From positions 1 through 64,000 of the forward strand of contig QBML01000024.1 of assembly GCA_003242085.1 (NCBI GenBank): DNA of 64,000 nucleotides, read 5' to 3'. The notes under the pieces were generated by a model. That model was not told the DNA's origin. It saw nothing but the letters and a program-made list of their open reading frames with translations, and ran no database searches. The position numbers were made by a program, and so were the translations under genes. This document shows positions 1 through 64,000 of this stretch, piece after piece; position 1 is the stretch's first letter; every line of letters starts with the position of its first letter. Source of the stretch: Pseudanabaena frigida. GTDB taxonomy: Bacteria; Cyanobacteriota; Cyanobacteriia; Pseudanabaenales; Pseudanabaenaceae.

Positions 1-88
1 TTCAAAATTCTCTCTGGGGTTTCATTCAGCGCAGAGTGCCGTATGGATTTGATAAAGTTGAGATTATTAGTCTTGAGATAAGTGGTTT

Positions 89-241
89 ATGGTTTTAGCA
101 GCCGTTCTTCCAGTCACTCTAGATGAGTTTTCTAGACTTCCCATCGAAGAATCTCCAGCGTGGGAATTTCTTAACGGTCAAGTTCTGCAAAAGCCGAGCC
201 CTACTTTTTACCACAGCCTTTTGCAAAAGTATTTAGTTTAG
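89..241 (+). pseudogene. Uma2-family (DUF820) endonuclease-like gene, N-terminal remnant
   Basis: An ATG opens a 50-codon frame whose product begins MVLAAVLPVTLDEF and continues with LPIEESPAWEFLNG, the usual start of cyanobacterial Uma2 (PF05685) proteins. Family members are about 190 residues with a PD-(D/E)XK nuclease-like fold; this one stops at a TAG after KYLV, before any of the catalytic core. No continuation is visible in the following 200 bases, where a gene on the other strand begins. It is therefore a truncated remnant rather than a working gene. The family is greatly expanded in cyanobacteria, so decayed copies are common. Confidence 0.7.
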
Positions 242-255
242 AGCGATCGACAATG

Positions 256-576
256 CTAATAGCTCCTATGAGACTTTTCCAGAGCTGTGCTGTTTGATTT
301 CTTGGGAATTGTACAAACACCGTGAAGACCAATTGCTCCAATTATGACACTTAGCAATGTCCACACACCGTCCGCAAACAGATTAATTCGGTGAATATTC
401 TGTTGTGCTTCTGCAACAAATAATGTTTCTAAGTTGGCACTGCTTTTAGTAACATCTACAAAATGGTTATAAGCCTTTTGCAGAGCATCCCAATCCATGA
501 GTGCATAATAACCAAATATTGTAACTCCCACTAAACTGGGGAGAATTATGAGTATTACGAGTAGTAGGTAGCGCAA
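256..576 (-). CDS. Small two-helix membrane protein, unknown function
   Basis: A 106-residue protein with a hydrophobic N-terminal helix (about residues 3-26, LLLVILIILPSLVGV), a polar middle part of about 40 residues, and a second hydrophobic segment near residues 68-88. The short loop between two membrane helices recalls minimal sensor-like membrane proteins, but no family is recognised. The start is a TTG: a stop codon lies just upstream in frame and no ATG is available, and AAGG precedes it by about a dozen bases. It sits head to tail downstream of the SUI1 gene on the same strand with 48 bases between them, so it may be cotranscribed. It could also be a chance frame. Confidence 0.5.
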   Translation of the reverse strand: MRYLLLVILIILPSLVGVTIFGYYALMDWDALQKAYNHFVDVTKSSANLETLFVAEAQQNIHRINLFADGVWTLLSVIIGAIGLHGVCTIPKKSNSTALEKSHRSY

Positions 577-624
577 TGGTGAAACACCTTAAGTAAATAA
601 TCGATGTTCTCCACTTTAACGAAT

Positions 625-951
625 TTACTTGCCACTTATTTTTGCTTTGTAACCTAAGCCAAGTAAAATCTGCAAGATTTTCTGACTACAATCGCCTTGA
701 ATTTCGATCGCTTGCTCCTTGCATGTGCCGCCCGTTCCGCACTGATTTTTTAATTGCTTAGTCAGCTTTGCCAAATTCTCGGTTGTTGTCTGAAAACCTG
801 TGACCTCGGTTACCGTCTTTCCCCCCTTGCCGCGTCGCGTTACTTGAATGCGGGGATTTTGTTGTTGCGGCGGCAGATCGATCTCTTTTTGCTCGGAATC
901 GTCTTCCTCAGGTGTGCCGAACTCACGGTAAACTACACGATTTTTGGTCAT
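625..951 (-). CDS. SUI1/eIF1-family translation initiation factor
   Basis: A 108-residue protein of the bacterial YciH/SUI1 (eIF1-like) family, thought to act on fidelity of start-codon selection at the small ribosomal subunit. The N-terminus MTKNRVVYREFGT is typical of cyanobacterial members. The SUI1 fold follows from about residue 35, with the signature KTVTEVTGFQ, then LKNQCGTGGTCKEQAIEIQGD and the closing LGYKAKISGK. Length and motif order match the family exactly. The ATG is preceded by a region free of other genes. The palindrome at 980-1028 lies between it and the next gene upstream on the same strand. Confidence 0.93.
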   Translation of the reverse strand: MTKNRVVYREFGTPEEDDSEQKEIDLPPQQQNPRIQVTRRGKGGKTVTEVTGFQTTTENLAKLTKQLKNQCGTGGTCKEQAIEIQGDCSQKILQILLGLGYKAKISGK

Positions 952-979
952 AGCTGTAACTAATCGTTAAATAAAATCC

Positions 980-1028
980 AATATTTTTATTGAAACTGTT
1001 GCGAAGCAACAGTTTCAATAAAAATATT
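980..1028. repeat. Perfect 23-bp palindrome with 3-nt loop
   Basis: Left arm 980-1002 is the exact reverse complement of right arm 1006-1028, with loop GAA. The tip is GC-containing (GTTGC/GCAAC) and the base is AT-rich. The last two bases of the right arm fall inside the TAA stop codon of the minus-strand gene ending at 1027. It could terminate transcription of that gene, and it belongs to the window-wide set of intergenic palindromes. Confidence 0.85.
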
Positions 1029-1632
1029 ATTCTGTCCATGCCGATCGCCATGCTAATTCGGCTTCCGCGATCGTCTTTTGTTGATATTTCTTTTCTAGCT
1101 CATTGTGCAAGTGTGCCAACCTTGCCGATAAAACTCGCAGCTCGCCACGATGGGACATGACTTTGCGATCGGTAAACTCAATTTCGGCGAGACGAATGCT
1201 CATCTGGGCAGTTTTATCGTCTTGTGCCTTTTTGTCCTCAGAACTTAAAACTTTATGCTCGACTAAAAGCTGGTTCAGGGTCTCCATGCTTTCGTTGAGG
1301 AGCTTGCTGAGCAAAGTATCGAGGTTTTCTTGATTGGTGCGACTATCGCGATCGCATTCTTCTAAAGTTTTTTGCATCTGCTCACAAAGCGATTTGATCG
1401 TTTTGCGGAGTGCTGCTTGTAATTTCTGACGCTCTGATAGGGATAGCGCTAGAAATGCATCAGGACATTTTTGGGTGCAAAACTTAAATACGGTGAGCAG
1501 AATCTGTTGCTCTACTGCCTGAGCGATCGCCTGTGAGTACTCAATATGAATAACATCAATGCGACTGATGACATCAGCGATAGACTGTTGAATATTTTGA
1601 ATATCTTTATCAATACGAACTAGCATCGTCAT
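1027..1632 (-). CDS. Hypothetical coiled-coil protein
   Basis: A 201-residue protein rich in Glu, Gln, Leu and Lys without a recognised domain. From about residue 65 to the end it is dominated by heptad-like stretches (KTIKSLCEQMQKTLEEC, then LSARLAHLHNELEKKYQQ), suggesting extended helices or a coiled coil. Three cysteines lie at roughly residues 52, 56 and 84. No signal peptide or membrane helix is present, so it is probably cytoplasmic. It lies between tsf and the SUI1 gene, all on the minus strand, so a loose link to translation is possible but not shown. The stop codon overlaps the palindrome downstream. Confidence 0.75.
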   Translation of the reverse strand: MTMLVRIDKDIQNIQQSIADVISRIDVIHIEYSQAIAQAVEQQILLTVFKFCTQKCPDAFLALSLSERQKLQAALRKTIKSLCEQMQKTLEECDRDSRTNQENLDTLLSKLLNESMETLNQLLVEHKVLSSEDKKAQDDKTAQMSIRLAEIEFTDRKVMSHRGELRVLSARLAHLHNELEKKYQQKTIAEAELAWRSAWTE

Positions 1633-1670
1633 AGCTCAAAATATTTCTGGTTTGATTAGCCTCACCCTAG

Positions 1671-1738
1671 CCCGTCTCTTTGCAAAGAGACGGGGAACAT
1701 AAGGTCTATTCTTACTCCCCCTTCTCCCGTAGGAGAAG
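1671..1738 (-). terminator. Two adjacent hairpins downstream of tsf
   Basis: The 24-base sequence 1671-1694 is a perfect palindrome (two 12-base arms, CCCGTCTCTTTG and its complement). A second hairpin follows, CTTCTCC at 1721-1727 pairing with GGAGAAG at 1732-1738. Both lie just after the tsf stop codon, reading leftward, and may end its transcript. No long T-run follows, so the termination role is inferred. Confidence 0.5.
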
Positions 1739-1762
1739 AGGCTGGAGGATGCAGGCATCATC

Positions 1763-2398
1763 TTATGCTGCGGGAGTTTCAGGAGTCTCAGAAGCGATTT
1801 CTTCACCGACAACAAAGCGCACAAATCGGCGCACCTTGACGTTTTCGCTGAGTTTAGTGCCAGTTAGCTTAACTAACTCGTCAACGGTAATGCTTTGATC
1901 TTTGATAAAGGGCTGATCGAGTAAGCACAATTCTTTTAATCGTTTTTCGATCCGACCGAGTACGATCTTGTCGCGGATCGCCGCAGGTTTACTTGCTAAG
2001 TCATCTTTACCTGCTTCGATTTGCTTTTCGTTTTCTACAAAAGCCGCAGGAATATCCGCAACACTGACATATTCAACGTTAGGACAAGCCGCAATTTGCT
2101 TAGCGACGCTGTCAGCTAGCTCTTTGAGTTCTTCCCGACGGGCTACGAAATCGGTTTCGCAGTTAACTTCGACGAGTACGCCAATGCGGCTGCCAAAGTG
2201 AATATAACTATGCACGATTCCTTCGGAAGCTGCACGACTTGCTTTTTTGACAGCAGAGGCTAGCCCTTTTTGTCTGAGGTATTCGGTTGCCTTTGTAAAA
2301 TCGCCACTAGAATCTACGAGAGCTGCTTTACAGTCTTTGATACCTGCACCAGTTCTCGCGCGTAGCTCTTGAATTTGTTGGGTAGTAATTTCTGCCAT
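1763..2398 (-). CDS. tsf: Translation elongation factor Ts
   Basis: A 211-residue EF-Ts, the guanine nucleotide exchange factor that regenerates EF-Tu-GTP. The N-terminal UBA-like part carries the family signature QELRARTGAGIKDCKAAL (residues 10-27), followed by TEYLRQKGLASAVKKASR. The core contains the second signature, GVLVEVNCETDFVARREE (about residues 72-90), and the C-terminal helix-rich dimerisation segment. The length fits the short cyanobacterial and plastid form. In most bacteria tsf follows rpsB; here the next gene upstream on the same strand is a WecA-type transferase separated by 199 bases with a terminator, so tsf appears to have its own promoter. Two hairpins follow the stop codon. 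Confidence 0.98.
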   Translation of the reverse strand: MAEITTQQIQELRARTGAGIKDCKAALVDSSGDFTKATEYLRQKGLASAVKKASRAASEGIVHSYIHFGSRIGVLVEVNCETDFVARREELKELADSVAKQIAACPNVEYVSVADIPAAFVENEKQIEAGKDDLASKPAAIRDKIVLGRIEKRLKELCLLDQPFIKDQSITVDELVKLTGTKLSENVKVRRFVRFVVGEEIASETPETPAA

Positions 2399-2560
2399 AT
2401 TGATAAACTTGTTTGGGATGTCTAGGGCAACATTTCGAGGAGCGAGTGGTTTTGCTCGTTGCCGAAAATATTTCTAAAATGTTTGCAGTACACTAATTTA
2501 TCACAATTCAGGTTACACAAGGCTTTCCCAAGATTTCAAAATTTTGGTGGATCGCCGAAG

Positions 2561-2592
2561 ATCAAAAGACGGCAAATTGCCGCCTTTTGATA
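2561..2592 (-). terminator. Rho-independent-type hairpin after the WecA-family gene
   Basis: ATCAAAAGACGGCAA (2561-2575) pairs with the complementary arm ending at 2592, with a single mismatch. It starts 6 bases beyond the stop codon of the minus-strand transferase gene and separates it from tsf. Confidence 0.65.
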
Positions 2593-2597
2593 TTTGA

Positions 2598-3707
2598 TTA
2601 TTGTCTCTCGCTGAGATGCGAAGATTTTTCCTCTTGCGATCGCAACTCTTTTGCTCTAATTCTTTGCCAGACTTTCAAACAGGCATAAGCCATTAACAAA
2701 GTGCTAATCGCAGCATAGGTTCCACCCGCAGGCATCCCTGAAACTGCCATCGCAATACTACCAACCCATAGGGTGAGCGCGTAGATAAATAAAACTGTGA
2801 GTCGCTTTGATACGCCTGCTTTGACTAGTCGATGATGCAAATGTTGATTGCCTGCTGCCATTGGCGACTCGCCTCTGCCAAGACGCTGCAAAATAACTGC
2901 TGTCGCATCAACGATTGGTACGGCAAGAATCATGTAAGGCATGATTAGCGCAACGGTAGCTACAGCCTTGACTAGACCGATTACACTTACACCCGCAAGA
3001 GTAAATCCTAAGAAGTAAGCCCCACCATCGCCCATAAAGATTTCGGCCGAACTTTTGGGTTTGAAGTTATAGCGCAAGAAACCCAGACATCCACCTGCTA
3101 GCGCTGCTGCAATGAGTGCTGCCGCAGGTTGCTGCATAAATAAACTGGTGATTAAAATTACTGCGGCGGCGATCGTAGTTACACCTGCGGCGAGACCATC
3201 CAGCCCATCCAGCCAATTGATCGCATTTGCCATGCCCGATAGCCAAACCATCGTGATTGGTAAACTGAACCAACCAAATTTAATAATTCCGATAAATGGC
3301 ACTGATATAAAGTCAATTCTCACGCCAACTCGCCAAGCAGCAGCGGCTACTGCCAACTGAGCTATTAATCTTGGTAAGGGTGGTAGGTTGAAGAGATCGT
3401 CGGCAAAACCAATTAAGAAAAATGCGGCTCCGCCAATTGTTACACCCCAAACTTCATATTCTCTAGTTTGCGGTAATAGTCCAAACCAACCAGCTCCCCA
3501 AACTAAAAGCAATGCCGTAACACTTCCCAAAAAGATTGCTACGCCACCGACACGTACAACTGGGGTTGTGTGCATCTTACGACTATTTGGCTTGTCAACT
3601 AATCCTGCTTTGAGTCCAAAGTGACGAATAATCGGCGTACTTAGCCACACCACGATCGCAGATACTGCAAAGGCGACCAAGTAAGGAATGGCAGTTGGAT
3701 GCAGCAT
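2598..3707 (-). CDS. WecA/MraY-family polyprenyl-phosphate sugar-1-phosphate transferase
   Basis: A 369-residue polytopic membrane enzyme of the glycosyltransferase 4 family (WecA/TagO/MraY). Members move an N-acetylhexosamine-1-phosphate from a UDP-sugar to undecaprenyl phosphate at the cytoplasmic face of the inner membrane, starting synthesis of surface glycans. Hallmarks in order: DKPNSRKMHTTPVVRVGG (about residues 38-55), the Mg-binding GFADDLFNLPP (about 99-109), the active-site NAINWLDGLDGLAAG (about 161-175), EIFMGDGGAYFLG (about 222-234), and the C-terminal HLHHRL motif (about 290). Around ten or eleven hydrophobic helices separate the motifs. These features favour WecA/TagO over MraY. 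The exact sugar cannot be told from sequence. Confidence 0.92.
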   Translation of the reverse strand: MLHPTAIPYLVAFAVSAIVVWLSTPIIRHFGLKAGLVDKPNSRKMHTTPVVRVGGVAIFLGSVTALLLVWGAGWFGLLPQTREYEVWGVTIGGAAFFLIGFADDLFNLPPLPRLIAQLAVAAAAWRVGVRIDFISVPFIGIIKFGWFSLPITMVWLSGMANAINWLDGLDGLAAGVTTIAAAVILITSLFMQQPAAALIAAALAGGCLGFLRYNFKPKSSAEIFMGDGGAYFLGFTLAGVSVIGLVKAVATVALIMPYMILAVPIVDATAVILQRLGRGESPMAAGNQHLHHRLVKAGVSKRLTVLFIYALTLWVGSIAMAVSGMPAGGTYAAISTLLMAYACLKVWQRIRAKELRSQEEKSSHLSERQ

Positions 3708-3787
3708 TACAAGAATAAAATTCAGTATTTGGATTGGGCAAATTTATGCTTGCAAGCATACCATTGGATTGGCTAAACGCAACTGTC

Positions 3788-3835
3788 TAAACCCAATTTA
3801 AATGCAGTGTTAGTTCTTCATTTAAATTGGGTTTA
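3788..3835. repeat. 17-bp perfect inverted repeat upstream of rpmJ
   Basis: TAAACCCAATTTAAATG (3788-3804) is exactly complementary to 3819-3835, with a 14-base loop. It lies in the divergent intergenic region between the transferase gene and rpmJ and resembles the other AACCCAA-based palindromes in this window. Confidence 0.75.
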
Positions 3836-3914
3836 AATTTCTGGTCAAAAATCATGTTAGAATCGAAAGCCGTGTGAAAAATTTTCATTATAAGTAAGCG
3901 TTAGGGATTAATCC

Positions 3915-4040
3915 ATGAAAGTTGTTAGCTCCCTCAGATCGGCAAAAACTCGCCATAAGGACTGCAAAATTGTACGTCGTCGCGGCAGAATATATGTCAT
4001 TTGTAAGTCAAACCCAAAGTTCAAAGCTCGTCAAGGATAA
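3915..4040 (+). CDS. rpmJ: 50S ribosomal protein L36, zinc-site-reduced form
   Basis: A 41-residue frame starting [17 protein letters not shown] and ending [11 protein letters not shown]. This is ribosomal protein L36 of the alternative type (YkgO-like), not the zinc-binding type. The classical Cys-X2-Cys-X12-Cys-X4-His site is incomplete: only the cysteines in KDCKIV and YVICK remain. In bacteria that have both forms, the zinc-free paralogue can replace the zinc form under zinc shortage; whether this genome has both cannot be seen here. The gene stands alone, outside the usual S10/spc ribosomal cluster, and is followed by a strong terminator. The longer overlapping reading frame in another phase is a shadow. 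Confidence 0.93.
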
Positions 4041-4057
4041 TCAACGATTTTCGTTAT

Positions 4058-4111
4058 TTATTCAAAACAAAAAAGCCTGTCTTAAAAGACAGGCTTTTTT
4101 GTTTTGAATAA
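4058..4111 (+). terminator. Strong 26-bp-stem terminator after rpmJ
   Basis: Left arm 4058-4083 and right arm 4086-4111 are exactly complementary with a 2-base loop. The stem contains GCCTGTCTT/AAGACAGGC followed by a T-run (CTTTTTTG), the layout of an intrinsic terminator. Confidence 0.9.
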
Positions 4112-4153
4112 TAGGTAGGGCATGGCGCTGTCTATTTTTTGTAAAATAGGAAC

Positions 4154-4750
4154 ATGACTAGTAATACTCGCAAAGCAAATCTTCTCAATGCGATCGCCCC
4201 TGTGAATCGCGGCTTACAAATGTCAGAAAATCAACGCAAAGAGATTTTTTCGGCAGTTGCTTATCTCGAAGAGCTAAATCCAAATCCTGCTCCAACGCAA
4301 ACTCCTGAGCTACTAGACGGAGATTGGCTGCTGATGTTTACCACTAGCCAAGAACTTTTGGGGATCGATCGCTTTCCTCTTTACAAATTAGGCAATATCT
4401 ATCAGTGCTTGCGGGTTGCCGAAGGCAAAATTTTTAATGTTGCCGAGATTAAGGGTTTGCCATTGCTCGGTGGACTGGTGAGTGTTTGCGCTAACTTCTC
4501 GATAGTTAATGAGAAGCGAGTTAAGGTAAATTTTGAACGTTTAGTAGCAGGCTCTCAAACCTTGGTCGGTTATCAGGATGTATCTAGTTTTATTGATACT
4601 TTGCGGTCGCCGAAGAAGTTATTGGCGATCGACTTTAAAATTAAGCGTGAAGATCAAAAGGGTTGGCTGGAAACGACTTATCTCGATCGGGATCTCCGAA
4701 TTGGTCGAGGCAATGAAGGTAATTTATTTGTTTTAAGAAAAGTCAGCTAA
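4154..4750 (+). CDS. PAP/fibrillin (plastid-lipid-associated protein) family protein
   Basis: A 198-residue protein of the PAP/fibrillin family (PF04755), lipocalin-like proteins tied to thylakoid membranes, plastoglobules and photoprotection in cyanobacteria and plastids. The diagnostic pieces are present: ELLDGDWLLMFTTSQELLGI near residues 52-71, the central beta-rich region with NFSIVNEKRVKVNFERL, and the C-terminal YLDRDLRIGRGNEGNLFVL (about residues 176-194). It has no signal peptide, consistent with a peripheral membrane role. The gene stands alone between rpmJ and the convergent pheT and ends in a shared hairpin. The specific ligand is unknown. Confidence 0.93.
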   Translation: MTSNTRKANLLNAIAPVNRGLQMSENQRKEIFSAVAYLEELNPNPAPTQTPELLDGDWLLMFTTSQELLGIDRFPLYKLGNIYQCLRVAEGKIFNVAEIKGLPLLGGLVSVCANFSIVNEKRVKVNFERLVAGSQTLVGYQDVSSFIDTLRSPKKLLAIDFKIKREDQKGWLETTYLDRDLRIGRGNEGNLFVLRKVS

Positions 4751-4753
4751 TCT

Positions 4754-4810
4754 CAAAGCCCAAATAAATAGAGGCGGTGCAAAGCGCTGCCTCTATTTAT
4801 TTGGGCTTTG
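4754..4810. terminator. 22-bp-stem bidirectional hairpin between fibrillin gene and pheT
   Basis: Arms 4754-4775 and 4789-4810 are exactly complementary. The gene pair is convergent, so the hairpin can stop both transcripts. Its stem begins with CCCAAATAAATA, the same run found in the palindrome at 47279-47333. Confidence 0.8.
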
Positions 4811-4825
4811 TGTCAGTAGAAAATC

Positions 4826-7237
4826 CTAACTTCTCAAGGTTGCTTGGAATTTCTCTTCGAGTAAGTCACGCACTTTTTGATGCACGGGATTAATATCGGC
4901 TTCGGTTAAGGTGCGATCGCTAGCTCTATAAACCAAACGAAATGCTAAGCTGCGAGAACCTTCAGGAACGCCTTTCCCAATGTATTGATCGAAGAGGGTA
5001 ACAGAATCTAATAATTCACCACCCACATGCGTAATTGACCTTTGAATGTCCGCAACCGTGAACTTGAGGGGCGCAAAAAAGGCAATGTCGCGATCGCTGC
5101 TGGGATAGGTCGAAAAAGCCTGAAAAGTAGGAATGGATTTTTTCATCATCGCATCCAGTAAGGTATAGAAATCTAGCTCAAAAGCATAAATTTCGTCAGG
5201 GAATTCTTTCTCAGCCCGTAACTTGGGATGTAACTGACCGAATGTACCAAGTCGTTCGCCTGAAATCCATAGCGAGGCTGTGCGCCCAGGGTGCAAACGC
5301 TCATCCTTTTGGTCGGGTTGGTACTCTACGGTGACGCAGAGATTATGAAAAACAGAATCTAGCAAACCTTTAGCTTCATAGAAGTTCATCGGTTTGGATT
5401 CGTGTTGCCAAGCGCCAACAGTAGGATCGCCTCCAAAAACGCCCGCAATGCGATCGGTTTCATCACTGCCAGCTTCATCAAGCCAGAATACTCGCCCAAT
5501 TTCAAACGCATTGAGGATGCCATTGCCTTGATTGATATTAAAGGCACAGGAATCAATCAAGCTAGAAAGTAAATCACCTCTAAGCGCTCCATATTCGATC
5601 GCTACAGGATTATTGATTTTCACCTGATGAGAATCGGTTGGGGTACATAGAGACATATGCATTACCTCCGTCAAGCCCACAGCCCTAAAAGCCGCACGAA
5701 TCATCCGACCGCCTTCTTGATCGGCGGAGAGGAACCCAAACTCAGTTCTAGCTGGTAAGGTTTCCACAAATTTGTCGTAACCGTAAATCCTCGCGATTTC
5801 TTCGACAAGATCGATTTCACGCTCGATGTCAGCATAGCGATAGGGCGGCACTGTCACTTTCCATATGGCATAGCTGCCTTCTTCGATTGGCTGGCGCTCC
5901 AGTTCAAAGGACAGTACGCGCAGGGTTTGCTCGACTTCAGCTTCAGACAAAAGCGGTAAAGCATTTTCATCTTCGCGATCGACTTCGCCCAAGATCTGCC
6001 AAACCTTAGTCAGACGCAGGTCAATCGTCCGAATCTCTTTAGACCGAGAATCAACAATGCTCTGCTCGATCGCTTCACCGCCAGCAAGTTCAACAATCAT
6101 CTGTACTGCTTTAGTGGTGGCAGATTCGATCGCTGCTTGATTTACGCCACGCTCATATCTTGCCGATGCCTCAGTCCGTAAGCCTTGGGCGCGTGCCGAT
6201 CGCCTTGTGGTGACTTGAGTGAATAATGCTGCTTCTAAAACGATATTGGTAGTTTTTTCAGAAACTTCAGTTTCTGCGCCGCCCATCACCCCTGCGATCG
6301 CGATCGGTTTATCGCCTGACGTAATTACAAAGTTTTGACTGGTGAGAGTGCGTTCTATATTGTCAAGGGTTTTGAGTTTTTCACTAGCCTTTGCGAAACG
6401 CACGCCAATATTTAATCCTGCTTGCAAAGTATCGGCATCAAAGGCGTGGAGAGGCTGTCCCCATTCCAGCAAAATGTAATTGGTAATATCAACGATATTA
6501 TTGATCGATCGCATTCCTGCGGCTTCAATTCTTCGCTTAAGCCATTCTGGAGAAGGCGCAACTTTCACACCCTCGATCAGCGTACCGACATAGGCAGGAC
6601 AGGATTTAGAATCTTCTACCGCTACCCAATTAGCAGATTTAGGCTGAAAATTCTGGGTTGCTAAGGGGAGTCGTACCTCTTTACCCAATAAAGCGGCAAC
6701 TTCACGCGCAATTCCCACCATGCTGAGGGCATCAGCACGGTTAGCAGTTGAAGTTACATCAAGAATCGTATCGTCAAGTCCCAGTAAAGGACGAACATCG
6801 CTACCAACGATCGCATCTTCAGGGAATTCATGAATTCCGCTTGATTCCTTGGCTAAGCCAATCTCTGCGAGCGAACAAATCATGCCCTCAGAACGCTCAC
6901 CGCGCAACTTAGTTGGACGTAACTTTAAATCAATCGTTGGTAAATAAGTGCCGATCGTGGCTACAGGCACAAAGAGTCCTTGTCTAGCATTAGCCGCACC
7001 GCAGACAATTTGTAAGAGTTCGGGTGCACCAATATCGACCTTACAAACCTGTAACTTGTCGGCATTGGGATGACGTTCAGCCGTGAGGATATGACCAACC
7101 ACAACTCCCTCAGCCCATGTTCTGCGGTCTTCAATCGACTCGACTTCAAAGCCTGCCATAGTCAGTTTTTCTTCAAGCTCTTGAGGCGAGAGATCGCAGT
7201 CTACGAGTTCGCGAAGCCAATTCAAAGAGATACGCAT
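4826..7237 (-). CDS. pheT: Phenylalanyl-tRNA synthetase, beta subunit
   Basis: An 803-residue PheRS beta chain, which with PheS charges tRNA-Phe in the cytoplasm as an alpha2-beta2 enzyme. Domains in order: N-terminal B1 and the tRNA-binding OB-fold (about residues 40-150, with VVGHILTAERHPNADKLQVC), the B3/B4 editing region (about 210-380, with GQPLHAFDADTL and IAGVMGGAETEV), B5 (about 400-490), the catalytic-like B6/B7 core (about 490-690), and the C-terminal anticodon-binding FDX-ACB domain (about 705-800, with FSTYPSSDRDIAFF and YRASDRTLTEADI). Length is normal. pheS is not adjacent, as is usual in cyanobacteria. Confidence 0.98.
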   Translation of the reverse strand: MRISLNWLRELVDCDLSPQELEEKLTMAGFEVESIEDRRTWAEGVVVGHILTAERHPNADKLQVCKVDIGAPELLQIVCGAANARQGLFVPVATIGTYLPTIDLKLRPTKLRGERSEGMICSLAEIGLAKESSGIHEFPEDAIVGSDVRPLLGLDDTILDVTSTANRADALSMVGIAREVAALLGKEVRLPLATQNFQPKSANWVAVEDSKSCPAYVGTLIEGVKVAPSPEWLKRRIEAAGMRSINNIVDITNYILLEWGQPLHAFDADTLQAGLNIGVRFAKASEKLKTLDNIERTLTSQNFVITSGDKPIAIAGVMGGAETEVSEKTTNIVLEAALFTQVTTRRSARAQGLRTEASARYERGVNQAAIESATTKAVQMIVELAGGEAIEQSIVDSRSKEIRTIDLRLTKVWQILGEVDREDENALPLLSEAEVEQTLRVLSFELERQPIEEGSYAIWKVTVPPYRYADIEREIDLVEEIARIYGYDKFVETLPARTEFGFLSADQEGGRMIRAAFRAVGLTEVMHMSLCTPTDSHQVKINNPVAIEYGALRGDLLSSLIDSCAFNINQGNGILNAFEIGRVFWLDEAGSDETDRIAGVFGGDPTVGAWQHESKPMNFYEAKGLLDSVFHNLCVTVEYQPDQKDERLHPGRTASLWISGERLGTFGQLHPKLRAEKEFPDEIYAFELDFYTLLDAMMKKSIPTFQAFSTYPSSDRDIAFFAPLKFTVADIQRSITHVGGELLDSVTLFDQYIGKGVPEGSRSLAFRLVYRASDRTLTEADINPVHQKVRDLLEEKFQATLRS

Positions 7238-7390
7238 TGGGAAATTATGGAGAGGATTGTTAAGAAAAATTCAGGTTATATTATCTATCAAAACCAGTCC
7301 TCACGACCAAACATCACCGAAACCAATTTGGTTGTTTTAGTGCTTACGGCGCTCAGGACAACCCCTCATGAGGTATGCAAACTTACGCCC

Positions 7391-8101
7391 ATGTCTGATA
7401 TTAACCCTGAATCTATCGCCGATCGCATTCATACAATACGCTCTAATATTCCTGCCAATGTCAAACTCGTGGCGGTGAGCAAATATACAACGACTCAAGC
7501 GATCCGTGCTGCTTATGATGCAGGAGTCAGAGACTTTGGCGAATCGCGGGTGCAGGATTCTAAAGTTAAGCAAGAAGAACTGGCAGATTTAACAGATATT
7601 ACTTGGCACATGATTGGTAGTTTGCAAAGTAACAAGGCAAGGCAAGCGATCGACCAATTTGATTGGATTCATTCCATTGACCGTCTCAGTCTTGCTGAGC
7701 AATGCGATCGCCACATTGCCGATTTAGGTAAATCCCCTAAACTTTTACTGCAAGTCAAGCTAGCAAACGATCCCAATAAATCTGGCTGGTCGGAGTCGGA
7801 GCTATTAGCTGATTTACCAAGGTTAGAAAAATTACAAAACCTCGATATTGTCGGTCTGATGACAATTTTGCCACTTGGTTTAGATGAATCGCAAGCCTAT
7901 GAAGTATTCAGTCGCGTAGGAGTCTTAGCTGAAAAACTGCGATCGCTGGGTTGGGATAATATTTGCGAACTCTCTATGGGGATGTCGGCGGACTATGCGA
8001 TCGCAATTAGGGCAAGTGCTTCGATGATTCGAGTCGGCAGCCAAATTTTTTCGGGTTACATAAACGATCCGAACAAAGATCTGAACAAATTAATAAGTTA
8101 G
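7391..8101 (+). CDS. pipY: YggS/PROSC-family PLP-binding protein (PipY)
   Basis: A 236-residue single-domain fold-type III PLP protein of the YggS/PROSC family, which buffers pyridoxal phosphate and affects amino-acid and keto-acid balance. The PLP lysine lies in VKLVAVSKYT (about residues 24-33). Other family motifs are FGESRVQDSKVK, WHMIGSLQSNKAR, LMTILPLG and LSMGMSADYAIAI, ending with RVGSQIFSG. The ATG at 7391 was chosen because homologues start near it; the open frame extends further upstream but that part has no family similarity and runs antisense into pheT. In many cyanobacteria pipY follows pipX and precedes sepF and proC. Here pipX is not seen upstream, while sepF and proC follow after a large kinase gene. 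Confidence 0.93.
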   Translation: MSDINPESIADRIHTIRSNIPANVKLVAVSKYTTTQAIRAAYDAGVRDFGESRVQDSKVKQEELADLTDITWHMIGSLQSNKARQAIDQFDWIHSIDRLSLAEQCDRHIADLGKSPKLLLQVKLANDPNKSGWSESELLADLPRLEKLQNLDIVGLMTILPLGLDESQAYEVFSRVGVLAEKLRSLGWDNICELSMGMSADYAIAIRASASMIRVGSQIFSGYINDPNKDLNKLIS

Positions 8102-8639
8102 AGACTTTTACTAAACCATCCAGCGTAGAGCGCTATCCGAGCATAGTAAAAGCCGCTCTTAAGTTGTTTTAGGATTGTTGTTTTATCATCTCAAGATCCC
8201 CAAAATAATTTAAAAAATAAGATTTTATTCACAATTTGCCGTCAATTTAGAATAGTAAGCTCAATTATTTGCACGGACTAATGCTATCAAGACCATTGTG
8301 GGGTATTGATTTTGCTAGCAACTCATATCGTATTTGCGTACTTAATAAACATGAATAAAATATTCTCAATCAATAGTTTTAACTTTTTTGCTGATAGGAT
8401 TTAAGTAGGTAGGCACAATTAAATATAAAACTTCAAAAACTACAACTCGTGCACAGCGTGAGTTGTAGTTTTTGAATTTGGGTTTTAATTATGTCGAGTT
8501 ACTTACAATCTTAAATAAAAAACTATAAGCCTTAAAAAGATCGAGTTTTGCTCAGCAATACTAAGGGGGGCATCGACTGAAATAGCACTCAAGTCTGCGA
8601 GATCTCAACTCTTAATTATTGTCACTAAGCGAAGATCAA
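8102..8639. other. Gene-free stretch between pipY and the hybrid kinase
   Basis: About 540 bases that are AT-rich and without a convincing frame. Apart from the 104-nt palindromic element nothing coding was recognised. A GGGGGG run lies near 8565, about 75 bases before the kinase start. Confidence 0.5.
8402..8505. mobile_element. 104-nt palindromic element, family A, copy 1
   Basis: The element starts TAAGTA and ends TACTTA. Next inward is CAATTAAATATAAAAC, mirrored by GGGTTTTAATTATG. The core is a perfect 17-bp stem (8432-8448 with 8460-8476) around a GC-containing tip. A second element of identical length with the same outer arms but a different core stem lies at 14217-14320. The size, terminal inverted repeats and lack of coding potential suggest a non-autonomous mobile element (MITE-like) or a structured RNA. 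Confidence 0.65.
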
Positions 8640-11600
8640 ATGATGGCTACAACAATTTTGATTGTGGACGATTTCGAGAGCGATCGCGCTATTTACAAGC
8701 GTTATCTTCAATCAGACACAGAATATTTCTATCGGTTCTTCGAGGCGGATACAATAGAAGAGGGAGTAAAATTGTGGCGATCGCATCGTCCTGAAATCGT
8801 TCTGTTAGATATAAATTTGCCTGATGGCAATGGCTTAGAATTTTTAGAAATTATTAATGAAGGGCGTTCAGGTGAAAGATTTCCTGTGATTGTGTTGACA
8901 GGACAGGGCGATGAGCGAATTGCCGTACGAGCAATGAAGCTAGGAGCTGCCGACTATTTAATAAAAAAGGATATTACGGCAGTTTTACTTGCTATCTGTG
9001 TCGGTCAATTGCGCGATCGTAATAACCTCAACTGTCAACTAGCTCGGTTGCGACAACAAGAAGTAGTGATTTCTAAAATTGCTCTAAAAATTCAAAAGCA
9101 TCTCAATTTAGAACTGATATTGAATACGGTCGCGCAAGAAGTGCGAGACTTTTTAGCCGGAGATCGCGCCGTTGTCTACCAGTTCAATCCAGACATGAGC
9201 GGAATGATTGCCGCTTCAGCGAGCATTCATCCTTGGCAAACCTGCTTAAATCTTCAAATTGAAGACACCTGCTTTCGAGACAATCTCGGAGGAGCCTATC
9301 GCGAGGGTAGAGTCTTCTCAGCTTCTGATATTTACAATGCTAACCTAACAGAATGCCATATTAAACTTCTAGAACAGCTTCAGGTACGGGCAAATCTTGT
9401 AGTTCCTATCCTCCGCTCCAGAGATAAAGATCGTTCTCTTTGGGGATTGCTGATCGTGCATCAATGTTTATCTCCGCGAAATTGGGAAGAGACGGATATT
9501 CGGTTGCTTCAAGAGTTGTCGGTACAATTAGCGATCGCGATCCAACAAGCTGAACTCTTTCAAAATCTCCACACTCTTAATATATCTCTAGAGCAAAAAG
9601 TCGAAGAGCGGACTAAAGAACTGAAATTCAGTGAAAATCGCTTTCGCGCAGTTTTCGAGAATATGTTTCAGTTTATTGGCTTGCTTACTCCTGATGGCAC
9701 TATATTGGCAGTAAACCAGATCGCCCTCACGTCGGCGGGAGCTACGGCTGAGGATTTAGTTGGTGTTCCTTTGTGGGAAACCTATTGGTGGCATATTTCC
9801 CTAGAAGCTCGGCAAGATTTACAGCAAGCGATCGCTAGGGCTGCTCAAGGAGAGTTTATTCGCTACGACGTAGATGTATTGGGAGTAGACGGGCAGATCA
9901 TGTCCATTGACTTTTCACTGCGTCCGCTTCGAGATGAGACGGGAAAGGTGGTGATGCTGATTCCTGAAGGGCGAGATATTAGTGAAGCCAAGAAATCTAA
10001 GCAACAACTCCATCAACTTAATCAAGAGCTAGAAAGCAAAGTTAAAAGTCGGACTATAGAACTTCAAGTAAGAGAGAGAGAACTAGAGAAACTATCGCAA
10101 CGCCTTGCCTTGTCGCTAAAATCTGGAGCAATCGGCTGTTGGGAATGGGACATTATCAAGGACAACAGATTTTGGGATGCCCGCATGTACGAACTTTTCG
10201 GGGTCTCAGGACAATCCTTTATACTTGACCCTAATGATATTTGGTTAATTGCGCTACATCCTGATGACCGTAAAGTCACTGAGACCGCCCTCAAAAACGC
10301 TATCTTAGGAAAAACGGAATACTACGATACCGAATTTCGGATCTTCTATCCTGATCGCAGTATTCACTATATTAAAGCCTTTGGAGTAGTGGTTCGCGAT
10401 CCTGTGGGTAATCCTCTCAGCATGACTGGGATTAATTTTGATATTAGCGATCGCAAACAAACAGAAATTCAATTGCTTCAAACCAATGAAGAACTGATGC
10501 GTGCCACAAGACTCAAAGACGAGTTTCTAGCCAACATGAGCCACGAACTTCGCACCCCACTTAATGCCATCTTAGGACTCTCAAATGCACTTTCAGAACA
10601 GATCTTGGGCTCTCTGAACGAAAAGCAATTAAAATCGATCGCTACAGTCGAATCAAGTGGCGAACATCTGCTCTCACTGATTAATGACATTCTCGATCTA
10701 TCGAAAATGTCTTCAGGCATGATGGAATTAAGCATTGAATCTGTCTCAATCAAAAATCTCTGTGATTCCAGTCTTGTCTTTATCAAACAGCAAGCGTTTC
10801 AAAAGAGAGTGCGAATTATCAGTAATATTCCTAAGAATGTAAACAATATTAATATCGAAGAGCGTCGTATCAGACAGGTATTGATTAACCTGCTTACCAA
10901 TGCCGTCAAATTTACTCCAAGTGAAGGAGAGATAGGTCTTCTAGTCGCTTTTGGTTGCGGTGATATGTGGCAAGGTAAGGCAACGATTCCTCAACGCATC
11001 AAGATAATGAATTCGCCGACGATTGTATTTCAAGTAGTAGATACTGGTATTGGCATTACCTCCAACGACTTGCAACGACTCTTCCAGCCCTTTGTGCAGG
11101 TGGATAGAGCTCTTAACCGTCAATATGAAGGTACTGGCTTAGGACTAGCCTTAGTCAAGCAGATTGTCGAACTTCATGGAGGTCAGGTTATGGCTGAGAG
11201 TAAAGTTGGGGAAGGTAGTTGCTTTACAGTTGCCCTACCCTATGAAATGTCCCAATCTAGCTCGAACGCATCTGCACCAACTGCCATAACCTTACAGCCA
11301 CCGATCGTAAATTCTGACGATGCGGCGATCGCACCGCTTATTTTACTCGCCGAAGACAACGAGGCAAATATCCAGACCTTTACCTCTTATCTGACTGCAA
11401 TCAATTACCGCATAGTTATTGCCAGAGATGGAGAAGAGGCGGTTGCTAAAGCTAAAGAACATTCTCCAGATATCATCCTCATGGATATTCAAATGCCAAA
11501 AATGGATGGTCTAGAAGCGATTCGTCTGATTCGTACGGATAAAAAAATTGCGGCAATTCCGATTATTGCTCTTACGGCTCTGGCTATGGAAGGCGATCGC

Positions 11601-11702
11601 GAAAGATGCCTAGATGCAGGAGCCAATGATTATCTGTCTAAACCAATTAAGTTTCGACAACTTAATGCCAAAATTCAGCAAATTTTAAAACAGATACCCT
11701 AA
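8640..11702 (+). CDS. Hybrid histidine kinase: REC-GAF(cyanobacteriochrome)-PAS-PAS-HisKA-HATPase-REC
   Basis: A 1020-residue soluble phosphorelay protein with two receiver domains and a probable light-sensing GAF domain. Order: REC with phosphoacceptor Asp57 (VLLDINLPDG); a GAF near residues 150-310 with the DXCF motif (DTCF, Cys211) and the canonical chromophore Cys-His pair (TECHIK, Cys239-His240), 28 residues apart, as in DXCF cyanobacteriochromes; two PAS domains (about 335-455 and 480-605, the second ending ISDRKQ); HisKA with His635 (NMSHELRTPLN); HATPase with GIGITSNDLQRLFQPF and GTGLGLALVKQIVELHGG; and a C-terminal REC with Asp949 (LMDIQMPKMDG). ATG ATG at 8640/8643 is preferred over the upstream in-frame TTG at 8619. 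The gene interrupts the usual pipY-sepF-proC neighbourhood. Signal and output are inferred. Confidence 0.93.
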   Translation: MMATTILIVDDFESDRAIYKRYLQSDTEYFYRFFEADTIEEGVKLWRSHRPEIVLLDINLPDGNGLEFLEIINEGRSGERFPVIVLTGQGDERIAVRAMKLGAADYLIKKDITAVLLAICVGQLRDRNNLNCQLARLRQQEVVISKIALKIQKHLNLELILNTVAQEVRDFLAGDRAVVYQFNPDMSGMIAASASIHPWQTCLNLQIEDTCFRDNLGGAYREGRVFSASDIYNANLTECHIKLLEQLQVRANLVVPILRSRDKDRSLWGLLIVHQCLSPRNWEETDIRLLQELSVQLAIAIQQAELFQNLHTLNISLEQKVEERTKELKFSENRFRAVFENMFQFIGLLTPDGTILAVNQIALTSAGATAEDLVGVPLWETYWWHISLEARQDLQQAIARAAQGEFIRYDVDVLGVDGQIMSIDFSLRPLRDETGKVVMLIPEGRDISEAKKSKQQLHQLNQELESKVKSRTIELQVRERELEKLSQRLALSLKSGAIGCWEWDIIKDNRFWDARMYELFGVSGQSFILDPNDIWLIALHPDDRKVTETALKNAILGKTEYYDTEFRIFYPDRSIHYIKAFGVVVRDPVGNPLSMTGINFDISDRKQTEIQLLQTNEELMRATRLKDEFLANMSHELRTPLNAILGLSNALSEQILGSLNEKQLKSIATVESSGEHLLSLINDILDLSKMSSGMMELSIESVSIKNLCDSSLVFIKQQAFQKRVRIISNIPKNVNNINIEERRIRQVLINLLTNAVKFTPSEGEIGLLVAFGCGDMWQGKATIPQRIKIMNSPTIVFQVVDTGIGITSNDLQRLFQPFVQVDRALNRQYEGTGLGLALVKQIVELHGGQVMAESKVGEGSCFTVALPYEMSQSSSNASAPTAITLQPPIVNSDDAAIAPLILLAEDNEANIQTFTSYLTAINYRIVIARDGEEAVAKAKEHSPDIILMDIQMPKMDGLEAIRLIRTDKKIAAIPIIALTALAMEGDRERCLDAGANDYLSKPIKFRQLNAKIQQILKQIP

Positions 11703-11725
11703 AGGACAATTACAAAGGTATAACA

Positions 11726-11806
11726 GTGGCAAGTCGTTTAGGACAAGACCAAAACCCAGAAGAGCGTTTTGATGCAAATCGCCGTAGATTAATTACTCGG
11801 CTATAG
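11726..11806 (+). CDS. Possible 26-residue small protein after the kinase gene
   Basis: A GTG with AAAGG about 8 bases upstream opens a short frame with a polar, arginine-rich product (RLGQDQNPEERFDANRRRLI). It starts 23 bases after the kinase stop codon and ends just before a hairpin, so it would be the last gene of that transcript. It matches no family known to me and could be a decayed 3' remnant of a longer gene. Evidence is position and ribosome-site spacing only. Confidence 0.3.
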   Translation: MASRLGQDQNPEERFDANRRRLITRL

Positions 11807-11809
11807 CCG

Positions 11810-11828
11810 CGCTCAAATTATTTGAGCG
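11810..11828 (+). terminator. Hairpin closing the kinase transcript
   Basis: CGCTCAAA (11810-11817) pairs with TTTGAGCG (11821-11828) around a 3-base loop, followed by TGTCTTT. It lies directly after the small frame downstream of the kinase gene. Confidence 0.55.
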
Positions 11829-12670
11829 TGTCTTTAAATACTTAATTTCACGAATAATTCTTAGATGACTATAGAATTATCTTGCACCTCTCCATAACTT
11901 TTGCTTGCCATATATCCATAAACCTGCTATATGTTTTAGCGTTCTAAGCTAAATAACAATTTCTGATATCTCATTGGTCATAATTCAGTTGATAATTCAA
12001 CTAACTATTTAAGAGATCGATTTAAAAACCCTTAAATAAACCATTAGATTGTAGTTATTTTTGTAGCCTAGAACACCTTATATGCATCCAACAGAATAGA
12101 AATATAAAATCAGTAATTATGTCTGGTTTTATTGAGAAATCGATAGACACTTATATGTTATATTCTCGTTCTTTTGCGACAAATAAGACTGACTCCTTTG
12201 AAAGTTTCTATGTTTAACTAAGTTGAAATTTTGGCATCACATTGTCTAACTATCATCATTTAGACTCACATAGACACCTTTAAAGGTCACAAATTTAATT
12301 TTTCAAATTCCTTGTTGGTAAACAAGTTTGCTCAATTATTAAAAACTTGTTAAGGATAAAGGGACATCTTTATAACTAATTAGTTTACCTAAGTAGTTAT
12401 GTCCTATATCCAACAAGGCTTTGTCAAATAAAAGTCGTGTTTTGTCGTATTTGAAAAATTTAACAAGTTTATCTATCTTTTTTCCCTGTTATCGGTTAAA
12501 GTTTGCGGGTAAACATTTTGTCAATACTGTTTTAGACAGTAGAGACAATTCAACATATCTAGACAAAGCATTTTTTTGCTTTATTAGATCCCACTCCTCA
12601 TCTAGTCTAGAAGTATGATGTTTCGGTTTCAAAGACCAAACTGAGGAGCAACCACTAGGAGTTAATTACG
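11829..12670. other. Long gene-free leader upstream of sepF
   Basis: About 840 AT-rich bases with no convincing coding frame; the 65-codon frame at 12421-12618 has unremarkable composition and no family similarity. It must contain the sepF promoter. The sepF ribosome site (ACTAGGAG, near 12654-12661) is at the end. A small hairpin-like run (GGTTTCAAAGACC) sits near 12630. Nothing else could be identified. Confidence 0.45.
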
Positions 12671-13258
12671 ATGGGAATTTTTACAAAGCTCAAGGATTTT
12701 GTTGGTTTGACTGAAGCTCAAGAGTACGAATATGAGTACGATGAAGCCTCTAGTAATGAATACCAAGGTCTTTATCAAGAAGAAAATGGTGCGATCGCAG
12801 CAGCAGAGCCAGAAGAGCCTCAATCTCGCCGCACCCGTGAACGCCCCACTGCTCTAAGAGCAACTCCTGAAGGTATGAGTAATGTAATTGGTATGCCAGG
12901 CGCTGCAAATGGTTTGTCACAAGTAATGGTGATGGAGCCTCGTAGCTTTGAAGAAATGCCCCAAGCAATCCAAGCATTGCGCGAACGTAAATCTGTCGTT
13001 CTTAACCTCACTATGATGGATCCAGATCAAGCTCAGCGTGCTGTTGACTTCGTTGCTGGTGGTACTTATGCCCTTGACGGTCATCAAGAGCGTATTGGAG
13101 ACAGCATCTTCTTGTTTGCTCCTTCCTGCGTTCAAGTGACATCCCAGTCTTCAGTACTAAATGATGCCCCTATGACTCAACCTCGTGTGGTTCGTCCAAC
13201 TGCAGCGCCATCTCCAGCATGGGCATCTGAGGCTCCAGTAAGTCGTTTCGCTCAATAA
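12671..13258 (+). CDS. sepF: Cell division protein SepF (Cdv2)
   Basis: A 195-residue SepF, which binds the C-terminal tail of FtsZ and tethers the Z-ring to the membrane; in cyanobacteria it is also called Cdv2. It has the N-terminal amphipathic membrane-binding start ([13 protein letters not shown]), an acidic, poorly conserved linker, and the conserved core from about residue 75 ([20 protein letters not shown], then [20 protein letters not shown] and [13 protein letters not shown]). The C-terminal tail of about 35 residues is Pro/Ala-rich. A strong AGGAG precedes the ATG by 9 bases. It is followed 119 bases later by proC, the usual cyanobacterial order. Confidence 0.96.
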
Positions 13259-13306
13259 TTAACTATTAATTACAGCAATCGCCGTTATGATTAAGTACAA
13301 TCAAAA

Positions 13307-13353
13307 ATCGAGAAGGTAGATACAGCGCAAAGCGCCGTATCTACCTTCTCGAT
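13307..13353. repeat. 17-bp-stem palindrome between sepF and proC
   Basis: ATCGAGAAGGTAGATAC (13307-13323) is exactly complementary to 13337-13353. Inside lies a second GCGC/GCGC pair around AAA. It may attenuate or terminate sepF transcription before proC. Confidence 0.75.
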
Positions 13354-13377
13354 CTGTAGTTAGTTATTGGTGAAGTC

Positions 13378-14172
13378 TTGAAAGCCCAGCTCAGTATTAT
13401 CGGTGGCGGCGTAATGGGTGAGGCTATTTTGTCTCGTCTAGTCGCTAGCAATATTTACCTGCCATCCGATGTCTGCGTCAGCGATCCGATGCCAGAGCGT
13501 CGCGATCTATTAGCAAAAAAATATGGCGTGCAAGTTACGCCTAACAATTTGGTGGCTGCTGAAGCGGAGATTATGCTTTTAGCCGTCAAGCCACAATCAT
13601 TAAATGCAGCTGCAATTGGTCTGACAAATGCTCCTGCAGATTGTATTGTGTCAATCTTAGCTGGTGTGACTTTGTCTCAGTTAGAGATGATGTTTCCCTC
13701 TAAGCCGATTATTCGAGCCATGCCAAATACTCCCGCTCAAGTGGGTGCAGGAGTAACCGCGATCGCTGCTAATGCTTTGGTATCAAAAGAGCAGTTAGCG
13801 GTGGTGCAAAAAATCTTTGGAGCGGTCGGTACGGTTGTAGAAGTTGCCGAGTCGCTCATGAATGCTGTAACGGGACTGTCTGGCTCGGGGCCAGCTTACG
13901 TTGCTTTGGTAGTTGAAGCGATGGCTGATGGTGGTGTGGCGGCGGGTTTGCCAAGAGCGATCGCCCTACAACTAGCGACCCAAACTGTTTTGGGAACAGC
14001 GCAATTATTAACTGAAACTAAGCTTCATCCCGCTCAGCTAAAAGATCAAGTCACTAGTCCTGCGGGAACGACAATCGCCGCGATCGCCCAGTTAGAAAAA
14101 GCGGGCTTGCGTTCCGCTATGATAGAAGCCGTGCTTTCTGCAACCCGTCGGGCTGACGAGTTAGGCAAGTAA
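13378..14172 (+). CDS. proC: Pyrroline-5-carboxylate reductase
   Basis: A 264-residue P5C reductase, last step of proline synthesis, NAD(P)H dependent and cytoplasmic. The Rossmann start LSIIGGGVMGEAIL is at residues 4-17, with ILAGVTLSQLE and IRAMPNTPAQVGAGVTAI in the middle. The C-terminal dimerisation domain carries the family signature around NAVTGLSGSGPAYVALVVEAMADGG and the closing QVTSPAGTTIAAIAQLE. The start is a TTG preceded by GGTGAAG; an in-frame stop lies a few codons upstream and no ATG is available before the Rossmann motif. With putA at 27900-30926 the window holds both a proline-making and a proline-degrading enzyme. Confidence 0.97.
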   Translation: MKAQLSIIGGGVMGEAILSRLVASNIYLPSDVCVSDPMPERRDLLAKKYGVQVTPNNLVAAEAEIMLLAVKPQSLNAAAIGLTNAPADCIVSILAGVTLSQLEMMFPSKPIIRAMPNTPAQVGAGVTAIAANALVSKEQLAVVQKIFGAVGTVVEVAESLMNAVTGLSGSGPAYVALVVEAMADGGVAAGLPRAIALQLATQTVLGTAQLLTETKLHPAQLKDQVTSPAGTTIAAIAQLEKAGLRSAMIEAVLSATRRADELGK

Positions 14173-14216
14173 TATTTTTTAGGTAATTACTTTACAGTTA
14201 TCTGGAAAAATTGAAT

Positions 14217-14320
14217 TAAGTAGCTGGATGCAATTAAATATAAAACCCAAAAACCTGTAGCGCACGCGCAGCGCGCGCTACAGGTTTTGACTCTGGTTTT
14301 TAATTATGCCCAGATACTTA
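14217..14320. mobile_element. 104-nt palindromic element, family A, copy 2
   Basis: Same length and ends (TAAGTA ... TACTTA) as the element at 8402-8505, and the same inner arms (CAATTAAATATAAAAC ... GGTTTTTAATTATG). The core stem differs: AAAACCTGTAGCGC (14250-14263) pairs exactly with 14275-14288. It lies between proC and purM. Confidence 0.65.
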
Positions 14321-14335
14321 GGCATGTAGTAAATG

Positions 14336-14368
14336 TTTTGAGAGCCTTGCTTCGCAAGGCTCCCAAAA
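14336..14368 (+). repeat. Short hairpin upstream of purM
   Basis: GAGCCTTGC (14342-14350) pairs with GCAAGGCTC (14354-14362) around TTC, with TTTTG/CAAAA just outside. It is 25 bases from the purM start, so it could affect translation or terminate upstream transcription. Confidence 0.55.
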
Positions 14369-14393
14369 GTGATGAAATTGGGAGTTAGAGGTT

Positions 14394-15425
14394 TTGGATT
14401 ATCGTCAAGCGGGTGTAGACATCGAAGCAGGTCGTACCTTCGTTGAAAAAATTCGCGATTCTGTCGCTAGAACGCATCGTCTTGGCGTTTTGGGCGATCT
14501 CGGCGGTTTTGGTGGCTGCTTTGAATTGCCTACAGGTTATCGACAACCCGTTCTCGTTTCAGGTACAGATGGCGTTGGTACAAAGCTAAAAATTGCTCAG
14601 GCAGCCAATAAACACGACACAATCGGCATCGATCTCGTTGCTATGTGCGTTAACGATGTGTTGACCTCTGGAGCCGAACCACTATTTTTCTTGGATTATC
14701 TTGCTACAGGCAAGCTCGAACCCGACCAATTAGCGGAAGTTGTTAAGGGTATTGCCGATGGTTGTCAAATGGCGGGTTGTGCTTTGCTGGGTGGCGAAAC
14801 TGCGGAGATGCCAGGTTTTTATGGTATCGGTGAATATGATGCGGCGGGCTTTTGTGTGGCGATCGCTGAAAAGTCGGAAATGCTCAATGGTACTCAAGTA
14901 AATATCGGCGATGTGGTGATCGGTTTGGCGAGCTCGGGTATCCATAGCAATGGCTATAGCCTTGTCCGCAAAATTATCGAAAGTAAGGGTTACAACTGGA
15001 GCGGCAAGTTAGAAATTTCGCCAGAAACTCAAGATTTAACTTTGGCTGAAGTATTTCTCACTCCTACACAGATTTATGTCAAGCCTGTTTTAGCTGCTCT
15101 CAAAGCTAATTTGGGTATTCACGGACTCGCGCATATCACAGGCGGCGGCTTGCCCGAAAACTTGCCACGTTGCCTCGGTGAAGGTCAAGCGGTACAGATT
15201 ATCCGTGATAGTTGGCAGATTCCTGCTCTGTTCCAATGGCTCCAGTCTGAGGGCGAAGTTCCAGAAATGGATATGTTCAATACTTTTAATATGGGTATTG
15301 GGATGGCGGTAGTCGTCGATCCAACTAAAGCAGATGATGCGATCGCATGGTTCCATTCTCAAGGATTAAAAGGCGATCGCATTGGTGAAGTCATTGTAGG
15401 AGAGCGATCGCTAATTTTCGTATAG
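14394..15425 (+). CDS. purM: Phosphoribosylformylglycinamidine cyclo-ligase (AIR synthetase)
   Basis: A 343-residue PurM, which closes the imidazole ring of FGAM to AIR using ATP in purine synthesis. The N-terminal motif [16 protein letters not shown], the conserved [27 protein letters not shown], and [14 protein letters not shown] are all present. The C-terminal ATP-binding half has [34 protein letters not shown] and [11 protein letters not shown]. The start is TTG (product [13 protein letters not shown]); upstream in the same frame a TGA blocks any longer product and GGAG sits at a suitable distance. Length is normal. Confidence 0.97.
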
Positions 15426-16360
15426 TCATTATCCTTTGTCAGATTCCATTCCAAACATTTAGTTTTATATCCCTAGATGCTTAAAACTTGACATTGGACA
15501 GCTAATGAGTGATGGATGCTAAAGTGTCCATTTCATACTAATGAAAAAACATAAATGCATCGGTCTCGCTTTAGCTGTCTAGTACCAAACTCTATAGCGA
15601 TCGTCCTTAATCTCATCTATGCTCTAGATTGGGGATGTAGTAGGCTACAAGTTAATTATACAGGCTCAAACTTACCGACCCATAATCATTCTCTCTCATC
15701 ATATTGATTTTCTAGAAAATTCAGTCAAAATGATTGACCAAATACGATTTCTAGTCGGTTAGTTTACACTATAGAAACACCGCAACGCATGACCTTATAC
15801 ATTAAGTTAAATTCTCCACTCGATCTTGATTAGGATTACTATTTACAAACAGAAGTATTTAAAGAGAAGTGGTTTGTTCTTAAGCAATATTCTCAATCGT
15901 GTCTAGTTTATCTCGATCCCGATCGACTATCTTAAGTTTAAGAACCTATTTAAAAATCACTTTAATTTAAAGAGTTATGAAAATATTTTTTGATTTTGAC
16001 GATCAAAATGATCGTAATCTCAGTTCATTGGAGAACACTAAATATAGTAGTAGCCATTTTGTTAAGATATAAAACCCAAGAGAGAGTTGCGACGCTCCAC
16101 GCCACAACTCTCTCTTGGGTTCGTCCTCAAATAATGGCTACTACTATATTTTGAGTGAGATAGCGATTACGTTTGACTGAGTGTAGGTATCTGCAATATA
16201 TTGTCCTTATCAGGAAATTAAACCTTGATGACTATTACATAGTAGTCCGAAATTATGTGTAATTAGATAATGCTTATCTCGGACGCTTTCAGGTAAGACA
16301 ATCAGGCTATAGCTCATTTCAAATTTCTATATATACGATCACCAAGAGAAAACCCCAGCT
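15426..16360. other. Gene-free stretch between purM and the methyltransferase gene
   Basis: About 935 AT-rich bases without a convincing gene on either strand. The only structured element found is the palindromic repeat at 16040-16151. The remaining parts show no tRNA, known RNA or terminator that I can recognise. Confidence 0.5.
16040..16151. mobile_element. 112-nt palindromic element, family B, copy 1
   Basis: Outer arms of 19 bp are perfect inverted repeats: AAATATAGTAGTAGCCATT (16040-16058) against 16133-16151. Inside is a separate perfect 17-bp stem, 16073-16089 with 16105-16121, starting AACCCAAGAG. A related element with similar outer arms is at 61856-61971. The double-nested palindrome and recurrence argue for a mobile or structured repeat. 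Confidence 0.65.
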
Positions 16361-17110
16361 ATGCTGAAGAAAGCTATTAAATCGGTTGCTCGAACACTCG
16401 GATACGATTTTGTCAGATACAACAAGTTTCCTCTTGATTTTGAGAGCCGACACATTGAAATAATAGATAGAGTGAGTCCTTATACATTAACCAGCTTGGA
16501 AAGAATTTACTCCCTTATAGAATCAGTACGTTATGTTTTGCAGAATAATATTAAGGGCGATTTTGTAGAGTGTGGGGTATACAAAGGTGGTTCCATGATG
16601 GCAATTGCCCTAGCCTTGATAGCAGAAGACGTCAGAGATCGCGAGCTCTATCTTTTCGATACATTTGAGGGGATGCCTGCACCCGATGAGAGGGATATCG
16701 ATCTATTAGGTAAGTCAGCTATGGAGGAATTCTCTAAAAGGAAAATTTCTGATGTTAGTTCAACTTGGGTGAATGCTTCAGTGGAGGAGGTGAAGCAAGC
16801 AATGGCTTTGACGGGATATCCTATGGAGAGAATTCATTTTGTTAAGGGATTAGTGGAGAATACTATTCCAGAGCAAGCTCCAGAATCAATTGCAGTAATG
16901 AGATTAGATACTGATTGGTATAAATCAACAATTCATGAGTTAGAGTATCTATATCCACGCTTGTCTCCAAAAGGGATTCTCATTGTCGATGATTATGGTC
17001 ATTTTAAAGGAGCAAGAGAAGCGACAGATGAGTATTTTTATAAAAATAAAATGATGCCTTTTTTGCATCGAATAGACTACACGGGAAGATTGATAGTTAA
17101 TGAGGTGTGA
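16361..17110 (+). CDS. TylF/MycF-family O-methyltransferase
   Basis: A 249-residue SAM-dependent methyltransferase of the macrocin O-methyltransferase family (PF05711). The SAM-binding region is DFVECGVYKGGSMMAIALAL (about residues 67-86), followed by LYLFDTFEGMPAPDERD. The metal and substrate part is MRLDTDWYKSTIHELEYLYP and GILIVDDYGHFKGAREATDEYF. Relatives methylate sugars in antibiotics or surface polysaccharides; the substrate here is unknown. No glycosyltransferase or polysaccharide gene is adjacent, and the gene sits after a long gene-free stretch with AT-rich flanks, which is compatible with transfer. The ATG was chosen as first in frame with the characteristic short N-terminal helix. 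Confidence 0.9.
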   Translation: MLKKAIKSVARTLGYDFVRYNKFPLDFESRHIEIIDRVSPYTLTSLERIYSLIESVRYVLQNNIKGDFVECGVYKGGSMMAIALALIAEDVRDRELYLFDTFEGMPAPDERDIDLLGKSAMEEFSKRKISDVSSTWVNASVEEVKQAMALTGYPMERIHFVKGLVENTIPEQAPESIAVMRLDTDWYKSTIHELEYLYPRLSPKGILIVDDYGHFKGAREATDEYFYKNKMMPFLHRIDYTGRLIVNEV

Positions 17111-17218
17111 TCAATGTTTTTCACTATTGATTTGAGGATTTTTTGCAAGTATGAGACTTTTCGTGTATTTTGATTGGCAAAAGCGTGTACTTTTAATGTA
17201 GTTTTTGTCCGTTGGTTC

Positions 17219-19015
17219 ATGAGGATTTCCTGTATGCGGTGCAAACCTAGTTTTTTCAGCGCGATCGCCACAAGCATGACGATTTTGGCGATCGCGCCAC
17301 CAATGTTTGCTCGTCCTGTCACCTCACCGACGCAGCAGCAGCCTTGGAAAATTAGCCAGCAGCAGAATCCATCCATCCCGCAGACAGCAGCCCTAATTTA
17401 TGTTGCGCCGCGAGCTAATCCTAATGGCGATGGCTCACCGAATAATCCATACCCGTCGATCGCGGCGGCTCTTGCGACTAAGCCAGTTGCAGGGACAGTG
17501 ATTCAGCTAACTCAGGGAGCTTATAGCGCTGAGACAGGAGAATCCTTTCCGATCAAACTGCCCGCAGGTGTGACTCTGCGAGGAGAACCGACTGTTAGAG
17601 GTGTTAACACTTTTATTAATGGTGGCGGTAAATTTATTAGTCCTTCCTTTGCTAGCCAAAATATTACGATTCTTGCTGACAATGAGGCAAGAATTGAAGG
17701 AATTACTTTAACTAATCCCAATACTAGAGGTACGGCAGTTTGGATTGAGTCAGGTAAGCGCGTGGCGATCGCTAATAATACATTTACGAATAGCGATCGC
17801 GAAGGTCTATTTCTGACGGGTACTGCTGATGCGATCGTGAGTGAAAATGTGTTTAAGAAAAATGGCGCAAATGGAATTTCGGCAGTAGGCAGTAGTACGG
17901 GCGAAATCCGTAATAATATTTTTGAGAATACTGGCTTTGGACTAGCGATCGGGCAAAAATCGCGAGTGAATGTGAGTAATAACAATATCCTTAATAACAT
18001 CGATGGAATTGTCATTTCTAATCTTTCAGCTCCGACTTTGCGAAACAACTTAATTTCTGGCAATAAGCGCAATGGAATTGTCATTCTTAAAGATCGTAAG
18101 GGTTATCCTACGCCCGATCTAGGTACTTCCACTAATCTTGGTAAAAATATATTCCGTAATAATATTGGTAAAGACCTCAACAATAATTCAGGAGTAACTC
18201 AAGTTGCTGTTGGCAATGAACTCGATCCGAAAAAGATTGAAGGTGATATTGCTTTTATAGGCGAAACTCCGACTTCCCCTGCACCACAGATAGCGAATAC
18301 GCCTGTCTCACCTGCAACAGTACCCGTTATTCCATCAACATTACGATCGCCTGCTCCTAATAACTTAAGTGCTAGTTCTAGCACGGTTGATAGTATCGAA
18401 ATTACGCGATCGCCACAACCAAGTTTTACTCCACCCGTTACGCCCCCACAAGTATTACCGCCATCTAACAGCAGTATATTTATTGAGCCACTGCCAGACG
18501 TACCACAACCAGTTGCGTCCGCTAAACCCAGTCAGCTAAATACTCCATCTTTTCGCGCTAATTCTCTAACTATAACTAAACCGAAAGTTCCACCAGCTAG
18601 TGTTGCCCAAAATCCTGACGACATCTTAATCGATCGCGAGCCAATCCCAGTAATTCCTTCACAACCTGTCGTTCCACCACGATCGCAATTTATTTCTACC
18701 AATTTCTCACCACAAACAACTCCTTTAACTCAAATTCAATCTAGACAAATTCCCTATAACTCAAGAATTGCGGCGCTAGTGCCGCTACCAGCAAGAGAGA
18801 ATTTTCCCTATTTAGTTATAATTCCATCCTCAGATAGTGAAGTTCTCAATCGTGTGCAGAGCGCCGTTCCCTCAGCTAAAATTATTCCTTCCCGATTCGG
18901 TAAGATTATTATGGTACAGGGCTATCCCGATCGCGATCGCGCAGAAGTTTTAAAAACGATTATCAGATCGGAAATTGGTGTCGATGCTCGTGTAATGCAT
19001 CAAGACCGCCTATGA
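17219..19015 (+). CDS. Exported DUF1565 parallel beta-helix protein with C-terminal SPOR-like domain
   Basis: About 598 residues. An N-terminal signal sequence (basic MRISCMRCK, then a hydrophobic stretch and a likely cut after MFA) targets it to the periplasm or outer envelope. Residues about 65-310 are a DUF1565/right-handed beta-helix domain: YVAPRANPNGDGSPNNPYPSI, then repeated rungs with NN turns (NNTFTNSDREG, ENVFKKNGANG, NNIFENTGFG, NNNILNNIDG). A long Pro/Ser/Thr-rich linker follows to about residue 530. The last 70 residues (FPYLVIIPSSDSEVLNRVQ to ARVMHQDRL) resemble SPOR/septal-type domains seen at the C-terminus of similar cyanobacterial proteins. The ATG at 17219 is preferred because it begins the signal peptide; an ATG at 17234 is possible. 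Confidence 0.85.
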   Translation: MRISCMRCKPSFFSAIATSMTILAIAPPMFARPVTSPTQQQPWKISQQQNPSIPQTAALIYVAPRANPNGDGSPNNPYPSIAAALATKPVAGTVIQLTQGAYSAETGESFPIKLPAGVTLRGEPTVRGVNTFINGGGKFISPSFASQNITILADNEARIEGITLTNPNTRGTAVWIESGKRVAIANNTFTNSDREGLFLTGTADAIVSENVFKKNGANGISAVGSSTGEIRNNIFENTGFGLAIGQKSRVNVSNNNILNNIDGIVISNLSAPTLRNNLISGNKRNGIVILKDRKGYPTPDLGTSTNLGKNIFRNNIGKDLNNNSGVTQVAVGNELDPKKIEGDIAFIGETPTSPAPQIANTPVSPATVPVIPSTLRSPAPNNLSASSSTVDSIEITRSPQPSFTPPVTPPQVLPPSNSSIFIEPLPDVPQPVASAKPSQLNTPSFRANSLTITKPKVPPASVAQNPDDILIDREPIPVIPSQPVVPPRSQFISTNFSPQTTPLTQIQSRQIPYNSRIAALVPLPARENFPYLVIIPSSDSEVLNRVQSAVPSAKIIPSRFGKIIMVQGYPDRDRAEVLKTIIRSEIGVDARVMHQDRL

Positions 19016-19142
19016 CATAGCGTGGTACTCAGCCAGTACCAAATACTCCTGTTTTCTAGGATTGCTATATAATCCTTAATTAGTATTGTCAGCAAAAGTA
19101 GCGCTTAATTCTAACCCTAGAAATCAGTTATAACCAATCATC

Positions 19143-19910
19143 ATGCAAGATACAGCACTCTCAAATCCATCAATGACCGAGCCGATGATTGTTGCCCATG
19201 ATGTGCATAAGTGGTATGGCAGCTTTCATGTTCTCAAAGGTGTAAGCCTCACAGTCAATCGAGGTGAAGTGGTGGTGATTATGGGACCATCTGGTTCAGG
19301 AAAATCTACTTTCGCGAGAACTTTCAATGCGTTAGAAGAATATCAGCAGGGTAAGATCTTTATTGATGGATTTGAGCTGTCACCTGAAAATCATCGCAAT
19401 ATTGATGCGATTAGGCGCGAAGTGGGTATGGTGTTCCAACAGTTCAATCTATTTCCGCATCTCACTGTTTTCCAGAATATTACTCTCGCGCCATCATGGG
19501 TGCGTAAATGGTCAAAGAAGAAGGCTTCGGAGGTTGCTACACAGCTATTAGAACGTGTCGGTATTTCGCAACAAGCTCATAAATATCCATTACAGTTATC
19601 AGGTGGACAGCAGCAACGAGTGGCGATCGCTAGAGCCTTAGCCATGCAGCCAAAAATTATGCTCTTTGATGAGCCGACCTCAGCACTCGATCCTGAGATG
19701 GTGCGCGAAGTTTTGGATGTTATGCGATCGCTTGCAAATTCAGGAATGACGATGGTGGTTGTCACGCACGAGGTGGGCTTTGCCCGTGAAGTTGCCGATC
19801 GCATTGTGTTTATGGATGGTGGTGTAATTGTCGAAGAGGCAACACCCGAAGAGTTTTTCCAAAATCCTAAAGAAGAACGCACGAAGAAGTTCTTGTCACA
19901 GATTTTATAG
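19143..19910 (+). CDS. Polar amino-acid ABC transporter ATP-binding protein (GlnQ-like)
   Basis: A 255-residue ABC ATPase of the polar amino-acid uptake family (GlnQ/HisP/BztD type). Walker A is GPSGSGKST (about residues 49-57), Q-loop [12 protein letters not shown], signature [15 protein letters not shown], Walker [15 protein letters not shown], and the switch His in [10 protein letters not shown]. The C-terminus [26 protein letters not shown] is characteristic of this subfamily. No permease or substrate-binding gene is next to it, so partners must be elsewhere. The substrate is not predictable; the family handles glutamine, glutamate, aspartate, histidine and similar. Confidence 0.93.
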
Positions 19911-20002
19911 AAAACTTGCTTATTGGGGTATTTTAAATTTGTCCTTATCGGATCAGAGACATTCCATATTCATTCTTGTGACTAACGCAAGATCAAAAAA
20001 CT

Positions 20003-22831
20003 ATGAACGATGTTCCATCATCACAGTTTAAAGGTCAGCAGACACTAGCAGCGATCGCCTTTTCGGATGTCGTAGGATTTAGCGCCCGCATGGGTAAAGA
20101 TGAATTACATACCCTAGAACTAGTCGAGCGAGATTTTCGCAGCATGACTAACTGGTGTCAAAAGTTTGATGGCAAAGTACTAAAAACAACTGGGGATGGC
20201 TTGCTGATGTACTTTACCAGTGCGGTACAAGCAGTCGCTTGTGCCTATACTATCCAAAATGAGTTTGCAAATTTAGCACAATCCTTACCCTCAAATGATG
20301 TTTTAGTACATCGCATCGGTATTCATTTAGGTGATGTCTTTTTTAATGATGTGGATGTGATGGGCAATGGAGTAAATATTGCTGCGCGTTTACAAGCTCA
20401 AGCTGAAGTAGGTGGAATTTGCATTTCGCAAACAGTTTATGATGTCGTCAAGAATCGATTAGATTTAGAAGTTACCTATTTAGGGGAATTAAAGCTCAAA
20501 AATATTCAAGAAGCGATCGCTGCCTATCAAGTTTTACTTCCATCAACAAAATTGAGAGAGGTGCAGCCAGTTTCACAGAGTAGCTCTGTTGATTCAAGTA
20601 AGATAACTGTAGCTAAGAAGCCTACAAAACAGGATTATCGGTATCGACAGATTTTGCTTAATAAGGTCAGAGTGTTTTGGATTGAAGGTGTTTTGGAAAC
20701 TTCTTTATATGGCAAAGCACTTATTGAACTGGGATTACAAACTCGTCTAGATGCTTTAGAACATCCTTGGCAGATAGATTGGGAAACTCCTGAAGATGCT
20801 AGAAGACCTTTACCTGTTGGTACAAAAGGAATTAATCAATTCGATCGCTTAGGTATGGGTAGAACACTCTTGATTTTGGGCGATCCTGGGGCAGGTAAGA
20901 CTACAACCCTCTTAGAAATTACACGCGAGTTAGTTGCCCGTGCGGAAACAGATGTTGAGCAAACCATACCTGTTGTGTTTAACTTATCTTCTTGGCTAGA
21001 CGGTCAAAAGCTTGCTGATTGGATAGTACAAGAGTTGGATACAAAATATCAAGTTCCCCAAAAAATTGGTCGAAATTGGGTGATAGAACAGCAGATTTTA
21101 CCGATGTTAGATGGTCTTGATGAAGTTAGTGTCGAGCGGCGTAATGCTTGTGTAGAAGCGATCAATCAGTTTCATGATGAGTATCGAGAAACGGAGCTTA
21201 TCACTTGTAGTCGTATTCAAGATTATGAGGCATTGACAAAACGGCTCCAATTTCAAGGTGCGATTTTTATTCAGCCACTGAGCGAAGAGCAGATTTATCA
21301 ATACTTTGAGCATCTTGGTACAGAGCTTGAAGGTGTAAGAGAAATGCTGCAAACTGATGCGAAGCTGTTGGAGTTGGCAAAATCTCCTCTGATGGTAAAT
21401 ATCATGGCGATCGCTTATCGAGGATTGTCTGTTACCGATTTAATCAAGATGAGTTTGACCGACAATCACGTTGAGCATCTATTTGACACCTATATAGAAC
21501 GCATGTTAAAACGACGCTCTTCTAAGCAATATTCTGCTAAAAAGACAAAGCGCTGGTTGCATTGGTTATCACTAAAAATGTTCTTAAATTCTCAATCAAT
21601 CTTCCTAATTGAACGTCTTCAACCTGATATGTTGCAGCATTGGAGTCAGCAATGCTTTTATCGATTAGGAGTCGGCATTATTACAGGTATTTTGTTTGGT
21701 CTTCTATTTGCGTTCATGTACAGCGTTGTATTTGCTTTGCCATTGTTTTCGGCTATTGCTGCACCGAGTTTTAAATTATCTTTCGATGAGCGATTATTAG
21801 GTTTCAAACAAATTCTATCCTTAAGTGTGTTTATTCTAGGAGTCACTATACTTACGATCTCTCTAATTAGTACTTTGTGGTGCAGCAATATAGGGGTAAT
21901 GGATGAGATTAAACTAATTGAAAGGCTGAGATGGTCACTCAGAAGAATTATTATAATTGCATCAATTTCTGCAATTATAGGGGTTTTTGTAAGTCCTTGG
22001 CTGTCTCTTAGTCTTGGTATAAGTATAGCTCTTAGTATTGGTCAGATTAGGTCAGATATAGAAACAAAGGTAGTTCCCAATCAAGGTGTGTGGGGAACAT
22101 TAGCTAATACTCAATATTTATTGTTCGTTCTAATATTGAATAGTGCGATTTCTATTAGCATAATTTATTACATGTTCTCTAGCTTTTTTTATATGAACGT
22201 TTTTGATGGTGAGGCATATTGGGCATTTTACATTTGTTTAGGAGCGATTACTGGATTAGTTTGGGTTGCTCGAAGTCAAGCTGTATTTGCAGGGATTGCT
22301 GCAATTCAACACTTTGTACTTAGAGTGATTCTCTGGACAAATGGCTATATCCCTTGGAACTATGCAAGTTTTTTAAATTATGCAACAAATTGTATTTTGC
22401 TTCAAAAAGTTGGTGGAGGATATGTTTTCATCCATCGTAGTTTACTAGAGCATTTCACAGCGCTTCCAATCAATCAATATAATTATAAAACCTCCACAAC
22501 AAATACTTCTATTTTTGCTAATTCCGATGCAAGTGAGAATAGAAGTAATAATCTACTTCATTCTCAAACCTCTTTTCTCCAAAAATATGGTAAGTTTTTA
22601 CTGAATCTTCCTTGGGTTTTGATTGCAATTATTGTATACTTTATCATTAGCATTTTTTCTAGCAATGGTCCACCAACTGAATGTAGCATCAGCACTATAT
22701 CTGAGATAAAAGCTGGTATTGTCAAGACTGCAACGTTTGCACCTAGTACTGATTGCGAAATGATGAGACAACTTGCAGAAGAAGGCAAACCACTTCCAAC
22801 CATTGCTCCTGCTGTAAAGCCTTCTCCGTAG
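20003..22831 (+). CDS. Class III nucleotidyl cyclase fused to NACHT NTPase and membrane region
   Basis: A 942-residue three-part protein. Residues about 12-180 form a class III adenylate/guanylate cyclase domain. Both metal aspartates are present (FSDVVGFS, Asp22; KTTGDG, Asp65), as are GVNIAARLQ with the transition-state Asn and Arg and a lysine in the substrate-selecting position, so it looks active. Residues about 285-460 are a NACHT NTPase with Walker A GDPGAGKTT (residues 293-301) and Walker B ILPMLDGLDEV (Asp370). The C-terminal half has about seven hydrophobic helices (about residues 550-780 and 875-895) and YVFIHRSLLEHF, a motif common in cyanobacterial NACHT-membrane proteins. The gene is alone. 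NACHT proteins are known in antiphage defence and signalling; this combination suggests stimulus-gated cyclic nucleotide production, which is an inference. Confidence 0.88.
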   Translation: MNDVPSSQFKGQQTLAAIAFSDVVGFSARMGKDELHTLELVERDFRSMTNWCQKFDGKVLKTTGDGLLMYFTSAVQAVACAYTIQNEFANLAQSLPSNDVLVHRIGIHLGDVFFNDVDVMGNGVNIAARLQAQAEVGGICISQTVYDVVKNRLDLEVTYLGELKLKNIQEAIAAYQVLLPSTKLREVQPVSQSSSVDSSKITVAKKPTKQDYRYRQILLNKVRVFWIEGVLETSLYGKALIELGLQTRLDALEHPWQIDWETPEDARRPLPVGTKGINQFDRLGMGRTLLILGDPGAGKTTTLLEITRELVARAETDVEQTIPVVFNLSSWLDGQKLADWIVQELDTKYQVPQKIGRNWVIEQQILPMLDGLDEVSVERRNACVEAINQFHDEYRETELITCSRIQDYEALTKRLQFQGAIFIQPLSEEQIYQYFEHLGTELEGVREMLQTDAKLLELAKSPLMVNIMAIAYRGLSVTDLIKMSLTDNHVEHLFDTYIERMLKRRSSKQYSAKKTKRWLHWLSLKMFLNSQSIFLIERLQPDMLQHWSQQCFYRLGVGIITGILFGLLFAFMYSVVFALPLFSAIAAPSFKLSFDERLLGFKQILSLSVFILGVTILTISLISTLWCSNIGVMDEIKLIERLRWSLRRIIIIASISAIIGVFVSPWLSLSLGISIALSIGQIRSDIETKVVPNQGVWGTLANTQYLLFVLILNSAISISIIYYMFSSFFYMNVFDGEAYWAFYICLGAITGLVWVARSQAVFAGIAAIQHFVLRVILWTNGYIPWNYASFLNYATNCILLQKVGGGYVFIHRSLLEHFTALPINQYNYKTSTTNTSIFANSDASENRSNNLLHSQTSFLQKYGKFLLNLPWVLIAIIVYFIISIFSSNGPPTECSISTISEIKAGIVKTATFAPSTDCEMMRQLAEEGKPLPTIAPAVKPSP

Positions 22832-23022
22832 TTGATGTAAGTTTATAGAAATTCCCAATAGATATGGTTTCGCTAAAACAATAATAGCAATCAATACAAA
22901 TGACAATTCAGCTGCATTCACCACTAAAATTAGCGATTTATGTACCTGAATTTGTCTAACAATCTAATCTTAGCGACTAGAAATCAGGGATAATTACAGA
23001 GAAAATACGAGAAACCTGTAGT

Positions 23023-24207
23023 ATGTACGATTTCATTATCATTGGTGGCGGAATTGTTGGACTGGCAACGGGAATGACTTTGAGTCAACGTCATCCTCAT
23101 GCAAAATTACTAATTATCGAGAAAGAGAGCCAATGGTCATTTCACCAAACGGGCAACAATAGTGGAGTCATTCACTCTGGCATTTACTATAAGCCAGGAA
23201 GTTTTAAAGCAAAATTTTGCCGTGACGGTAACAACTCCATGGTTAAATTTTGCCAAGAGCATGGAATTGACCATGAAATATGCGGCAAAGTCATCGTGGC
23301 AACAAATCCACAAGAATTGCCTTTACTAGAGGATCTCTATCAAAGAGGTTTAAATAATAATATCGAAGTAGCAAAAATTAGTGCTGAGGAAGTGCGAGAA
23401 GTCGAGCCTCATGTTCTTTGTCTGGCTGGATTGCGCGTTTTCTCTACTGGAATTGTCAACTACCGACAAGTAAGTCAAAAACTTGCTGATTTAATTCGCG
23501 ATCGCGGTGGTGAACTATTGCTAAACACCAAAGTTACGCAGATTGAGGATATTCCAGAAGGTAAAGCAATCATTACTGATAAAGGGACATTCAAGACTCG
23601 GACGATTATCAATTGTGGTGGACTACAGAGCGATCGCCTTGCCAAATTAGGGAATGTCGATCCGCAGGCGCAGATTATTCCTTTTCGCGGTGAATATTAT
23701 GAGCTAAAACCCGAAAAGCGCTACTTAGTAAAAACGCTGATCTATCCCGTTCCCAATCCTAATTTCCCATTTCTAGGCGTTCATTTTACCAAAATGATTG
23801 ATGGCAGCGTTCATGCGGGACCAAATGCTGTTCTTAGTTTCAAACGAGAAGGATATAAAAAGACGGACTTCGACCTTAAAGATGTTATCGAAGTTTTCTC
23901 ATATCCCGGCTTTTGGAAACTTGCAGCTAAACATTCTCAAGATGGCATTCAAGAGATCGTCCGTTCTTTTAGTAAGCAAGCATTTACCCATAGTCTGCAA
24001 CAACTAATTCCAGAAGTACAAATAGATGATTTGATTCCGACTCACTCAGGCGTTAGAGCGCAAGCACTTAAACCTAATGGGCAATTGGTTGATGATTTTC
24101 TAATTATTAAAGATCGAAAATCTGTTCATGTTTGTAATGCACCATCTCCTGCGGCTACTTCTTCTTTAGAGATTGGCAAAGCAGTTGTAGAAGAAATCTC
24201 TTTCTAA
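23023..24207 (+). CDS. lhgO: L-2-hydroxyglutarate oxidase
   Basis: A 394-residue FAD-dependent oxidase of the LhgO/YgaF family, which oxidises L-2-hydroxyglutarate to 2-oxoglutarate. The FAD-binding start is DFIIIGGGIVGLATGMTL (residues 3-20); the family signature HQTGNNSGVIHSGIYYKPGS follows at about residues 42-61. Later motifs include FSTGIVNYRQV, IPFRGEYYELKP, NFPFLGVHFT and PSPAATSSLEIGK. The length is typical. It is followed 17 bases later by the kinase-FGE gene on the same strand, so the two are probably cotranscribed. Confidence 0.95.
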   Translation: MYDFIIIGGGIVGLATGMTLSQRHPHAKLLIIEKESQWSFHQTGNNSGVIHSGIYYKPGSFKAKFCRDGNNSMVKFCQEHGIDHEICGKVIVATNPQELPLLEDLYQRGLNNNIEVAKISAEEVREVEPHVLCLAGLRVFSTGIVNYRQVSQKLADLIRDRGGELLLNTKVTQIEDIPEGKAIITDKGTFKTRTIINCGGLQSDRLAKLGNVDPQAQIIPFRGEYYELKPEKRYLVKTLIYPVPNPNFPFLGVHFTKMIDGSVHAGPNAVLSFKREGYKKTDFDLKDVIEVFSYPGFWKLAAKHSQDGIQEIVRSFSKQAFTHSLQQLIPEVQIDDLIPTHSGVRAQALKPNGQLVDDFLIIKDRKSVHVCNAPSPAATSSLEIGKAVVEEISF

Positions 24208-24224
24208 AAACAATCTCTAGATTT

Positions 24225-25913
24225 ATGAGCTATTGTCTTAATCCTAATTGTCAAAAGCCAGAGAATCAGGATAGCGCCAAGTTTTGTCAGACTTGTAATG
24301 CAAATATGTTGGTAGGCGATCGCTATCGGTCTGTCACATTATTAGGGCAAGGAGGCTTTGGGCGAACATTTTTAGCGATCGATGAGCTAAAACCCTCAAA
24401 GCCATTTTGTGTAATCAAGCAATTCTCATCGCAAGGACTGGAAATCAATCAATATCAACAAGCTGCTGAACTTTTTCAACAGGAGGTTATTCGTCTTGAT
24501 GAGTTAGGACGTCATTCTCAAATCCCCGAATTGGTTGCCCATTACCAGAAGGAGAACTGTCAATACCTCGTCCAAGAATTTATTTCTGGACAAAATCTTG
24601 CAGGAGAGTTGAAAGAACAAGGAGCTTTTAATCAGCACAAGATCAGACAATTGCTAAACAATTTATTGCCTGTTATCCAATTTATCCACACTCATAATGT
24701 CATTCATCGCGATATCAAGCCAGAAAATATTATTCGGCGTAAAAGCCCAAATCTTCGAATTGGTGTGCTGACAGATGAACTGGTTCTTGTAGACTTTGGT
24801 GCAGCAAAATATGCGATCGCTTCGTCTGCTATGCGAGTGGAAACCAGTATTGGTAGTCCTGAATTTGCAGCACCAGAGCAGACCAGAGGAAAGGCTCTTT
24901 TTAACAGTGATTTGTATAGTTTGGGTGTCACTTGTATCCATCTATTAACACAAGCCTCTCCTTTTGAGTTGATGGATATCGATCGCAATTGGGTTTGGCG
25001 CGATTATCTCAATGGCAATACTGTCAGTAACGATCTTGGTAAAATTCTCGATAAGCTAATTGCGATCGTCCCCAGTCAAAGATATCAGTCTGCTGATGAG
25101 GTTCTCAAAGATCTAAGTCCTCAAAGTGCGATCGTCATCAATAAAGATGACTCTCCTCAATTTCCTGCTATTTCGCCTCCGCCATCGATTCACGAAGATC
25201 TTGGAGATGGCATTATTTTAGAAATGACATCCATTCCTTCGGGAGAATTTGTCATGGGTTCTCCTGATTACGAAGAAGCCCACGAAAATAATGAAAGTCC
25301 TCAACATCTAGTCAAGATACCTCCTTTCTTCATGGGTACTTTCCTGATTACACAGGCTCAGTTTCGAGCGATTATGAATGCTAGTCCTTCCTATATGGTT
25401 GGTGGCGATCGTCCTGTTGAATGTGTCTCTTGGAATGCAGTAGTTGAGTTCTGTACGATCCTATCTCAAAAGACAGGGCGCAAATACCGATTGCCCAGTG
25501 AAGCCGAATGGGAATATGCTTGCCGTGCTGGAACTAGGACTCCTTTCCACTTTGGTGATGGTATCAATACTGACCTAGCGAACTATGATGGCAGATATAT
25601 CTATCGTGCTGGCTCAAGAGGTGAATATCGTCAAACTACTACACCTGTAGGAACTTTTCCACCGAATGCCTTTGGTCTCTACGATATGCATGGCAATGTT
25701 TGGGAGTGGTGCCAAGATTTCTGGCATGATGATTATATTGGTGCTCCTACTGATGGAAGTGCATGGGAAAGAGGAAGAAGTTCTATTTATCGAGTATTAC
25801 GGGGTGGCTCGTGGTATGGATATCCTTGGTATTGTCGTTCTGCAGCGCGTGGTCGAGGTAAACAGGGTGACTGGAAACTTTATTATGGATTTCGGGTGGC
25901 TTTAACTCTTTAG
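24225..25913 (+). CDS. Ser/Thr protein kinase fused to formylglycine-generating-enzyme-like (FGE/SUMF1) domain
   Basis: A 562-residue fusion. The N-terminus has a small zinc-ribbon-like cysteine set (CLNPNCQ ... FCQTCN). The Hanks-type kinase covers about residues 30-300: glycine loop LGQGGFGRTF, ATP lysine in VIKQF, catalytic HRDIKPENII, DFGAAKY and APEQ. After a short linker the C-terminal 230 residues are an FGE-sulfatase (C-type-lectin-like) domain: IPSGEFVMGSPD, PVECVSWNAVVEFC, YRLPSEAEWEYACRAG, NAFGLYDMHGNVWEWC, RVLRGGSWYG and GFRVAL. Kinase-FGE fusions are common in cyanobacteria; the FGE part often serves as a binding module rather than a sulfatase activator. It follows lhgO by 17 bases. 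No reverse transcriptase or template repeat was noticed nearby. Confidence 0.93.
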   Translation: MSYCLNPNCQKPENQDSAKFCQTCNANMLVGDRYRSVTLLGQGGFGRTFLAIDELKPSKPFCVIKQFSSQGLEINQYQQAAELFQQEVIRLDELGRHSQIPELVAHYQKENCQYLVQEFISGQNLAGELKEQGAFNQHKIRQLLNNLLPVIQFIHTHNVIHRDIKPENIIRRKSPNLRIGVLTDELVLVDFGAAKYAIASSAMRVETSIGSPEFAAPEQTRGKALFNSDLYSLGVTCIHLLTQASPFELMDIDRNWVWRDYLNGNTVSNDLGKILDKLIAIVPSQRYQSADEVLKDLSPQSAIVINKDDSPQFPAISPPPSIHEDLGDGIILEMTSIPSGEFVMGSPDYEEAHENNESPQHLVKIPPFFMGTFLITQAQFRAIMNASPSYMVGGDRPVECVSWNAVVEFCTILSQKTGRKYRLPSEAEWEYACRAGTRTPFHFGDGINTDLANYDGRYIYRAGSRGEYRQTTTPVGTFPPNAFGLYDMHGNVWEWCQDFWHDDYIGAPTDGSAWERGRSSIYRVLRGGSWYGYPWYCRSAARGRGKQGDWKLYYGFRVALTL

Positions 25914-26470
25914 AAAGTATTTATATAACTATAATCACTCTTATTTAGAACGTAAGCCAACGAGAGTTCAACGGAGTGGACAAGGGGAAAAGAGAAGCTG
26001 AGACTAGGTTTGAAGAAATAAAAGCCTCAACAATACGAACAATATGGTATCGTAATTGAACATCACGCAAATCTTCTGTGAAGTAGATGATTGTTGCCAA
26101 AAGTTTGAAAAGCAATGGCAAGAGCAATCGATGTTGGCATCAATGATAGGAGAAAAAAAGTCGGTCAAGAATGAGACTCAGTGAAGTGATGACGATACAA
26201 CGATTAAGGCAAATTTGATTACCTCTAAGCGATCGCTATTCGGCATTTGTTTGATTGCTTCTAAAATTTGAGTTTTAATCATAGTTTTTTGAATAAGCTA
26301 GAATAAAAAATCGCCTCTTCTAACCACAAATTAAGATCGTGATCGCACAGCATGGATTTTCGCTCGATAGTCTGAGTCATAGTTTTAGACGATGCGATAC
26401 AGCATTTACAAATTATATTCCAAACGCATAGAACAAGTGGCTTAAGTCACTTCTTGCCCTGTTGTTAAAT
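25914..26470. other. Gene-poor stretch with decayed fragments between the kinase-FGE and HEPN genes
   Basis: About 560 bases with no intact gene. It contains the antitoxin-like remnant at 26178-26282 and, on the minus strand at 25945-26127, an unremarkable short frame that matches nothing I know. A partly palindromic AAGTGGCTTAAGTCACTT run (near 26430-26452) precedes the putA-end repeat and could be a terminator. The mixture of scraps suggests past insertion and loss. Confidence 0.45.
26178..26282 (-). pseudogene. Antitoxin-like gene, N-terminal remnant
   Basis: A 34-codon frame starting MIKTQILEAIKQMPNSDRLE, the usual beginning of small cyanobacterial antitoxins that are paired with PIN or RelE-type toxins. 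Similar proteins are 70-90 residues; this one ends early at TGA. No toxin frame follows on the minus strand. It is best read as a broken toxin-antitoxin unit. Confidence 0.5.
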
Positions 26471-26517
26471 TTACTCAATACTATTCAGAGTCACAAAGCC
26501 TTGATACTGAGTGTTTT
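26471..26517 (-). repeat. Diverged second copy of the putA 3' end
   Basis: These 47 bases match 27900-27946, the last 47 bases of putA including its TAA stop, at 38 of 47 positions without gaps. Both copies are in the same orientation and flank the HEPN gene. Similarity ends abruptly on the side beyond the stop codon. This is the layout left when DNA integrates at a gene's 3' end and supplies a replacement end. Confidence 0.75.
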
Positions 26518-26520
26518 AGG

Positions 26521-27825
26521 CTATTTTCTAAGCAATAACTCCCAACCAAAACTTTTATGATAGGGACGTTCTTTCTTCTCAATCTCCGACAACCAAAAAA
26601 TTGTATTCCGATATAATTTTGCAAGCTCATTATTGAGATCGCCAAGGTTGTCAAAACTGAAATTTTTGAGGTTCTTATTAATAGAATTAGAATCTCCACC
26701 ATGTACTATTGTTGACCTAATGTTATAAACTTCCTTCATAAATGTCATTGCCTCGGTAAATTCACGATTATCATCTACCGCACACAATATGGCTGCGCCA
26801 TTAAGAGAGAATCTATATAATAGCTCGGCTTTATTGCTGTTCCCATTTACAGTTTGTAACAATGATTCCCAAGCGATTACAAAATCAACGATTTGTTCTT
26901 CAGGTATACCTTCATTGAGTCCAATTAAAAATCGAGAGAAGGAACGCTCTAAAACATTATCACCAGAAATATTTTTAACTATAGAAAATGCTTTCTTTAG
27001 ATCATCAATGTCATCAGTACTTAAAACAACTTTGTCAGTAGTAAATTTTGGAGCTGGTCTATTGACACCCATTTCACCTATTAGATTGCTGTGAAATCTT
27101 ATAGGGTCAACATGAAATCTGCCATGCCGATATAACTTGATAGACTTAATAGTATTTTCTAATTTATACCTCAAGTCATTTTGCCAATTCATATTATTAT
27201 ATCCAAGACTAATTGGATACTGTTCTTTAATTATTATTTCTACGTTAGAATCTGAGTAATCCAGAATGGTAGGAGAGGTTCCCAATTCAGTAATTAGAGG
27301 TTGGCGTTCATTAATAGCCTGTTTGTCAAGCTGTATCAAAGAAATATCTGATTCAATTTCAATTAACTCAGATTCAAGTCTTACACCATGAAGACGACCA
27401 ATGAGAACAATGTCGTGCAATCCACTGTTGATGATAGCGATTAATCTCTCTAATGCATTTATCAGTCGCGTTGGATCAAAACATCTTTCTGATAGTAAGA
27501 ATGCAGATTCCATCAATCTATATACAATCTTATCTGGTTGCACTCCATAATAATCACCATAACATGAAAGCATATTTTGAATACTTTCAATGTTCTCAAT
27601 ATATTCTCTGAGTTGGATATAGATAGAATCATCTTTCAAAGAATGTATTGTGTAAACAATAGTGCGATTAATTTGCTCGACAGGTGAAAGTTCCATTTTT
27701 TTCCCTCTGCCATCTTCATCAATCAAAATCCATTTGTAAGTAACGCTTATATGCCTTTCAGCAAGTTTAGAATTTGCAGTTATACAAATATTATTGGCAA
27801 TTTCTAGCAAATCAAAGTCATTCAC
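26521..27825 (-). CDS. HEPN-type protein, possibly ApeA-like
   Basis: A 434-residue protein without signal peptide or membrane helix. The N-terminal 260 residues are unrecognised. The C-terminal 170 residues resemble the ApeA-like HEPN group: QIVDFVIAWESLL, LYRFSLNGAAIL, and FMKEVYNIRSTIVHGG, which contains the R-X4-H pair typical of HEPN ribonucleases (Arg370, His375). HEPN proteins act in RNA cleavage in abortive infection and toxin-antitoxin systems. The gene is AT-rich compared with putA beside it and is bracketed by two copies of the putA 3' end, so it probably arrived by integration. Family assignment rests on short motifs and is moderate. Confidence 0.7.
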   Translation of the reverse strand: MNDFDLLEIANNICITANSKLAERHISVTYKWILIDEDGRGKKMELSPVEQINRTIVYTIHSLKDDSIYIQLREYIENIESIQNMLSCYGDYYGVQPDKIVYRLMESAFLLSERCFDPTRLINALERLIAIINSGLHDIVLIGRLHGVRLESELIEIESDISLIQLDKQAINERQPLITELGTSPTILDYSDSNVEIIIKEQYPISLGYNNMNWQNDLRYKLENTIKSIKLYRHGRFHVDPIRFHSNLIGEMGVNRPAPKFTTDKVVLSTDDIDDLKKAFSIVKNISGDNVLERSFSRFLIGLNEGIPEEQIVDFVIAWESLLQTVNGNSNKAELLYRFSLNGAAILCAVDDNREFTEAMTFMKEVYNIRSTIVHGGDSNSINKNLKNFSFDNLGDLNNELAKLYRNTIFWLSEIEKKERPYHKSFGWELLLRK

Positions 27826-27854
27826 AAAATCCTCATTTTAAAATAGTAAACATT

Positions 27855-27889
27855 GGGAGTTGGTGTTAAAGATCCTAACATCAACTCCC
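27855..27889 (-). terminator. Hairpin after putA
   Basis: GGGAGTTGGTGTTA (27855-27868) pairs with TAACATCAACTCCC (27876-27889), with one mismatch. It starts about 10 bases beyond the putA stop, reading leftward, and separates it from the HEPN gene. Confidence 0.6.
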
Positions 27890-27899
27890 GTCAACTTAG

Positions 27900-27946
27900 T
27901 TACTCAATTCCATCAAGAGGCGCAAAGCCTTGACGCTGAGTATTTT
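27900..27946 (-). repeat. putA 3' end, intact copy of the 47-bp direct repeat
   Basis: The last 47 bases of putA; 38 of 47 positions recur at 26471-26517 in the same orientation beyond the HEPN gene. This is the potential attachment-like side of the insertion. Confidence 0.75.
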
Positions 27947-30926
27947 CGGTGATTGATCTTGGCTCAAGGAACTGCAATAGATAATCGCGTCCGCCAGCTT
28001 TGGAACCAATACCGCTTAGCTTGAAACCGCCGAAGGGATGGCGATCGACCAATGCGCCTGTGATGCCGCGATTGATGTAGAGATTGCCCACTTCAAACTC
28101 GCGATAGGCGCGTTCGATATGGGAAGGAGTGCGCGAATATAAGCCGCCCGTAAGCGCGAAGTTTGTACCATTAGCGATCGCTAAAGCCTCATCAAAACTA
28201 TTCGCCTTGATTACCGCCAATACAGGGCCAAAGATTTCCTCTTGGGCGATCGCACTTTCAGGATCGACATCTCCAAAAATCGTTGGTGGTACATAGAAGC
28301 CATGATTGGGAACTTCTCCTTCAAAGGCAAGTTTCGCAGTTTCTTTGCCCTTGGCGATGTAGTTGAGAATGTTCTGCTGGGCAGCTCCATCGATTACCGC
28401 GCTGAATTTGGTGTCGGGAAGATGGGCTTCACCAACCTTTAGCGATCGCGTTGCTTCCACAAGGCGCTCTAGGAAGTTATCGTAAACGGGCGCGAGGATG
28501 ATCGCTCTAGAACAAGCAGAACATTTCTGACCCGCGAAACCGAAGGTAGAGTTCATTACGCCAACTACGGCTTGATCGAGGTCAGCGCTCTCATCGACAA
28601 TGATGCCATTTTTGCCACCCATTTCGGCAATCACGCGCTTCATGTGTTTCTGCTTGGGACGCAGGATCGAAGCTTCGGTGACGATTTGACAGCCGACTTG
28701 CTGGGAACCTGTGAAGGCGATCAGATGTACATCTGGATGCTTGACGAGATGGGAACCGACGGTGGAACCTTTAGCAGGAAGATAGGTAAATACGCCTGTA
28801 GGTAATCCTGCGGCTTGAAGAACTTCCGCGATTTTTGCACCAATTACCGAGGACTGTTCGGCGGGTTTGAGGATCACCGTATTACCTGCGGCGATCGCAG
28901 CCACGCTCATACCCAAGGCGATCGCAAAGGGAAAGTTCCAAGGTGAAATTACAACAACTACACCGCGAGGTTGATAGATATAAGTGTTGTCTTCCCCCGG
29001 AATATTGCGCTGTTCACCACTTTCGAGACGCTCCATTTCTTTCGCATAATAGCGACAGAAATCAATTGCTTCCGAAACCTCAGCGTCACCTTCGCGAATC
29101 GGCTTAGCAACTTCCCAACAAATCCAAGCAGTGAGTTCTTGCCGTTTTTCTTCCATAACATCAGCGGCTTTGCGGAGAATATCACCACGTTGCTTAGCGC
29201 TGAGTTTCTTCCATGCCGCAAAAGCAGTTTTCGCAGATTTAACCGCTTCTTCGGCTTGCTCGATACTAGCTAGACCGATCTTGCCGACCACTTGCGAGGA
29301 ATTAGCAGGGTTGACAGATTCGATATAATTTTCGGCTTGGACGGATTGACCATTGATGATGGGTAAATAGGTCTTACCAAGTTGATCGCGAACTTGTTGT
29401 AATGCAGTTTGGGCGGCTTCGCGCTCTTCATTAATCGCATAGTCGCGATCGCTAGAATTTACAAAGCCATCGAAAATATTTAGAGCAGGTGCTCCGTTAT
29501 AGTGTAAATCGCGATCGGTCTTAATAGGAGCCGCAATTAATTTACTGATATCGCTACCTTCACCGCTAATTCTCAAAAAGGAACTATTGGCGGTATTCTC
29601 CAATAGGCGGCGAATTAGGTAAGACATTCCCGGAATCAAGTCGCCAAAGGGACAGTAGACGCGCACTCGATAGCCCATATCGGCGATCGCCTTGGCAAAC
29701 TTGTCACCCATACCATAGAGACATTGAGTTTCAAAGGCACGGCTAGGAATATTCAGTGTTTGGACAATGGCAACGGCTTTGGCGAGCGATCGGGCGTTAT
29801 GACTACCGATCGCGGCATAGAGATATTGATGATTTTCGAGCAGAATCTGAATCAAGCGCTCGTAATTAGCATCGGTGGATACTTTGTCGGAAAATACGGG
29901 AATAGCCCAACCCTGTTGATAGGAACGAATGGTTTCCCGATCCCAGTAAGCTCCTTTGACTAGACGCACGGTGACAGGCTTACCGCGTTCTTTTGCCCAT
30001 TCCACAAGTTCATATAAATCCTGTTCGCTATCGCGTAAGTAGCCTTGTAGGGTAATACCAACATCGGTGCGATCGCGAAATTCTGGTTCTATTAAAACTT
30101 GTTTGAGAATTTGCAATGTGAGCGACTTGAACTCATACTGCTCCATATCAAAATGAATTCCGCAACCTAGCTCTTTAGCCTTACGCAAGAGGATTCTGGC
30201 AGGTTCGCTGACTTTCTCCGTCGTTTTTACTGGATCTAAAGGATCGAATTGGGAATAAAAAGCGCTAAGTTTCACAGAAACTTGCACGCGCTTAAGTTCT
30301 TCTCCATCGGTTTTGTCAATCTGATCGATCAAGCCCCAATTCTTTGCCTTGTTCGACAAATCCTCCATCATGGCAATGTAGCGATTGAGATATTCACCTG
30401 CTTCTACTTCGCTAATGACTGCTTCACCAAGCAAGTCCATCGTAAAACCAAAGCGATCGCGCCGTAATTTCTCAATCGATTTTGTTGCTTCTGATAAGTT
30501 CTCACCGCAGATGTAGCGCTTGGCGAGAGTTCCCACCGCAGTCGAGAGCGTAGTCGCAGCAGCCGTAGCTGTAATCGAATTTGGATTGTCCGTACTGAAG
30601 TTTAACAAAGCCCGTAATGCAGGAACTTCCACCGCATCACTAGCGAGATATTCTTGCATATGTCGCGCAATTTCGGCTTTGCTCTGTAAGGCTGGTAGAC
30701 AATCGATCAAACGGAATAACTGTACTCGTAAGCCTTCATTTTCCATCGTCCAAGCCATCAGCTTGTCATCAAGGCGTAATTCGTCTTTAATTTGTGATAG
30801 TTTTGCCCAAAGCGAACTTTTTTCACTTCCACTTAAAATCTTCTTGGCAATCTCTTGTGTCTTTGCTTCGTACTTTGATGTATCTAGGTTTGATACTAGA
30901 TTTGCTTGCTGCGTTTGGCTTACCAC
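27900..30926 (-). CDS. putA: Bifunctional proline dehydrogenase / L-glutamate gamma-semialdehyde dehydrogenase
   Basis: A 1008-residue PutA that oxidises proline to glutamate in two steps, with FAD in the first and NAD in the second. The N-terminal 110 residues are the helical arm; the beta/alpha-barrel ProDH domain follows (about 110-450, with VSVKLSAFYSQFDPLDP, LRDSEQDLYELVEWA, TVRLVKGAYWDRET, SHNARSLAKA and RRLLENTANSSFLR). The aldehyde dehydrogenase domain runs from about 530 to 990: SPWNFPFAIALGMSVAAI, IAFTGSQQVG, IAEMGGKNGII, and the catalytic cysteine region FGFAGQKCSACSR. It lacks the N-terminal ribbon-helix-helix DNA-binding domain, so it is an enzyme only. The start is GTG; an in-frame stop lies just upstream. 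Confidence 0.97.
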   Translation of the reverse strand: MVSQTQQANLVSNLDTSKYEAKTQEIAKKILSGSEKSSLWAKLSQIKDELRLDDKLMAWTMENEGLRVQLFRLIDCLPALQSKAEIARHMQEYLASDAVEVPALRALLNFSTDNPNSITATAAATTLSTAVGTLAKRYICGENLSEATKSIEKLRRDRFGFTMDLLGEAVISEVEAGEYLNRYIAMMEDLSNKAKNWGLIDQIDKTDGEELKRVQVSVKLSAFYSQFDPLDPVKTTEKVSEPARILLRKAKELGCGIHFDMEQYEFKSLTLQILKQVLIEPEFRDRTDVGITLQGYLRDSEQDLYELVEWAKERGKPVTVRLVKGAYWDRETIRSYQQGWAIPVFSDKVSTDANYERLIQILLENHQYLYAAIGSHNARSLAKAVAIVQTLNIPSRAFETQCLYGMGDKFAKAIADMGYRVRVYCPFGDLIPGMSYLIRRLLENTANSSFLRISGEGSDISKLIAAPIKTDRDLHYNGAPALNIFDGFVNSSDRDYAINEEREAAQTALQQVRDQLGKTYLPIINGQSVQAENYIESVNPANSSQVVGKIGLASIEQAEEAVKSAKTAFAAWKKLSAKQRGDILRKAADVMEEKRQELTAWICWEVAKPIREGDAEVSEAIDFCRYYAKEMERLESGEQRNIPGEDNTYIYQPRGVVVVISPWNFPFAIALGMSVAAIAAGNTVILKPAEQSSVIGAKIAEVLQAAGLPTGVFTYLPAKGSTVGSHLVKHPDVHLIAFTGSQQVGCQIVTEASILRPKQKHMKRVIAEMGGKNGIIVDESADLDQAVVGVMNSTFGFAGQKCSACSRAIILAPVYDNFLERLVEATRSLKVGEAHLPDTKFSAVIDGAAQQNILNYIAKGKETAKLAFEGEVPNHGFYVPPTIFGDVDPESAIAQEEIFGPVLAVIKANSFDEALAIANGTNFALTGGLYSRTPSHIERAYREFEVGNLYINRGITGALVDRHPFGGFKLSGIGSKAGGRDYLLQFLEPRSITENTQRQGFAPLDGIE

Positions 30927-31209
30927 GACTTTAACTCATAATCCCTTCAACCATTTAGTATAGCTAGTAACCATCCTTTACTTATTTGCAGCTTTGTTAG
31001 TTGGATTTAGAAATCTATGTGCAACGATTGCTGATAGCTATAGGTTGTCAGCGATCGCCCTAGTTTAAAATTTCATGCTAATTGTAGACAAGTCATGACA
31101 AAAAAGAGGTGCGTAATGGCGATCGCGGATTTGCTTATGGAAACTACGTAGCCTTGTAATTAATCAAAAAATTAATGATAATTGGCTTAGTCAGATAATA
31201 TTTACCTTT

Positions 31210-33345
31210 ATGACCGATCCTTTAGCCGAAAAACTTGGTATTAACGTGCAAGGCGGAACGGTAAACGTTCAAAACCTCAATATTGGTATTGCCGCAAGAC
31301 TTGAGCAGTCAGGAGATCGCGTCAGGATTTTGGTAGTCGCGGCAAATCCTTTGGGATCGTCTCCTCTGAAGTTAGACCATGAGGTAAAAACCATCCAAGA
31401 GGCGTTAAGGCGATCGCGCAAACGCGATAATTTTGTGGTGGAATATCGGCTGGCAGCTACTCCTTCAGAATTGCGCCGTGCTTTGTTGGATTTGGAGCCT
31501 CATGTTTTACATTTTAGCGGTCACGGTGCTGGGGATCGGGGGTTACTGTTTGTAAGTGATGAGTCAATGGGTTCGCTGTATCGTTCCGATGATGGGGCAG
31601 TGCGATCACGGTCTAGCAGCGATACGGATGAAATTAAATTTGTACCCGCACAACCGCTAGCGAATTTGTTGCAACTTTGCGCTGAACATCTGGAATGTGT
31701 GGTTTTGAATGCTTGTTATTCAGATGTACAGGGTAATGCGATATCGGCAAATATTCCGTTTACGATTGGGATGCGCGATCTGGTAGAGGATAATGTGGCG
31801 ATAAAGTTTTCGCAGGGGTTTTATGATGCGATCGGTTCGGGTAAAAGTTACGAAAGCGCATTTAAATGGGGTAAGGTAGCGATCGAGTTTGACTTAGCCA
31901 ATGAGGAATCATCAAACATTCTTGTTTTAAGAAGGAAAGGAGAAACAGTTTCTCAATCTAATTCTAATTCTAATGTAGAACCGCAAAAGAAAGAAATAAA
32001 TGAGAAGAGCTTATTAAGAACAGAACAACAAAAACAAGCAGAGGTAAAGCAACAGCAGAAGTTGGGAACAAATCGCCAAAGAAAACAACCAAAAGTGATA
32101 AGGCAAAGCTTGCTACAGCTATATTTAAATAGTAAATTTGTTAAACACACTATAGGCAATCAAAATTCTCATAAGATCCTATTAATAACTGCATTTTCAC
32201 TAGTCATGTCAGTCGCTATTGGTGCATATTTCGGACAAAATACTAGAACTTCTACGCTGCCATCTAGCAACTCTCCATCACCTACTATTAGTAGTTCTCC
32301 ATTTGCCTCAGTCTCGCCGAAATCAAGCATCTCAGCATCACCTACAAGTGTTAGCAAAACTGCTAAAGATTTTTTTAATGAAGGTCAAGCCAAATTCATT
32401 CAAGGGGATAATCAAGGGGCACTATCTGCTTATAACGAAGCAATTCGTATCAATTCAACCTATGTTAGAGCTTATGCAAGAAGAGGGGTTTTGTTGAAAT
32501 CCCTAAATCAAGACGAGAAGGCAAAATATGATTTTCAAAAAGCTATTTCTTTAGCTCCTAAAACTTCAGATGATTACGTAGGTAGAGGAACAGCTAAGAA
32601 CGCATTAGGAGATCAACAGGGTTCGCTCACTGATTATAACGAAGCAATCCGTATCAAAGCTGACTTTGCTGATGCCTATGTTAATCGAGGAGTATCGAAG
32701 CTCGCGTTAGGAGATAAGAAGGGAGCAATAGATGACTTCACTGAGGCAATTCGTCTCAAACCTGAATTTTTTTTAGCAACAACGTACCAAAATCGCGGGA
32801 ATGTGAAGTCTGAACTAGGAGACAAACAAGGAGCGATCACCGACTACAACGAAGCCATCCGCCTTAATCCTAAAGATGCTTTTGCTTACAACAATCGTGG
32901 GAGCGCGAAAGATGATTTAGGAGACAAACAAGGAGCGATCACCGACTACAACGAAGCCATCCGCCTTAATCCTAAAGATGCTTTTGCTTACAACAATCGC
33001 GGGGTTGCGAAGAAAGATTTAGGAGACAAACAAGGAGCGATCACCGACTACAACGAAGCTATCCGCCTCAATCCTGAGTATGCGATTGCTTACAACAATC
33101 GCGGGGTTGCGAAGAAAGATTTAGGAGACAAACAAGGAGCGATCGCCGACTACAACGAAGCCATTCGCCTCAATCCTGAGTATGCGATTGCTTACAACAA
33201 TCGCGGGTTAATCAAAAAAGAAAGAGGTGAAAACCAAGAAGCATTGGCAGATTTTCGGAAAGCATCGGAACTCTTTCAACAGCAAGGCAATACAGAATGG
33301 TATAACAAATCTCTCGATAGGATTAAAGAACTAGGAGGAGGATGA
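31210..33345 (+). CDS. CHAT protease-like domain, transmembrane helix and TPR repeats
   Basis: A 711-residue protein. The N-terminal 30 residues (INVQGGTVNVQNLNIG) form a short beta-type motif seen in conflict-system proteins. Residues about 35-245 are a CHAT caspase-like domain with His105 (HFSGHGAG) and Cys169 (VVLNACYSD) as catalytic dyad. A Lys/Gln-rich linker leads to one membrane helix (about residues 322-343, ILLITAFSLVMSVAIGA), then a Ser/Pro linker and eight TPR units (about 385-705). Orientation would place CHAT and TPR on opposite sides of the membrane. CHAT-TPR proteins include proteases controlled by TPR sensing; here the trigger is unknown. The last four TPR units are nearly identical at DNA level. 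Toxin-antitoxin genes follow. Confidence 0.9.
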   Translation: MTDPLAEKLGINVQGGTVNVQNLNIGIAARLEQSGDRVRILVVAANPLGSSPLKLDHEVKTIQEALRRSRKRDNFVVEYRLAATPSELRRALLDLEPHVLHFSGHGAGDRGLLFVSDESMGSLYRSDDGAVRSRSSSDTDEIKFVPAQPLANLLQLCAEHLECVVLNACYSDVQGNAISANIPFTIGMRDLVEDNVAIKFSQGFYDAIGSGKSYESAFKWGKVAIEFDLANEESSNILVLRRKGETVSQSNSNSNVEPQKKEINEKSLLRTEQQKQAEVKQQQKLGTNRQRKQPKVIRQSLLQLYLNSKFVKHTIGNQNSHKILLITAFSLVMSVAIGAYFGQNTRTSTLPSSNSPSPTISSSPFASVSPKSSISASPTSVSKTAKDFFNEGQAKFIQGDNQGALSAYNEAIRINSTYVRAYARRGVLLKSLNQDEKAKYDFQKAISLAPKTSDDYVGRGTAKNALGDQQGSLTDYNEAIRIKADFADAYVNRGVSKLALGDKKGAIDDFTEAIRLKPEFFLATTYQNRGNVKSELGDKQGAITDYNEAIRLNPKDAFAYNNRGSAKDDLGDKQGAITDYNEAIRLNPKDAFAYNNRGVAKKDLGDKQGAITDYNEAIRLNPEYAIAYNNRGVAKKDLGDKQGAIADYNEAIRLNPEYAIAYNNRGLIKKERGENQEALADFRKASELFQQQGNTEWYNKSLDRIKELGGG
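32818..33225 (+). repeat. Four tandem 102-bp repeats encoding TPR units
   Basis: Units begin with GGAGACAAACAAGGAGCGAT at 32818, 32920, 33022 and 33124, exactly 102 bases apart (34 codons, one TPR). Neighbouring units are almost identical, while the TPR units upstream have diverged, which points to recent duplication or gene conversion. Confidence 0.9.
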
Positions 33346-33401
33346 CTGAGGTGATGGAATACAATGTTAAGACCTAAGCAATGAGGTAATAGAGATAAAT
33401 T

Positions 33402-33659
33402 ATGAGTCCTTTGTTAACTCAAGTTTTAGCCGACGCAACGCAACTCAACCCCCAAGAGCAACTGCAACTAATTTCGCATTTGATAAATATTTGGCAGCAA
33501 CCACCACACCTCAATGAAATACCTAATCAAATATCTACCGATAAAACCACTACAAGCCCAACCTTAAGCCGTAAACATCTTTTTGGCTGTATGAAAGGCA
33601 AAATAAAAATGGCTCCAGATTTCGATGCTCCCCTTGCTGATTTTGCTGAGTATATGTGA
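33402..33659 (+). CDS. Antitoxin, DUF2281-like
   Basis: An 85-residue protein with an N-terminal helical part (TQLNPQEQLQLISHLINIW) and the C-terminal tail FGCMKGKIKMAPDFDAPLADFAEYM, which matches the cyanobacterial DUF2281-type antitoxins that bind their PIN toxin with an acidic, aromatic tail. Its TGA overlaps the ATG of the PIN gene (TGATG), a normal layout for translational coupling in a toxin-antitoxin pair. It probably also represses its own operon. Confidence 0.85.
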   Translation: MSPLLTQVLADATQLNPQEQLQLISHLINIWQQPPHLNEIPNQISTDKTTTSPTLSRKHLFGCMKGKIKMAPDFDAPLADFAEYM

Positions 33660-34051
33660 TGAAATTATTGCTGGATACTCATATTTTAATCTGGTTGTTA
33701 GAGGGCAATCAAAACCTTAGCCCAAAAGACAGACAGGTAATAGAAGATGAAACAAATAACCTGTATCTTAGCATAGTGAGCTTATGGGAAATTGCGATCA
33801 AAACCAGCCTTGGTAAACTCCAATTAGAGCTTCCACTAGAAAAAATTATCTGTGATTTTGTGTTGCCTAGTGGAATCAAGATTTTACCAATTGATATTGC
33901 ACATTTACTAACACTACAAAACCTACCATTTCACCATCGAGATCCATTTGATCGTCTATTAATTGCTCAAGCAAAATCAGAAACTTTAACCTTAGTTTCA
34001 GAAGATCATGTCTTTCGTCAATATCAGGTAAGTGTATTTGGGCGGAAGTAA
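33659..34051 (+). CDS. PIN-domain toxin, VapC-like
   Basis: A 130-residue PIN-domain ribonuclease. Conserved acids are in LLDTHILIWLL (Asp near residue 6), SLWEIAIKTSLGKL (Glu) and HHRDPFDRLLIAQA (two Asp), with the late VSEDHVFRQY. Such toxins cut structured RNA such as initiator tRNA or rRNA and are held inactive by the antitoxin encoded just upstream. The start ATG overlaps the antitoxin stop. All key residues are present, so it is likely functional. Confidence 0.92.
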   Translation: MKLLLDTHILIWLLEGNQNLSPKDRQVIEDETNNLYLSIVSLWEIAIKTSLGKLQLELPLEKIICDFVLPSGIKILPIDIAHLLTLQNLPFHHRDPFDRLLIAQAKSETLTLVSEDHVFRQYQVSVFGRK

Positions 34052-34130
34052 AACAAATGACTTCACAATTTACAGAAAAAATAGCAAGGCAACGACCCCT
34101 ATTATAATTCCCATTTTAGGCAGCTAAACT

Positions 34131-34533
34131 ATGCAAATTACCATTGAAATCCCCGATGAACTTAGCAATATTATCCAAAACAAAGGGAAATCCCTTAATA
34201 TTGCGATTATTGAAGCGCTATGGCTATATACCCAGCATGACACACCAATCAACACCATCCCAAATCCCAAACAGCCAGAAATCGACTGGTCAGCAAAATG
34301 GGAACAATGGTTTGCAGAATGTGAAACTATTTCAAATAGAAGACTATGAAAGATTATTTGCTTTGATGTCACAATATCGTGATCGCCCGATGGATCTTGC
34401 CGACGCAACCTTAGTCATCGCCGCCGAAAAGACAGGTATAAAGCAGATTTTAACTTTAGATTCAGATTTTCTGTTTTATCGAAGTAGCGATCGCCACTCA
34501 TTTGATGTAATTTTTCTTGATGATAAACGCTAG
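34131..34533 (+). pseudogene. Broken toxin-antitoxin unit: antitoxin joined to a PIN toxin C-terminus by deletion
   Basis: The first part (34131-34349, 72 codons: MQITIEIPDELSNIIQ to DWSAKWEQWFAE) looks like a small antitoxin. The next frame (to 34533) carries only the end of a PIN toxin: DYERLFALMSQYRDRPMDLADATL, then KQILTLDSDFLFYR and FDVIFLDDKR. The first two-thirds of the toxin, with its first catalytic aspartate, are missing, and the two frames meet near 34325-34345. A deletion across the junction is the simplest explanation. The antitoxin half may still be made. Confidence 0.75.
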
Positions 34534-34572
34534 AAGCAAAGTAATACAGAAGAAAATTTAGGAGATTAATCC

Positions 34573-34845
34573 ATGAATATAACACAACAAGAACTATTCC
34601 AAGCCTTCGAGTCTTTACCCATCGAAGCCCAACGCCAAGCCCTAAACTTCATCGCCTTCTTACAACAAACTTATGCCCCAGTTACGGCTGCTCCCAATAT
34701 AGCGGTCAAAAGCTCAGATATCAACGCACAGCATCAAAAACTAACCCTTAATGACCTAATATCCACTATTCCCAATAACTTTACATATCCTGATGATGTA
34801 GTGGAATTTGCTGAAAGTGAACCACTAGGGCGCGAACTTCTATGA
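34573..34845 (+). CDS. Antitoxin of a MazF-type pair
   Basis: A 90-residue protein starting MNITQQELFQAFESLPIEAQ with a C-terminus rich in acids (PDDVVEFAESEPLGRELL). It overlaps the next gene by four bases (ATGA). Size, N-terminal DUF2281-like helix and coupling fit an antitoxin for the downstream MazF-like toxin, not a classical MazE. Confidence 0.8.
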   Translation: MNITQQELFQAFESLPIEAQRQALNFIAFLQQTYAPVTAAPNIAVKSSDINAQHQKLTLNDLISTIPNNFTYPDDVVEFAESEPLGRELL

Positions 34846-35180
34846 ATATCCAAAGAGGTGAAATTATCAGAATTAATCTTAACCCAACCCAAGGAAGGGA
34901 ACAGGCAGGAAATGCCCGTCCATGTTTGGTGATCAGCCACACACAATACAACCAAAAACGTCAGGGAATAGTCATCGTGCATCCCATTACCAGCACGATT
35001 AAACCTGAAATCAAAATGATGATTCCTATTCCCGAAGGTTTTAAAGTACAGGGTTCAGTCATAGCAGAGCAAATAAGAACTCTCGATCTAAACCAGCGCT
35101 GGTGGAAAACAACAGGAGAAATTTTACCTGAAGATTTTGTTAATTTAGTTGTCCAAACTTTTAGCGTTATCATCAGCTAA
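34842..35180 (+). CDS. MazF/PemK-family endoribonuclease toxin
   Basis: A 112-residue MazF-family protein. It begins with RGEIIRINLNPTQGREQAG and RPCLVIS, the beta-barrel start with the catalytic Arg, and continues through IVIVHPITSTIK and SVIAEQIRTLDLNQRWW to the C-terminal EDFVNLVVQTFSVII. Members are sequence-specific mRNA/tRNA cleaving enzymes. It overlaps the antitoxin gene by four bases. Confidence 0.93.
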   Translation: MNIQRGEIIRINLNPTQGREQAGNARPCLVISHTQYNQKRQGIVIVHPITSTIKPEIKMMIPIPEGFKVQGSVIAEQIRTLDLNQRWWKTTGEILPEDFVNLVVQTFSVIIS

Positions 35181-35224
35181 ATATTTCTGTCAACAGTAAG
35201 GAAATAAATAACGGAGTAAAGCCA

Positions 35225-35485
35225 ATGACTGCTAGAGAACAACTTCTACGAGAAATTCAACATAGTCCAGAACCACTGATTAAAGAGGTTTTAGACTTTT
35301 TACTGTTTGCAAGAAGTAGGAACTATTCCTCTGTAGAACCTGAAGCCGTCGATCATCAAACAATCCAACAACCAATCTGGGAATTTGCTCAAGAATTAAT
35401 GCAAGATGCCCCACCCGAAGAACTTGCCAAACTAACAGCCGATAGCGCTAGAAATCACGATCATTACCTCTACGGCGCGCTATAG
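35225..35485 (+). CDS. Orphan antitoxin-like protein
   Basis: An 86-residue protein: N-terminal helix (REQLLREIQHSPEPLIKEVLDFLLFAR) and C-terminal NHDHYLYGAL, the tail found in cyanobacterial antitoxins that precede PIN or RelE toxins. No toxin gene follows; the next gene, 62 bases on, is an alcohol dehydrogenase. A GGAG-like site (ACGGAGTAAAGCC) precedes the ATG. It may be a leftover antitoxin or may protect against a toxin encoded elsewhere. Confidence 0.65.
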   Translation: MTAREQLLREIQHSPEPLIKEVLDFLLFARSRNYSSVEPEAVDHQTIQQPIWEFAQELMQDAPPEELAKLTADSARNHDHYLYGAL

Positions 35486-35547
35486 GATTGGCGGATTTAG
35501 AAATGAAGAGATAGAATAGAGCTTATGTTTACCATGTCTTAACAATA

Positions 35548-36654
35548 ATGTCAGACAAACTTATGGTGGAAGCATTACCAATTTTGGCGATCGCACCAGC
35601 CCAACTTTTACGGGGAAACGGAATTTTAGCGCTACTCCCACAATATTTATCACGCTATGGGCATAAAGCTCTCATCATTGCGGGGAAAACGGCAAACCAA
35701 GTCACAGCAGGCTATCTGAGTAATACCGATCTAGAAATCATCCATGCCGAGGCGATCGCAGATTGTAGCGATAAAAATTTGGCGATGCTGCGTCATCTGG
35801 TGCAACAGGAAAATCCCCATGTAATCGTTGGCATCGGTGGTGGCAAAGTTTTAGATACGGCTAAACTGATCGCCCATCAGTCAAATTTACCGATTGTGAC
35901 AGTTCCCACCACGGGCGCAACCTGTGCCGCATGGACAGCCTTGAGCAATGTCTATGATGAAGATGGCGCATTTAGTTATGATGTGACCCTCGATCGCTGC
36001 CCAAATATGACGATCGTCGATTATGACGTAATTGCTACTGCTCCCAAACGTACACTCGTTTCAGGCATTGGGGATGCGATCGCAAAATGGTACGAGTCCT
36101 CAGTCAGTAGTGGCAGCAGTGAAAAAACGATGGTAATCGCAGCAGTGCAAGAAGCGAGAATCCTGCGCGATATCCTATTTCAAAAATCTGCCGAGGCGAT
36201 CGCCAATCCTAACAGTTCGGCATGGTGCGAAGTGGTTGATGCTTCCGTCTGTCTCGCAGGGGCGATCGGCGGTATCGGTGGCGCAAGTTGTCGGACTGTT
36301 GCCGCTCATGCTGTCCACAATGCGCTTACACATTTACATCAAACGCACGGCACACTTCACGGCGAGAAAGTTGCCTATGGCATCCTTGTCCAGCTTCGAT
36401 TAGAAGAATTTCAAGGCAATCAATTAGCTGCCTCATCTCGCCATCAATTACTTAAGTTTTATCAAGAGATTGGTTTGCCTAGGTCTCTAGCCGATCTCGG
36501 CTTAAGCCAAGTTACTCTCGCCGAATTAGAGCAGATTGCTGAAATTGCCTGTCAACCAAATTCCGATATTCATCGTTTGCCCTTTAGCGTATCGCCTAGT
36601 CAAGTTCTCGCGGCGATGGTATCAACAACTAGTCCGATTGCCGCAACGGTCTAA
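35548..36654 (+). CDS. Iron-containing alcohol dehydrogenase family protein (glycerol dehydrogenase-like)
   Basis: A 368-residue group III metal-dependent dehydrogenase of the GldA-like branch, NAD(P)-linked and cytoplasmic. The nucleotide-binding motif is VIVGIGGGKVLDTAKLIAH (about residues 93-111), followed by IVTVPTTGATCAAWTALSNVY. Metal ligands are seen in GIGDAIAKWYE (Asp) and in AAHAVHNALTHL and TLHGEKVAYG (His, His). Length and motif order match glycerol dehydrogenase relatives, but the natural substrate of cyanobacterial members is not settled. The start has no strong ribosome site; two in-frame ATGs lie at residues 1 and 6. A shared terminator separates it from convergent sufE. Confidence 0.88.
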   Translation: MSDKLMVEALPILAIAPAQLLRGNGILALLPQYLSRYGHKALIIAGKTANQVTAGYLSNTDLEIIHAEAIADCSDKNLAMLRHLVQQENPHVIVGIGGGKVLDTAKLIAHQSNLPIVTVPTTGATCAAWTALSNVYDEDGAFSYDVTLDRCPNMTIVDYDVIATAPKRTLVSGIGDAIAKWYESSVSSGSSEKTMVIAAVQEARILRDILFQKSAEAIANPNSSAWCEVVDASVCLAGAIGGIGGASCRTVAAHAVHNALTHLHQTHGTLHGEKVAYGILVQLRLEEFQGNQLAASSRHQLLKFYQEIGLPRSLADLGLSQVTLAELEQIAEIACQPNSDIHRLPFSVSPSQVLAAMVSTTSPIAATV

Positions 36655-36686
36655 CAAAAAAGCCTCGCATCGCGAGGCTTTTTTGT
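36654..36686. terminator. Bidirectional terminator between the dehydrogenase gene and sufE
   Basis: ACAAAAAAGCCTCGC (36654-36668) and GCGAGGCTTTTTTGT (36672-36686) are exactly complementary with a 3-base loop, with A and T runs on the two sides, so it works for both convergent transcripts. Confidence 0.92.
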
Positions 36687-36699
36687 TTTTGAAAGATTG

Positions 36700-37140
36700 T
36701 TAACGAACGCTGGGCAATTCAATCTCGATCGCTTGCTGCTGCATTTTCTTGAATACGTTATAAAAACCATTTGCTCTAGAAGGCGTAAGACTTGCCACTA
36801 AACCAGTGTCTTTAATGAAGTCAGGCGTAAGTAGCTCGATTTCTTTTTGGGTCAAGCCACCCATACAGACTGACAATAAACCTACAAAACCCTTGCTAAT
36901 CAAAGCATCAGAGTCACCAGCAAACACAACACGCTCGCTAGCATCCAGCTCCGCTACCACGTAAACCTGAGAAACACATCCCTGCACCTTGTTTTCAGGT
37001 GTTTTAAGGGCTTCAGGGAACTCAGCCAACTTCTTCCCGTACAAAATTAACTGCTCGTAACGTTGTTTTGGATCGGTGAGGCGCTGAAATCGCTTGACAA
37101 TGCGATCGATTGCTTCAGGTAAATTTGTCGAACTTGGCAT
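36700..37140 (-). CDS. sufE: SufE-family cysteine desulfuration protein
   Basis: A 146-residue SufE, which accepts persulfide sulfur from the cysteine desulfurase SufS and stimulates it for Fe-S cluster assembly. The active cysteine is Cys55 in NKVQGCVSQVYV. The preceding YEQLILYGKKLAEFP and the later FVGLLSVCMGGLTQKEI and LTPSRANGFYNVFKKM are family features. No other suf gene is adjacent. Confidence 0.95.
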   Translation of the reverse strand: MPSSTNLPEAIDRIVKRFQRLTDPKQRYEQLILYGKKLAEFPEALKTPENKVQGCVSQVYVVAELDASERVVFAGDSDALISKGFVGLLSVCMGGLTQKEIELLTPDFIKDTGLVASLTPSRANGFYNVFKKMQQQAIEIELPSVR

Positions 37141-37364
37141 TAGCTTTGAGAATCTGCTGAAAATCTTTTATTTCTTCCAGTTTAGAGGATCTTTCGACAA
37201 CTTGAGGATTAGCAGAATAGAGTCGTGATATCGATCGCCTTAACTACCCTTAACTAATCTATAAAATCGCATGTTTAGATTGAACCTTCTTCCAACATGT
37301 AAATGTCTAAACCTGCGTAAATCGTTAAGCCATCAATTTAAACTCAACAGTTCAAGGTGACATT

Positions 37365-37679
37365 ATGAAAAGCTTAATTTTGCCAATTATTGCAGCTACA
37401 TCTCTTGTCGGCACGATCGCCCTTCTCAATCCCAGCTCTGCCTCAGCAGGCACAATCCGCGATCGCGAAGTCAATCAGCAAGAGCGCATCTATCAAGGTG
37501 TTAAACAAGGCGAGATCGGTCAAAAAGAATATCGGAATTTGGAAACACGCGAAGCAAGAATTGATGCCCAACGTCGTGCTTATCTTAGCGATGGCAATCT
37601 AAATCGTAGAGAAGCATCTCGTTTGACTAATGAACAAAATCGCGTTTCTAGGGCAATTTATCGCGATCGCCATGACTAA
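37365..37679 (+). CDS. Small exported protein, unknown function
   Basis: A 104-residue protein with a clear signal peptide (MKSLILPIIAATSLVGTIAL, likely cut after ASA near residue 28), leaving a highly charged mature part of about 76 residues rich in Arg, Glu and Gln (QQERIYQGVKQGEIGQKEY, LETREARIDAQRRAYL, EASRLTNEQNRVSRAIYRD). The pattern QGVKQGEIGxxEYxxLExRE looks like one of two half-repeats, the second being LSDGNLNRREASRLTNEQ. Such small helical periplasmic proteins recur in cyanobacteria but have no assigned role. A hairpin follows the stop. Confidence 0.8.
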   Translation: MKSLILPIIAATSLVGTIALLNPSSASAGTIRDREVNQQERIYQGVKQGEIGQKEYRNLETREARIDAQRRAYLSDGNLNRREASRLTNEQNRVSRAIYRDRHD

Positions 37680-37687
37680 TTACTATC

Positions 37688-37716
37688 AAACAGATGACGC
37701 TTTGCGTCATCTGTTT
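37688..37716 (+). terminator. 13-bp-stem hairpin after the small exported-protein gene
   Basis: AAACAGATGACGC (37688-37700) pairs exactly with 37704-37716 around TTT. It begins 9 bases after the stop codon. Confidence 0.75.
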
Positions 37717-37807
37717 GTAAATACGGGGTGAAATCCGAATAGAGACGGAGGTTAGCTGTGATTACATATCAGTACAATAGACTGAGAGTAAACCGTAAAG
37801 ATAAATT

Positions 37808-38404
37808 ATGATCCCAACCGTAATCGAACAATCTGGTCGTGGCGAAAGAGCCTTTGATATTTTTTCGCGTCTACTGCGGGAGCGGATCGTATTTTTGGGG
37901 CAACAGGTTGACGACAGTATTTCTAATATCATCGTTGCTCAGTTGCTTTTCCTAGAGGCTGACGATCCAGAAAAAGATATTTTCTTGTATATCAACTCTC
38001 CTGGTGGTTCTGTGACCGCAGGGATGGCAATTTACGACACGATGCAGCACATTCGCCCTGATGTTTCGACAATTTGTGTGGGCTTAGCGGCAAGTATGGG
38101 CGCTTTTTTGCTCACGGGTGGCGCAAAGGGCAAAAGACTATCATTGCCCCATACACGTATCATGATTCACCAACCTCTCGGTGGCGCACAGGGTCAGGCG
38201 ACAGATATTGAAATTCAAGCTAAGGAAATTCTCTATCACAAGAATCGCCTTAATGAATTGATGTCTTTCCATACGGGGCAGCCAATTGAGCGCATTGCCG
38301 AGGACACCGATCGCGATTTCTTTATGGCTCCTGATGAAGCCAAAAATTATGGATTGATCGACGAAGTTGTCACCCAACGCCCAAAATTTGAGGTCGCGGC
38401 ATAA
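37808..38404 (+). CDS. clpP: ATP-dependent Clp protease proteolytic subunit
   Basis: A 198-residue ClpP, the serine protease that forms the tetradecameric chamber of the Clp protease with ClpC or ClpX. The catalytic Ser96 lies in GLAASMGAF and His121 in [10 protein letters not shown]; the Asp is in the EDTDRDFF region. The start [18 protein letters not shown] is typical. Cyanobacteria have several clpP genes plus clpR; this one has the full triad, so it is a ClpP and not a ClpR. It ends with a terminator and glmM follows. Confidence 0.97.
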
Positions 38405-38415
38405 TTTTTTTTAGT

Positions 38416-38443
38416 AAGATGGCTCACGTTGTGAGCCATCTTA
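38416..38443 (+). terminator. Terminator after clpP
   Basis: TAAGATGGCTCAC (38416-38428) and GTGAGCCATCTTA (38431-38443) are exactly complementary, followed by TTTTTTA. Confidence 0.88.
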
Positions 38444-38480
38444 TTTTTTAATACTTTTTGGTGTGTATGGAGTTTGGTTT

Positions 38481-39866
38481 ATGAAATTGTTTGGGACAGA
38501 TGGCATTCGCGGGCATGTAGGTAGTTTTTTGACAGCACCTCTAGCACTAGAGGTGGGGATTAGCGCAGGCAAAATTTTAAAGGAGCGAATCGACCTCGAT
38601 CGCGCCAATGTAGCTAATGCCAACCAAACTAACGTAATCGTGATCGGTCAAGACTCTCGAACCTCAGGCGACATGCTATCGTCGGCAATTTCCGCAGGTT
38701 TGACAGCTACGGGCTGGGATGTCTGGCATATTGGCTTATGCCCCACGCCTGCGGTGGCTTATCTAACTGCTAATTCGCCTGAAGTTTTTGGTGGTGTCAT
38801 GATTTCTGCTAGTCATAATCCACCAGAAGATAATGGCATCAAGTTTTTCGGAGCAAATGGTGCAAAACTCTGTAGCGAAACCCAACAGGCGATCGAGGCG
38901 CTTTTAGAGTCACAAGTCCGCCCAGATCGAGCTAATTCATCAGTGCCTTGGGGTAAACATCATCAAAATCCACATTTAATCGATCGCTATCAAGAGTCGT
39001 TACAAGCATCAATCGCTACGAATCTAAGTGGACTCAAGGTAGTACTCGATTTGGCATGGGGTTCGGCAACTCGCGTATCGCTGGAAGTATTTCGTAATTT
39101 GGGTGCTGAAGTAATTTGCTTGCACCACGAACCAAATGGCAATCTGATTAATGTCGATTGTGGCTCTACTCACCTCGAACCATTGAGAAATGCCGTGAAA
39201 GAGCATCATGCCGATATGGGGTTTGCCTTTGATGGCGATGCCGATCGCGTGCTTGCTGTCGATAGTAATGGACGTGTAGTCGATGGTGATTACATCCTGT
39301 ATCTGTGGGGACAGGAGTTGCTAGAAAACAATCAATTGCCCAATAGTGCGATCGTCACCACTGTCATGGCAAATCTGGGCTTTGAACGCGCTTGGCAAAA
39401 GCTCGGTGGTAACCTAGTACGTACAGCCGTGGGCGATCAGTATGTTCATGCGGAAATGATGCGATCGGGGGCAATGCTTGGTGGCGAGCAGTCAGGGCAT
39501 GTTCTCTGCCGTCATTATGCAGTTAGTGGTGATGGTTTGCTTGCTGCCTTGCACCTTGCGGCACTTGCCAAGCAAAAAGCCCCTTTAGCCGAATTAATGG
39601 ATCGGAGTTTTCATCCTTTTCCGCAGTTGCTCAAAAATGTCCGAGTGGAAGATCGTGAATTGCGTCGTAATTGGCAGACCTGTGATGCTCTCACCCAAGC
39701 GATCGCTTTAGCCGAACAAGATTTAGGCGATCGTGGGCGAGTTTTGGTACGCGCATCGGGAACGGAGCCACTGATGCGCGTGATGGTAGAAGCGGAAACC
39801 ATCGATCTAGCGCAACATTGGACAAATAGTCTGACTGGGCTAATCGAAAGGCAGTTTGTTGCCTAG
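38481..39866 (+). CDS. glmM: Phosphoglucosamine mutase
   Basis: A 461-residue GlmM, converting glucosamine-6-phosphate to glucosamine-1-phosphate for UDP-GlcNAc and cell-wall synthesis. The protein starts [14 protein letters not shown]; the phosphoserine loop is [18 protein letters not shown], the Mg site [12 protein letters not shown], the substrate loop LGGEQSGHV, and the C-terminal phosphate-binding loop [14 protein letters not shown]. The ATG at 38481 was chosen over the in-frame GTG at 38463 because the family begins at this point. Length is normal. Confidence 0.97.
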
Positions 39867-39890
39867 TTAGGGTTCTGCGATTTAGTAAAG

Positions 39891-39939
39891 AACCCAATTT
39901 TTAGTGGCGCGGCTTTGCCGCGCCACTAAAAATTGGGTT
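39891..39939. repeat. Perfect 23-bp palindrome after glmM
   Basis: Arms 39891-39913 and 39917-39939 are exactly complementary around TTT. The stem starts AACCCAATTTTTAGTGG and ends in a GC-rich tip. It lies 25 bases after glmM and probably terminates it. Confidence 0.85.
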
Positions 39940-39973
39940 TCTATTTTACTGCGCGTCCATTATTAGCTTTCAT

Positions 39974-40020
39974 CCCAAAAAGGGAGAGACAGCACTTCGT
40001 GCTTTCTCTCCCTTTTTGGG
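39974..40020. repeat. Nested palindrome upstream of the PAS kinase gene
   Basis: CCCAAAAAGGGAGAGA (39974-39989) is complementary to 40005-40020, and inside it AGCAC pairs with GTGCT around TTC. It is the second palindrome within 130 bases and about 115 bases before the kinase start. Confidence 0.8.
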
Positions 40021-40135
40021 GGTTGATTTGAAGACAAGTGACGATCGCTATGAAGGTGCTGGGTATACTAGAAATCACTAAACCTAAATCTTTTTCTTAT
40101 AATTTTATTAGGTTATGTAGTTGAGGGGTAGCTTA

Positions 40136-43100
40136 ATGAGTCATGCTTGGGTACGTGTTCATAATTCTGACACCTTACATGCTCAGATTATGGACAGCCT
40201 TGATGATGTGATTTGGTCACTATCTCTACCAGATTTAACGCCCCTATACTTTAATTTAGCAGCGGCACGAGTATATCAATGCGCTTGTAGCGATCGATTA
40301 ATCGCCGATAATTCTAATTCTCAATGGCTTGAGGCGATCGCCGCCGAAGATCGCCCGAAAATAAAACAAGCGATCGCTAAAGCTCAAGAATTAGGCTCAT
40401 CCCAACTCACTTATCATATTCAACAGCCTGACGGAGCAAGACGTTGTTTTTCGGCGCGCTTCAAAATTTCTCAAGATATTTCAGGTAATGCAATCCGACT
40501 AGATGCGATCGCTAATGAAATTAGTGAAATTAGCAATTATCAAAAAATTGAGTTTAAACACAAACAGACAGAAGAGATTCTCTTACAAAGTGAGAATCGC
40601 TATCGTCAGGTTGAGCAACATCATGAAGATTTAATCCTGCGCTCCCTTGCTGACACGACGATTACCTTTGCGAATGATGCCTTATGTAATCTGCTGGGAA
40701 TCGAACTAGAACAAGTAGTTGGGAAAAAATGGATTGAGTTTGCCGATACCGATGTTTTGGAAAGTATCTTGCAAAGTATCTCTAACCTGAGTCCAGCCAA
40801 TCCCAGCTTCATCGTTATAAATCGTGATAGCCGTCCTGACGGTCAAATTGGCTGGATCCAATGGCTCAACAAAGGAGTTTTTAACGAACAGGGACAACTA
40901 GTTGATATTCAGTCGTCTGGTCGAGATGTTACCGATCTCAAGCGATCGGAAATCGCGCTGCAACAACTGAATGAAGAATTAGAACTACGGATCGAGCAAC
41001 GGACTGAGGCTTTGCGCCAGAGTGAATCACGTAACCTTGCTATTCTTCATGCATTTCCCGACCTGCTATTACTCTTAAAACCTGATGGTAGGTGTGTGCA
41101 GTGCATCATGCCTTCAACGGAGGAAAAGCCTAAATACTTACCGATCCAACAACATATTTCCGAAGTTTTATCTCCAGAAACCCTAGCTATACAGTTAAAA
41201 CTATATGAGAAAGCGATCGCTACAGGAGAAATTCAAATCTACGAGCATCAACTATCTAAGTTCGGCAAAACTGTATATGAAGAAGTGCGCATCGCTCCCT
41301 ACTGTGAAGATGAACTATTGGTCGTGGTACGTGATATCACCGATCGCAAATTAGCCGAAGAACGACTAATCAAAAGTGATGTTCACCTCAAGACCGCACA
41401 GCGTATTGGTAAGGTTGGTAGTTGGGAATTCGATCTGCAAACAGGGAGCATTATCTGGTCGGAGGAGATATTCCGTATTTTTAGACTTGACCCCCAAATT
41501 GGTACGCCGAGCAGTACAGAATCTCTGGATTTTCTACATCCCGACGATCGCGAATATGTTAATCAAGTTTTCCAGAATGCGATCTCCAACGCCCAACCCT
41601 ACGAACTCGAATACCGTATTAACCGAGCTGACGGTACATTGGCTTATATATCGTCAAGAGGCGAGATCGTCTGCGATCTAACGGGAAAAACAACTCAAAT
41701 AGTCGGCACGGTGACGGACATTACCGATCGCAAACTAGCCGAGCAACAACTCCAAGATCTTACCGACCGTCTGACGCTTGCCTTGAAATCCGCCGCGATC
41801 GGTATTTGGGAATGGGATACTACGAACAATTGTCTGATTTGGGATGTGCGAACCTACGAACTTTATGATGTTAATCCCGATCTATATACTGATGCCTATT
41901 CAGCTTGGGTAAGCCGAGTCCATCCTAGCGATCGCGAATTCGTCGAGAACGAAGCTCGTTCGGCTTTAAACGGTGAAAAAGATTATGAACCCGAATTTCG
42001 GATCGTTCTACCTGATGGCAGCATTCGCTATCTCAAAGCCTACTCTCTAGTCCAACGCAATGATGAGGGTGCACCGCAGCGAATGATCGGCATTAACTTT
42101 GACATTACCAATCGCAAATTAGCAGAAGTACAGTTACTAAAAAGTGATACGCATCTCAAAACAGCCCAGCGCATTGGCAAGCTAGGCAGTTGGGAATTTG
42201 AAGTAAGTACTGGCAAGCTAACTTGGTCAGACGAAGTTTTTCGGATTTATGGACTGGAGCCTAGTTCAGAACCGCCGAGCTATGAAGAACTACAGCTTTA
42301 TATTCATCCAGAGGACTGGGAAAATTTTGATAAAACCGTGCAAGCTGCCATCAACTTAGGAAAGTCTTACGACATCGAACATAGATTAATTCAGCCCAGC
42401 GGCATATTAATCTATGTGTTGGCTAGAGGGGAAATGGTTTATAACAGCTCAGGGCAATTAACTCACGTCATTGGCACTGCGATCGACATTACCGATCGCA
42501 AAATTGCGGAGCAACAACTTAAAAATCTGACGGATCGCTTGACTCTAGCCGTGAAATCCGCTGCGATCGGTATTTGGGAATGGAATATTAAGAAAAATAT
42601 TCTCATTTGGGATGAACGGATGTATCAACTTTATGGGGTTACCCCCAATCAATCTCCTAATAATTACTTAACTTGGGCGAGTTGCTTACATCCAGACGAT
42701 CGCGCGATCTCCGAAGCTGCGGTACAACAATCTCTAAAAGGTGAAAAAGATTTTGACATCGAATTTCGGATTGTACTCCCAGATCGAAGCATTCGTCACC
42801 TCAAAGCTTTTGCTCTAATACAGCAAAACGATGCTGGAGAGCCTCAACGGATGGTTGGCGTTAACTTTGATATTACCGATCGCAAACTAGCTGAAGCAGA
42901 ATTAAATCGCAGTCGCGATCTGAGAGAAGCAATTTTTAATGAATCTACTGATGCCCTGTTCTTAGTTAACTCACAAACACTATTAACCACTGACTGTAAT
43001 CTTCGGTCGATGCAAATGTTTGAAGTGTCTGACAAGGCTGACCTCATCGGAATTGAAGGACATACGCTTCAACAGCATCAATTTTCTGACGAAGAACTTG

Positions 43101-43978
43101 CGGCTATTAGTTCAGAACTTGAGACTACGGGTTTTTGGAGCCGAGAAGTTGAATATATTACTCATCAAGGTAGAGCGTTTTGGGGAAATCTCGCAGCAAA
43201 ACCAATCACCATCGCCGAACAGACGATCAATTTAGTGCGAGTAACTGATATTAGCGATCGCAAACTGGCAGAAGCAAAAATTTTGCAAACTTCACGCCAG
43301 CTAGAAAATACTAATCGTGAATTAGAGTCATTTTGCTATTCTGTCTCCCACGATTTGCGAGCGCCTTTACGCCACATGAATGGATTTGTGAATGCTCTGC
43401 AACAACAGCTTAAAAAGCATGTAGATTTCCAAGATCCAAAGGTCGATCACTACATCCAAGTGATTAATAACAGCAGTCAAAAGATGGGGCATTTAATCGA
43501 TGGATTGCTCGTCCTCTCTCGCTATGGACGGCGACCACTCGAATCAAAACAGATCTCGATTCGAGCATTAGTAGATGCAACGATCGAGATTATTAGCTCC
43601 GATCCACACCATAATCCGTCAGTAGAATTTGCGATCGGGGAGTTACCAACTACAGTCGGAGACCCAACTCTTTTACAACAAGTTTTTCAGAACCTCATCA
43701 GCAATGCCGTCAAATTTAGCCGTAACCGTCCTAGACCCTATATTGAAATTGATAGTTTGCCAGATGGTACGATTCGAATCAAAGATAATGGTGCGGGATT
43801 TCAAATGGAATATGCTGATAAACTATTTGGAGTTTTTCAAAGATTACATAATGAAAAAGAGTTTGAAGGTACTGGAATTGGTTTAGCGATCGTCCAACGA
43901 ATTGTCCAACGGCATGGAGGTGTGATTTGGGCTGAAGGATATCCCGATCGGGGCGCTACATTTTTCTTAAAGATATAG
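40136..43978 (+). CDS. Multi-PAS sensor histidine kinase with phytochrome-type HisKA
   Basis: A 1280-residue soluble kinase with about eight PAS domains and no membrane segment. Approximate order: two N-terminal PAS; a PAS of the DLLLL...YEEVRIAP type (about residues 295-410); a PAS pair (about 415-665) repeated as a second pair (about 670-920) through an internal duplication; and one more PAS (about 925-1045). The kinase part is HisKA with His1072 in CYSVSHDLRAPLRHMNGF and an HATPase ending in GTGIGLAIVQRIVQRHGG. This HisKA type is found in cyanobacterial phytochrome kinases that pair with Rcp1-like regulators, and such a regulator is encoded 151 bases downstream. It has no receiver domain of its own. 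The ATG at 40136 follows GAGGGG; an upstream in-frame TTG exists. Confidence 0.92.
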   Translation: MSHAWVRVHNSDTLHAQIMDSLDDVIWSLSLPDLTPLYFNLAAARVYQCACSDRLIADNSNSQWLEAIAAEDRPKIKQAIAKAQELGSSQLTYHIQQPDGARRCFSARFKISQDISGNAIRLDAIANEISEISNYQKIEFKHKQTEEILLQSENRYRQVEQHHEDLILRSLADTTITFANDALCNLLGIELEQVVGKKWIEFADTDVLESILQSISNLSPANPSFIVINRDSRPDGQIGWIQWLNKGVFNEQGQLVDIQSSGRDVTDLKRSEIALQQLNEELELRIEQRTEALRQSESRNLAILHAFPDLLLLLKPDGRCVQCIMPSTEEKPKYLPIQQHISEVLSPETLAIQLKLYEKAIATGEIQIYEHQLSKFGKTVYEEVRIAPYCEDELLVVVRDITDRKLAEERLIKSDVHLKTAQRIGKVGSWEFDLQTGSIIWSEEIFRIFRLDPQIGTPSSTESLDFLHPDDREYVNQVFQNAISNAQPYELEYRINRADGTLAYISSRGEIVCDLTGKTTQIVGTVTDITDRKLAEQQLQDLTDRLTLALKSAAIGIWEWDTTNNCLIWDVRTYELYDVNPDLYTDAYSAWVSRVHPSDREFVENEARSALNGEKDYEPEFRIVLPDGSIRYLKAYSLVQRNDEGAPQRMIGINFDITNRKLAEVQLLKSDTHLKTAQRIGKLGSWEFEVSTGKLTWSDEVFRIYGLEPSSEPPSYEELQLYIHPEDWENFDKTVQAAINLGKSYDIEHRLIQPSGILIYVLARGEMVYNSSGQLTHVIGTAIDITDRKIAEQQLKNLTDRLTLAVKSAAIGIWEWNIKKNILIWDERMYQLYGVTPNQSPNNYLTWASCLHPDDRAISEAAVQQSLKGEKDFDIEFRIVLPDRSIRHLKAFALIQQNDAGEPQRMVGVNFDITDRKLAEAELNRSRDLREAIFNESTDALFLVNSQTLLTTDCNLRSMQMFEVSDKADLIGIEGHTLQQHQFSDEELAAISSELETTGFWSREVEYITHQGRAFWGNLAAKPITIAEQTINLVRVTDISDRKLAEAKILQTSRQLENTNRELESFCYSVSHDLRAPLRHMNGFVNALQQQLKKHVDFQDPKVDHYIQVINNSSQKMGHLIDGLLVLSRYGRRPLESKQISIRALVDATIEIISSDPHHNPSVEFAIGELPTTVGDPTLLQQVFQNLISNAVKFSRNRPRPYIEIDSLPDGTIRIKDNGAGFQMEYADKLFGVFQRLHNEKEFEGTGIGLAIVQRIVQRHGGVIWAEGYPDRGATFFLKI
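41372..42907 (+). repeat. Tandem 768-bp duplication inside the PAS kinase gene
   Basis: The segment starting at 41372 (AAAAGTGAT...) and the one starting at 42140 encode the same PAS pair: HLKTAQRIGK(V/L)GSWEF ... LTDRLTLA(L/V)KSAAIGIWEW. The offset is 768 bases, 256 codons, so the frame is preserved. The copies have diverged at the DNA level. Confidence 0.85.
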
Positions 43979-44129
43979 GTGTTCGATACCAGCTTTAGGA
44001 TTCTATTAATTCTTGCTTTTTAAGGAATTCTGGGGAAATATCAAGCGATCCTGCAATGACCTCTTAAATGTCAAGTATCTATGTCTCTGGATAGATTTTA
44101 TAAAAAATTAGAAAATAACGTTTGAGAAT

Positions 44130-44564
44130 ATGGAACCAACGCAAATTTTACTCATTGAAGACGATCCCAATGATGTTGAACTTATTCAGATAGCCCTAGA
44201 TAGCTACAACTTTGCTAACCAAATAGCTGTGGTATCGGATGGCGAACAAGCAATTCATTATCTATTTGGTCGTGATGGACAACCACCAACGCATCCCTTG
44301 CCGCGTCTAGTGCTTCTAGATCTAAAGCTTCCTAAGATTGATGGTATACAAGTACTAGAGACGATCCGTAGCTCTCCGCGCACTCGTCATCTTGTGGTTG
44401 TAGTTATGACATCGTCTGCCGAGAATCGCGATTTAAAATCCTGTTACGATCTGGGAGTGAATAGTTACATTGTCAAACCATTAGACTTTCAGCAGTTTGT
44501 TGAGATGTCTCGTCAGGTTGGCTTTTATTGGATGATGCTAAATCAGTTACCATCTCTTGATTAA
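44130..44564 (+). CDS. Rcp1-like single-domain response regulator
   Basis: A 144-residue receiver protein of the phytochrome-associated Rcp1 type. Acid pocket IEDDPNDVELIQ, phosphoacceptor Asp64 in LVLLDLKLPKIDGI, conserved VVVVMTSS and the lysine in YIVKPLDFQQF. The insertion FGRDGQPPTHPLPR before the phosphoacceptor strand and the C-terminal tail FYWMMLNQLP are typical of this subfamily, which forms dimers and has no output domain. Its position right after a kinase with a phytochrome-type HisKA makes it the likely partner. Confidence 0.93.
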   Translation: MEPTQILLIEDDPNDVELIQIALDSYNFANQIAVVSDGEQAIHYLFGRDGQPPTHPLPRLVLLDLKLPKIDGIQVLETIRSSPRTRHLVVVVMTSSAENRDLKSCYDLGVNSYIVKPLDFQQFVEMSRQVGFYWMMLNQLPSLD

Positions 44565-44914
44565 ACTATAATAAATACAAACGGTAGAAAATGTTGTTTA
44601 CTTAATAAACAGCCAGTAACGGTGGGGCTTTATTACTTTTTGGGGTTTTGATTTTTTCAGTTCACTAGGTGTAACTATTAGTAAAACTTCTAAGTAATTT
44701 TTCATATATACTTTAGTAAATAAGTATTATTGACTAATAAGACTAAGTAGGTAATTGCAAATAATGCTAACTAGAACTTTAAAATATAGTTCTAGCGTCC
44801 CCGCGCATATTTAATTATGTAATTTTGATAATTCAAGATGGAATAAATATAGGGTTTAGGTTGTAAATAAATTGACTACAAGCTCTATGCCCTTTGTCTT
44901 TGTATCTGTAAACC
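44565..44914. other. Gene-free 350-base stretch
   Basis: AT-rich DNA between the Rcp1-like and the GGDEF-EAL genes. No gene, hairpin of note or recognised RNA was found; it must hold the promoter of the downstream gene. Confidence 0.4.
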
Positions 44915-47248
44915 ATGAGTATTTTGATATCGGAGTCGGGAGAATTAGAAGAATCGGAAAGTCGGCGATCGCAACGATCTCTGAACATCTTGATTATTGA
45001 AGATGTTGCTGCTGACGTGGATCTGGCATTGTTTGCTTTAGAATTAGCAAATATATCTTTTACCTATGATGTTACGGCGACAGCGATCGATTGTCAGAAA
45101 TATTTACAAGAGAAAAGCTACGATGTAGTTTTGTCTGACTACCGATTACCAAGTTTTAACGGTTTACAGGCTTTTAATTTTTTAAAACAATCAGGACAAG
45201 ATATTCCCTTTATCTTGATTACGGGGAGCTTGGGCGAAGAGTCTGCTGTTGAATGTATCAAAGCAGGGATGACCGACTATGTTTTAAAGGATCGCTTGTT
45301 TCGATTGCCTAGCGTGGTGCAACGTGCGCTTCAAGAGTTTGCCTTACGTCAGCAACAAAAAGCAGCGATCGCTAAAATTGAACAGCAAGCATGGCGCGAA
45401 ACGATTATCAATCGTATTGTCCAAGCAATGCGAGAGACTTTAGTTTTAGAAGATGTTTTACAAACGACAGCAGATCTATTACACGAAGCTTTACAAGTTA
45501 CTTACTGCTTAATTTTTCAGCCAGATAGTTCGCAGCGAATGCGGGTGAACTATGTCAATAAAAGTATTAGGGAATATAAAGACCAAATACATGGATTGGA
45601 TTGTGATTTCTATGAATATTACCAAGATGAGTTAACACAAGGAAAACAAGTAGCTATTCATCCGCTTAGTGAGGATATTGAACAGAAAACACAAAAAGTA
45701 GCAGAAGAATATGGTATTCAATCCCTGATGATTACACCTCTCTTTTATCAACAAATTTACTTGGGCGGCATCAGTCTGTACCAAATGGATCAAAAGCGAG
45801 TCTGGTCAGACAATGAATTGTCTTTAGTTCAAGCGATCGCCGATCAATGTGCGATCGCGATTCATCAATCAGAACTCTATCAAAGTGCTCAATCAGAACT
45901 GATGGAGCGTAAAAAAATGGAAGCACAACTAAGGCATGATGCACTTCATGATGTCTTAACTGGCTTACCCAATCGCTCTTTATTCCTCGATCGCCTCCGA
46001 CATGCTTTACAGCTATCACAGAGGCGAGCGCACCTAAATTCGGAAAATCTTTCTGAGTGTTTTGCGGTTCTATTTTTGGATTTAGATCGTTTTAAGTTAA
46101 TCAATGACAGCCTAGGACACTTAGCAGGCGATCGATTATTAATAATTGTGGCAAAACGATTGGTTGATTGTCTGAGGAGTGGCGACACAGTGGCGCGTTT
46201 GGGTGGCGATGAATTTGTGATGTTGCTCGAAGAAGTTCAAGATATTAATGATGTGATTGAAGTCGTCCAAAGAATTCAAGAAACATTAAAAGTCCCAATA
46301 TTAGTCGATAATCATGAAATATTTATTAGTACAAGTATTGGCGTTGCTTTAAACTCTAACAACTATACCCAGCCTGATGAACTGTTGCGTGATGCAGATA
46401 CAGCAATGTATCGGGCTAAGGAGAAAGGGCGGGAAAGGTATGAAATATTTGCGCCTTCTATGCACACAGAGGCTATCAAAAAGCTAAGGATAGAGAACGA
46501 TCTGCGACGGGCAATTGAGCGGCAAGAGTTTCGGGTTCATTACCAACCGATTGTCAGCCTCAAGTCAAGACAAATATTGGGCTTTGAGGCGCTCGTGCGC
46601 TGGCAACATCCCGAACAAGGTTTAATTACACCCGCTGATTTTATTACACTTGCAGAGGATGCAGGTGTAATTGAGGCGATCGACCTTTGGGTATTAGAAA
46701 AAGCCTGCACTCAGTTACGAACATGGCAAGATCGATTCCCAACCGCTAAAGATATTACTATGAATGTCAATCTGTCTGGCAAACAGTTTAGTAAGCCAGA
46801 TTTAGTTAGCAAAATTGAGCAAATACTGCAGAAAACTAATGTCGCTAATTCCAGTTTAAAGATAGAAGTTACTGAAAGCGTATTGATTGAGAAGACTTCT
46901 TTGGCGACTCAAATCTTAAGTGAACTACAAGCGCTCAATATCAAAGTTTGCATTGATGATTTTGGTACGGGTTATTCTTCGTTGAGCTATTTACACCGTT
47001 TCCCAATTCATACGCTCAAGATCGATCGATCGTTTATTTCTCGACTAGATAGTAATTCTGGAGATGGAGAAATTGTCAAAGCGATTATTATTTTAGGAAT
47101 AAATCTTGGTTTAAATGTGATTGCGGAAGGTGTAGAGACTGAGGCTCAACTTAGCTTTCTTGAGACTCACAATTGCCATGCAGGTCAGGGATATTATTTG
47201 TTTAAGCCATTGCAGGCTGATGCGATCGCGACATTATTAGAAAGATAG
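44915..47248 (+). CDS. REC-GAF-GGDEF-EAL c-di-GMP enzyme
   Basis: A 777-residue cytoplasmic protein that can make and break cyclic di-GMP. The receiver has Asp75 in VVLSDYRLPSF. A GAF domain (about residues 165-320) lacks the Cys-His pair of bilin binders. The diguanylate cyclase has an intact GGDEF motif (residues 430-434) and an RSGD inhibitory site just before it. The phosphodiesterase starts at EAL (558-560) and keeps NVNLSGKQF, EVTESVLI, IDDFGTGYSSLSYL, KIDRSFI and EGVETEAQ. Both activities are thus possible; which dominates cannot be told. It lies next to sensor kinases that could phosphorylate its receiver. Confidence 0.95.
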   Translation: MSILISESGELEESESRRSQRSLNILIIEDVAADVDLALFALELANISFTYDVTATAIDCQKYLQEKSYDVVLSDYRLPSFNGLQAFNFLKQSGQDIPFILITGSLGEESAVECIKAGMTDYVLKDRLFRLPSVVQRALQEFALRQQQKAAIAKIEQQAWRETIINRIVQAMRETLVLEDVLQTTADLLHEALQVTYCLIFQPDSSQRMRVNYVNKSIREYKDQIHGLDCDFYEYYQDELTQGKQVAIHPLSEDIEQKTQKVAEEYGIQSLMITPLFYQQIYLGGISLYQMDQKRVWSDNELSLVQAIADQCAIAIHQSELYQSAQSELMERKKMEAQLRHDALHDVLTGLPNRSLFLDRLRHALQLSQRRAHLNSENLSECFAVLFLDLDRFKLINDSLGHLAGDRLLIIVAKRLVDCLRSGDTVARLGGDEFVMLLEEVQDINDVIEVVQRIQETLKVPILVDNHEIFISTSIGVALNSNNYTQPDELLRDADTAMYRAKEKGRERYEIFAPSMHTEAIKKLRIENDLRRAIERQEFRVHYQPIVSLKSRQILGFEALVRWQHPEQGLITPADFITLAEDAGVIEAIDLWVLEKACTQLRTWQDRFPTAKDITMNVNLSGKQFSKPDLVSKIEQILQKTNVANSSLKIEVTESVLIEKTSLATQILSELQALNIKVCIDDFGTGYSSLSYLHRFPIHTLKIDRSFISRLDSNSGDGEIVKAIIILGINLGLNVIAEGVETEAQLSFLETHNCHAGQGYYLFKPLQADAIATLLER

Positions 47249-47278
47249 AAGAGTTGCAAAGCAACTTCTCTTCTTTTC

Positions 47279-47333
47279 AAAACCCAAATAAATAAAGGCG
47301 GCGCTTCGCGCCGCCTTTATTTATTTGGGTTTT
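47279..47333. terminator. Perfect 25-bp palindrome between GGDEF-EAL gene and fabD
   Basis: Arms 47279-47303 and 47309-47333 are exactly complementary around CTTCG. The genes are convergent, so it can end both. The run CCCAAATAAATA is shared with the hairpin at 4754-4810. A smaller GTTGC/GCAAC hairpin lies just upstream near 47253-47265. Confidence 0.88.
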
Positions 47334-47370
47334 CTGTTCTACGCAAAACTTGCGTTGTTATCCCAAAGGA

Positions 47371-48252
47371 TCAAAAAGCGATCGCTTGTTCTAAGGTGCT
47401 GATATTGACAAGCGCTAAGCTGGGAGCAGTTCGCTTAACTAATCCTGTCAAAACCTTGCCCGAACCAACTTCGATCGCTTGCCCATAGCCTTGAGCCTCA
47501 AGATACAAACAAATTTCTCGCCAACGGACTGGGAATGTCATTTGCCTCATCAGGCGATCGCGTAAAACTTGTCCTGAAGTCGTGGCATCGTTTGGCTCTA
47601 CATTGGAAATGACAGGAACTTCCGCGTCATTAAAAATGGTCTGTTCTAAAGCGATCGCAAACTTCGCTGATGCGTCAGCCATTAGTGGCGAATGAAATGC
47701 TCCACTCACAGCTAGAGGAATTGCCCTTTTAGATTTCACCTGTTCGCAAATCGATTTTACTGCTGCTTCCGTTCCTGAAATGACTACCTGATCTTTACTG
47801 TTATCATTGGCAAGAATTACATTTTCGGCTTGCGCGATCGCAACTTCTAATTGAGCGCGATCGAATCCAATCAAGACCATCATTGCGCCGCCGCTTGCTT
47901 CTGACATCAATAGCGATCGTTGCTTCACCAGTTCTAAACCTGTTGCAAAGTCTACCGCCCCTGCACAGTAGAGGGCGCTATATTCGCCTAAACTATGCCC
48001 AGTTACTGCATCGGGTTTTGCGCCTTTCTCTTTCAATACATCCGCAAGAATTGCTGAAATCACATACAAACAAGGCTGTGTAAATTGGGTTTTTGCCAGT
48101 TCAGTCGTATCAGTCTGTGATTTTTCTAAAATCGACCAGCCCAGAATTTGCTCTGCTTTCGTAAATTTATCTTTGCCAATCTCGGCTAGGTCTAAGCCCA
48201 TACCCACTGCTTGAGATCCCTGCCCAGGGAACATCCATACATTTTTGGTCAT
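47371..48252 (-). CDS. fabD: Malonyl-CoA:acyl carrier protein transacylase
   Basis: A 293-residue FabD, which loads malonyl groups onto ACP for fatty acid synthesis. The active Ser87 is in VTGHSLGEY; the start WMFPGQGSQAVGMG is diagnostic. Later motifs AVSGAFHSPLM (catalytic His region) and VEVGSGKVLTGLVKR are present. fabH, which often precedes fabD, is not upstream here; instead there are about 430 gene-free bases with a palindrome. Confidence 0.97.
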   Translation of the reverse strand: MTKNVWMFPGQGSQAVGMGLDLAEIGKDKFTKAEQILGWSILEKSQTDTTELAKTQFTQPCLYVISAILADVLKEKGAKPDAVTGHSLGEYSALYCAGAVDFATGLELVKQRSLLMSEASGGAMMVLIGFDRAQLEVAIAQAENVILANDNSKDQVVISGTEAAVKSICEQVKSKRAIPLAVSGAFHSPLMADASAKFAIALEQTIFNDAEVPVISNVEPNDATTSGQVLRDRLMRQMTFPVRWREICLYLEAQGYGQAIEVGSGKVLTGLVKRTAPSLALVNISTLEQAIAF

Positions 48253-48678
48253 TTTTTACAAATTTTTTTAAATTAGGTTAGCTATCGATCTTTACATATA
48301 TTTAGCGCTAATTAACTGATGTTACCGCAATCACCGATCCAACGAACCACAAGAAAAATTTTGAAAGCGTGGCGAAGCAATGCTTTCAAAATTTTTCTTG
48401 GTTTGGGTTTGAGCGCAAAACGCTGTATGTGGAAGTGGCTATTCCCACGATCCGAAGCTCAGCTAGCGTTACTTCTTATAAAGTCTTTACTGATGTTACG
48501 GGGAAAGACTTCCCGCAATGGCAAAAGTCTAGGACTGTTACGGGACACAGCCCCTAAAAATTTGAATTGTTTGGGTAGTGGCAAGCCCCCGAGATTGCCC
48601 TGTCACGCTATTAGCAAGAGATTTATCATCTACATTCCACGTAGCAACATTTCCTTAGATAGAAAAACTTGCAGATCC
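48253..48678. other. Gene-free stretch upstream of fabD with a palindrome
   Basis: About 430 bases with overlapping short frames of poor quality and no family match. It includes a palindrome: CAAGAAAAATTTTGAAAGC (48350-48368) pairs exactly with 48382-48400. The remainder may be decayed coding DNA, but no parent gene is recognised. Confidence 0.5.
48350..48400. repeat. 19-bp palindrome upstream of fabD
   Basis: Exact complementarity between 48350-48368 and 48382-48400, with AT-rich stem and a loop containing GGCGAAGC. Same structural type as the other intergenic palindromes here. Confidence 0.8.
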
Positions 48679-48707
48679 TTTAGAGATTAGATTTTCTAAT
48701 CTCTAAA
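48679..48707 (-). terminator. Hairpin over the 3' end of the kaiB-like gene
   Basis: TTTAGAGATTAGA (48679-48691) pairs exactly with 48695-48707. It overlaps the last codons and stop of the kaiB-like gene, so the coding end and terminator share bases. Confidence 0.7.
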
Positions 48708-49000
48708 CCCGTTAGAACCTTTTCCTGATTGGATAAATCCCCAATAATTTGTTTGAGGGGAAGAGGCAATTTCTTAATTAAAGTTGGAACCGCAATAATC
48801 TGCTCTTTTCTAGCAATATGTGGATGCTCAACTAAATCAATTACCTCAATCTGATAGCGTCCGTTGAGAAATTCTTCGCAGATTCTTTGTAAATTGGCGA
48901 TCGCTAAAAGTGACTTAGCAGATTTCCCTGCGACATATAGTCGCATTTCCCATATTTCTTCTTCAGGTAGAGTTAGATTCTCTATTGTATTGATATCCAT
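48680..49000 (-). CDS. kaiB: KaiB-family (thioredoxin-like) protein
   Basis: A 106-residue protein with a KaiB domain from about residue 17: [29 protein letters not shown], then [31 protein letters not shown] and the end [17 protein letters not shown]. KaiB binds the CI ring of KaiC and, in the clock, brings output kinases or phosphatases. The N-terminal 16 residues ([15 protein letters not shown]) are an extension absent from the standard KaiB1. It lies 42 bases downstream of a kaiC-like gene on the same strand, as in kaiC2-kaiB2 type operons. No kaiA is present. It is a non-canonical paralogue; whether it is rhythmic is unknown. Confidence 0.88.
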
Positions 49001-49042
49001 TGATTTCTGAGTTCCTGTACCTCTCTTCGTTGGTTAAAAGGT

Positions 49043-50752
49043 TTATAAATCTGTTTGATCGGCTTTACGAAGGACAGACATTTTAACTTTACTGTCAGTT
49101 AAAACTTTTTGAGCCGTTTCTTCTTGTTGACTAAAGATCTCTAACTCTGCTTGCTCGATCGCTAGTTGAATTTCAAGAGCTTTAATTTGAGCCTGTACTA
49201 GCGATTGTTGCTGCTCAAGGCGTAGTTTTTTACGGTCAAATTCTTGCTTGCGGTTGAGTTGGGCTAATTTCTCTTGGGATTGTTGCGCGACTCGGGCGGT
49301 TCCAGTCAGGAAGTTACTCTGTCCTAAGTACACATCTACCAACTCTATGCCATGACTGGTTAAGACAAACTCACGCACTTGATTAGAATGTTGCATACCG
49401 CGAGACTTAAGAACATAAAGAGTCCGATTGCGCTCCCCATTAGTTTCTATAGTGCGAAGCTCCAACCAAGTATCCATCAGCGATGACACCCCCAATTCTG
49501 TATGCTCTAAAGGCGCACCGCTCTGGAGAAGGTTAGTAAAGAAAACAGTGATTTGTTGGGATTTAAACAAGTCGATCAAGCGCATGAGAAAGTTTTTAGT
49601 TTGGTTCAACGTTCCAGTGGTGGCAAGATTACTCATTGGATCGATTACCACAGAACTAGGCTGAAATTCCCTAACCCAAGTCTCGATCGTTTGCAAACGC
49701 ATTTCCAATCCATAGGCAGTGGGTCGTACCGACTCAAATCTCAATAGTCCATTCTTGATATGATGGGTCAAATCAAGTCCAACAGAGCGTTGATTTCTCA
49801 AGATTTGTTGAGGAGCCTCCTCAGTTGCCAAATACAGACAGCGTTCGCCGCGATCGCAGGTTGCCGATGCAAAAAAACCAGCTAATGTCGTCTTACCAGT
49901 TCCCGCCATTCCCGTTACCAAAATACTGCTACCCCGATAGTAGCCCCCATTATCTAACATTCCATCAAGGCGAGAAATTCCTGTTGAGACTCGTTCAGCA
50001 GATATTTCATAATCTAGACCAACTGAGGTAATCGGTACGACAGAAATACCATTTTCCTCAATCAAAAATGGGTATTCATTAGAGCCATGCCGAGAACCTC
50101 GATATTTAAATATTTGCAGATAGCGAGTTGTGATTTCCTCCGCAGTTCGCTGCTCTAATCGAATTACACAGTCTGAGACATATTCCTCAAGTCCCTGACG
50201 GGTTAAGTCATTTCTTCCCCGCTCTCCTGTGATAATCGCAGTTACGCCCTGTTCCTTTAACCAGCCAAACAAACGGCGCAGTTCAGCCCTTACAATATTT
50301 GCGTTATTTAGACCAGCGAACAAAACTTCAATCGTATCTAAAACTACCCGCTTTGCCCCGATTTCGGCAATAGCGCTGCCTAGCCTGATAAATAAGCCTT
50401 CAAGATCGTAATCTCCAGTTTCCTCTAGACCAATAGGATTGATATAAACATGGTCGATGATCAGTTTGCCATCAGACACTAACTGATCGAGATCCCATCC
50501 TAGAGACGTGACATTTTGGATGATTTCCTCGGCGGTTTCTTCAAAGGTCATCAATACGCCTGCTTCGGCATATTCAACTGCGCCACGTACCAGAAACTCA
50601 ACTCCAAAAAGAGTCTTACCACAACCTGCCGAGCCACAGACTAGAGTCGGTCGTCCTTGAGGTAATCCACCACTAGTAATTTCGTCTAGTCCTCGGATTC
50701 CTGTCGGACATTTGGGCAATTGGCGTTTGAAATTCTTGATTATTTCGACCAT
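49043..50752 (-). CDS. kaiC: KaiC-family double-RecA ATPase/autokinase with coiled-coil tail
   Basis: A 569-residue KaiC paralogue with two RecA-like halves. CI has GSAGCGKT (about residues 40-47) and paired glutamates in MTFEETAEE; CII has GMAGTGKTTL and TEEAPQQ. The phosphorylation segment reads LEHTELGVSSLMD: Thr418, Ser423 and Ser424 align with T426, S431 and T432 of the clock KaiC, so the last site is Ser instead of Thr, as in KaiC2-type proteins. After about residue 480 the A-loop region of KaiC1 is replaced by a long coiled coil (about 495-560). The kaiB-like gene follows. The divergent neighbour, 230 bases away, is a CBS-GAF hybrid kinase. It is likely a KaiA-independent signalling ATPase. 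Confidence 0.9.
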   Translation of the reverse strand: MVEIIKNFKRQLPKCPTGIRGLDEITSGGLPQGRPTLVCGSAGCGKTLFGVEFLVRGAVEYAEAGVLMTFEETAEEIIQNVTSLGWDLDQLVSDGKLIIDHVYINPIGLEETGDYDLEGLFIRLGSAIAEIGAKRVVLDTIEVLFAGLNNANIVRAELRRLFGWLKEQGVTAIITGERGRNDLTRQGLEEYVSDCVIRLEQRTAEEITTRYLQIFKYRGSRHGSNEYPFLIEENGISVVPITSVGLDYEISAERVSTGISRLDGMLDNGGYYRGSSILVTGMAGTGKTTLAGFFASATCDRGERCLYLATEEAPQQILRNQRSVGLDLTHHIKNGLLRFESVRPTAYGLEMRLQTIETWVREFQPSSVVIDPMSNLATTGTLNQTKNFLMRLIDLFKSQQITVFFTNLLQSGAPLEHTELGVSSLMDTWLELRTIETNGERNRTLYVLKSRGMQHSNQVREFVLTSHGIELVDVYLGQSNFLTGTARVAQQSQEKLAQLNRKQEFDRKKLRLEQQQSLVQAQIKALEIQLAIEQAELEIFSQQEETAQKVLTDSKVKMSVLRKADQTDL

Positions 50753-50982
50753 AACACTCGAACTATTTCAGCCATAACTTGTAACATACAGCGTTTTGCA
50801 GAAAACTAAATTCTAATCCTTATGTTGAAAGTGTTGAGAAGTAATACTTTCAACATAAATATTGATTTATGTGTTGTTTTAAAGCTCTGCATATCAATTG
50901 TGACAGATCTCAGGTTGGCTTTTACTTTAAGAGATAATAGATTTCATATTGCATAGCTATAGATCAACTTTCCTGAACTCCT
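50753..50982. promoter_or_regulatory. Divergent intergenic region between the kaiC-like and hybrid-kinase genes
   Basis: These 230 bases must carry both promoters. They contain a palindrome: TATGTTGAAAGT (50821-50832) pairs exactly with 50846-50857. No promoter boxes can be assigned with confidence. Confidence 0.5.
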
Positions 50983-53900
50983 GTGAACACAACATATAGT
51001 CTTCATACATTAGAGCAGGCGATCGCTCATAATCTGTTAGTTGTTAGCGTGGAGTCTTCGCTGCGGGATGTCGTGCGATTAATCAATCAAGCCCGTCATC
51101 GTGATTCTGTGCATTCAAGACAACTAGGCGAAAGAACTGAATTGCCTATAAGTTGCGTCTCCTGTGTTTTGGTTATGGCTGAGGCTAGACTGGTGGGAAT
51201 CTTAACTCAGTCCGATTTACTGCGGTTAATGGTCATGGACTTAGACATTAACGAAATTAAGGTTTCAGAGGTGATGACTCAACCTGTTGTCACAATGCGA
51301 CAGTCCGAATTTCAAGACGTGATTACACCGCTCAATCTGATTAGTCAGCATCACATTAGTCATTTGCCGCTGCTAAATGAGCATAATTATCCGATTGGAA
51401 TTATTACCTTAAAAGAGCTAATCAAGATTGCTGATGTTACAGTGCAACAAAGTCAAATTCAACAGATTGAGTATGAATCATTACTAACGGCGATCGCCAA
51501 TCGCATTCAAGCATCACTCGACCTTCAGACTATTCTGGATAGTTCGGTTACTGAAATTCGCCAGTTTTTACAAACAGATCGCGTGATTGCTTATCGTTTT
51601 GAACCCGACTGGAGCGGCATCGTCGTCGCAGAATCAGTCATTCGTGAATGTGATTCATTGCTCGGTAAAGTTCTCACCGATCCGCACTTTGGCTCTGCGA
51701 TGGTGGAGCCTTACAGAAATGGACGGATTCAAGTAACAGATGATATCTATGTGGGATTGACTGATTGCCACACCAAGTTTTTGGAACGTCTTCAGGTAAA
51801 AGCGATCGTAGTCGTGCCGATTTTGCAAGGAGATCGGCTTTGGGGATTGCTAGCCGCACAGGAATGCTTACAACCACGCTTTTGGGATAGATCGTCGGTT
51901 GACCTGCTGCAACAACTTGCCACACATATTAGTATTGCAATCCAGCAATCCAGCACAATGTTGCAGTTGCAGCAACTCAATCAAGGGTTGGAAAGTAAAA
52001 TAGAAGAGAGAACAATAGAATTAGCAAATAGTGAAAATCGTCTAAATCTGATTGTCTCTAATGTCTCTGAAGGTATCTTAATTGCTAATCGCGAAGGACG
52101 TATTGTTTTTGCGAATCCATCGGCAGCCAGAACGTTTGGAATGTCTATTGACCAACTCATTGGATTAAATATTGGTATACCCAATGTTCTAAATAATCAA
52201 TTTGAAATTACTTACTTAGCTCATGATGGAAATATCGGAGAAAGTGAGATGCATGTTGTGATGATTGAGTGGGATCGACAACCTGCATATTTGATCTCTT
52301 TGCACGACATTACAGAACGCCTGCAAGCTGAGATGAAACTGCTAAAAATTCAAGTAGATCTGGCGGAAGCTCAGCAAATTGCCCATGTTGGTAGTTGGGA
52401 GATGGATACGATCGCACGGACAATCTCTTGCTCAGATGAAATGTTTCGCCTCTTAGGACTTGAGCCTCGTCAAGCTGAGCAATCCATTGAAAATCTTGCT
52501 CGATATATTTGTCCACGAGACCGCGATATCCTAGAGCATCTGGTAGAACGCGCCATTCAATTTGGCGAACCCTATGAATTAGATGTACAGATTACTAGAG
52601 TTGATGGTTCAACTGGCTATCATTTTGTCAAGGGAACACCAAAATATAATGCTGTAGGCGAAGTAACCCACTTGTTTGGTACTGCGATGGACATTAGCGA
52701 TCGCAAAGCCAATGAGTCTAAGTTGCGCAGATACGAGCGGGTAGTGGCTGCTACTACTGATGCGATTATTCTTTACGATCGCAACTACAGATTCCAATTA
52801 GTTAACCAAGTCTATCTCGATTGGCATAATAAAAGACCAGAGGAAGTGATCGGTCATACTATAGATGAACTTAAGAGAGAAAGCTTTAAAAATATTATTC
52901 AGCCTAGACTAGATCTCAGTTTGGCAGGCGAAGTTCAACGCTACGAAGAGTGGTTTGACTATGGAGATGGCTGTCGGCGCTTTGTTCGAGTTTCCTATTC
53001 TCCCTACATCGAGATTGATGGCAGCATTACTGGGGTGCTAGGTAGTCTGCACGATCTGACCGAACTTAAGCAAATTGAAGAATCCCTACGTAAGAGCGAA
53101 GAACGCCTAAGTCGTTATTTCGATCAGCCTCTGCTCGGTATGGCAATTAGCAATCCTGACAAGAGTTGGCAAGATGTTAACAATTGTTTGTGTAATATGC
53201 TCGGTTACTCCCACGATGAAATGCTCCAAAAAACATGGGCTGATATCACCCATCCTGAGGATTTAGAAGTAAATCTCATTAACTTCAATAAAGCTTTGAC
53301 AGGAGATTTGGAAGGATATGTGATGGATAAGCGCTTCATTCGCAAGAATGGAAGTACCATTCACACGATTATCTCGGTGCAATGTTTCCGCCATCCCGAT
53401 CGGACTGCAAATTACTTTGTGCTGATGGTGCAGGATATTAGCGATCGCAAACAAGCGGAGTTACAACTGCGACTAACTAATGAAGAGCTCTCCCGTGCTA
53501 CCCGTTTGAAGGATGAGTTCTTGGCAAATATGAGTCACGAACTTCGCACCCCTCTTAACTCCATCCTTGGCATGACTGAAGCTCTGCAAGAGCAAATTTT
53601 CGGCGGTATCAATGAGAAACAACGTAATGCTCTACAGACCGTTGAACGTAGCAGCGAACATTTATTGATGCTGATCAATGACATTCTTGATGTCGCCAAA
53701 ATTGAATCGGGACAGATTGAGTTAGATTTTGCTCCTACTGATATAGCTTATCTCTGCCAATCTAGTCTTGCCTTCATCAAGCAGCAAGCTCTCAAAAAAC
53801 GTATTCAGTTAGAAGTTAAACTCCCCAAAAATCTACCCGACCAAATGTTGGACGAACGGCGCATTCGTCAGGTATTAATTAATTTACTCAATAATGCGAT

Positions 53901-54648
53901 GAAATTCACGCCAGAGGGCGGTCGCATTACCTTAGAAGCCACTACGCACAGAGATCTGGAATCATCCAATTCTGCCTATTGGATGCGCTTTGCGATAACC
54001 GATACAGGTATCGGTATTGCCCCAGAAAATATTAATAAACTGTTTCAACCCTTTATCCAAATTGACAGTGCTTTAAATCGTCAATATGCAGGTACGGGTT
54101 TGGGGCTAGCCCTAGTTAAGCAAATGGTGGAGTTGCATGGTGGCAGAGTTGGTTTAACTAGTGAACTAGGTGTGGGTAGTTGCTTCATGATTGATTTGCC
54201 CTATACAGCTAGTTCCTCTGAACCGTTGAAATCGTTAACTACTCCTGAACTTGAAGCTCAATTAGTAAACCAAGCTATTCAGTTCCCCTTAATCTTGATA
54301 GCAGAGGATAATGAAGCCAATATCGTCACAGTTTCTAGCTATTTAGAAGCCAAGGGCTATCGCCTACTCCTAGCCAAAAATGGACAAGAGGCGATCGCTT
54401 TAGCGAAATCCCATCAGCCTGACCTAATTTTGATGGATATCCAAATGCCCGTGATGGACGGACTAGAAGCAACTAGGCAAATTCGGCGTGATCCTGACTT
54501 AGTAAATATTCCAATTATTGCGATGACAGCTTTGGCGATGAAAGGCGATCGCGAAAAATGTCTAAATGCAGGAGCCAATGAATATCTGACAAAACCTGTC
54601 AAACTAAAAGCATTATCCCAAATGATTCAAACTTTTTGGACTTACTAG
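50983..54648 (+). CDS. Hybrid histidine kinase: CBS pair-GAF(cyanobacteriochrome-like)-PAS x4-HisKA-HATPase-REC
   Basis: A 1221-residue soluble kinase, GTG start. An N-terminal CBS pair (about residues 10-150, with LVGILTQSDLLRL and PIGIITLKELIKI) suggests adenosine-nucleotide sensing. The GAF (about 170-325) holds the canonical chromophore pair Cys262-His263 in LTDCHTKFLERL; the DXCF position reads DPHF, His235 instead of Cys, so at most one covalent link is possible. Four PAS domains follow (about 345-820). HisKA His852 is in NMSHELRTPLN; HATPase has DTGIGIAPENINKLFQPF and GTGLGLALVKQMVELHGG; the receiver has Asp1152 (LMDIQMPVMDG). The gene is divergent from the kaiC-like gene and the next kinase starts 14 bases after it, implying an operon. 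Confidence 0.93.
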   Translation: MNTTYSLHTLEQAIAHNLLVVSVESSLRDVVRLINQARHRDSVHSRQLGERTELPISCVSCVLVMAEARLVGILTQSDLLRLMVMDLDINEIKVSEVMTQPVVTMRQSEFQDVITPLNLISQHHISHLPLLNEHNYPIGIITLKELIKIADVTVQQSQIQQIEYESLLTAIANRIQASLDLQTILDSSVTEIRQFLQTDRVIAYRFEPDWSGIVVAESVIRECDSLLGKVLTDPHFGSAMVEPYRNGRIQVTDDIYVGLTDCHTKFLERLQVKAIVVVPILQGDRLWGLLAAQECLQPRFWDRSSVDLLQQLATHISIAIQQSSTMLQLQQLNQGLESKIEERTIELANSENRLNLIVSNVSEGILIANREGRIVFANPSAARTFGMSIDQLIGLNIGIPNVLNNQFEITYLAHDGNIGESEMHVVMIEWDRQPAYLISLHDITERLQAEMKLLKIQVDLAEAQQIAHVGSWEMDTIARTISCSDEMFRLLGLEPRQAEQSIENLARYICPRDRDILEHLVERAIQFGEPYELDVQITRVDGSTGYHFVKGTPKYNAVGEVTHLFGTAMDISDRKANESKLRRYERVVAATTDAIILYDRNYRFQLVNQVYLDWHNKRPEEVIGHTIDELKRESFKNIIQPRLDLSLAGEVQRYEEWFDYGDGCRRFVRVSYSPYIEIDGSITGVLGSLHDLTELKQIEESLRKSEERLSRYFDQPLLGMAISNPDKSWQDVNNCLCNMLGYSHDEMLQKTWADITHPEDLEVNLINFNKALTGDLEGYVMDKRFIRKNGSTIHTIISVQCFRHPDRTANYFVLMVQDISDRKQAELQLRLTNEELSRATRLKDEFLANMSHELRTPLNSILGMTEALQEQIFGGINEKQRNALQTVERSSEHLLMLINDILDVAKIESGQIELDFAPTDIAYLCQSSLAFIKQQALKKRIQLEVKLPKNLPDQMLDERRIRQVLINLLNNAMKFTPEGGRITLEATTHRDLESSNSAYWMRFAITDTGIGIAPENINKLFQPFIQIDSALNRQYAGTGLGLALVKQMVELHGGRVGLTSELGVGSCFMIDLPYTASSSEPLKSLTTPELEAQLVNQAIQFPLILIAEDNEANIVTVSSYLEAKGYRLLLAKNGQEAIALAKSHQPDLILMDIQMPVMDGLEATRQIRRDPDLVNIPIIAMTALAMKGDREKCLNAGANEYLTKPVKLKALSQMIQTFWTY

Positions 54649-54662
54649 GGGAGTTAACCGTG

Positions 54663-57425
54663 ATGAACTCTTTGCCCAGAGATATTCTGTCCGCAATCTC
54701 TCGCTATCCTCCGATCGTTGCGCCAGAGCTAAATGTGATCGAGGCGATCGCGCTGATGGACAAAACTGGCTCTAGTTATGCACTAGTCGGCAAAGAGAAT
54801 TTTGCTCGGGGGATGGGAATACTGACGGAGCGAGATATTATTCGCCTTAACTCCCAACGATTACCATTAGACCAATTATCCGTTTGGGCGGTGATGAGTC
54901 ATCCAGTTGTGGCGCTCCAAATTTCAGAACTTACTGATATTAATGCCGTGATTCTGCTATTTCAAGAGCATTCTGTGCGGCACTTACTTGTACTAGAGGG
55001 CGATCGCTTAGTCGGACTACTAGAAAAAGAAAACTTAACTGAGCTATTAGCTAGGCAAGTTCGAGCATTCGCTCAAAATCCGATCGCCCAAACCCAGAAT
55101 CATTTAGAAATAGGTAATCGCCAAACAGAAGATGCCAAGTTTTGGGCAAGCGAACAACGTTCGCAAAAATTATTTGATGCTCTCCCTAAGATATCGGTAC
55201 AGGGCTATAGCAGCGATCGCCAAGTAATTTATTGGAATGATGCAAGTGAAAAAATCTATGGCTATACCTCCGATGAAGCCCTCGGTCAAAATCTGGAGAA
55301 CCTGATTATTCCTCCCGCAATGCGCCAAGATGTCATTAATTTTATAGAAGCTTGGGTAAATGGGGGAGAGCCTATTCCTGCTAGTGAGTTAACCCTAATG
55401 GCAAAAGATGGATCTGATGTGCATGTCTACTCTAGCCATGTTTTACTCAATAACTCAAGGAATGAGCCAGAACTATACTGCGTTGATATTGATTTGAGCG
55501 ATCATAGACAAACTGAAGCTGCACTCAAGCAAAGTGAATTCCAAAGTCGAGCAATTTTAGCGGTAATTCCCGATGTTATGTTTCGGGTGGGGGCTGATGG
55601 AATTTGTCGTGGGTTTGTTCAAAATCGAGATTTTGGGATATTACCATTGGATGCCGATCCCACTGGTAAATTGATAGCAGATCTGATGTCAGAAGAGATT
55701 GCCAATCAACAGTTGTACTATCTGCAACAAGCATTGCTGACGGGGGAGTTACAGGTGTATGAGCAGCAAATCCAAATCGACGATCGCCTGCAAGATGAGG
55801 AGGTCAGAGTCGTCAAGAGTGGTGATGATGAAGTGCTATTTATGATCCGTAATATTAGCGATCGCAAGCAGTCCGAAGCGGCCCTCAAACAAAGCGAAAT
55901 GACTAACCGCACAATTATCGAGACAATACCAGATCTCTTAATTCAAATGGATATGGAGGGACGATACCTCAGGATGCTTGCAGGTAGTGGTGTTCGGGTT
56001 ATACCTTCTAACCCGTCTGATCAGCCAGAAGTCAACAATGGTTTACCAGCCGATTTAGCAGAACAGCGATTGTATTATGCCAAGCAAGCGATCGAAACTG
56101 GTAGCTTACAGATATACGAACAGATTTTTACCGTTGAGGATGAGCAACGTTATGAAGAAGTGCGGATTGCTCCTCTCAATGGTCGGGAAGTATTGATCAT
56201 TATTCGAGATATTACGGATGCTAAACAAGTTGAATTTGAGCGATCGCTAAATGAAGAACTGATCCGTGCAACTCGACTCAAAGATGAATTTCTAGCTAAC
56301 ATGAGTCACGAACTCCGCACGCCTCTTAATGCCATCCTTGGTATGACCGAATCACTCGTCGAACAAATTTATGGGGACATTAATGAACGACAAATTAAAG
56401 CATTACAGACCATTGAGAAAAGCGGTTCCCATTTACTAGAGTTGATTAACGATATTCTGGATGTTGCTAAGATTGAATCTGGTCAAATGGAACTTGATTG
56501 CCGTCCTACCGCCGTAGTTCCACTTTGCCAATCCAGTCTTGCTTTTGTCAGGCAGCAGGCGATCTCCAAACGCATCCAGATCGAGACTCAATGGCAAAAT
56601 AATCTGCCTGATGTATTAGTAGATGAACGGCGAATGCGCCAAGTCTTGATCAACCTACTGAGTAATGCTGTCAAATTCACTGCGGATGGTGGACAAATCA
56701 CTGTAGAAGTCGCTCTCACCTCACAGGAAGATCCTCTTTTAGGAATGCGGAATCATCTGCAAATTGCGATCGCCGATACAGGCATCGGGATATCACCAGA
56801 AAATATCCATAAACTATTTCAGCCTTTTATTCAAATTGATAGTGCCCTTAACCGCAAATATCAAGGCACAGGCTTGGGACTAGCCTTAGTGAAACGTATT
56901 GTGGAGTTGCATGGTGGTACAGTAGGGTTAAGAAGTGAAGTGGGCGTGGGTAGTTGCTTTACAATCGTTATTCCCTGTGATGATGTTATACCACTAACTC
57001 CTGAACTAGAAAACAAGATCGATCTAAACCGCGCACCCAGTCAAGCAAATCATGATAACTATTTCTCGATCTTGTTAGCAGAAGACAATGAAGCCAATAT
57101 TGCGATGCTCTCCGCCTATTTAGAAGCCTACGGCTATCATCTTCTCTTCGCAAAAAATGGGCTGGAGGCGATCGCTATTGCCCAAAAAGAGCAGCCCGAT
57201 TTGATTTTGATGGATATTCAAATGCCAATAATGGATGGTTTAGAGGCAATTCAGAAGATCCGCCAGATTCCCAGCTTAGTGAATGTCCCAATTATTGCAC
57301 TGACAGCTTTGGCGATGACAGGCGATCGCGATCGTTGTCTTGCCTCAGGAGCTACTGAATATCTTCCCAAGCCTATCAAACTAAAAGAATTAGTTCAAAC
57401 GATCCAAAATCTCTTGAATTTCTAA
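54663..57425 (+). CDS. Hybrid histidine kinase: CBS pair-PAS x3-HisKA-HATPase-REC
   Basis: A 920-residue soluble kinase. The ATG at 54663 (just after an in-frame GTG) is preceded by AGGGGAG and lies 14 bases after the upstream kinase gene, so the two are cotranscribed. The CBS pair (about residues 5-130) contains RGMGILTERDIIRL and HSVRHLLVLEGDRLVGLLEKE. Three PAS domains follow (about 170-520); the last two are of the IPDLLIQ...YEEVRIAP type. HisKA His549, HATPase with GTGLGLALVKRIVELHGG, and receiver Asp851 are intact. There is no GAF domain. It is a paralogue of the kinases before and after it, minus the light-sensor module. Confidence 0.92.
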   Translation: MNSLPRDILSAISRYPPIVAPELNVIEAIALMDKTGSSYALVGKENFARGMGILTERDIIRLNSQRLPLDQLSVWAVMSHPVVALQISELTDINAVILLFQEHSVRHLLVLEGDRLVGLLEKENLTELLARQVRAFAQNPIAQTQNHLEIGNRQTEDAKFWASEQRSQKLFDALPKISVQGYSSDRQVIYWNDASEKIYGYTSDEALGQNLENLIIPPAMRQDVINFIEAWVNGGEPIPASELTLMAKDGSDVHVYSSHVLLNNSRNEPELYCVDIDLSDHRQTEAALKQSEFQSRAILAVIPDVMFRVGADGICRGFVQNRDFGILPLDADPTGKLIADLMSEEIANQQLYYLQQALLTGELQVYEQQIQIDDRLQDEEVRVVKSGDDEVLFMIRNISDRKQSEAALKQSEMTNRTIIETIPDLLIQMDMEGRYLRMLAGSGVRVIPSNPSDQPEVNNGLPADLAEQRLYYAKQAIETGSLQIYEQIFTVEDEQRYEEVRIAPLNGREVLIIIRDITDAKQVEFERSLNEELIRATRLKDEFLANMSHELRTPLNAILGMTESLVEQIYGDINERQIKALQTIEKSGSHLLELINDILDVAKIESGQMELDCRPTAVVPLCQSSLAFVRQQAISKRIQIETQWQNNLPDVLVDERRMRQVLINLLSNAVKFTADGGQITVEVALTSQEDPLLGMRNHLQIAIADTGIGISPENIHKLFQPFIQIDSALNRKYQGTGLGLALVKRIVELHGGTVGLRSEVGVGSCFTIVIPCDDVIPLTPELENKIDLNRAPSQANHDNYFSILLAEDNEANIAMLSAYLEAYGYHLLFAKNGLEAIAIAQKEQPDLILMDIQMPIMDGLEAIQKIRQIPSLVNVPIIALTALAMTGDRDRCLASGATEYLPKPIKLKELVQTIQNLLNF

Positions 57426-57459
57426 ATATTTTAGATGTGCCTACCACTAGGAGAACAAG

Positions 57460-60400
57460 ATGATCGCAACTAGCCCTCTAATCCATAAAAAATTAATGTC
57501 GGCGATCGCTCGCAATCCGCCTTTGGTGTCACCAGATACCACAGTCATGGCAGCGATCGCAATGATGGGTGAAACTGGTGCAAACTATGTGCTAGTAGTA
57601 GAGAATCTATCTGAAAAGAGTGGTTTGAACGGCATTTTGACTGAACGAGATATTGTTCGCATTATCATCCAGCCTATACCATTAGACCAGTTGCCAATTC
57701 ACGCGGTGATGAGTCATCCAGTAGTTGCTATCCAAGAATCTACATTTACTGATATTAACGAAGCTCTAGCCCTATTGCAACAGCATCGCATTCGTCATCT
57801 GCCTGTGCTGGATGATGGCGATCGCATCGTTGGTTTGCTAGACCAAAGTGTCTTAATCGAGATGGCTAATCTAGCCGATCGCCAACAATCCGAAGCGACA
57901 CTACAGCAACTCAACCAAGATTTAGAAAAGAAAGTAGAACAACGGACTGCCGCTTTGCAAGCTAGCGAAGCAACTATTCGCACCATGTTGGACGCGATTC
58001 CCGATTTATTGCTGCGACTTCAGCGTGATGGTACTTGCTTGGCTTACATCAAATCAGGAATTGAGACAGAAAGTTTTCTGCCGATTGTCAATCATATTTC
58101 GGAAATCCTACCACCAAAATTGCTCCAGAAACAGTTGCAAGTTATCGAGCAAGCAATCACTACAGATGAATTGCAAGTCTATGAGCAGCACTTCCTCAAA
58201 CAGGATTGCGTAGTCTATGAAGAAGTGAGAATGCTAGCAATTAACGATCGAGAAGTTTTGGCAATTGTGCGGGATATTAGCGATCGCAAACTTGCCGAAG
58301 CAGCATTACAGCAACTCAACCAAGATCTCGAAGATCGAGTAAAAAGGCGTACTGCGGCTTTAATGAAGAGTGTGCTGCGTGCAAGCCAAGCACAACAGAT
58401 AGCCCATCTTGGCGATTGGAATCTAAATCTACACAATCAGAAAGTGATCTGGTCTGATGAAGTCTTCAAAATTTTTGGGCTTACCCCCGATCGACCACAA
58501 CCCACCTATGAAGAGTTACTCAACTACTATCCACAGGACGATCGAGAGCGCCTTACTCATTTCGTAGATAGAGCTATTCAGTATGGGGAATCCTATGCAA
58601 CAGACCTAAAGATTGTTCGAGCTGATGGTTCTTTTGGCGACATTTTTGCTCAAGCCGAACCCATCTATGATGAATCAGGAAAGGTGTGTGGATTGTTTGG
58701 AATTGTGATGGACATTAGCGATCGCAAAGCCGACCAAGAAGCTCTAAAACGTAGCGAAGAACGCGCCCATGCCACTCTATTGGCATTACCAGATCTGGTA
58801 TTTCGTGTTAACGGAGATGGTGAATATATTGACTTTTTAACATCTCCCCAAGGGAAGAATCTAGTCGATCCTCAACAGGTAATTGGCAAAAGTATTTTTG
58901 ATTCTTTGCCAGCAGATATCATACCATCGCATTCAGACAATAAATACACGGCTCTTCAGCAAGCACTTACTACGCAAACTTTGCAAACATACGAACAGCA
59001 GGTTTGGATTGATGATGAACTTCGTTACGAAGAAGTACGTGTTGCTCCATGCAACAATAATGAAGTTGTCTTTCTAATCCGCGACATTAGCGATCGCAAA
59101 CTTGTCGAAAAAGCTCTATTGGAATCTCAACAATTTATTCAAACTGTGGTTGACACCGTCCCTCTCTCATTATTTTGGAAAAATCGAGAGTCTGTCTATT
59201 TAGGATGCAATCAGCAATTTGCCAAAGTGCTTGGGTTGAAATCGGCTGAAGAGATTATTGGTAAAACTGATTTCGATCTTCCATCGACACAAGCTGAGGC
59301 AATCGCCCATCGTGCCGACGATCGGCACATCATGGAATCTGGTCAAGCCAGACTGGGGATCGAAGAAACGATGACTCTGTCTAATGGTGAACGGCGATGG
59401 GTAGAAACCCATAAAGCTCCATTTCGTGATTGGACAGATTATATTATTGGTTTAGTAGGTATATCGATGGATATCACTATTCGCCGCCAAAATGAAGCGA
59501 GACTAAAATATCAAGCAGAGCAGGAACGCATTCTTGGAGCGATTACCCAACGAATGCGATCGTCTCTAGACTTGACAGAGATTCTCAATGCTACCGTTGA
59601 GGATGTCCGTGAGGTCTTGCATTCAGACCGAGTGCTGATTTATCAGTTAAGTTTAGGAGAGTCAAGGTCTGCTCTGGCTGAATCCACTTCGCCAAATTGC
59701 TCAACACTTCTGAATATTGTCTTCCCTGAGGATGCTATCTCTCAAGAGAGCTACGATCGTTATGCCCAAGGAGGTGTGTTTATACTTGGCGATCGCGAAG
59801 CAGATAAGCATTTAGTCTCACCCCGTTTGGTTGAATTCCTCACAGAACTCCAAGTTAGAGCCGCACTCGCAGTTCCTATTATTCAAGATCGAATCCTTTG
59901 GGGATTGCTGATTGTGCATCAATGCGACTTTCCACGCCATTGGCAAGACATAGAAATAAATTTACTCCAACAAATTGCCAACTGGTTGGCGATCGCCATT
60001 CAACAAGCCAGTCTCCACGAGCAAATTCAGTCCGAACTATTGGTACGACAACAAACAGAAGTAAAGCTAATCAAAAGTAACCAAGAGCTTTCCGTCTTTA
60101 ATGAAGAACTCGGTCGTGCCACCCGACTGAAGGACGAGTTCTTAGCTAACATGAGCCATGAACTCCGCACCCCTCTTAATGCCATTTTGGGAATGACTGA
60201 AGGTCTACAAGAGAAAGTCTTTGGCGTTATAAATGAGCGCCAACTCAAAGCATTACAAACCGTAGAACGTAGCAGTAATCATCTTCTGGAGTTAATCAAC
60301 GATATCCTCGATATCGCCAAAATTGAATCAGGGCAAATGATACTAGACTTCAACCTCTGTAATATATCTCCACTCTGCCAATCCAGTATTGCCTTCATCA

Positions 60401-61293
60401 AACAACAAGCGTTGAAAAAACGCATTCAGCTAGAGATTAAACTACAACCAGATCTACCCAGCCTATTAGTGGATGAACGGCGCATCCTTCAGGTATTGAT
60501 CAATTTACTGAGTAACGCAGTGAAATTTACCCCAGAGGGAGGACGGATCGCCCTAGAAGTTAACCAACTTCCTCCAGCTCCAATCACTACCGATCTGCCT
60601 TTACAAAACTTTTTGCATATTGCTGTGATTGATACAGGTATTGGAATCTCACCAGAGAATATTAAGAAGTTATTTCAGCCCTTTATCCAAATCGATAGTG
60701 CTCTGAACCGTCAATATGAAGGAACTGGCTTAGGACTAGCCCTAGTAAAACGGATTGTGGAACTCCACGGCGGCAGGGTAGGGCTAACTAGCGAACTGGG
60801 TGTGGGCAGTCGCTTCACAATCGATCTACCCTGTACTCTCGACTTTTCTGCTTCACCGAAAACGGAGGAAATTGTTAAACTATCCGTTACTCGCGAACTA
60901 GGCTCCTCACCAACTAACAAAGCTGTTGCCCAGTCGCCTCTGATCCTGATCGTAGAAGATAACGAAGCCAATATTAGTACTTTTTCTAGCTATCTTAAGG
61001 CAAAGGGATATAACCTGCTGATTGCTAAGGATGGACAAGAAGCAATCGATCTTACAAAAAAACATCATCCTGACTTAATTTTGATGGATATTCAAATGCC
61101 AGTTATGGATGGACTAGAGGCAACTAAGCAAATTCGTCTCGATCCTAACTTGGCAAATATTCCGATTATCGCCCTAACTGCGTTGGCAATGGAAGGCGAT
61201 CGCGAGAAATGTCTAGCAGCAGGAGCTAATGATTATCTGAGCAAGCCAGTTAAGCTCAAGCAACTAGCTAACATAATTCAACAGTTTCTATAA
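57460..61293 (+). CDS. Hybrid histidine kinase: CBS pair-PAS x4-GAF-HisKA-HATPase-REC
   Basis: A 1277-residue soluble kinase with AGGAG before the ATG, 34 bases after the previous kinase. The N-terminal CBS pair (about residues 10-135) has GLNGILTERDIVRI and HRIRHLPVLDDGDRIVGLLDQ. Four PAS domains follow (about 165-680), then a GAF (about 700-855) of the cyanobacteriochrome-related group but with SPRLVEF where bilin binders have Cys-His, so it should not attach a bilin covalently. HisKA His900, HATPase and receiver Asp1210 are intact. The order (PAS before GAF) differs from the kinase at 50983. Third member of the operon-like row. Confidence 0.92.
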   Translation: MIATSPLIHKKLMSAIARNPPLVSPDTTVMAAIAMMGETGANYVLVVENLSEKSGLNGILTERDIVRIIIQPIPLDQLPIHAVMSHPVVAIQESTFTDINEALALLQQHRIRHLPVLDDGDRIVGLLDQSVLIEMANLADRQQSEATLQQLNQDLEKKVEQRTAALQASEATIRTMLDAIPDLLLRLQRDGTCLAYIKSGIETESFLPIVNHISEILPPKLLQKQLQVIEQAITTDELQVYEQHFLKQDCVVYEEVRMLAINDREVLAIVRDISDRKLAEAALQQLNQDLEDRVKRRTAALMKSVLRASQAQQIAHLGDWNLNLHNQKVIWSDEVFKIFGLTPDRPQPTYEELLNYYPQDDRERLTHFVDRAIQYGESYATDLKIVRADGSFGDIFAQAEPIYDESGKVCGLFGIVMDISDRKADQEALKRSEERAHATLLALPDLVFRVNGDGEYIDFLTSPQGKNLVDPQQVIGKSIFDSLPADIIPSHSDNKYTALQQALTTQTLQTYEQQVWIDDELRYEEVRVAPCNNNEVVFLIRDISDRKLVEKALLESQQFIQTVVDTVPLSLFWKNRESVYLGCNQQFAKVLGLKSAEEIIGKTDFDLPSTQAEAIAHRADDRHIMESGQARLGIEETMTLSNGERRWVETHKAPFRDWTDYIIGLVGISMDITIRRQNEARLKYQAEQERILGAITQRMRSSLDLTEILNATVEDVREVLHSDRVLIYQLSLGESRSALAESTSPNCSTLLNIVFPEDAISQESYDRYAQGGVFILGDREADKHLVSPRLVEFLTELQVRAALAVPIIQDRILWGLLIVHQCDFPRHWQDIEINLLQQIANWLAIAIQQASLHEQIQSELLVRQQTEVKLIKSNQELSVFNEELGRATRLKDEFLANMSHELRTPLNAILGMTEGLQEKVFGVINERQLKALQTVERSSNHLLELINDILDIAKIESGQMILDFNLCNISPLCQSSIAFIKQQALKKRIQLEIKLQPDLPSLLVDERRILQVLINLLSNAVKFTPEGGRIALEVNQLPPAPITTDLPLQNFLHIAVIDTGIGISPENIKKLFQPFIQIDSALNRQYEGTGLGLALVKRIVELHGGRVGLTSELGVGSRFTIDLPCTLDFSASPKTEEIVKLSVTRELGSSPTNKAVAQSPLILIVEDNEANISTFSSYLKAKGYNLLIAKDGQEAIDLTKKHHPDLILMDIQMPVMDGLEATKQIRLDPNLANIPIIALTALAMEGDREKCLAAGANDYLSKPVKLKQLANIIQQFL

Positions 61294-61505
61294 ATGAAAA
61301 TAACTAAATAAAATCCTAAAAAAGAAGGAAATACAAATTAAAAAAATTCATTTTTAGATTTATGACCACAACAAATCTATGATTTCTTAGGCCTCAGAAT
61401 CTCCTGATTTTTTGCTGCTAGTATTCCAAATCAGCTTTATGATGTCTCGATCTAAAATAAAAAACTTATCATTATATATAACTATAGTCGGTTATGTTAG
61501 AACAA

Positions 61506-61566
61506 CACCAAAATCTAAAAAAGAGTTGCGGTGATTTGCACCGCAACTCTTTTTTAGATTTTGGTG
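61506..61566. repeat. Perfect 28-bp-stem palindrome
   Basis: Arms 61506-61533 and 61539-61566 are exactly complementary around a 5-base loop. The stem contains AAAAGAGTTGCGG, close to the inner stem of the element at 61856. The left flank (CTATAGTCGGTTATGTT) resembles the left outer arm of family B, but no matching right arm follows, so it may be a truncated copy. Confidence 0.8.
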
Positions 61567-61855
61567 CCTTAGAAACAATTTAAGAATTGTCTAGATTCCC
61601 CCCAGACGTGTTAAAAGGGTTATTGAGGTGGATTTGTTAGAACTTTTAACCGCAGAAAGTGATTCTTAGATAGTTCCTTAGCTATAGCTATAAAATCTCA
61701 CAATCATTGTTGATGTAACTGACCGCTAGGGAGGGATTTCATAAAGTATTCATCCTAATATTTGGTTCATAAAAATTATTGTTTAAATCATTTTAAATGA
61801 CTAGAAAATATTTTCACTGACTACTATTTCGAGATTTTTGAATATTAATTGCATG

Positions 61856-61971
61856 TATAGCAGTAGCCAATTATGTTTGGACAAACCCAAAACCGAAAAG
61901 AGAGTTGCGGCGCTACGCGCCGCAACTCTCTTTTCGGTTTTGGGTCTTACCTGGAAATGGCTACCGCTATA
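61856..61971. mobile_element. 116-nt palindromic element, family B, copy 2
   Basis: Outer arms TATAGCAGTAGCCA (61856-61869) and TGGCTACCGCTATA (61958-61971) are inverted with 13 of 14 matches; inside is a perfect 28-bp stem (61885-61912 with 61918-61945). The outer arms are close to those at 16040-16151 while the inner stem is largely different. Confidence 0.7.
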
Positions 61972-61999
61972 TTTCACAGATGTTGCTTAGAAAGTGATT

Positions 62000-64000
62000 A
62001 TGAACATGGAAAAACATACGCTATCTGAACTAAAGTCGGCAATTGTTCGTAATCCTTTAGTAGTTACACCTCAGTCAACTGTCATGGAGGCGATCGCTCA
62101 AATGAGCAGCGTGCGATCGCAATGTACCGCCAATAAAACCGCAACTAGCCAACTTGATGAGATGGCGATAGAAGTACGTTCAAGTTGCGTGTTGGTAATG
62201 GAAAATGAGAAAGCGATCGGCATTATGACCGAGCGGGATGTCGTGCGTCTGAGTGCCGAACAGCAAGCACTCGATCGCCTAGAAATACGTGAAGTAATGA
62301 CTTCGCCCGCGATCGCTTTGAAAGATTCTGCCTTCACTGATTTTTTTGCGGCAATTACTCTACTTCAGCAGCAAAAAATTCGGCATTTGACGATCGTGGA
62401 CGATCGAGATTGCTTGGTGGGAATTGTCACCCACGAAAGTTTGCGTCAAACCTCACGACCAATTGATTTAATGCGCTTGAGGATTGTGTCTGAGGTGATG
62501 ACCCATGACGTAGTTTGTGCTACGCCAGATGATTCGATGTTGGCGATCGCCAAACTGATGGCAACCCACCACATTAGCTCGGTGATGATTGTAAAAGTGA
62601 GCGATCATTCCAGAGAATCCTTGCAAATTCCTCTAGGGATGTTGACTGAGCGCGATATTGTGCAATTTCAAGCCTTGGGTCTAGATCTGCAAAGCTGGAA
62701 GGCTGAGGCGATGATGAGCAGCCCAGTCTTTGCGGTTAAGTCAGAGGACTCCCTATGGCTGGTGCATCAAATTATGGAGCAGCACTTCATCCGTCGGCTA
62801 GCCGTGACGGGTCAGCAAGGAGAATTATTAGGGCTTGTTACCCAAACTAGTTTGCTGCAAGCGCTTAACCCGATCGCACTCTACAATTTGGCGGACGATT
62901 TAGAAAAGAAAGTGTTGCGCCTAGAAGCAGAAAAGTTTGCCTTGCTAGAAAATCGCAACGTGGAATTGGAAAAACAAGTGGAAGCTCGCACGATCGCGCT
63001 CAAAGTTAAAGCGGAGCGAGAGAAGTTAGTCTCAAAGATGGCGTTGCAAATTCGCTCCTCCTTGAGTTTACAGACCATTCTCAATGAAGCTGTGACACAG
63101 GTAAGGCAATTATTAGCTTGCGATCGCGTCAATATTTGGCAGTTTGAAAGCGATTGGCAAGCAAGTGTTGTGGCAGAGTCCACAGACTCAGAATTTTCAT
63201 TAGTGGGAGCGCGAGTTAACGATACTTGCTTTAAACAAGCAATGTCTGAAATTTATCGACAAGGAAAAATTCGGGTAGTCTCAGATATCTATGAGACAGA
63301 AATGGCAGATTGTCATCGCGAGATGCTGATTCGCATCCATACTCGCGCTAAGGTAATAGTCCCGATCATCTGCGATGACCAGCTTTGGGGGGTGATGAAT
63401 ATCTCTGAAAGTCAACATCCGCGCATATGGGACGCAGAAGAGATCGATCTACTCCAAGACATTGCCGTACAGGTAGCGATCGCCATTCAACAAGCCACTA
63501 CTCACCAACAATTACTAGAAGAACTAATTGAGCGCAAAAAAGTTGAACTCAGTCTCCAAAAACTCAATCTATTCTTAGAACAAGAGGTCGAAGAACGCAC
63601 TAAAGCCCTTCGGGCGAGTGAAGCCAACATTCGCGCTATGGTCGAGGCAATTCCAGATTTACTGCTACGGGTTACCCAAGATGGGGAATGTTTAGACTTT
63701 ATCAACTCCGATCACCAAGACCAATTTATAAAGATCCATGAGAATATTGCAGAGGTACTGCCACCAGAGTTATTAGCAAAGCAGCTTACGGTGATCAATC
63801 AAGCGATTGCTACAGGCGATTTACAAGTATATGAGCATCAATTCTCTAAACACGATCATTTATGTTTTGAAGAAGTACGGATCGTGCCCATTAATTTAAA
63901 TGAAGTATTGATTATTGTGCGGGATATCACTAAGCAAAAACAAGTAGAAGCTGCCTTACATACCAGTGAAACCCGATTTCGTCGGGTATTTGAATCTAAC
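62000..64000 (+). CDS. Sensor protein (partial): double CBS pair-GAF(cyanobacteriochrome)-PAS...
   Basis: An open frame of 667 codons that runs off the right edge. Two CBS pairs (about residues 10-150 and 155-295; GIMTERDVVRL, LVGIVTHESL, GMLTERDIVQF, LLGLVTQTSLL) are followed by a coiled coil and a GAF domain (about 350-500). This GAF has a DXCF motif (DTCF, Cys410) and the canonical Cys438-His439 pair (ADCHREM), 28 residues apart, the layout of a DXCF cyanobacteriochrome. A PAS domain of the AIPDLLLRV...FEEVRIVP type (about 535-655) and the start of another follow. By analogy with its three neighbours the missing part should be HisKA-HATPase-REC, but this is not seen. Confidence 0.9.
   Translation, partial: MNMEKHTLSELKSAIVRNPLVVTPQSTVMEAIAQMSSVRSQCTANKTATSQLDEMAIEVRSSCVLVMENEKAIGIMTERDVVRLSAEQQALDRLEIREVMTSPAIALKDSAFTDFFAAITLLQQQKIRHLTIVDDRDCLVGIVTHESLRQTSRPIDLMRLRIVSEVMTHDVVCATPDDSMLAIAKLMATHHISSVMIVKVSDHSRESLQIPLGMLTERDIVQFQALGLDLQSWKAEAMMSSPVFAVKSEDSLWLVHQIMEQHFIRRLAVTGQQGELLGLVTQTSLLQALNPIALYNLADDLEKKVLRLEAEKFALLENRNVELEKQVEARTIALKVKAEREKLVSKMALQIRSSLSLQTILNEAVTQVRQLLACDRVNIWQFESDWQASVVAESTDSEFSLVGARVNDTCFKQAMSEIYRQGKIRVVSDIYETEMADCHREMLIRIHTRAKVIVPIICDDQLWGVMNISESQHPRIWDAEEIDLLQDIAVQVAIAIQQATTHQQLLEELIERKKVELSLQKLNLFLEQEVEERTKALRASEANIRAMVEAIPDLLLRVTQDGECLDFINSDHQDQFIKIHENIAEVLPPELLAKQLTVINQAIATGDLQVYEHQFSKHDHLCFEEVRIVPINLNEVLIIVRDITKQKQVEAALHTSETRFRRVFESN

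Follow-up and report, generated by a model that had tools for sequence, protein, structure and literature searches.

The DXCF subfamily of cyanobacteriochromes, to which the GAF domain of TePixJ belongs (PDB 4fof, 4glq and 3vv4), links C3-1 of its bilin to the canonical cysteine, while the cysteine of the DXCF motif attaches to C10 during photoconversion (PMC11284453). The TePixJ bilin is surrounded by H498, W499, Q526 and N535 (PMC6955287). CBS domains are absent from the solved chains of TePixJ, which is itself a receptor of the chemotaxis type. A cyanobacteriochrome-type GAF is also found in the dual sensor histidine kinase 6oap. Tandems of CBS domains are represented by MJ1225 (3kh5), SSO3205 (3ddj) and AMPK gamma (4eak), with nucleotide present in the SSO3205 (AMP) and AMPK (ATP) entries, and none of the three is fused to a photosensory GAF or to a histidine kinase. 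The helices that join sensory domains, CBS among them, have been discussed (PMC1592074), and a survey of cyanobacterial kinases counts CBS domains and draws no link to cyanobacteriochromes (PMC9953108).

The gene described here combines these elements in a single chain. It lies at the right edge of a 64,000-nucleotide stretch (the window) that covers positions 1-64000 of one contig of a 5.39 Mb genome in 67 contigs, and the edge cuts the gene, which is whole in the source contig. The reading frame runs from a GTG at 61994 (1307 residues) or an ATG at 62000 (1305 residues) to a stop at 65917, and residues are numbered from the ATG. The preliminary description, made from the truncated gene, had placed four CBS domains ahead of a photosensory-type GAF and called for the rest of the gene. 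Recovery of the remainder bears this out, with four CBS stretches in an intact chain and neither a stop nor a frameshift beyond the window edge, so that a truncated or frameshifted gene is ruled out. The features of the gene are as follows.

61994..64000, + strand, continuing to 65917 (stop included): gene for the protein with four CBS domains, GAF, PAS and hybrid histidine kinase; likely start ATG 62000 or GTG 61994
62042..62254, + strand: CBS1, with G-I-M-T-E-R-D (residues 74-80); Asp80 kept in 73 of 75 relatives
62285..62446, + strand: CBS2, with G-I-V-T-H-E-S, whose ribose-binding position lacks an acidic residue
62486..62668, + strand: CBS3, with G-M-L-T-E-R-D (residues 213-219); Asp219 kept in 73 of 75 relatives
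62705..62866, + strand: CBS4, with G-L-V-T-Q-T-S
62870..63055, + strand: predicted continuous helix, residues 291-352, from CBS4 to the GAF (AlphaFold2 model, shallow alignment)
63068..63487, + strand: GAF of cyanobacteriochrome type (Pfam GAF 1.5e-20; closest solved structure 6oap, 6e-40; TePixJ 4fof, 1.5e-26)
63221..63232, + strand: DTCF motif with Cys410, the second cysteine position, equivalent by alignment to Cys494 of TePixJ
63308..63316, + strand: DCH, that is Asp437, Cys438 (canonical bilin-linking position, equivalent by alignment to Cys522 of TePixJ) and His439
63350..63352, + strand: Lys451, at the position of Asn535 of TePixJ; the lysine marks the CBS-linked lineage in the alignment of relatives

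The four CBS domains are followed by a helix of about 60 residues, one GAF, PAS domains, HisKA, HATPase and a receiver, and the full chain gives Pfam matches to CBS, GAF, PAS, HisKA, HATPase_c and receiver. The presence of HisKA, HATPase_c and receiver in one chain identifies a hybrid histidine kinase. Among relatives whose records carry a name, the nearest (65% over its CBS part) comes from a Pseudanabaena metagenome-assembled genome, and the source organism is therefore probably a Pseudanabaena.

The surroundings of the gene hold further proteins of this kind. Three additional CBS-containing hybrid histidine kinases are arranged in tandem ahead of it, between 50983 and 61293 of the window. 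The paralogue GAF at 51466 displays DPHF and DCH, with the second cysteine replaced by histidine, and the one at 59503 has neither cysteine; cysteine loss is thus easy in such a setting. A KaiC-like ATPase gene (49043-50752, - strand) is divergent from the CBS-kinase cluster. As a general partner it was rejected, since among the 12 regions searched a KaiC-like gene was near such a CBS4-GAF gene elsewhere only at one locus of a genome of the same family (L202, G194). The gap ahead of the gene contains two near-perfect palindromes (AGTTGCGG...CCGCAACT) at 61524-61548 and 61903-61927, whose pattern has 52 sites genome-wide against 0 for the reversed control, and they are therefore copies of a dispersed palindromic repeat. 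No Rfam features were found in the 64-kb window.

The GAF displays two cysteines at the bilin-linking positions of TePixJ. As previously described, DTCF (Cys410) and ADCH (Cys438-His439) are 28 residues apart, and they lie at 63221-63316, with codons at 63227-63229 for Cys410, 63311-63313 for Cys438 and 63314-63316 for His439. When the window is translated in all six frames, the strict pattern D-x-C-[FY]-x26-C-H is seen at two places, one in this GAF and one in the GAF that starts at 9054, whereas 50 residue-shuffled versions of the frames contain none. The second of these GAFs (9054-9575) has DTCF and ECH at equal spacing and is probably the first case of the preliminary description. When the 189-residue GAF region is compared with solved cyanobacteriochromes, the matches are 6oap (6e-40), miRFP670nano (1.3e-28) and TePixJ 4fof (1.5e-26), and the predicted fold superposes on TePixJ 4glq with TMt 0.89 and rmsd 1.3. 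Through a bridging relative, Cys410 and Cys438 align with Cys494 and Cys522 of TePixJ, and Asp408 and His439 match too; in the AlphaFold2 model Cys438 is within a predicted helix, residues 437-445. The domain thus shares with TePixJ the GAF fold, two cysteines 28 residues apart, the Asp of DXCF and the His after the canonical cysteine. Its relation to bilin-binding cyanobacteriochrome GAFs by sequence and fold and its canonical Cys-His pair make it a domain of cyanobacteriochrome type, and the second cysteine in D-x-C-F (DTCF) is that of the DXCF subfamily. The dual sensor histidine kinase 6oap, which is the best match both by sequence and by Foldseek and likewise has its GAF in a histidine kinase, differs in the Tyr of DQYF that aligns with Cys410, so that the second cysteine is absent, and in leaving the CBS part of the query unmatched. 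A bilin is likely to be bound by this GAF, and its synthesis is possible in the organism, as four ferredoxin-dependent bilin reductases and two heme oxygenases are encoded in the genome.

When 388 genomes of the class were searched with the CBS-GAF front end, 169 had matches at E<=1e-60, some without a GAF. A GAF close behind the CBS region was found in 75 distinct proteins from 58 genomes, the source genome included, the most distant of which may carry fewer than four CBS domains. The position of Cys410 is Cys in 68 of them, that of Cys438 also in 68, and both are kept in 65. A GAF that no longer binds bilin, and that serves as a nucleotide-relay or dimerisation domain with the cysteines as inherited remnants, would agree with the neighbouring paralogues that have lost one or both cysteines and with the missing His-Gln pair, yet it is highly unlikely given that, in the alignment of these 75 divergent proteins, Cys410 and Cys438 belong to the better conserved positions of the domain.

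The same relatives discriminate between the four CBS domains. G-x-x-T-E-R-D is near-invariant in CBS1 and CBS3, and the differing form of the motif in CBS2 and CBS4 is likewise conserved. The Asp of GxxTxxD contacts the ribose in the CBS family, and the nucleotide-type motif G-x-x-T/S-x-x-D is present in CBS1 and CBS3 and absent from CBS2 and CBS4. MJ1225, SSO3205 in its AMP-bound form and ATP-bound AMPK gamma are among the solved CBS proteins nearest to the tandem in sequence or fold; superposition of the whole tandem on these structures is poor (rmsd about 21-23). The AlphaFold2 model, built from a six-row alignment, is of moderate quality overall (mean pLDDT 70.8, pTM 0.39). The GAF is well predicted, parts of the CBS region are weak and the arrangement of the CBS domains is of low confidence, and the model served only for fold class and for the linking helix. 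A CBS tandem acting as a dimerisation or structural scaffold behind a bilin light sensor, with no nucleotide sensing in the physiological range, would fit the lack of an acidic residue in CBS2 and CBS4 and the occurrence of either one pair or two among close GAF relatives, which makes a fixed number of ligand sites unnecessary. Nevertheless, a pure scaffold would not require that GxxTERD be kept in CBS1 and CBS3 of nearly all 75 relatives, and this role is regarded as quite unlikely.

In contrast to the cysteines, the residues that surround the bilin in TePixJ are replaced in this GAF: His498 by Ala414, Trp499 by Met415, Gln526 by Met442 and Asn535 by Lys451, while the conserved His-Gln becomes Ser469-Glu470. 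This residue set is a feature of TePixJ and not a proven requirement of the DXCF subfamily. As aligned, the D-ring side of the pocket departs from that of typical DXCF domains. In the Lys451 lineage the usual "HQC" is often "[ST]ES", and Lys451 and Glu470 occur together above expectation (21/37 against 3/38; Fisher p 5e-6 over the 75 proteins, relatedness not corrected). With these residues in place of the usual ones, the photocycle cannot be assumed to equal that of TePixJ, nor should colours be predicted from it. The initial label of DXCF cyanobacteriochrome therefore fits the cysteines, but, given Lys451 and Ser469-Glu470, it is less apt as a guide to the colours. The same substitutions would also fit a bilin-binding GAF with no TePixJ-type two-cysteine switch, in which Lys451 and Glu470 give another photocycle or the pigment acts as a redox or dark-state sensor. 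Fixation of Lys451 in the close lineage and its tendency to co-occur with Glu470 argue for such a domain. Against it, the residues that dual-cysteine photochemistry would call for, namely the two cysteines together with Asp408 and His439, are retained in the same lineage, and on balance this departure seems unlikely.

The occurrence of 75 CBS-plus-GAF proteins across 58 cyanobacterial genomes excludes an oddity of the source genome. Because these proteins had been picked by similarity to a CBS-GAF query, a second search, of 291 genomes, used only the GAF as query, and the loci of the 29 best relatives were inspected. CBS domains lie directly ahead of the GAF in 25 of the 29 (four in 20, one pair in 5), and the other 4 have no CBS or a remnant; the linkage is thus not an artefact of a query containing CBS. 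Both cysteines are kept in 22 of the 29, and in 16 of the 18 closest (above 50% identity). Two same-genus GAF relatives (L186 and L187) are without CBS in the stretch examined, and the CBS-linked lineage is therefore patchy. L186 (G011:C22), at 53%, has an in-frame TGA inside the match region. In a FastTree of the CBS-linked GAFs and the other GAFs of the source genome, with only the latter as outgroup, the query GAF groups in a monophyletic lineage that is almost wholly CBS-linked, and nearly all Lys451 proteins fall in one clade of CBS-linked domains. CBS-linked GAFs with Asn451 and His-Gln-Cys intermingle with GAFs not linked to CBS, so that CBS domains have probably joined such GAFs more than once. 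The combination is widespread in cyanobacteria and not unusual in their genomes. The original remark that it was not known as characterised stands in so far as a search confined to open-access full text found no description of a CBS tandem with a dual-cysteine cyanobacteriochrome GAF, but the arrangement itself is common. Each part is known, and the arrangement is widespread and apparently uncharacterised.

The output domains attached to this front end vary. Most of the 11 CBS-GAF relatives scanned are histidine kinases, usually hybrid; one (L161:2736-6092) has four CBS domains and a dual-cysteine GAF fused to GGDEF-EAL with no kinase, and another (L158) ends after a PAS. The 17 Hpt matches in the source genome make a phosphorelay possible.

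The reading we prefer, at roughly even confidence, is a dual-cysteine cyanobacteriochrome hybrid kinase in which light acting on the GAF and an adenine-type nucleotide bound to the CBS domains together determine the output. The gene product would be soluble, a hybrid histidine kinase whose sensor is composite, in which the four CBS domains, as two Bateman pairs, would bind the nucleotide, most likely at the G-x-x-T-E-R-D sites of CBS1 and CBS3, and the long helix would relay the state of the tandem to the GAF. The GAF would carry a phycocyanobilin-derived bilin with ring A held by Cys438, and reversible addition of Cys410 to C10 would make one of its forms absorb blue or violet light. Nucleotide and light would together set the conformation of the helix-linked dimer and hence the kinase, and both signals would travel by way of the PAS domains to HisKA/HATPase and to the receiver at the C-terminus, which would make the output dependent on energy state and light together. 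Gene integrity, domain order, conservation of the cysteines and of CBS1/CBS3, recurrent CBS linkage and the bilin genes are the observations on which joint control is based; from them we infer bilin attachment, nucleotide binding, colours, coupling and phosphorelay partners. The pocket differences from TePixJ, the cysteine loss in the cluster paralogues and the low-confidence CBS model (pTM 0.39) argue against it. A broader proposal, put forward tentatively and with less confidence, is that a distinct cyanobacterial lineage of dual-cysteine GAFs, with Lys at the Asn535 position, has co-evolved with the CBS tandem as a standing detector of coincident light and energy, mostly on hybrid kinases and at least once on GGDEF-EAL.

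Photosynthetic cells must weigh light against energy charge. With sensors of adenine-nucleotide type placed on a dual-cysteine photoreceptor in one chain, the integration of light and energy would become directly testable in a single purified protein. The finding also draws attention to a lineage of GAF domains that has apparently not been studied and in which the D-ring pocket is altered, and, with at least 58 genomes of the sample carrying it, the arrangement is common enough to be of interest beyond the source strain.
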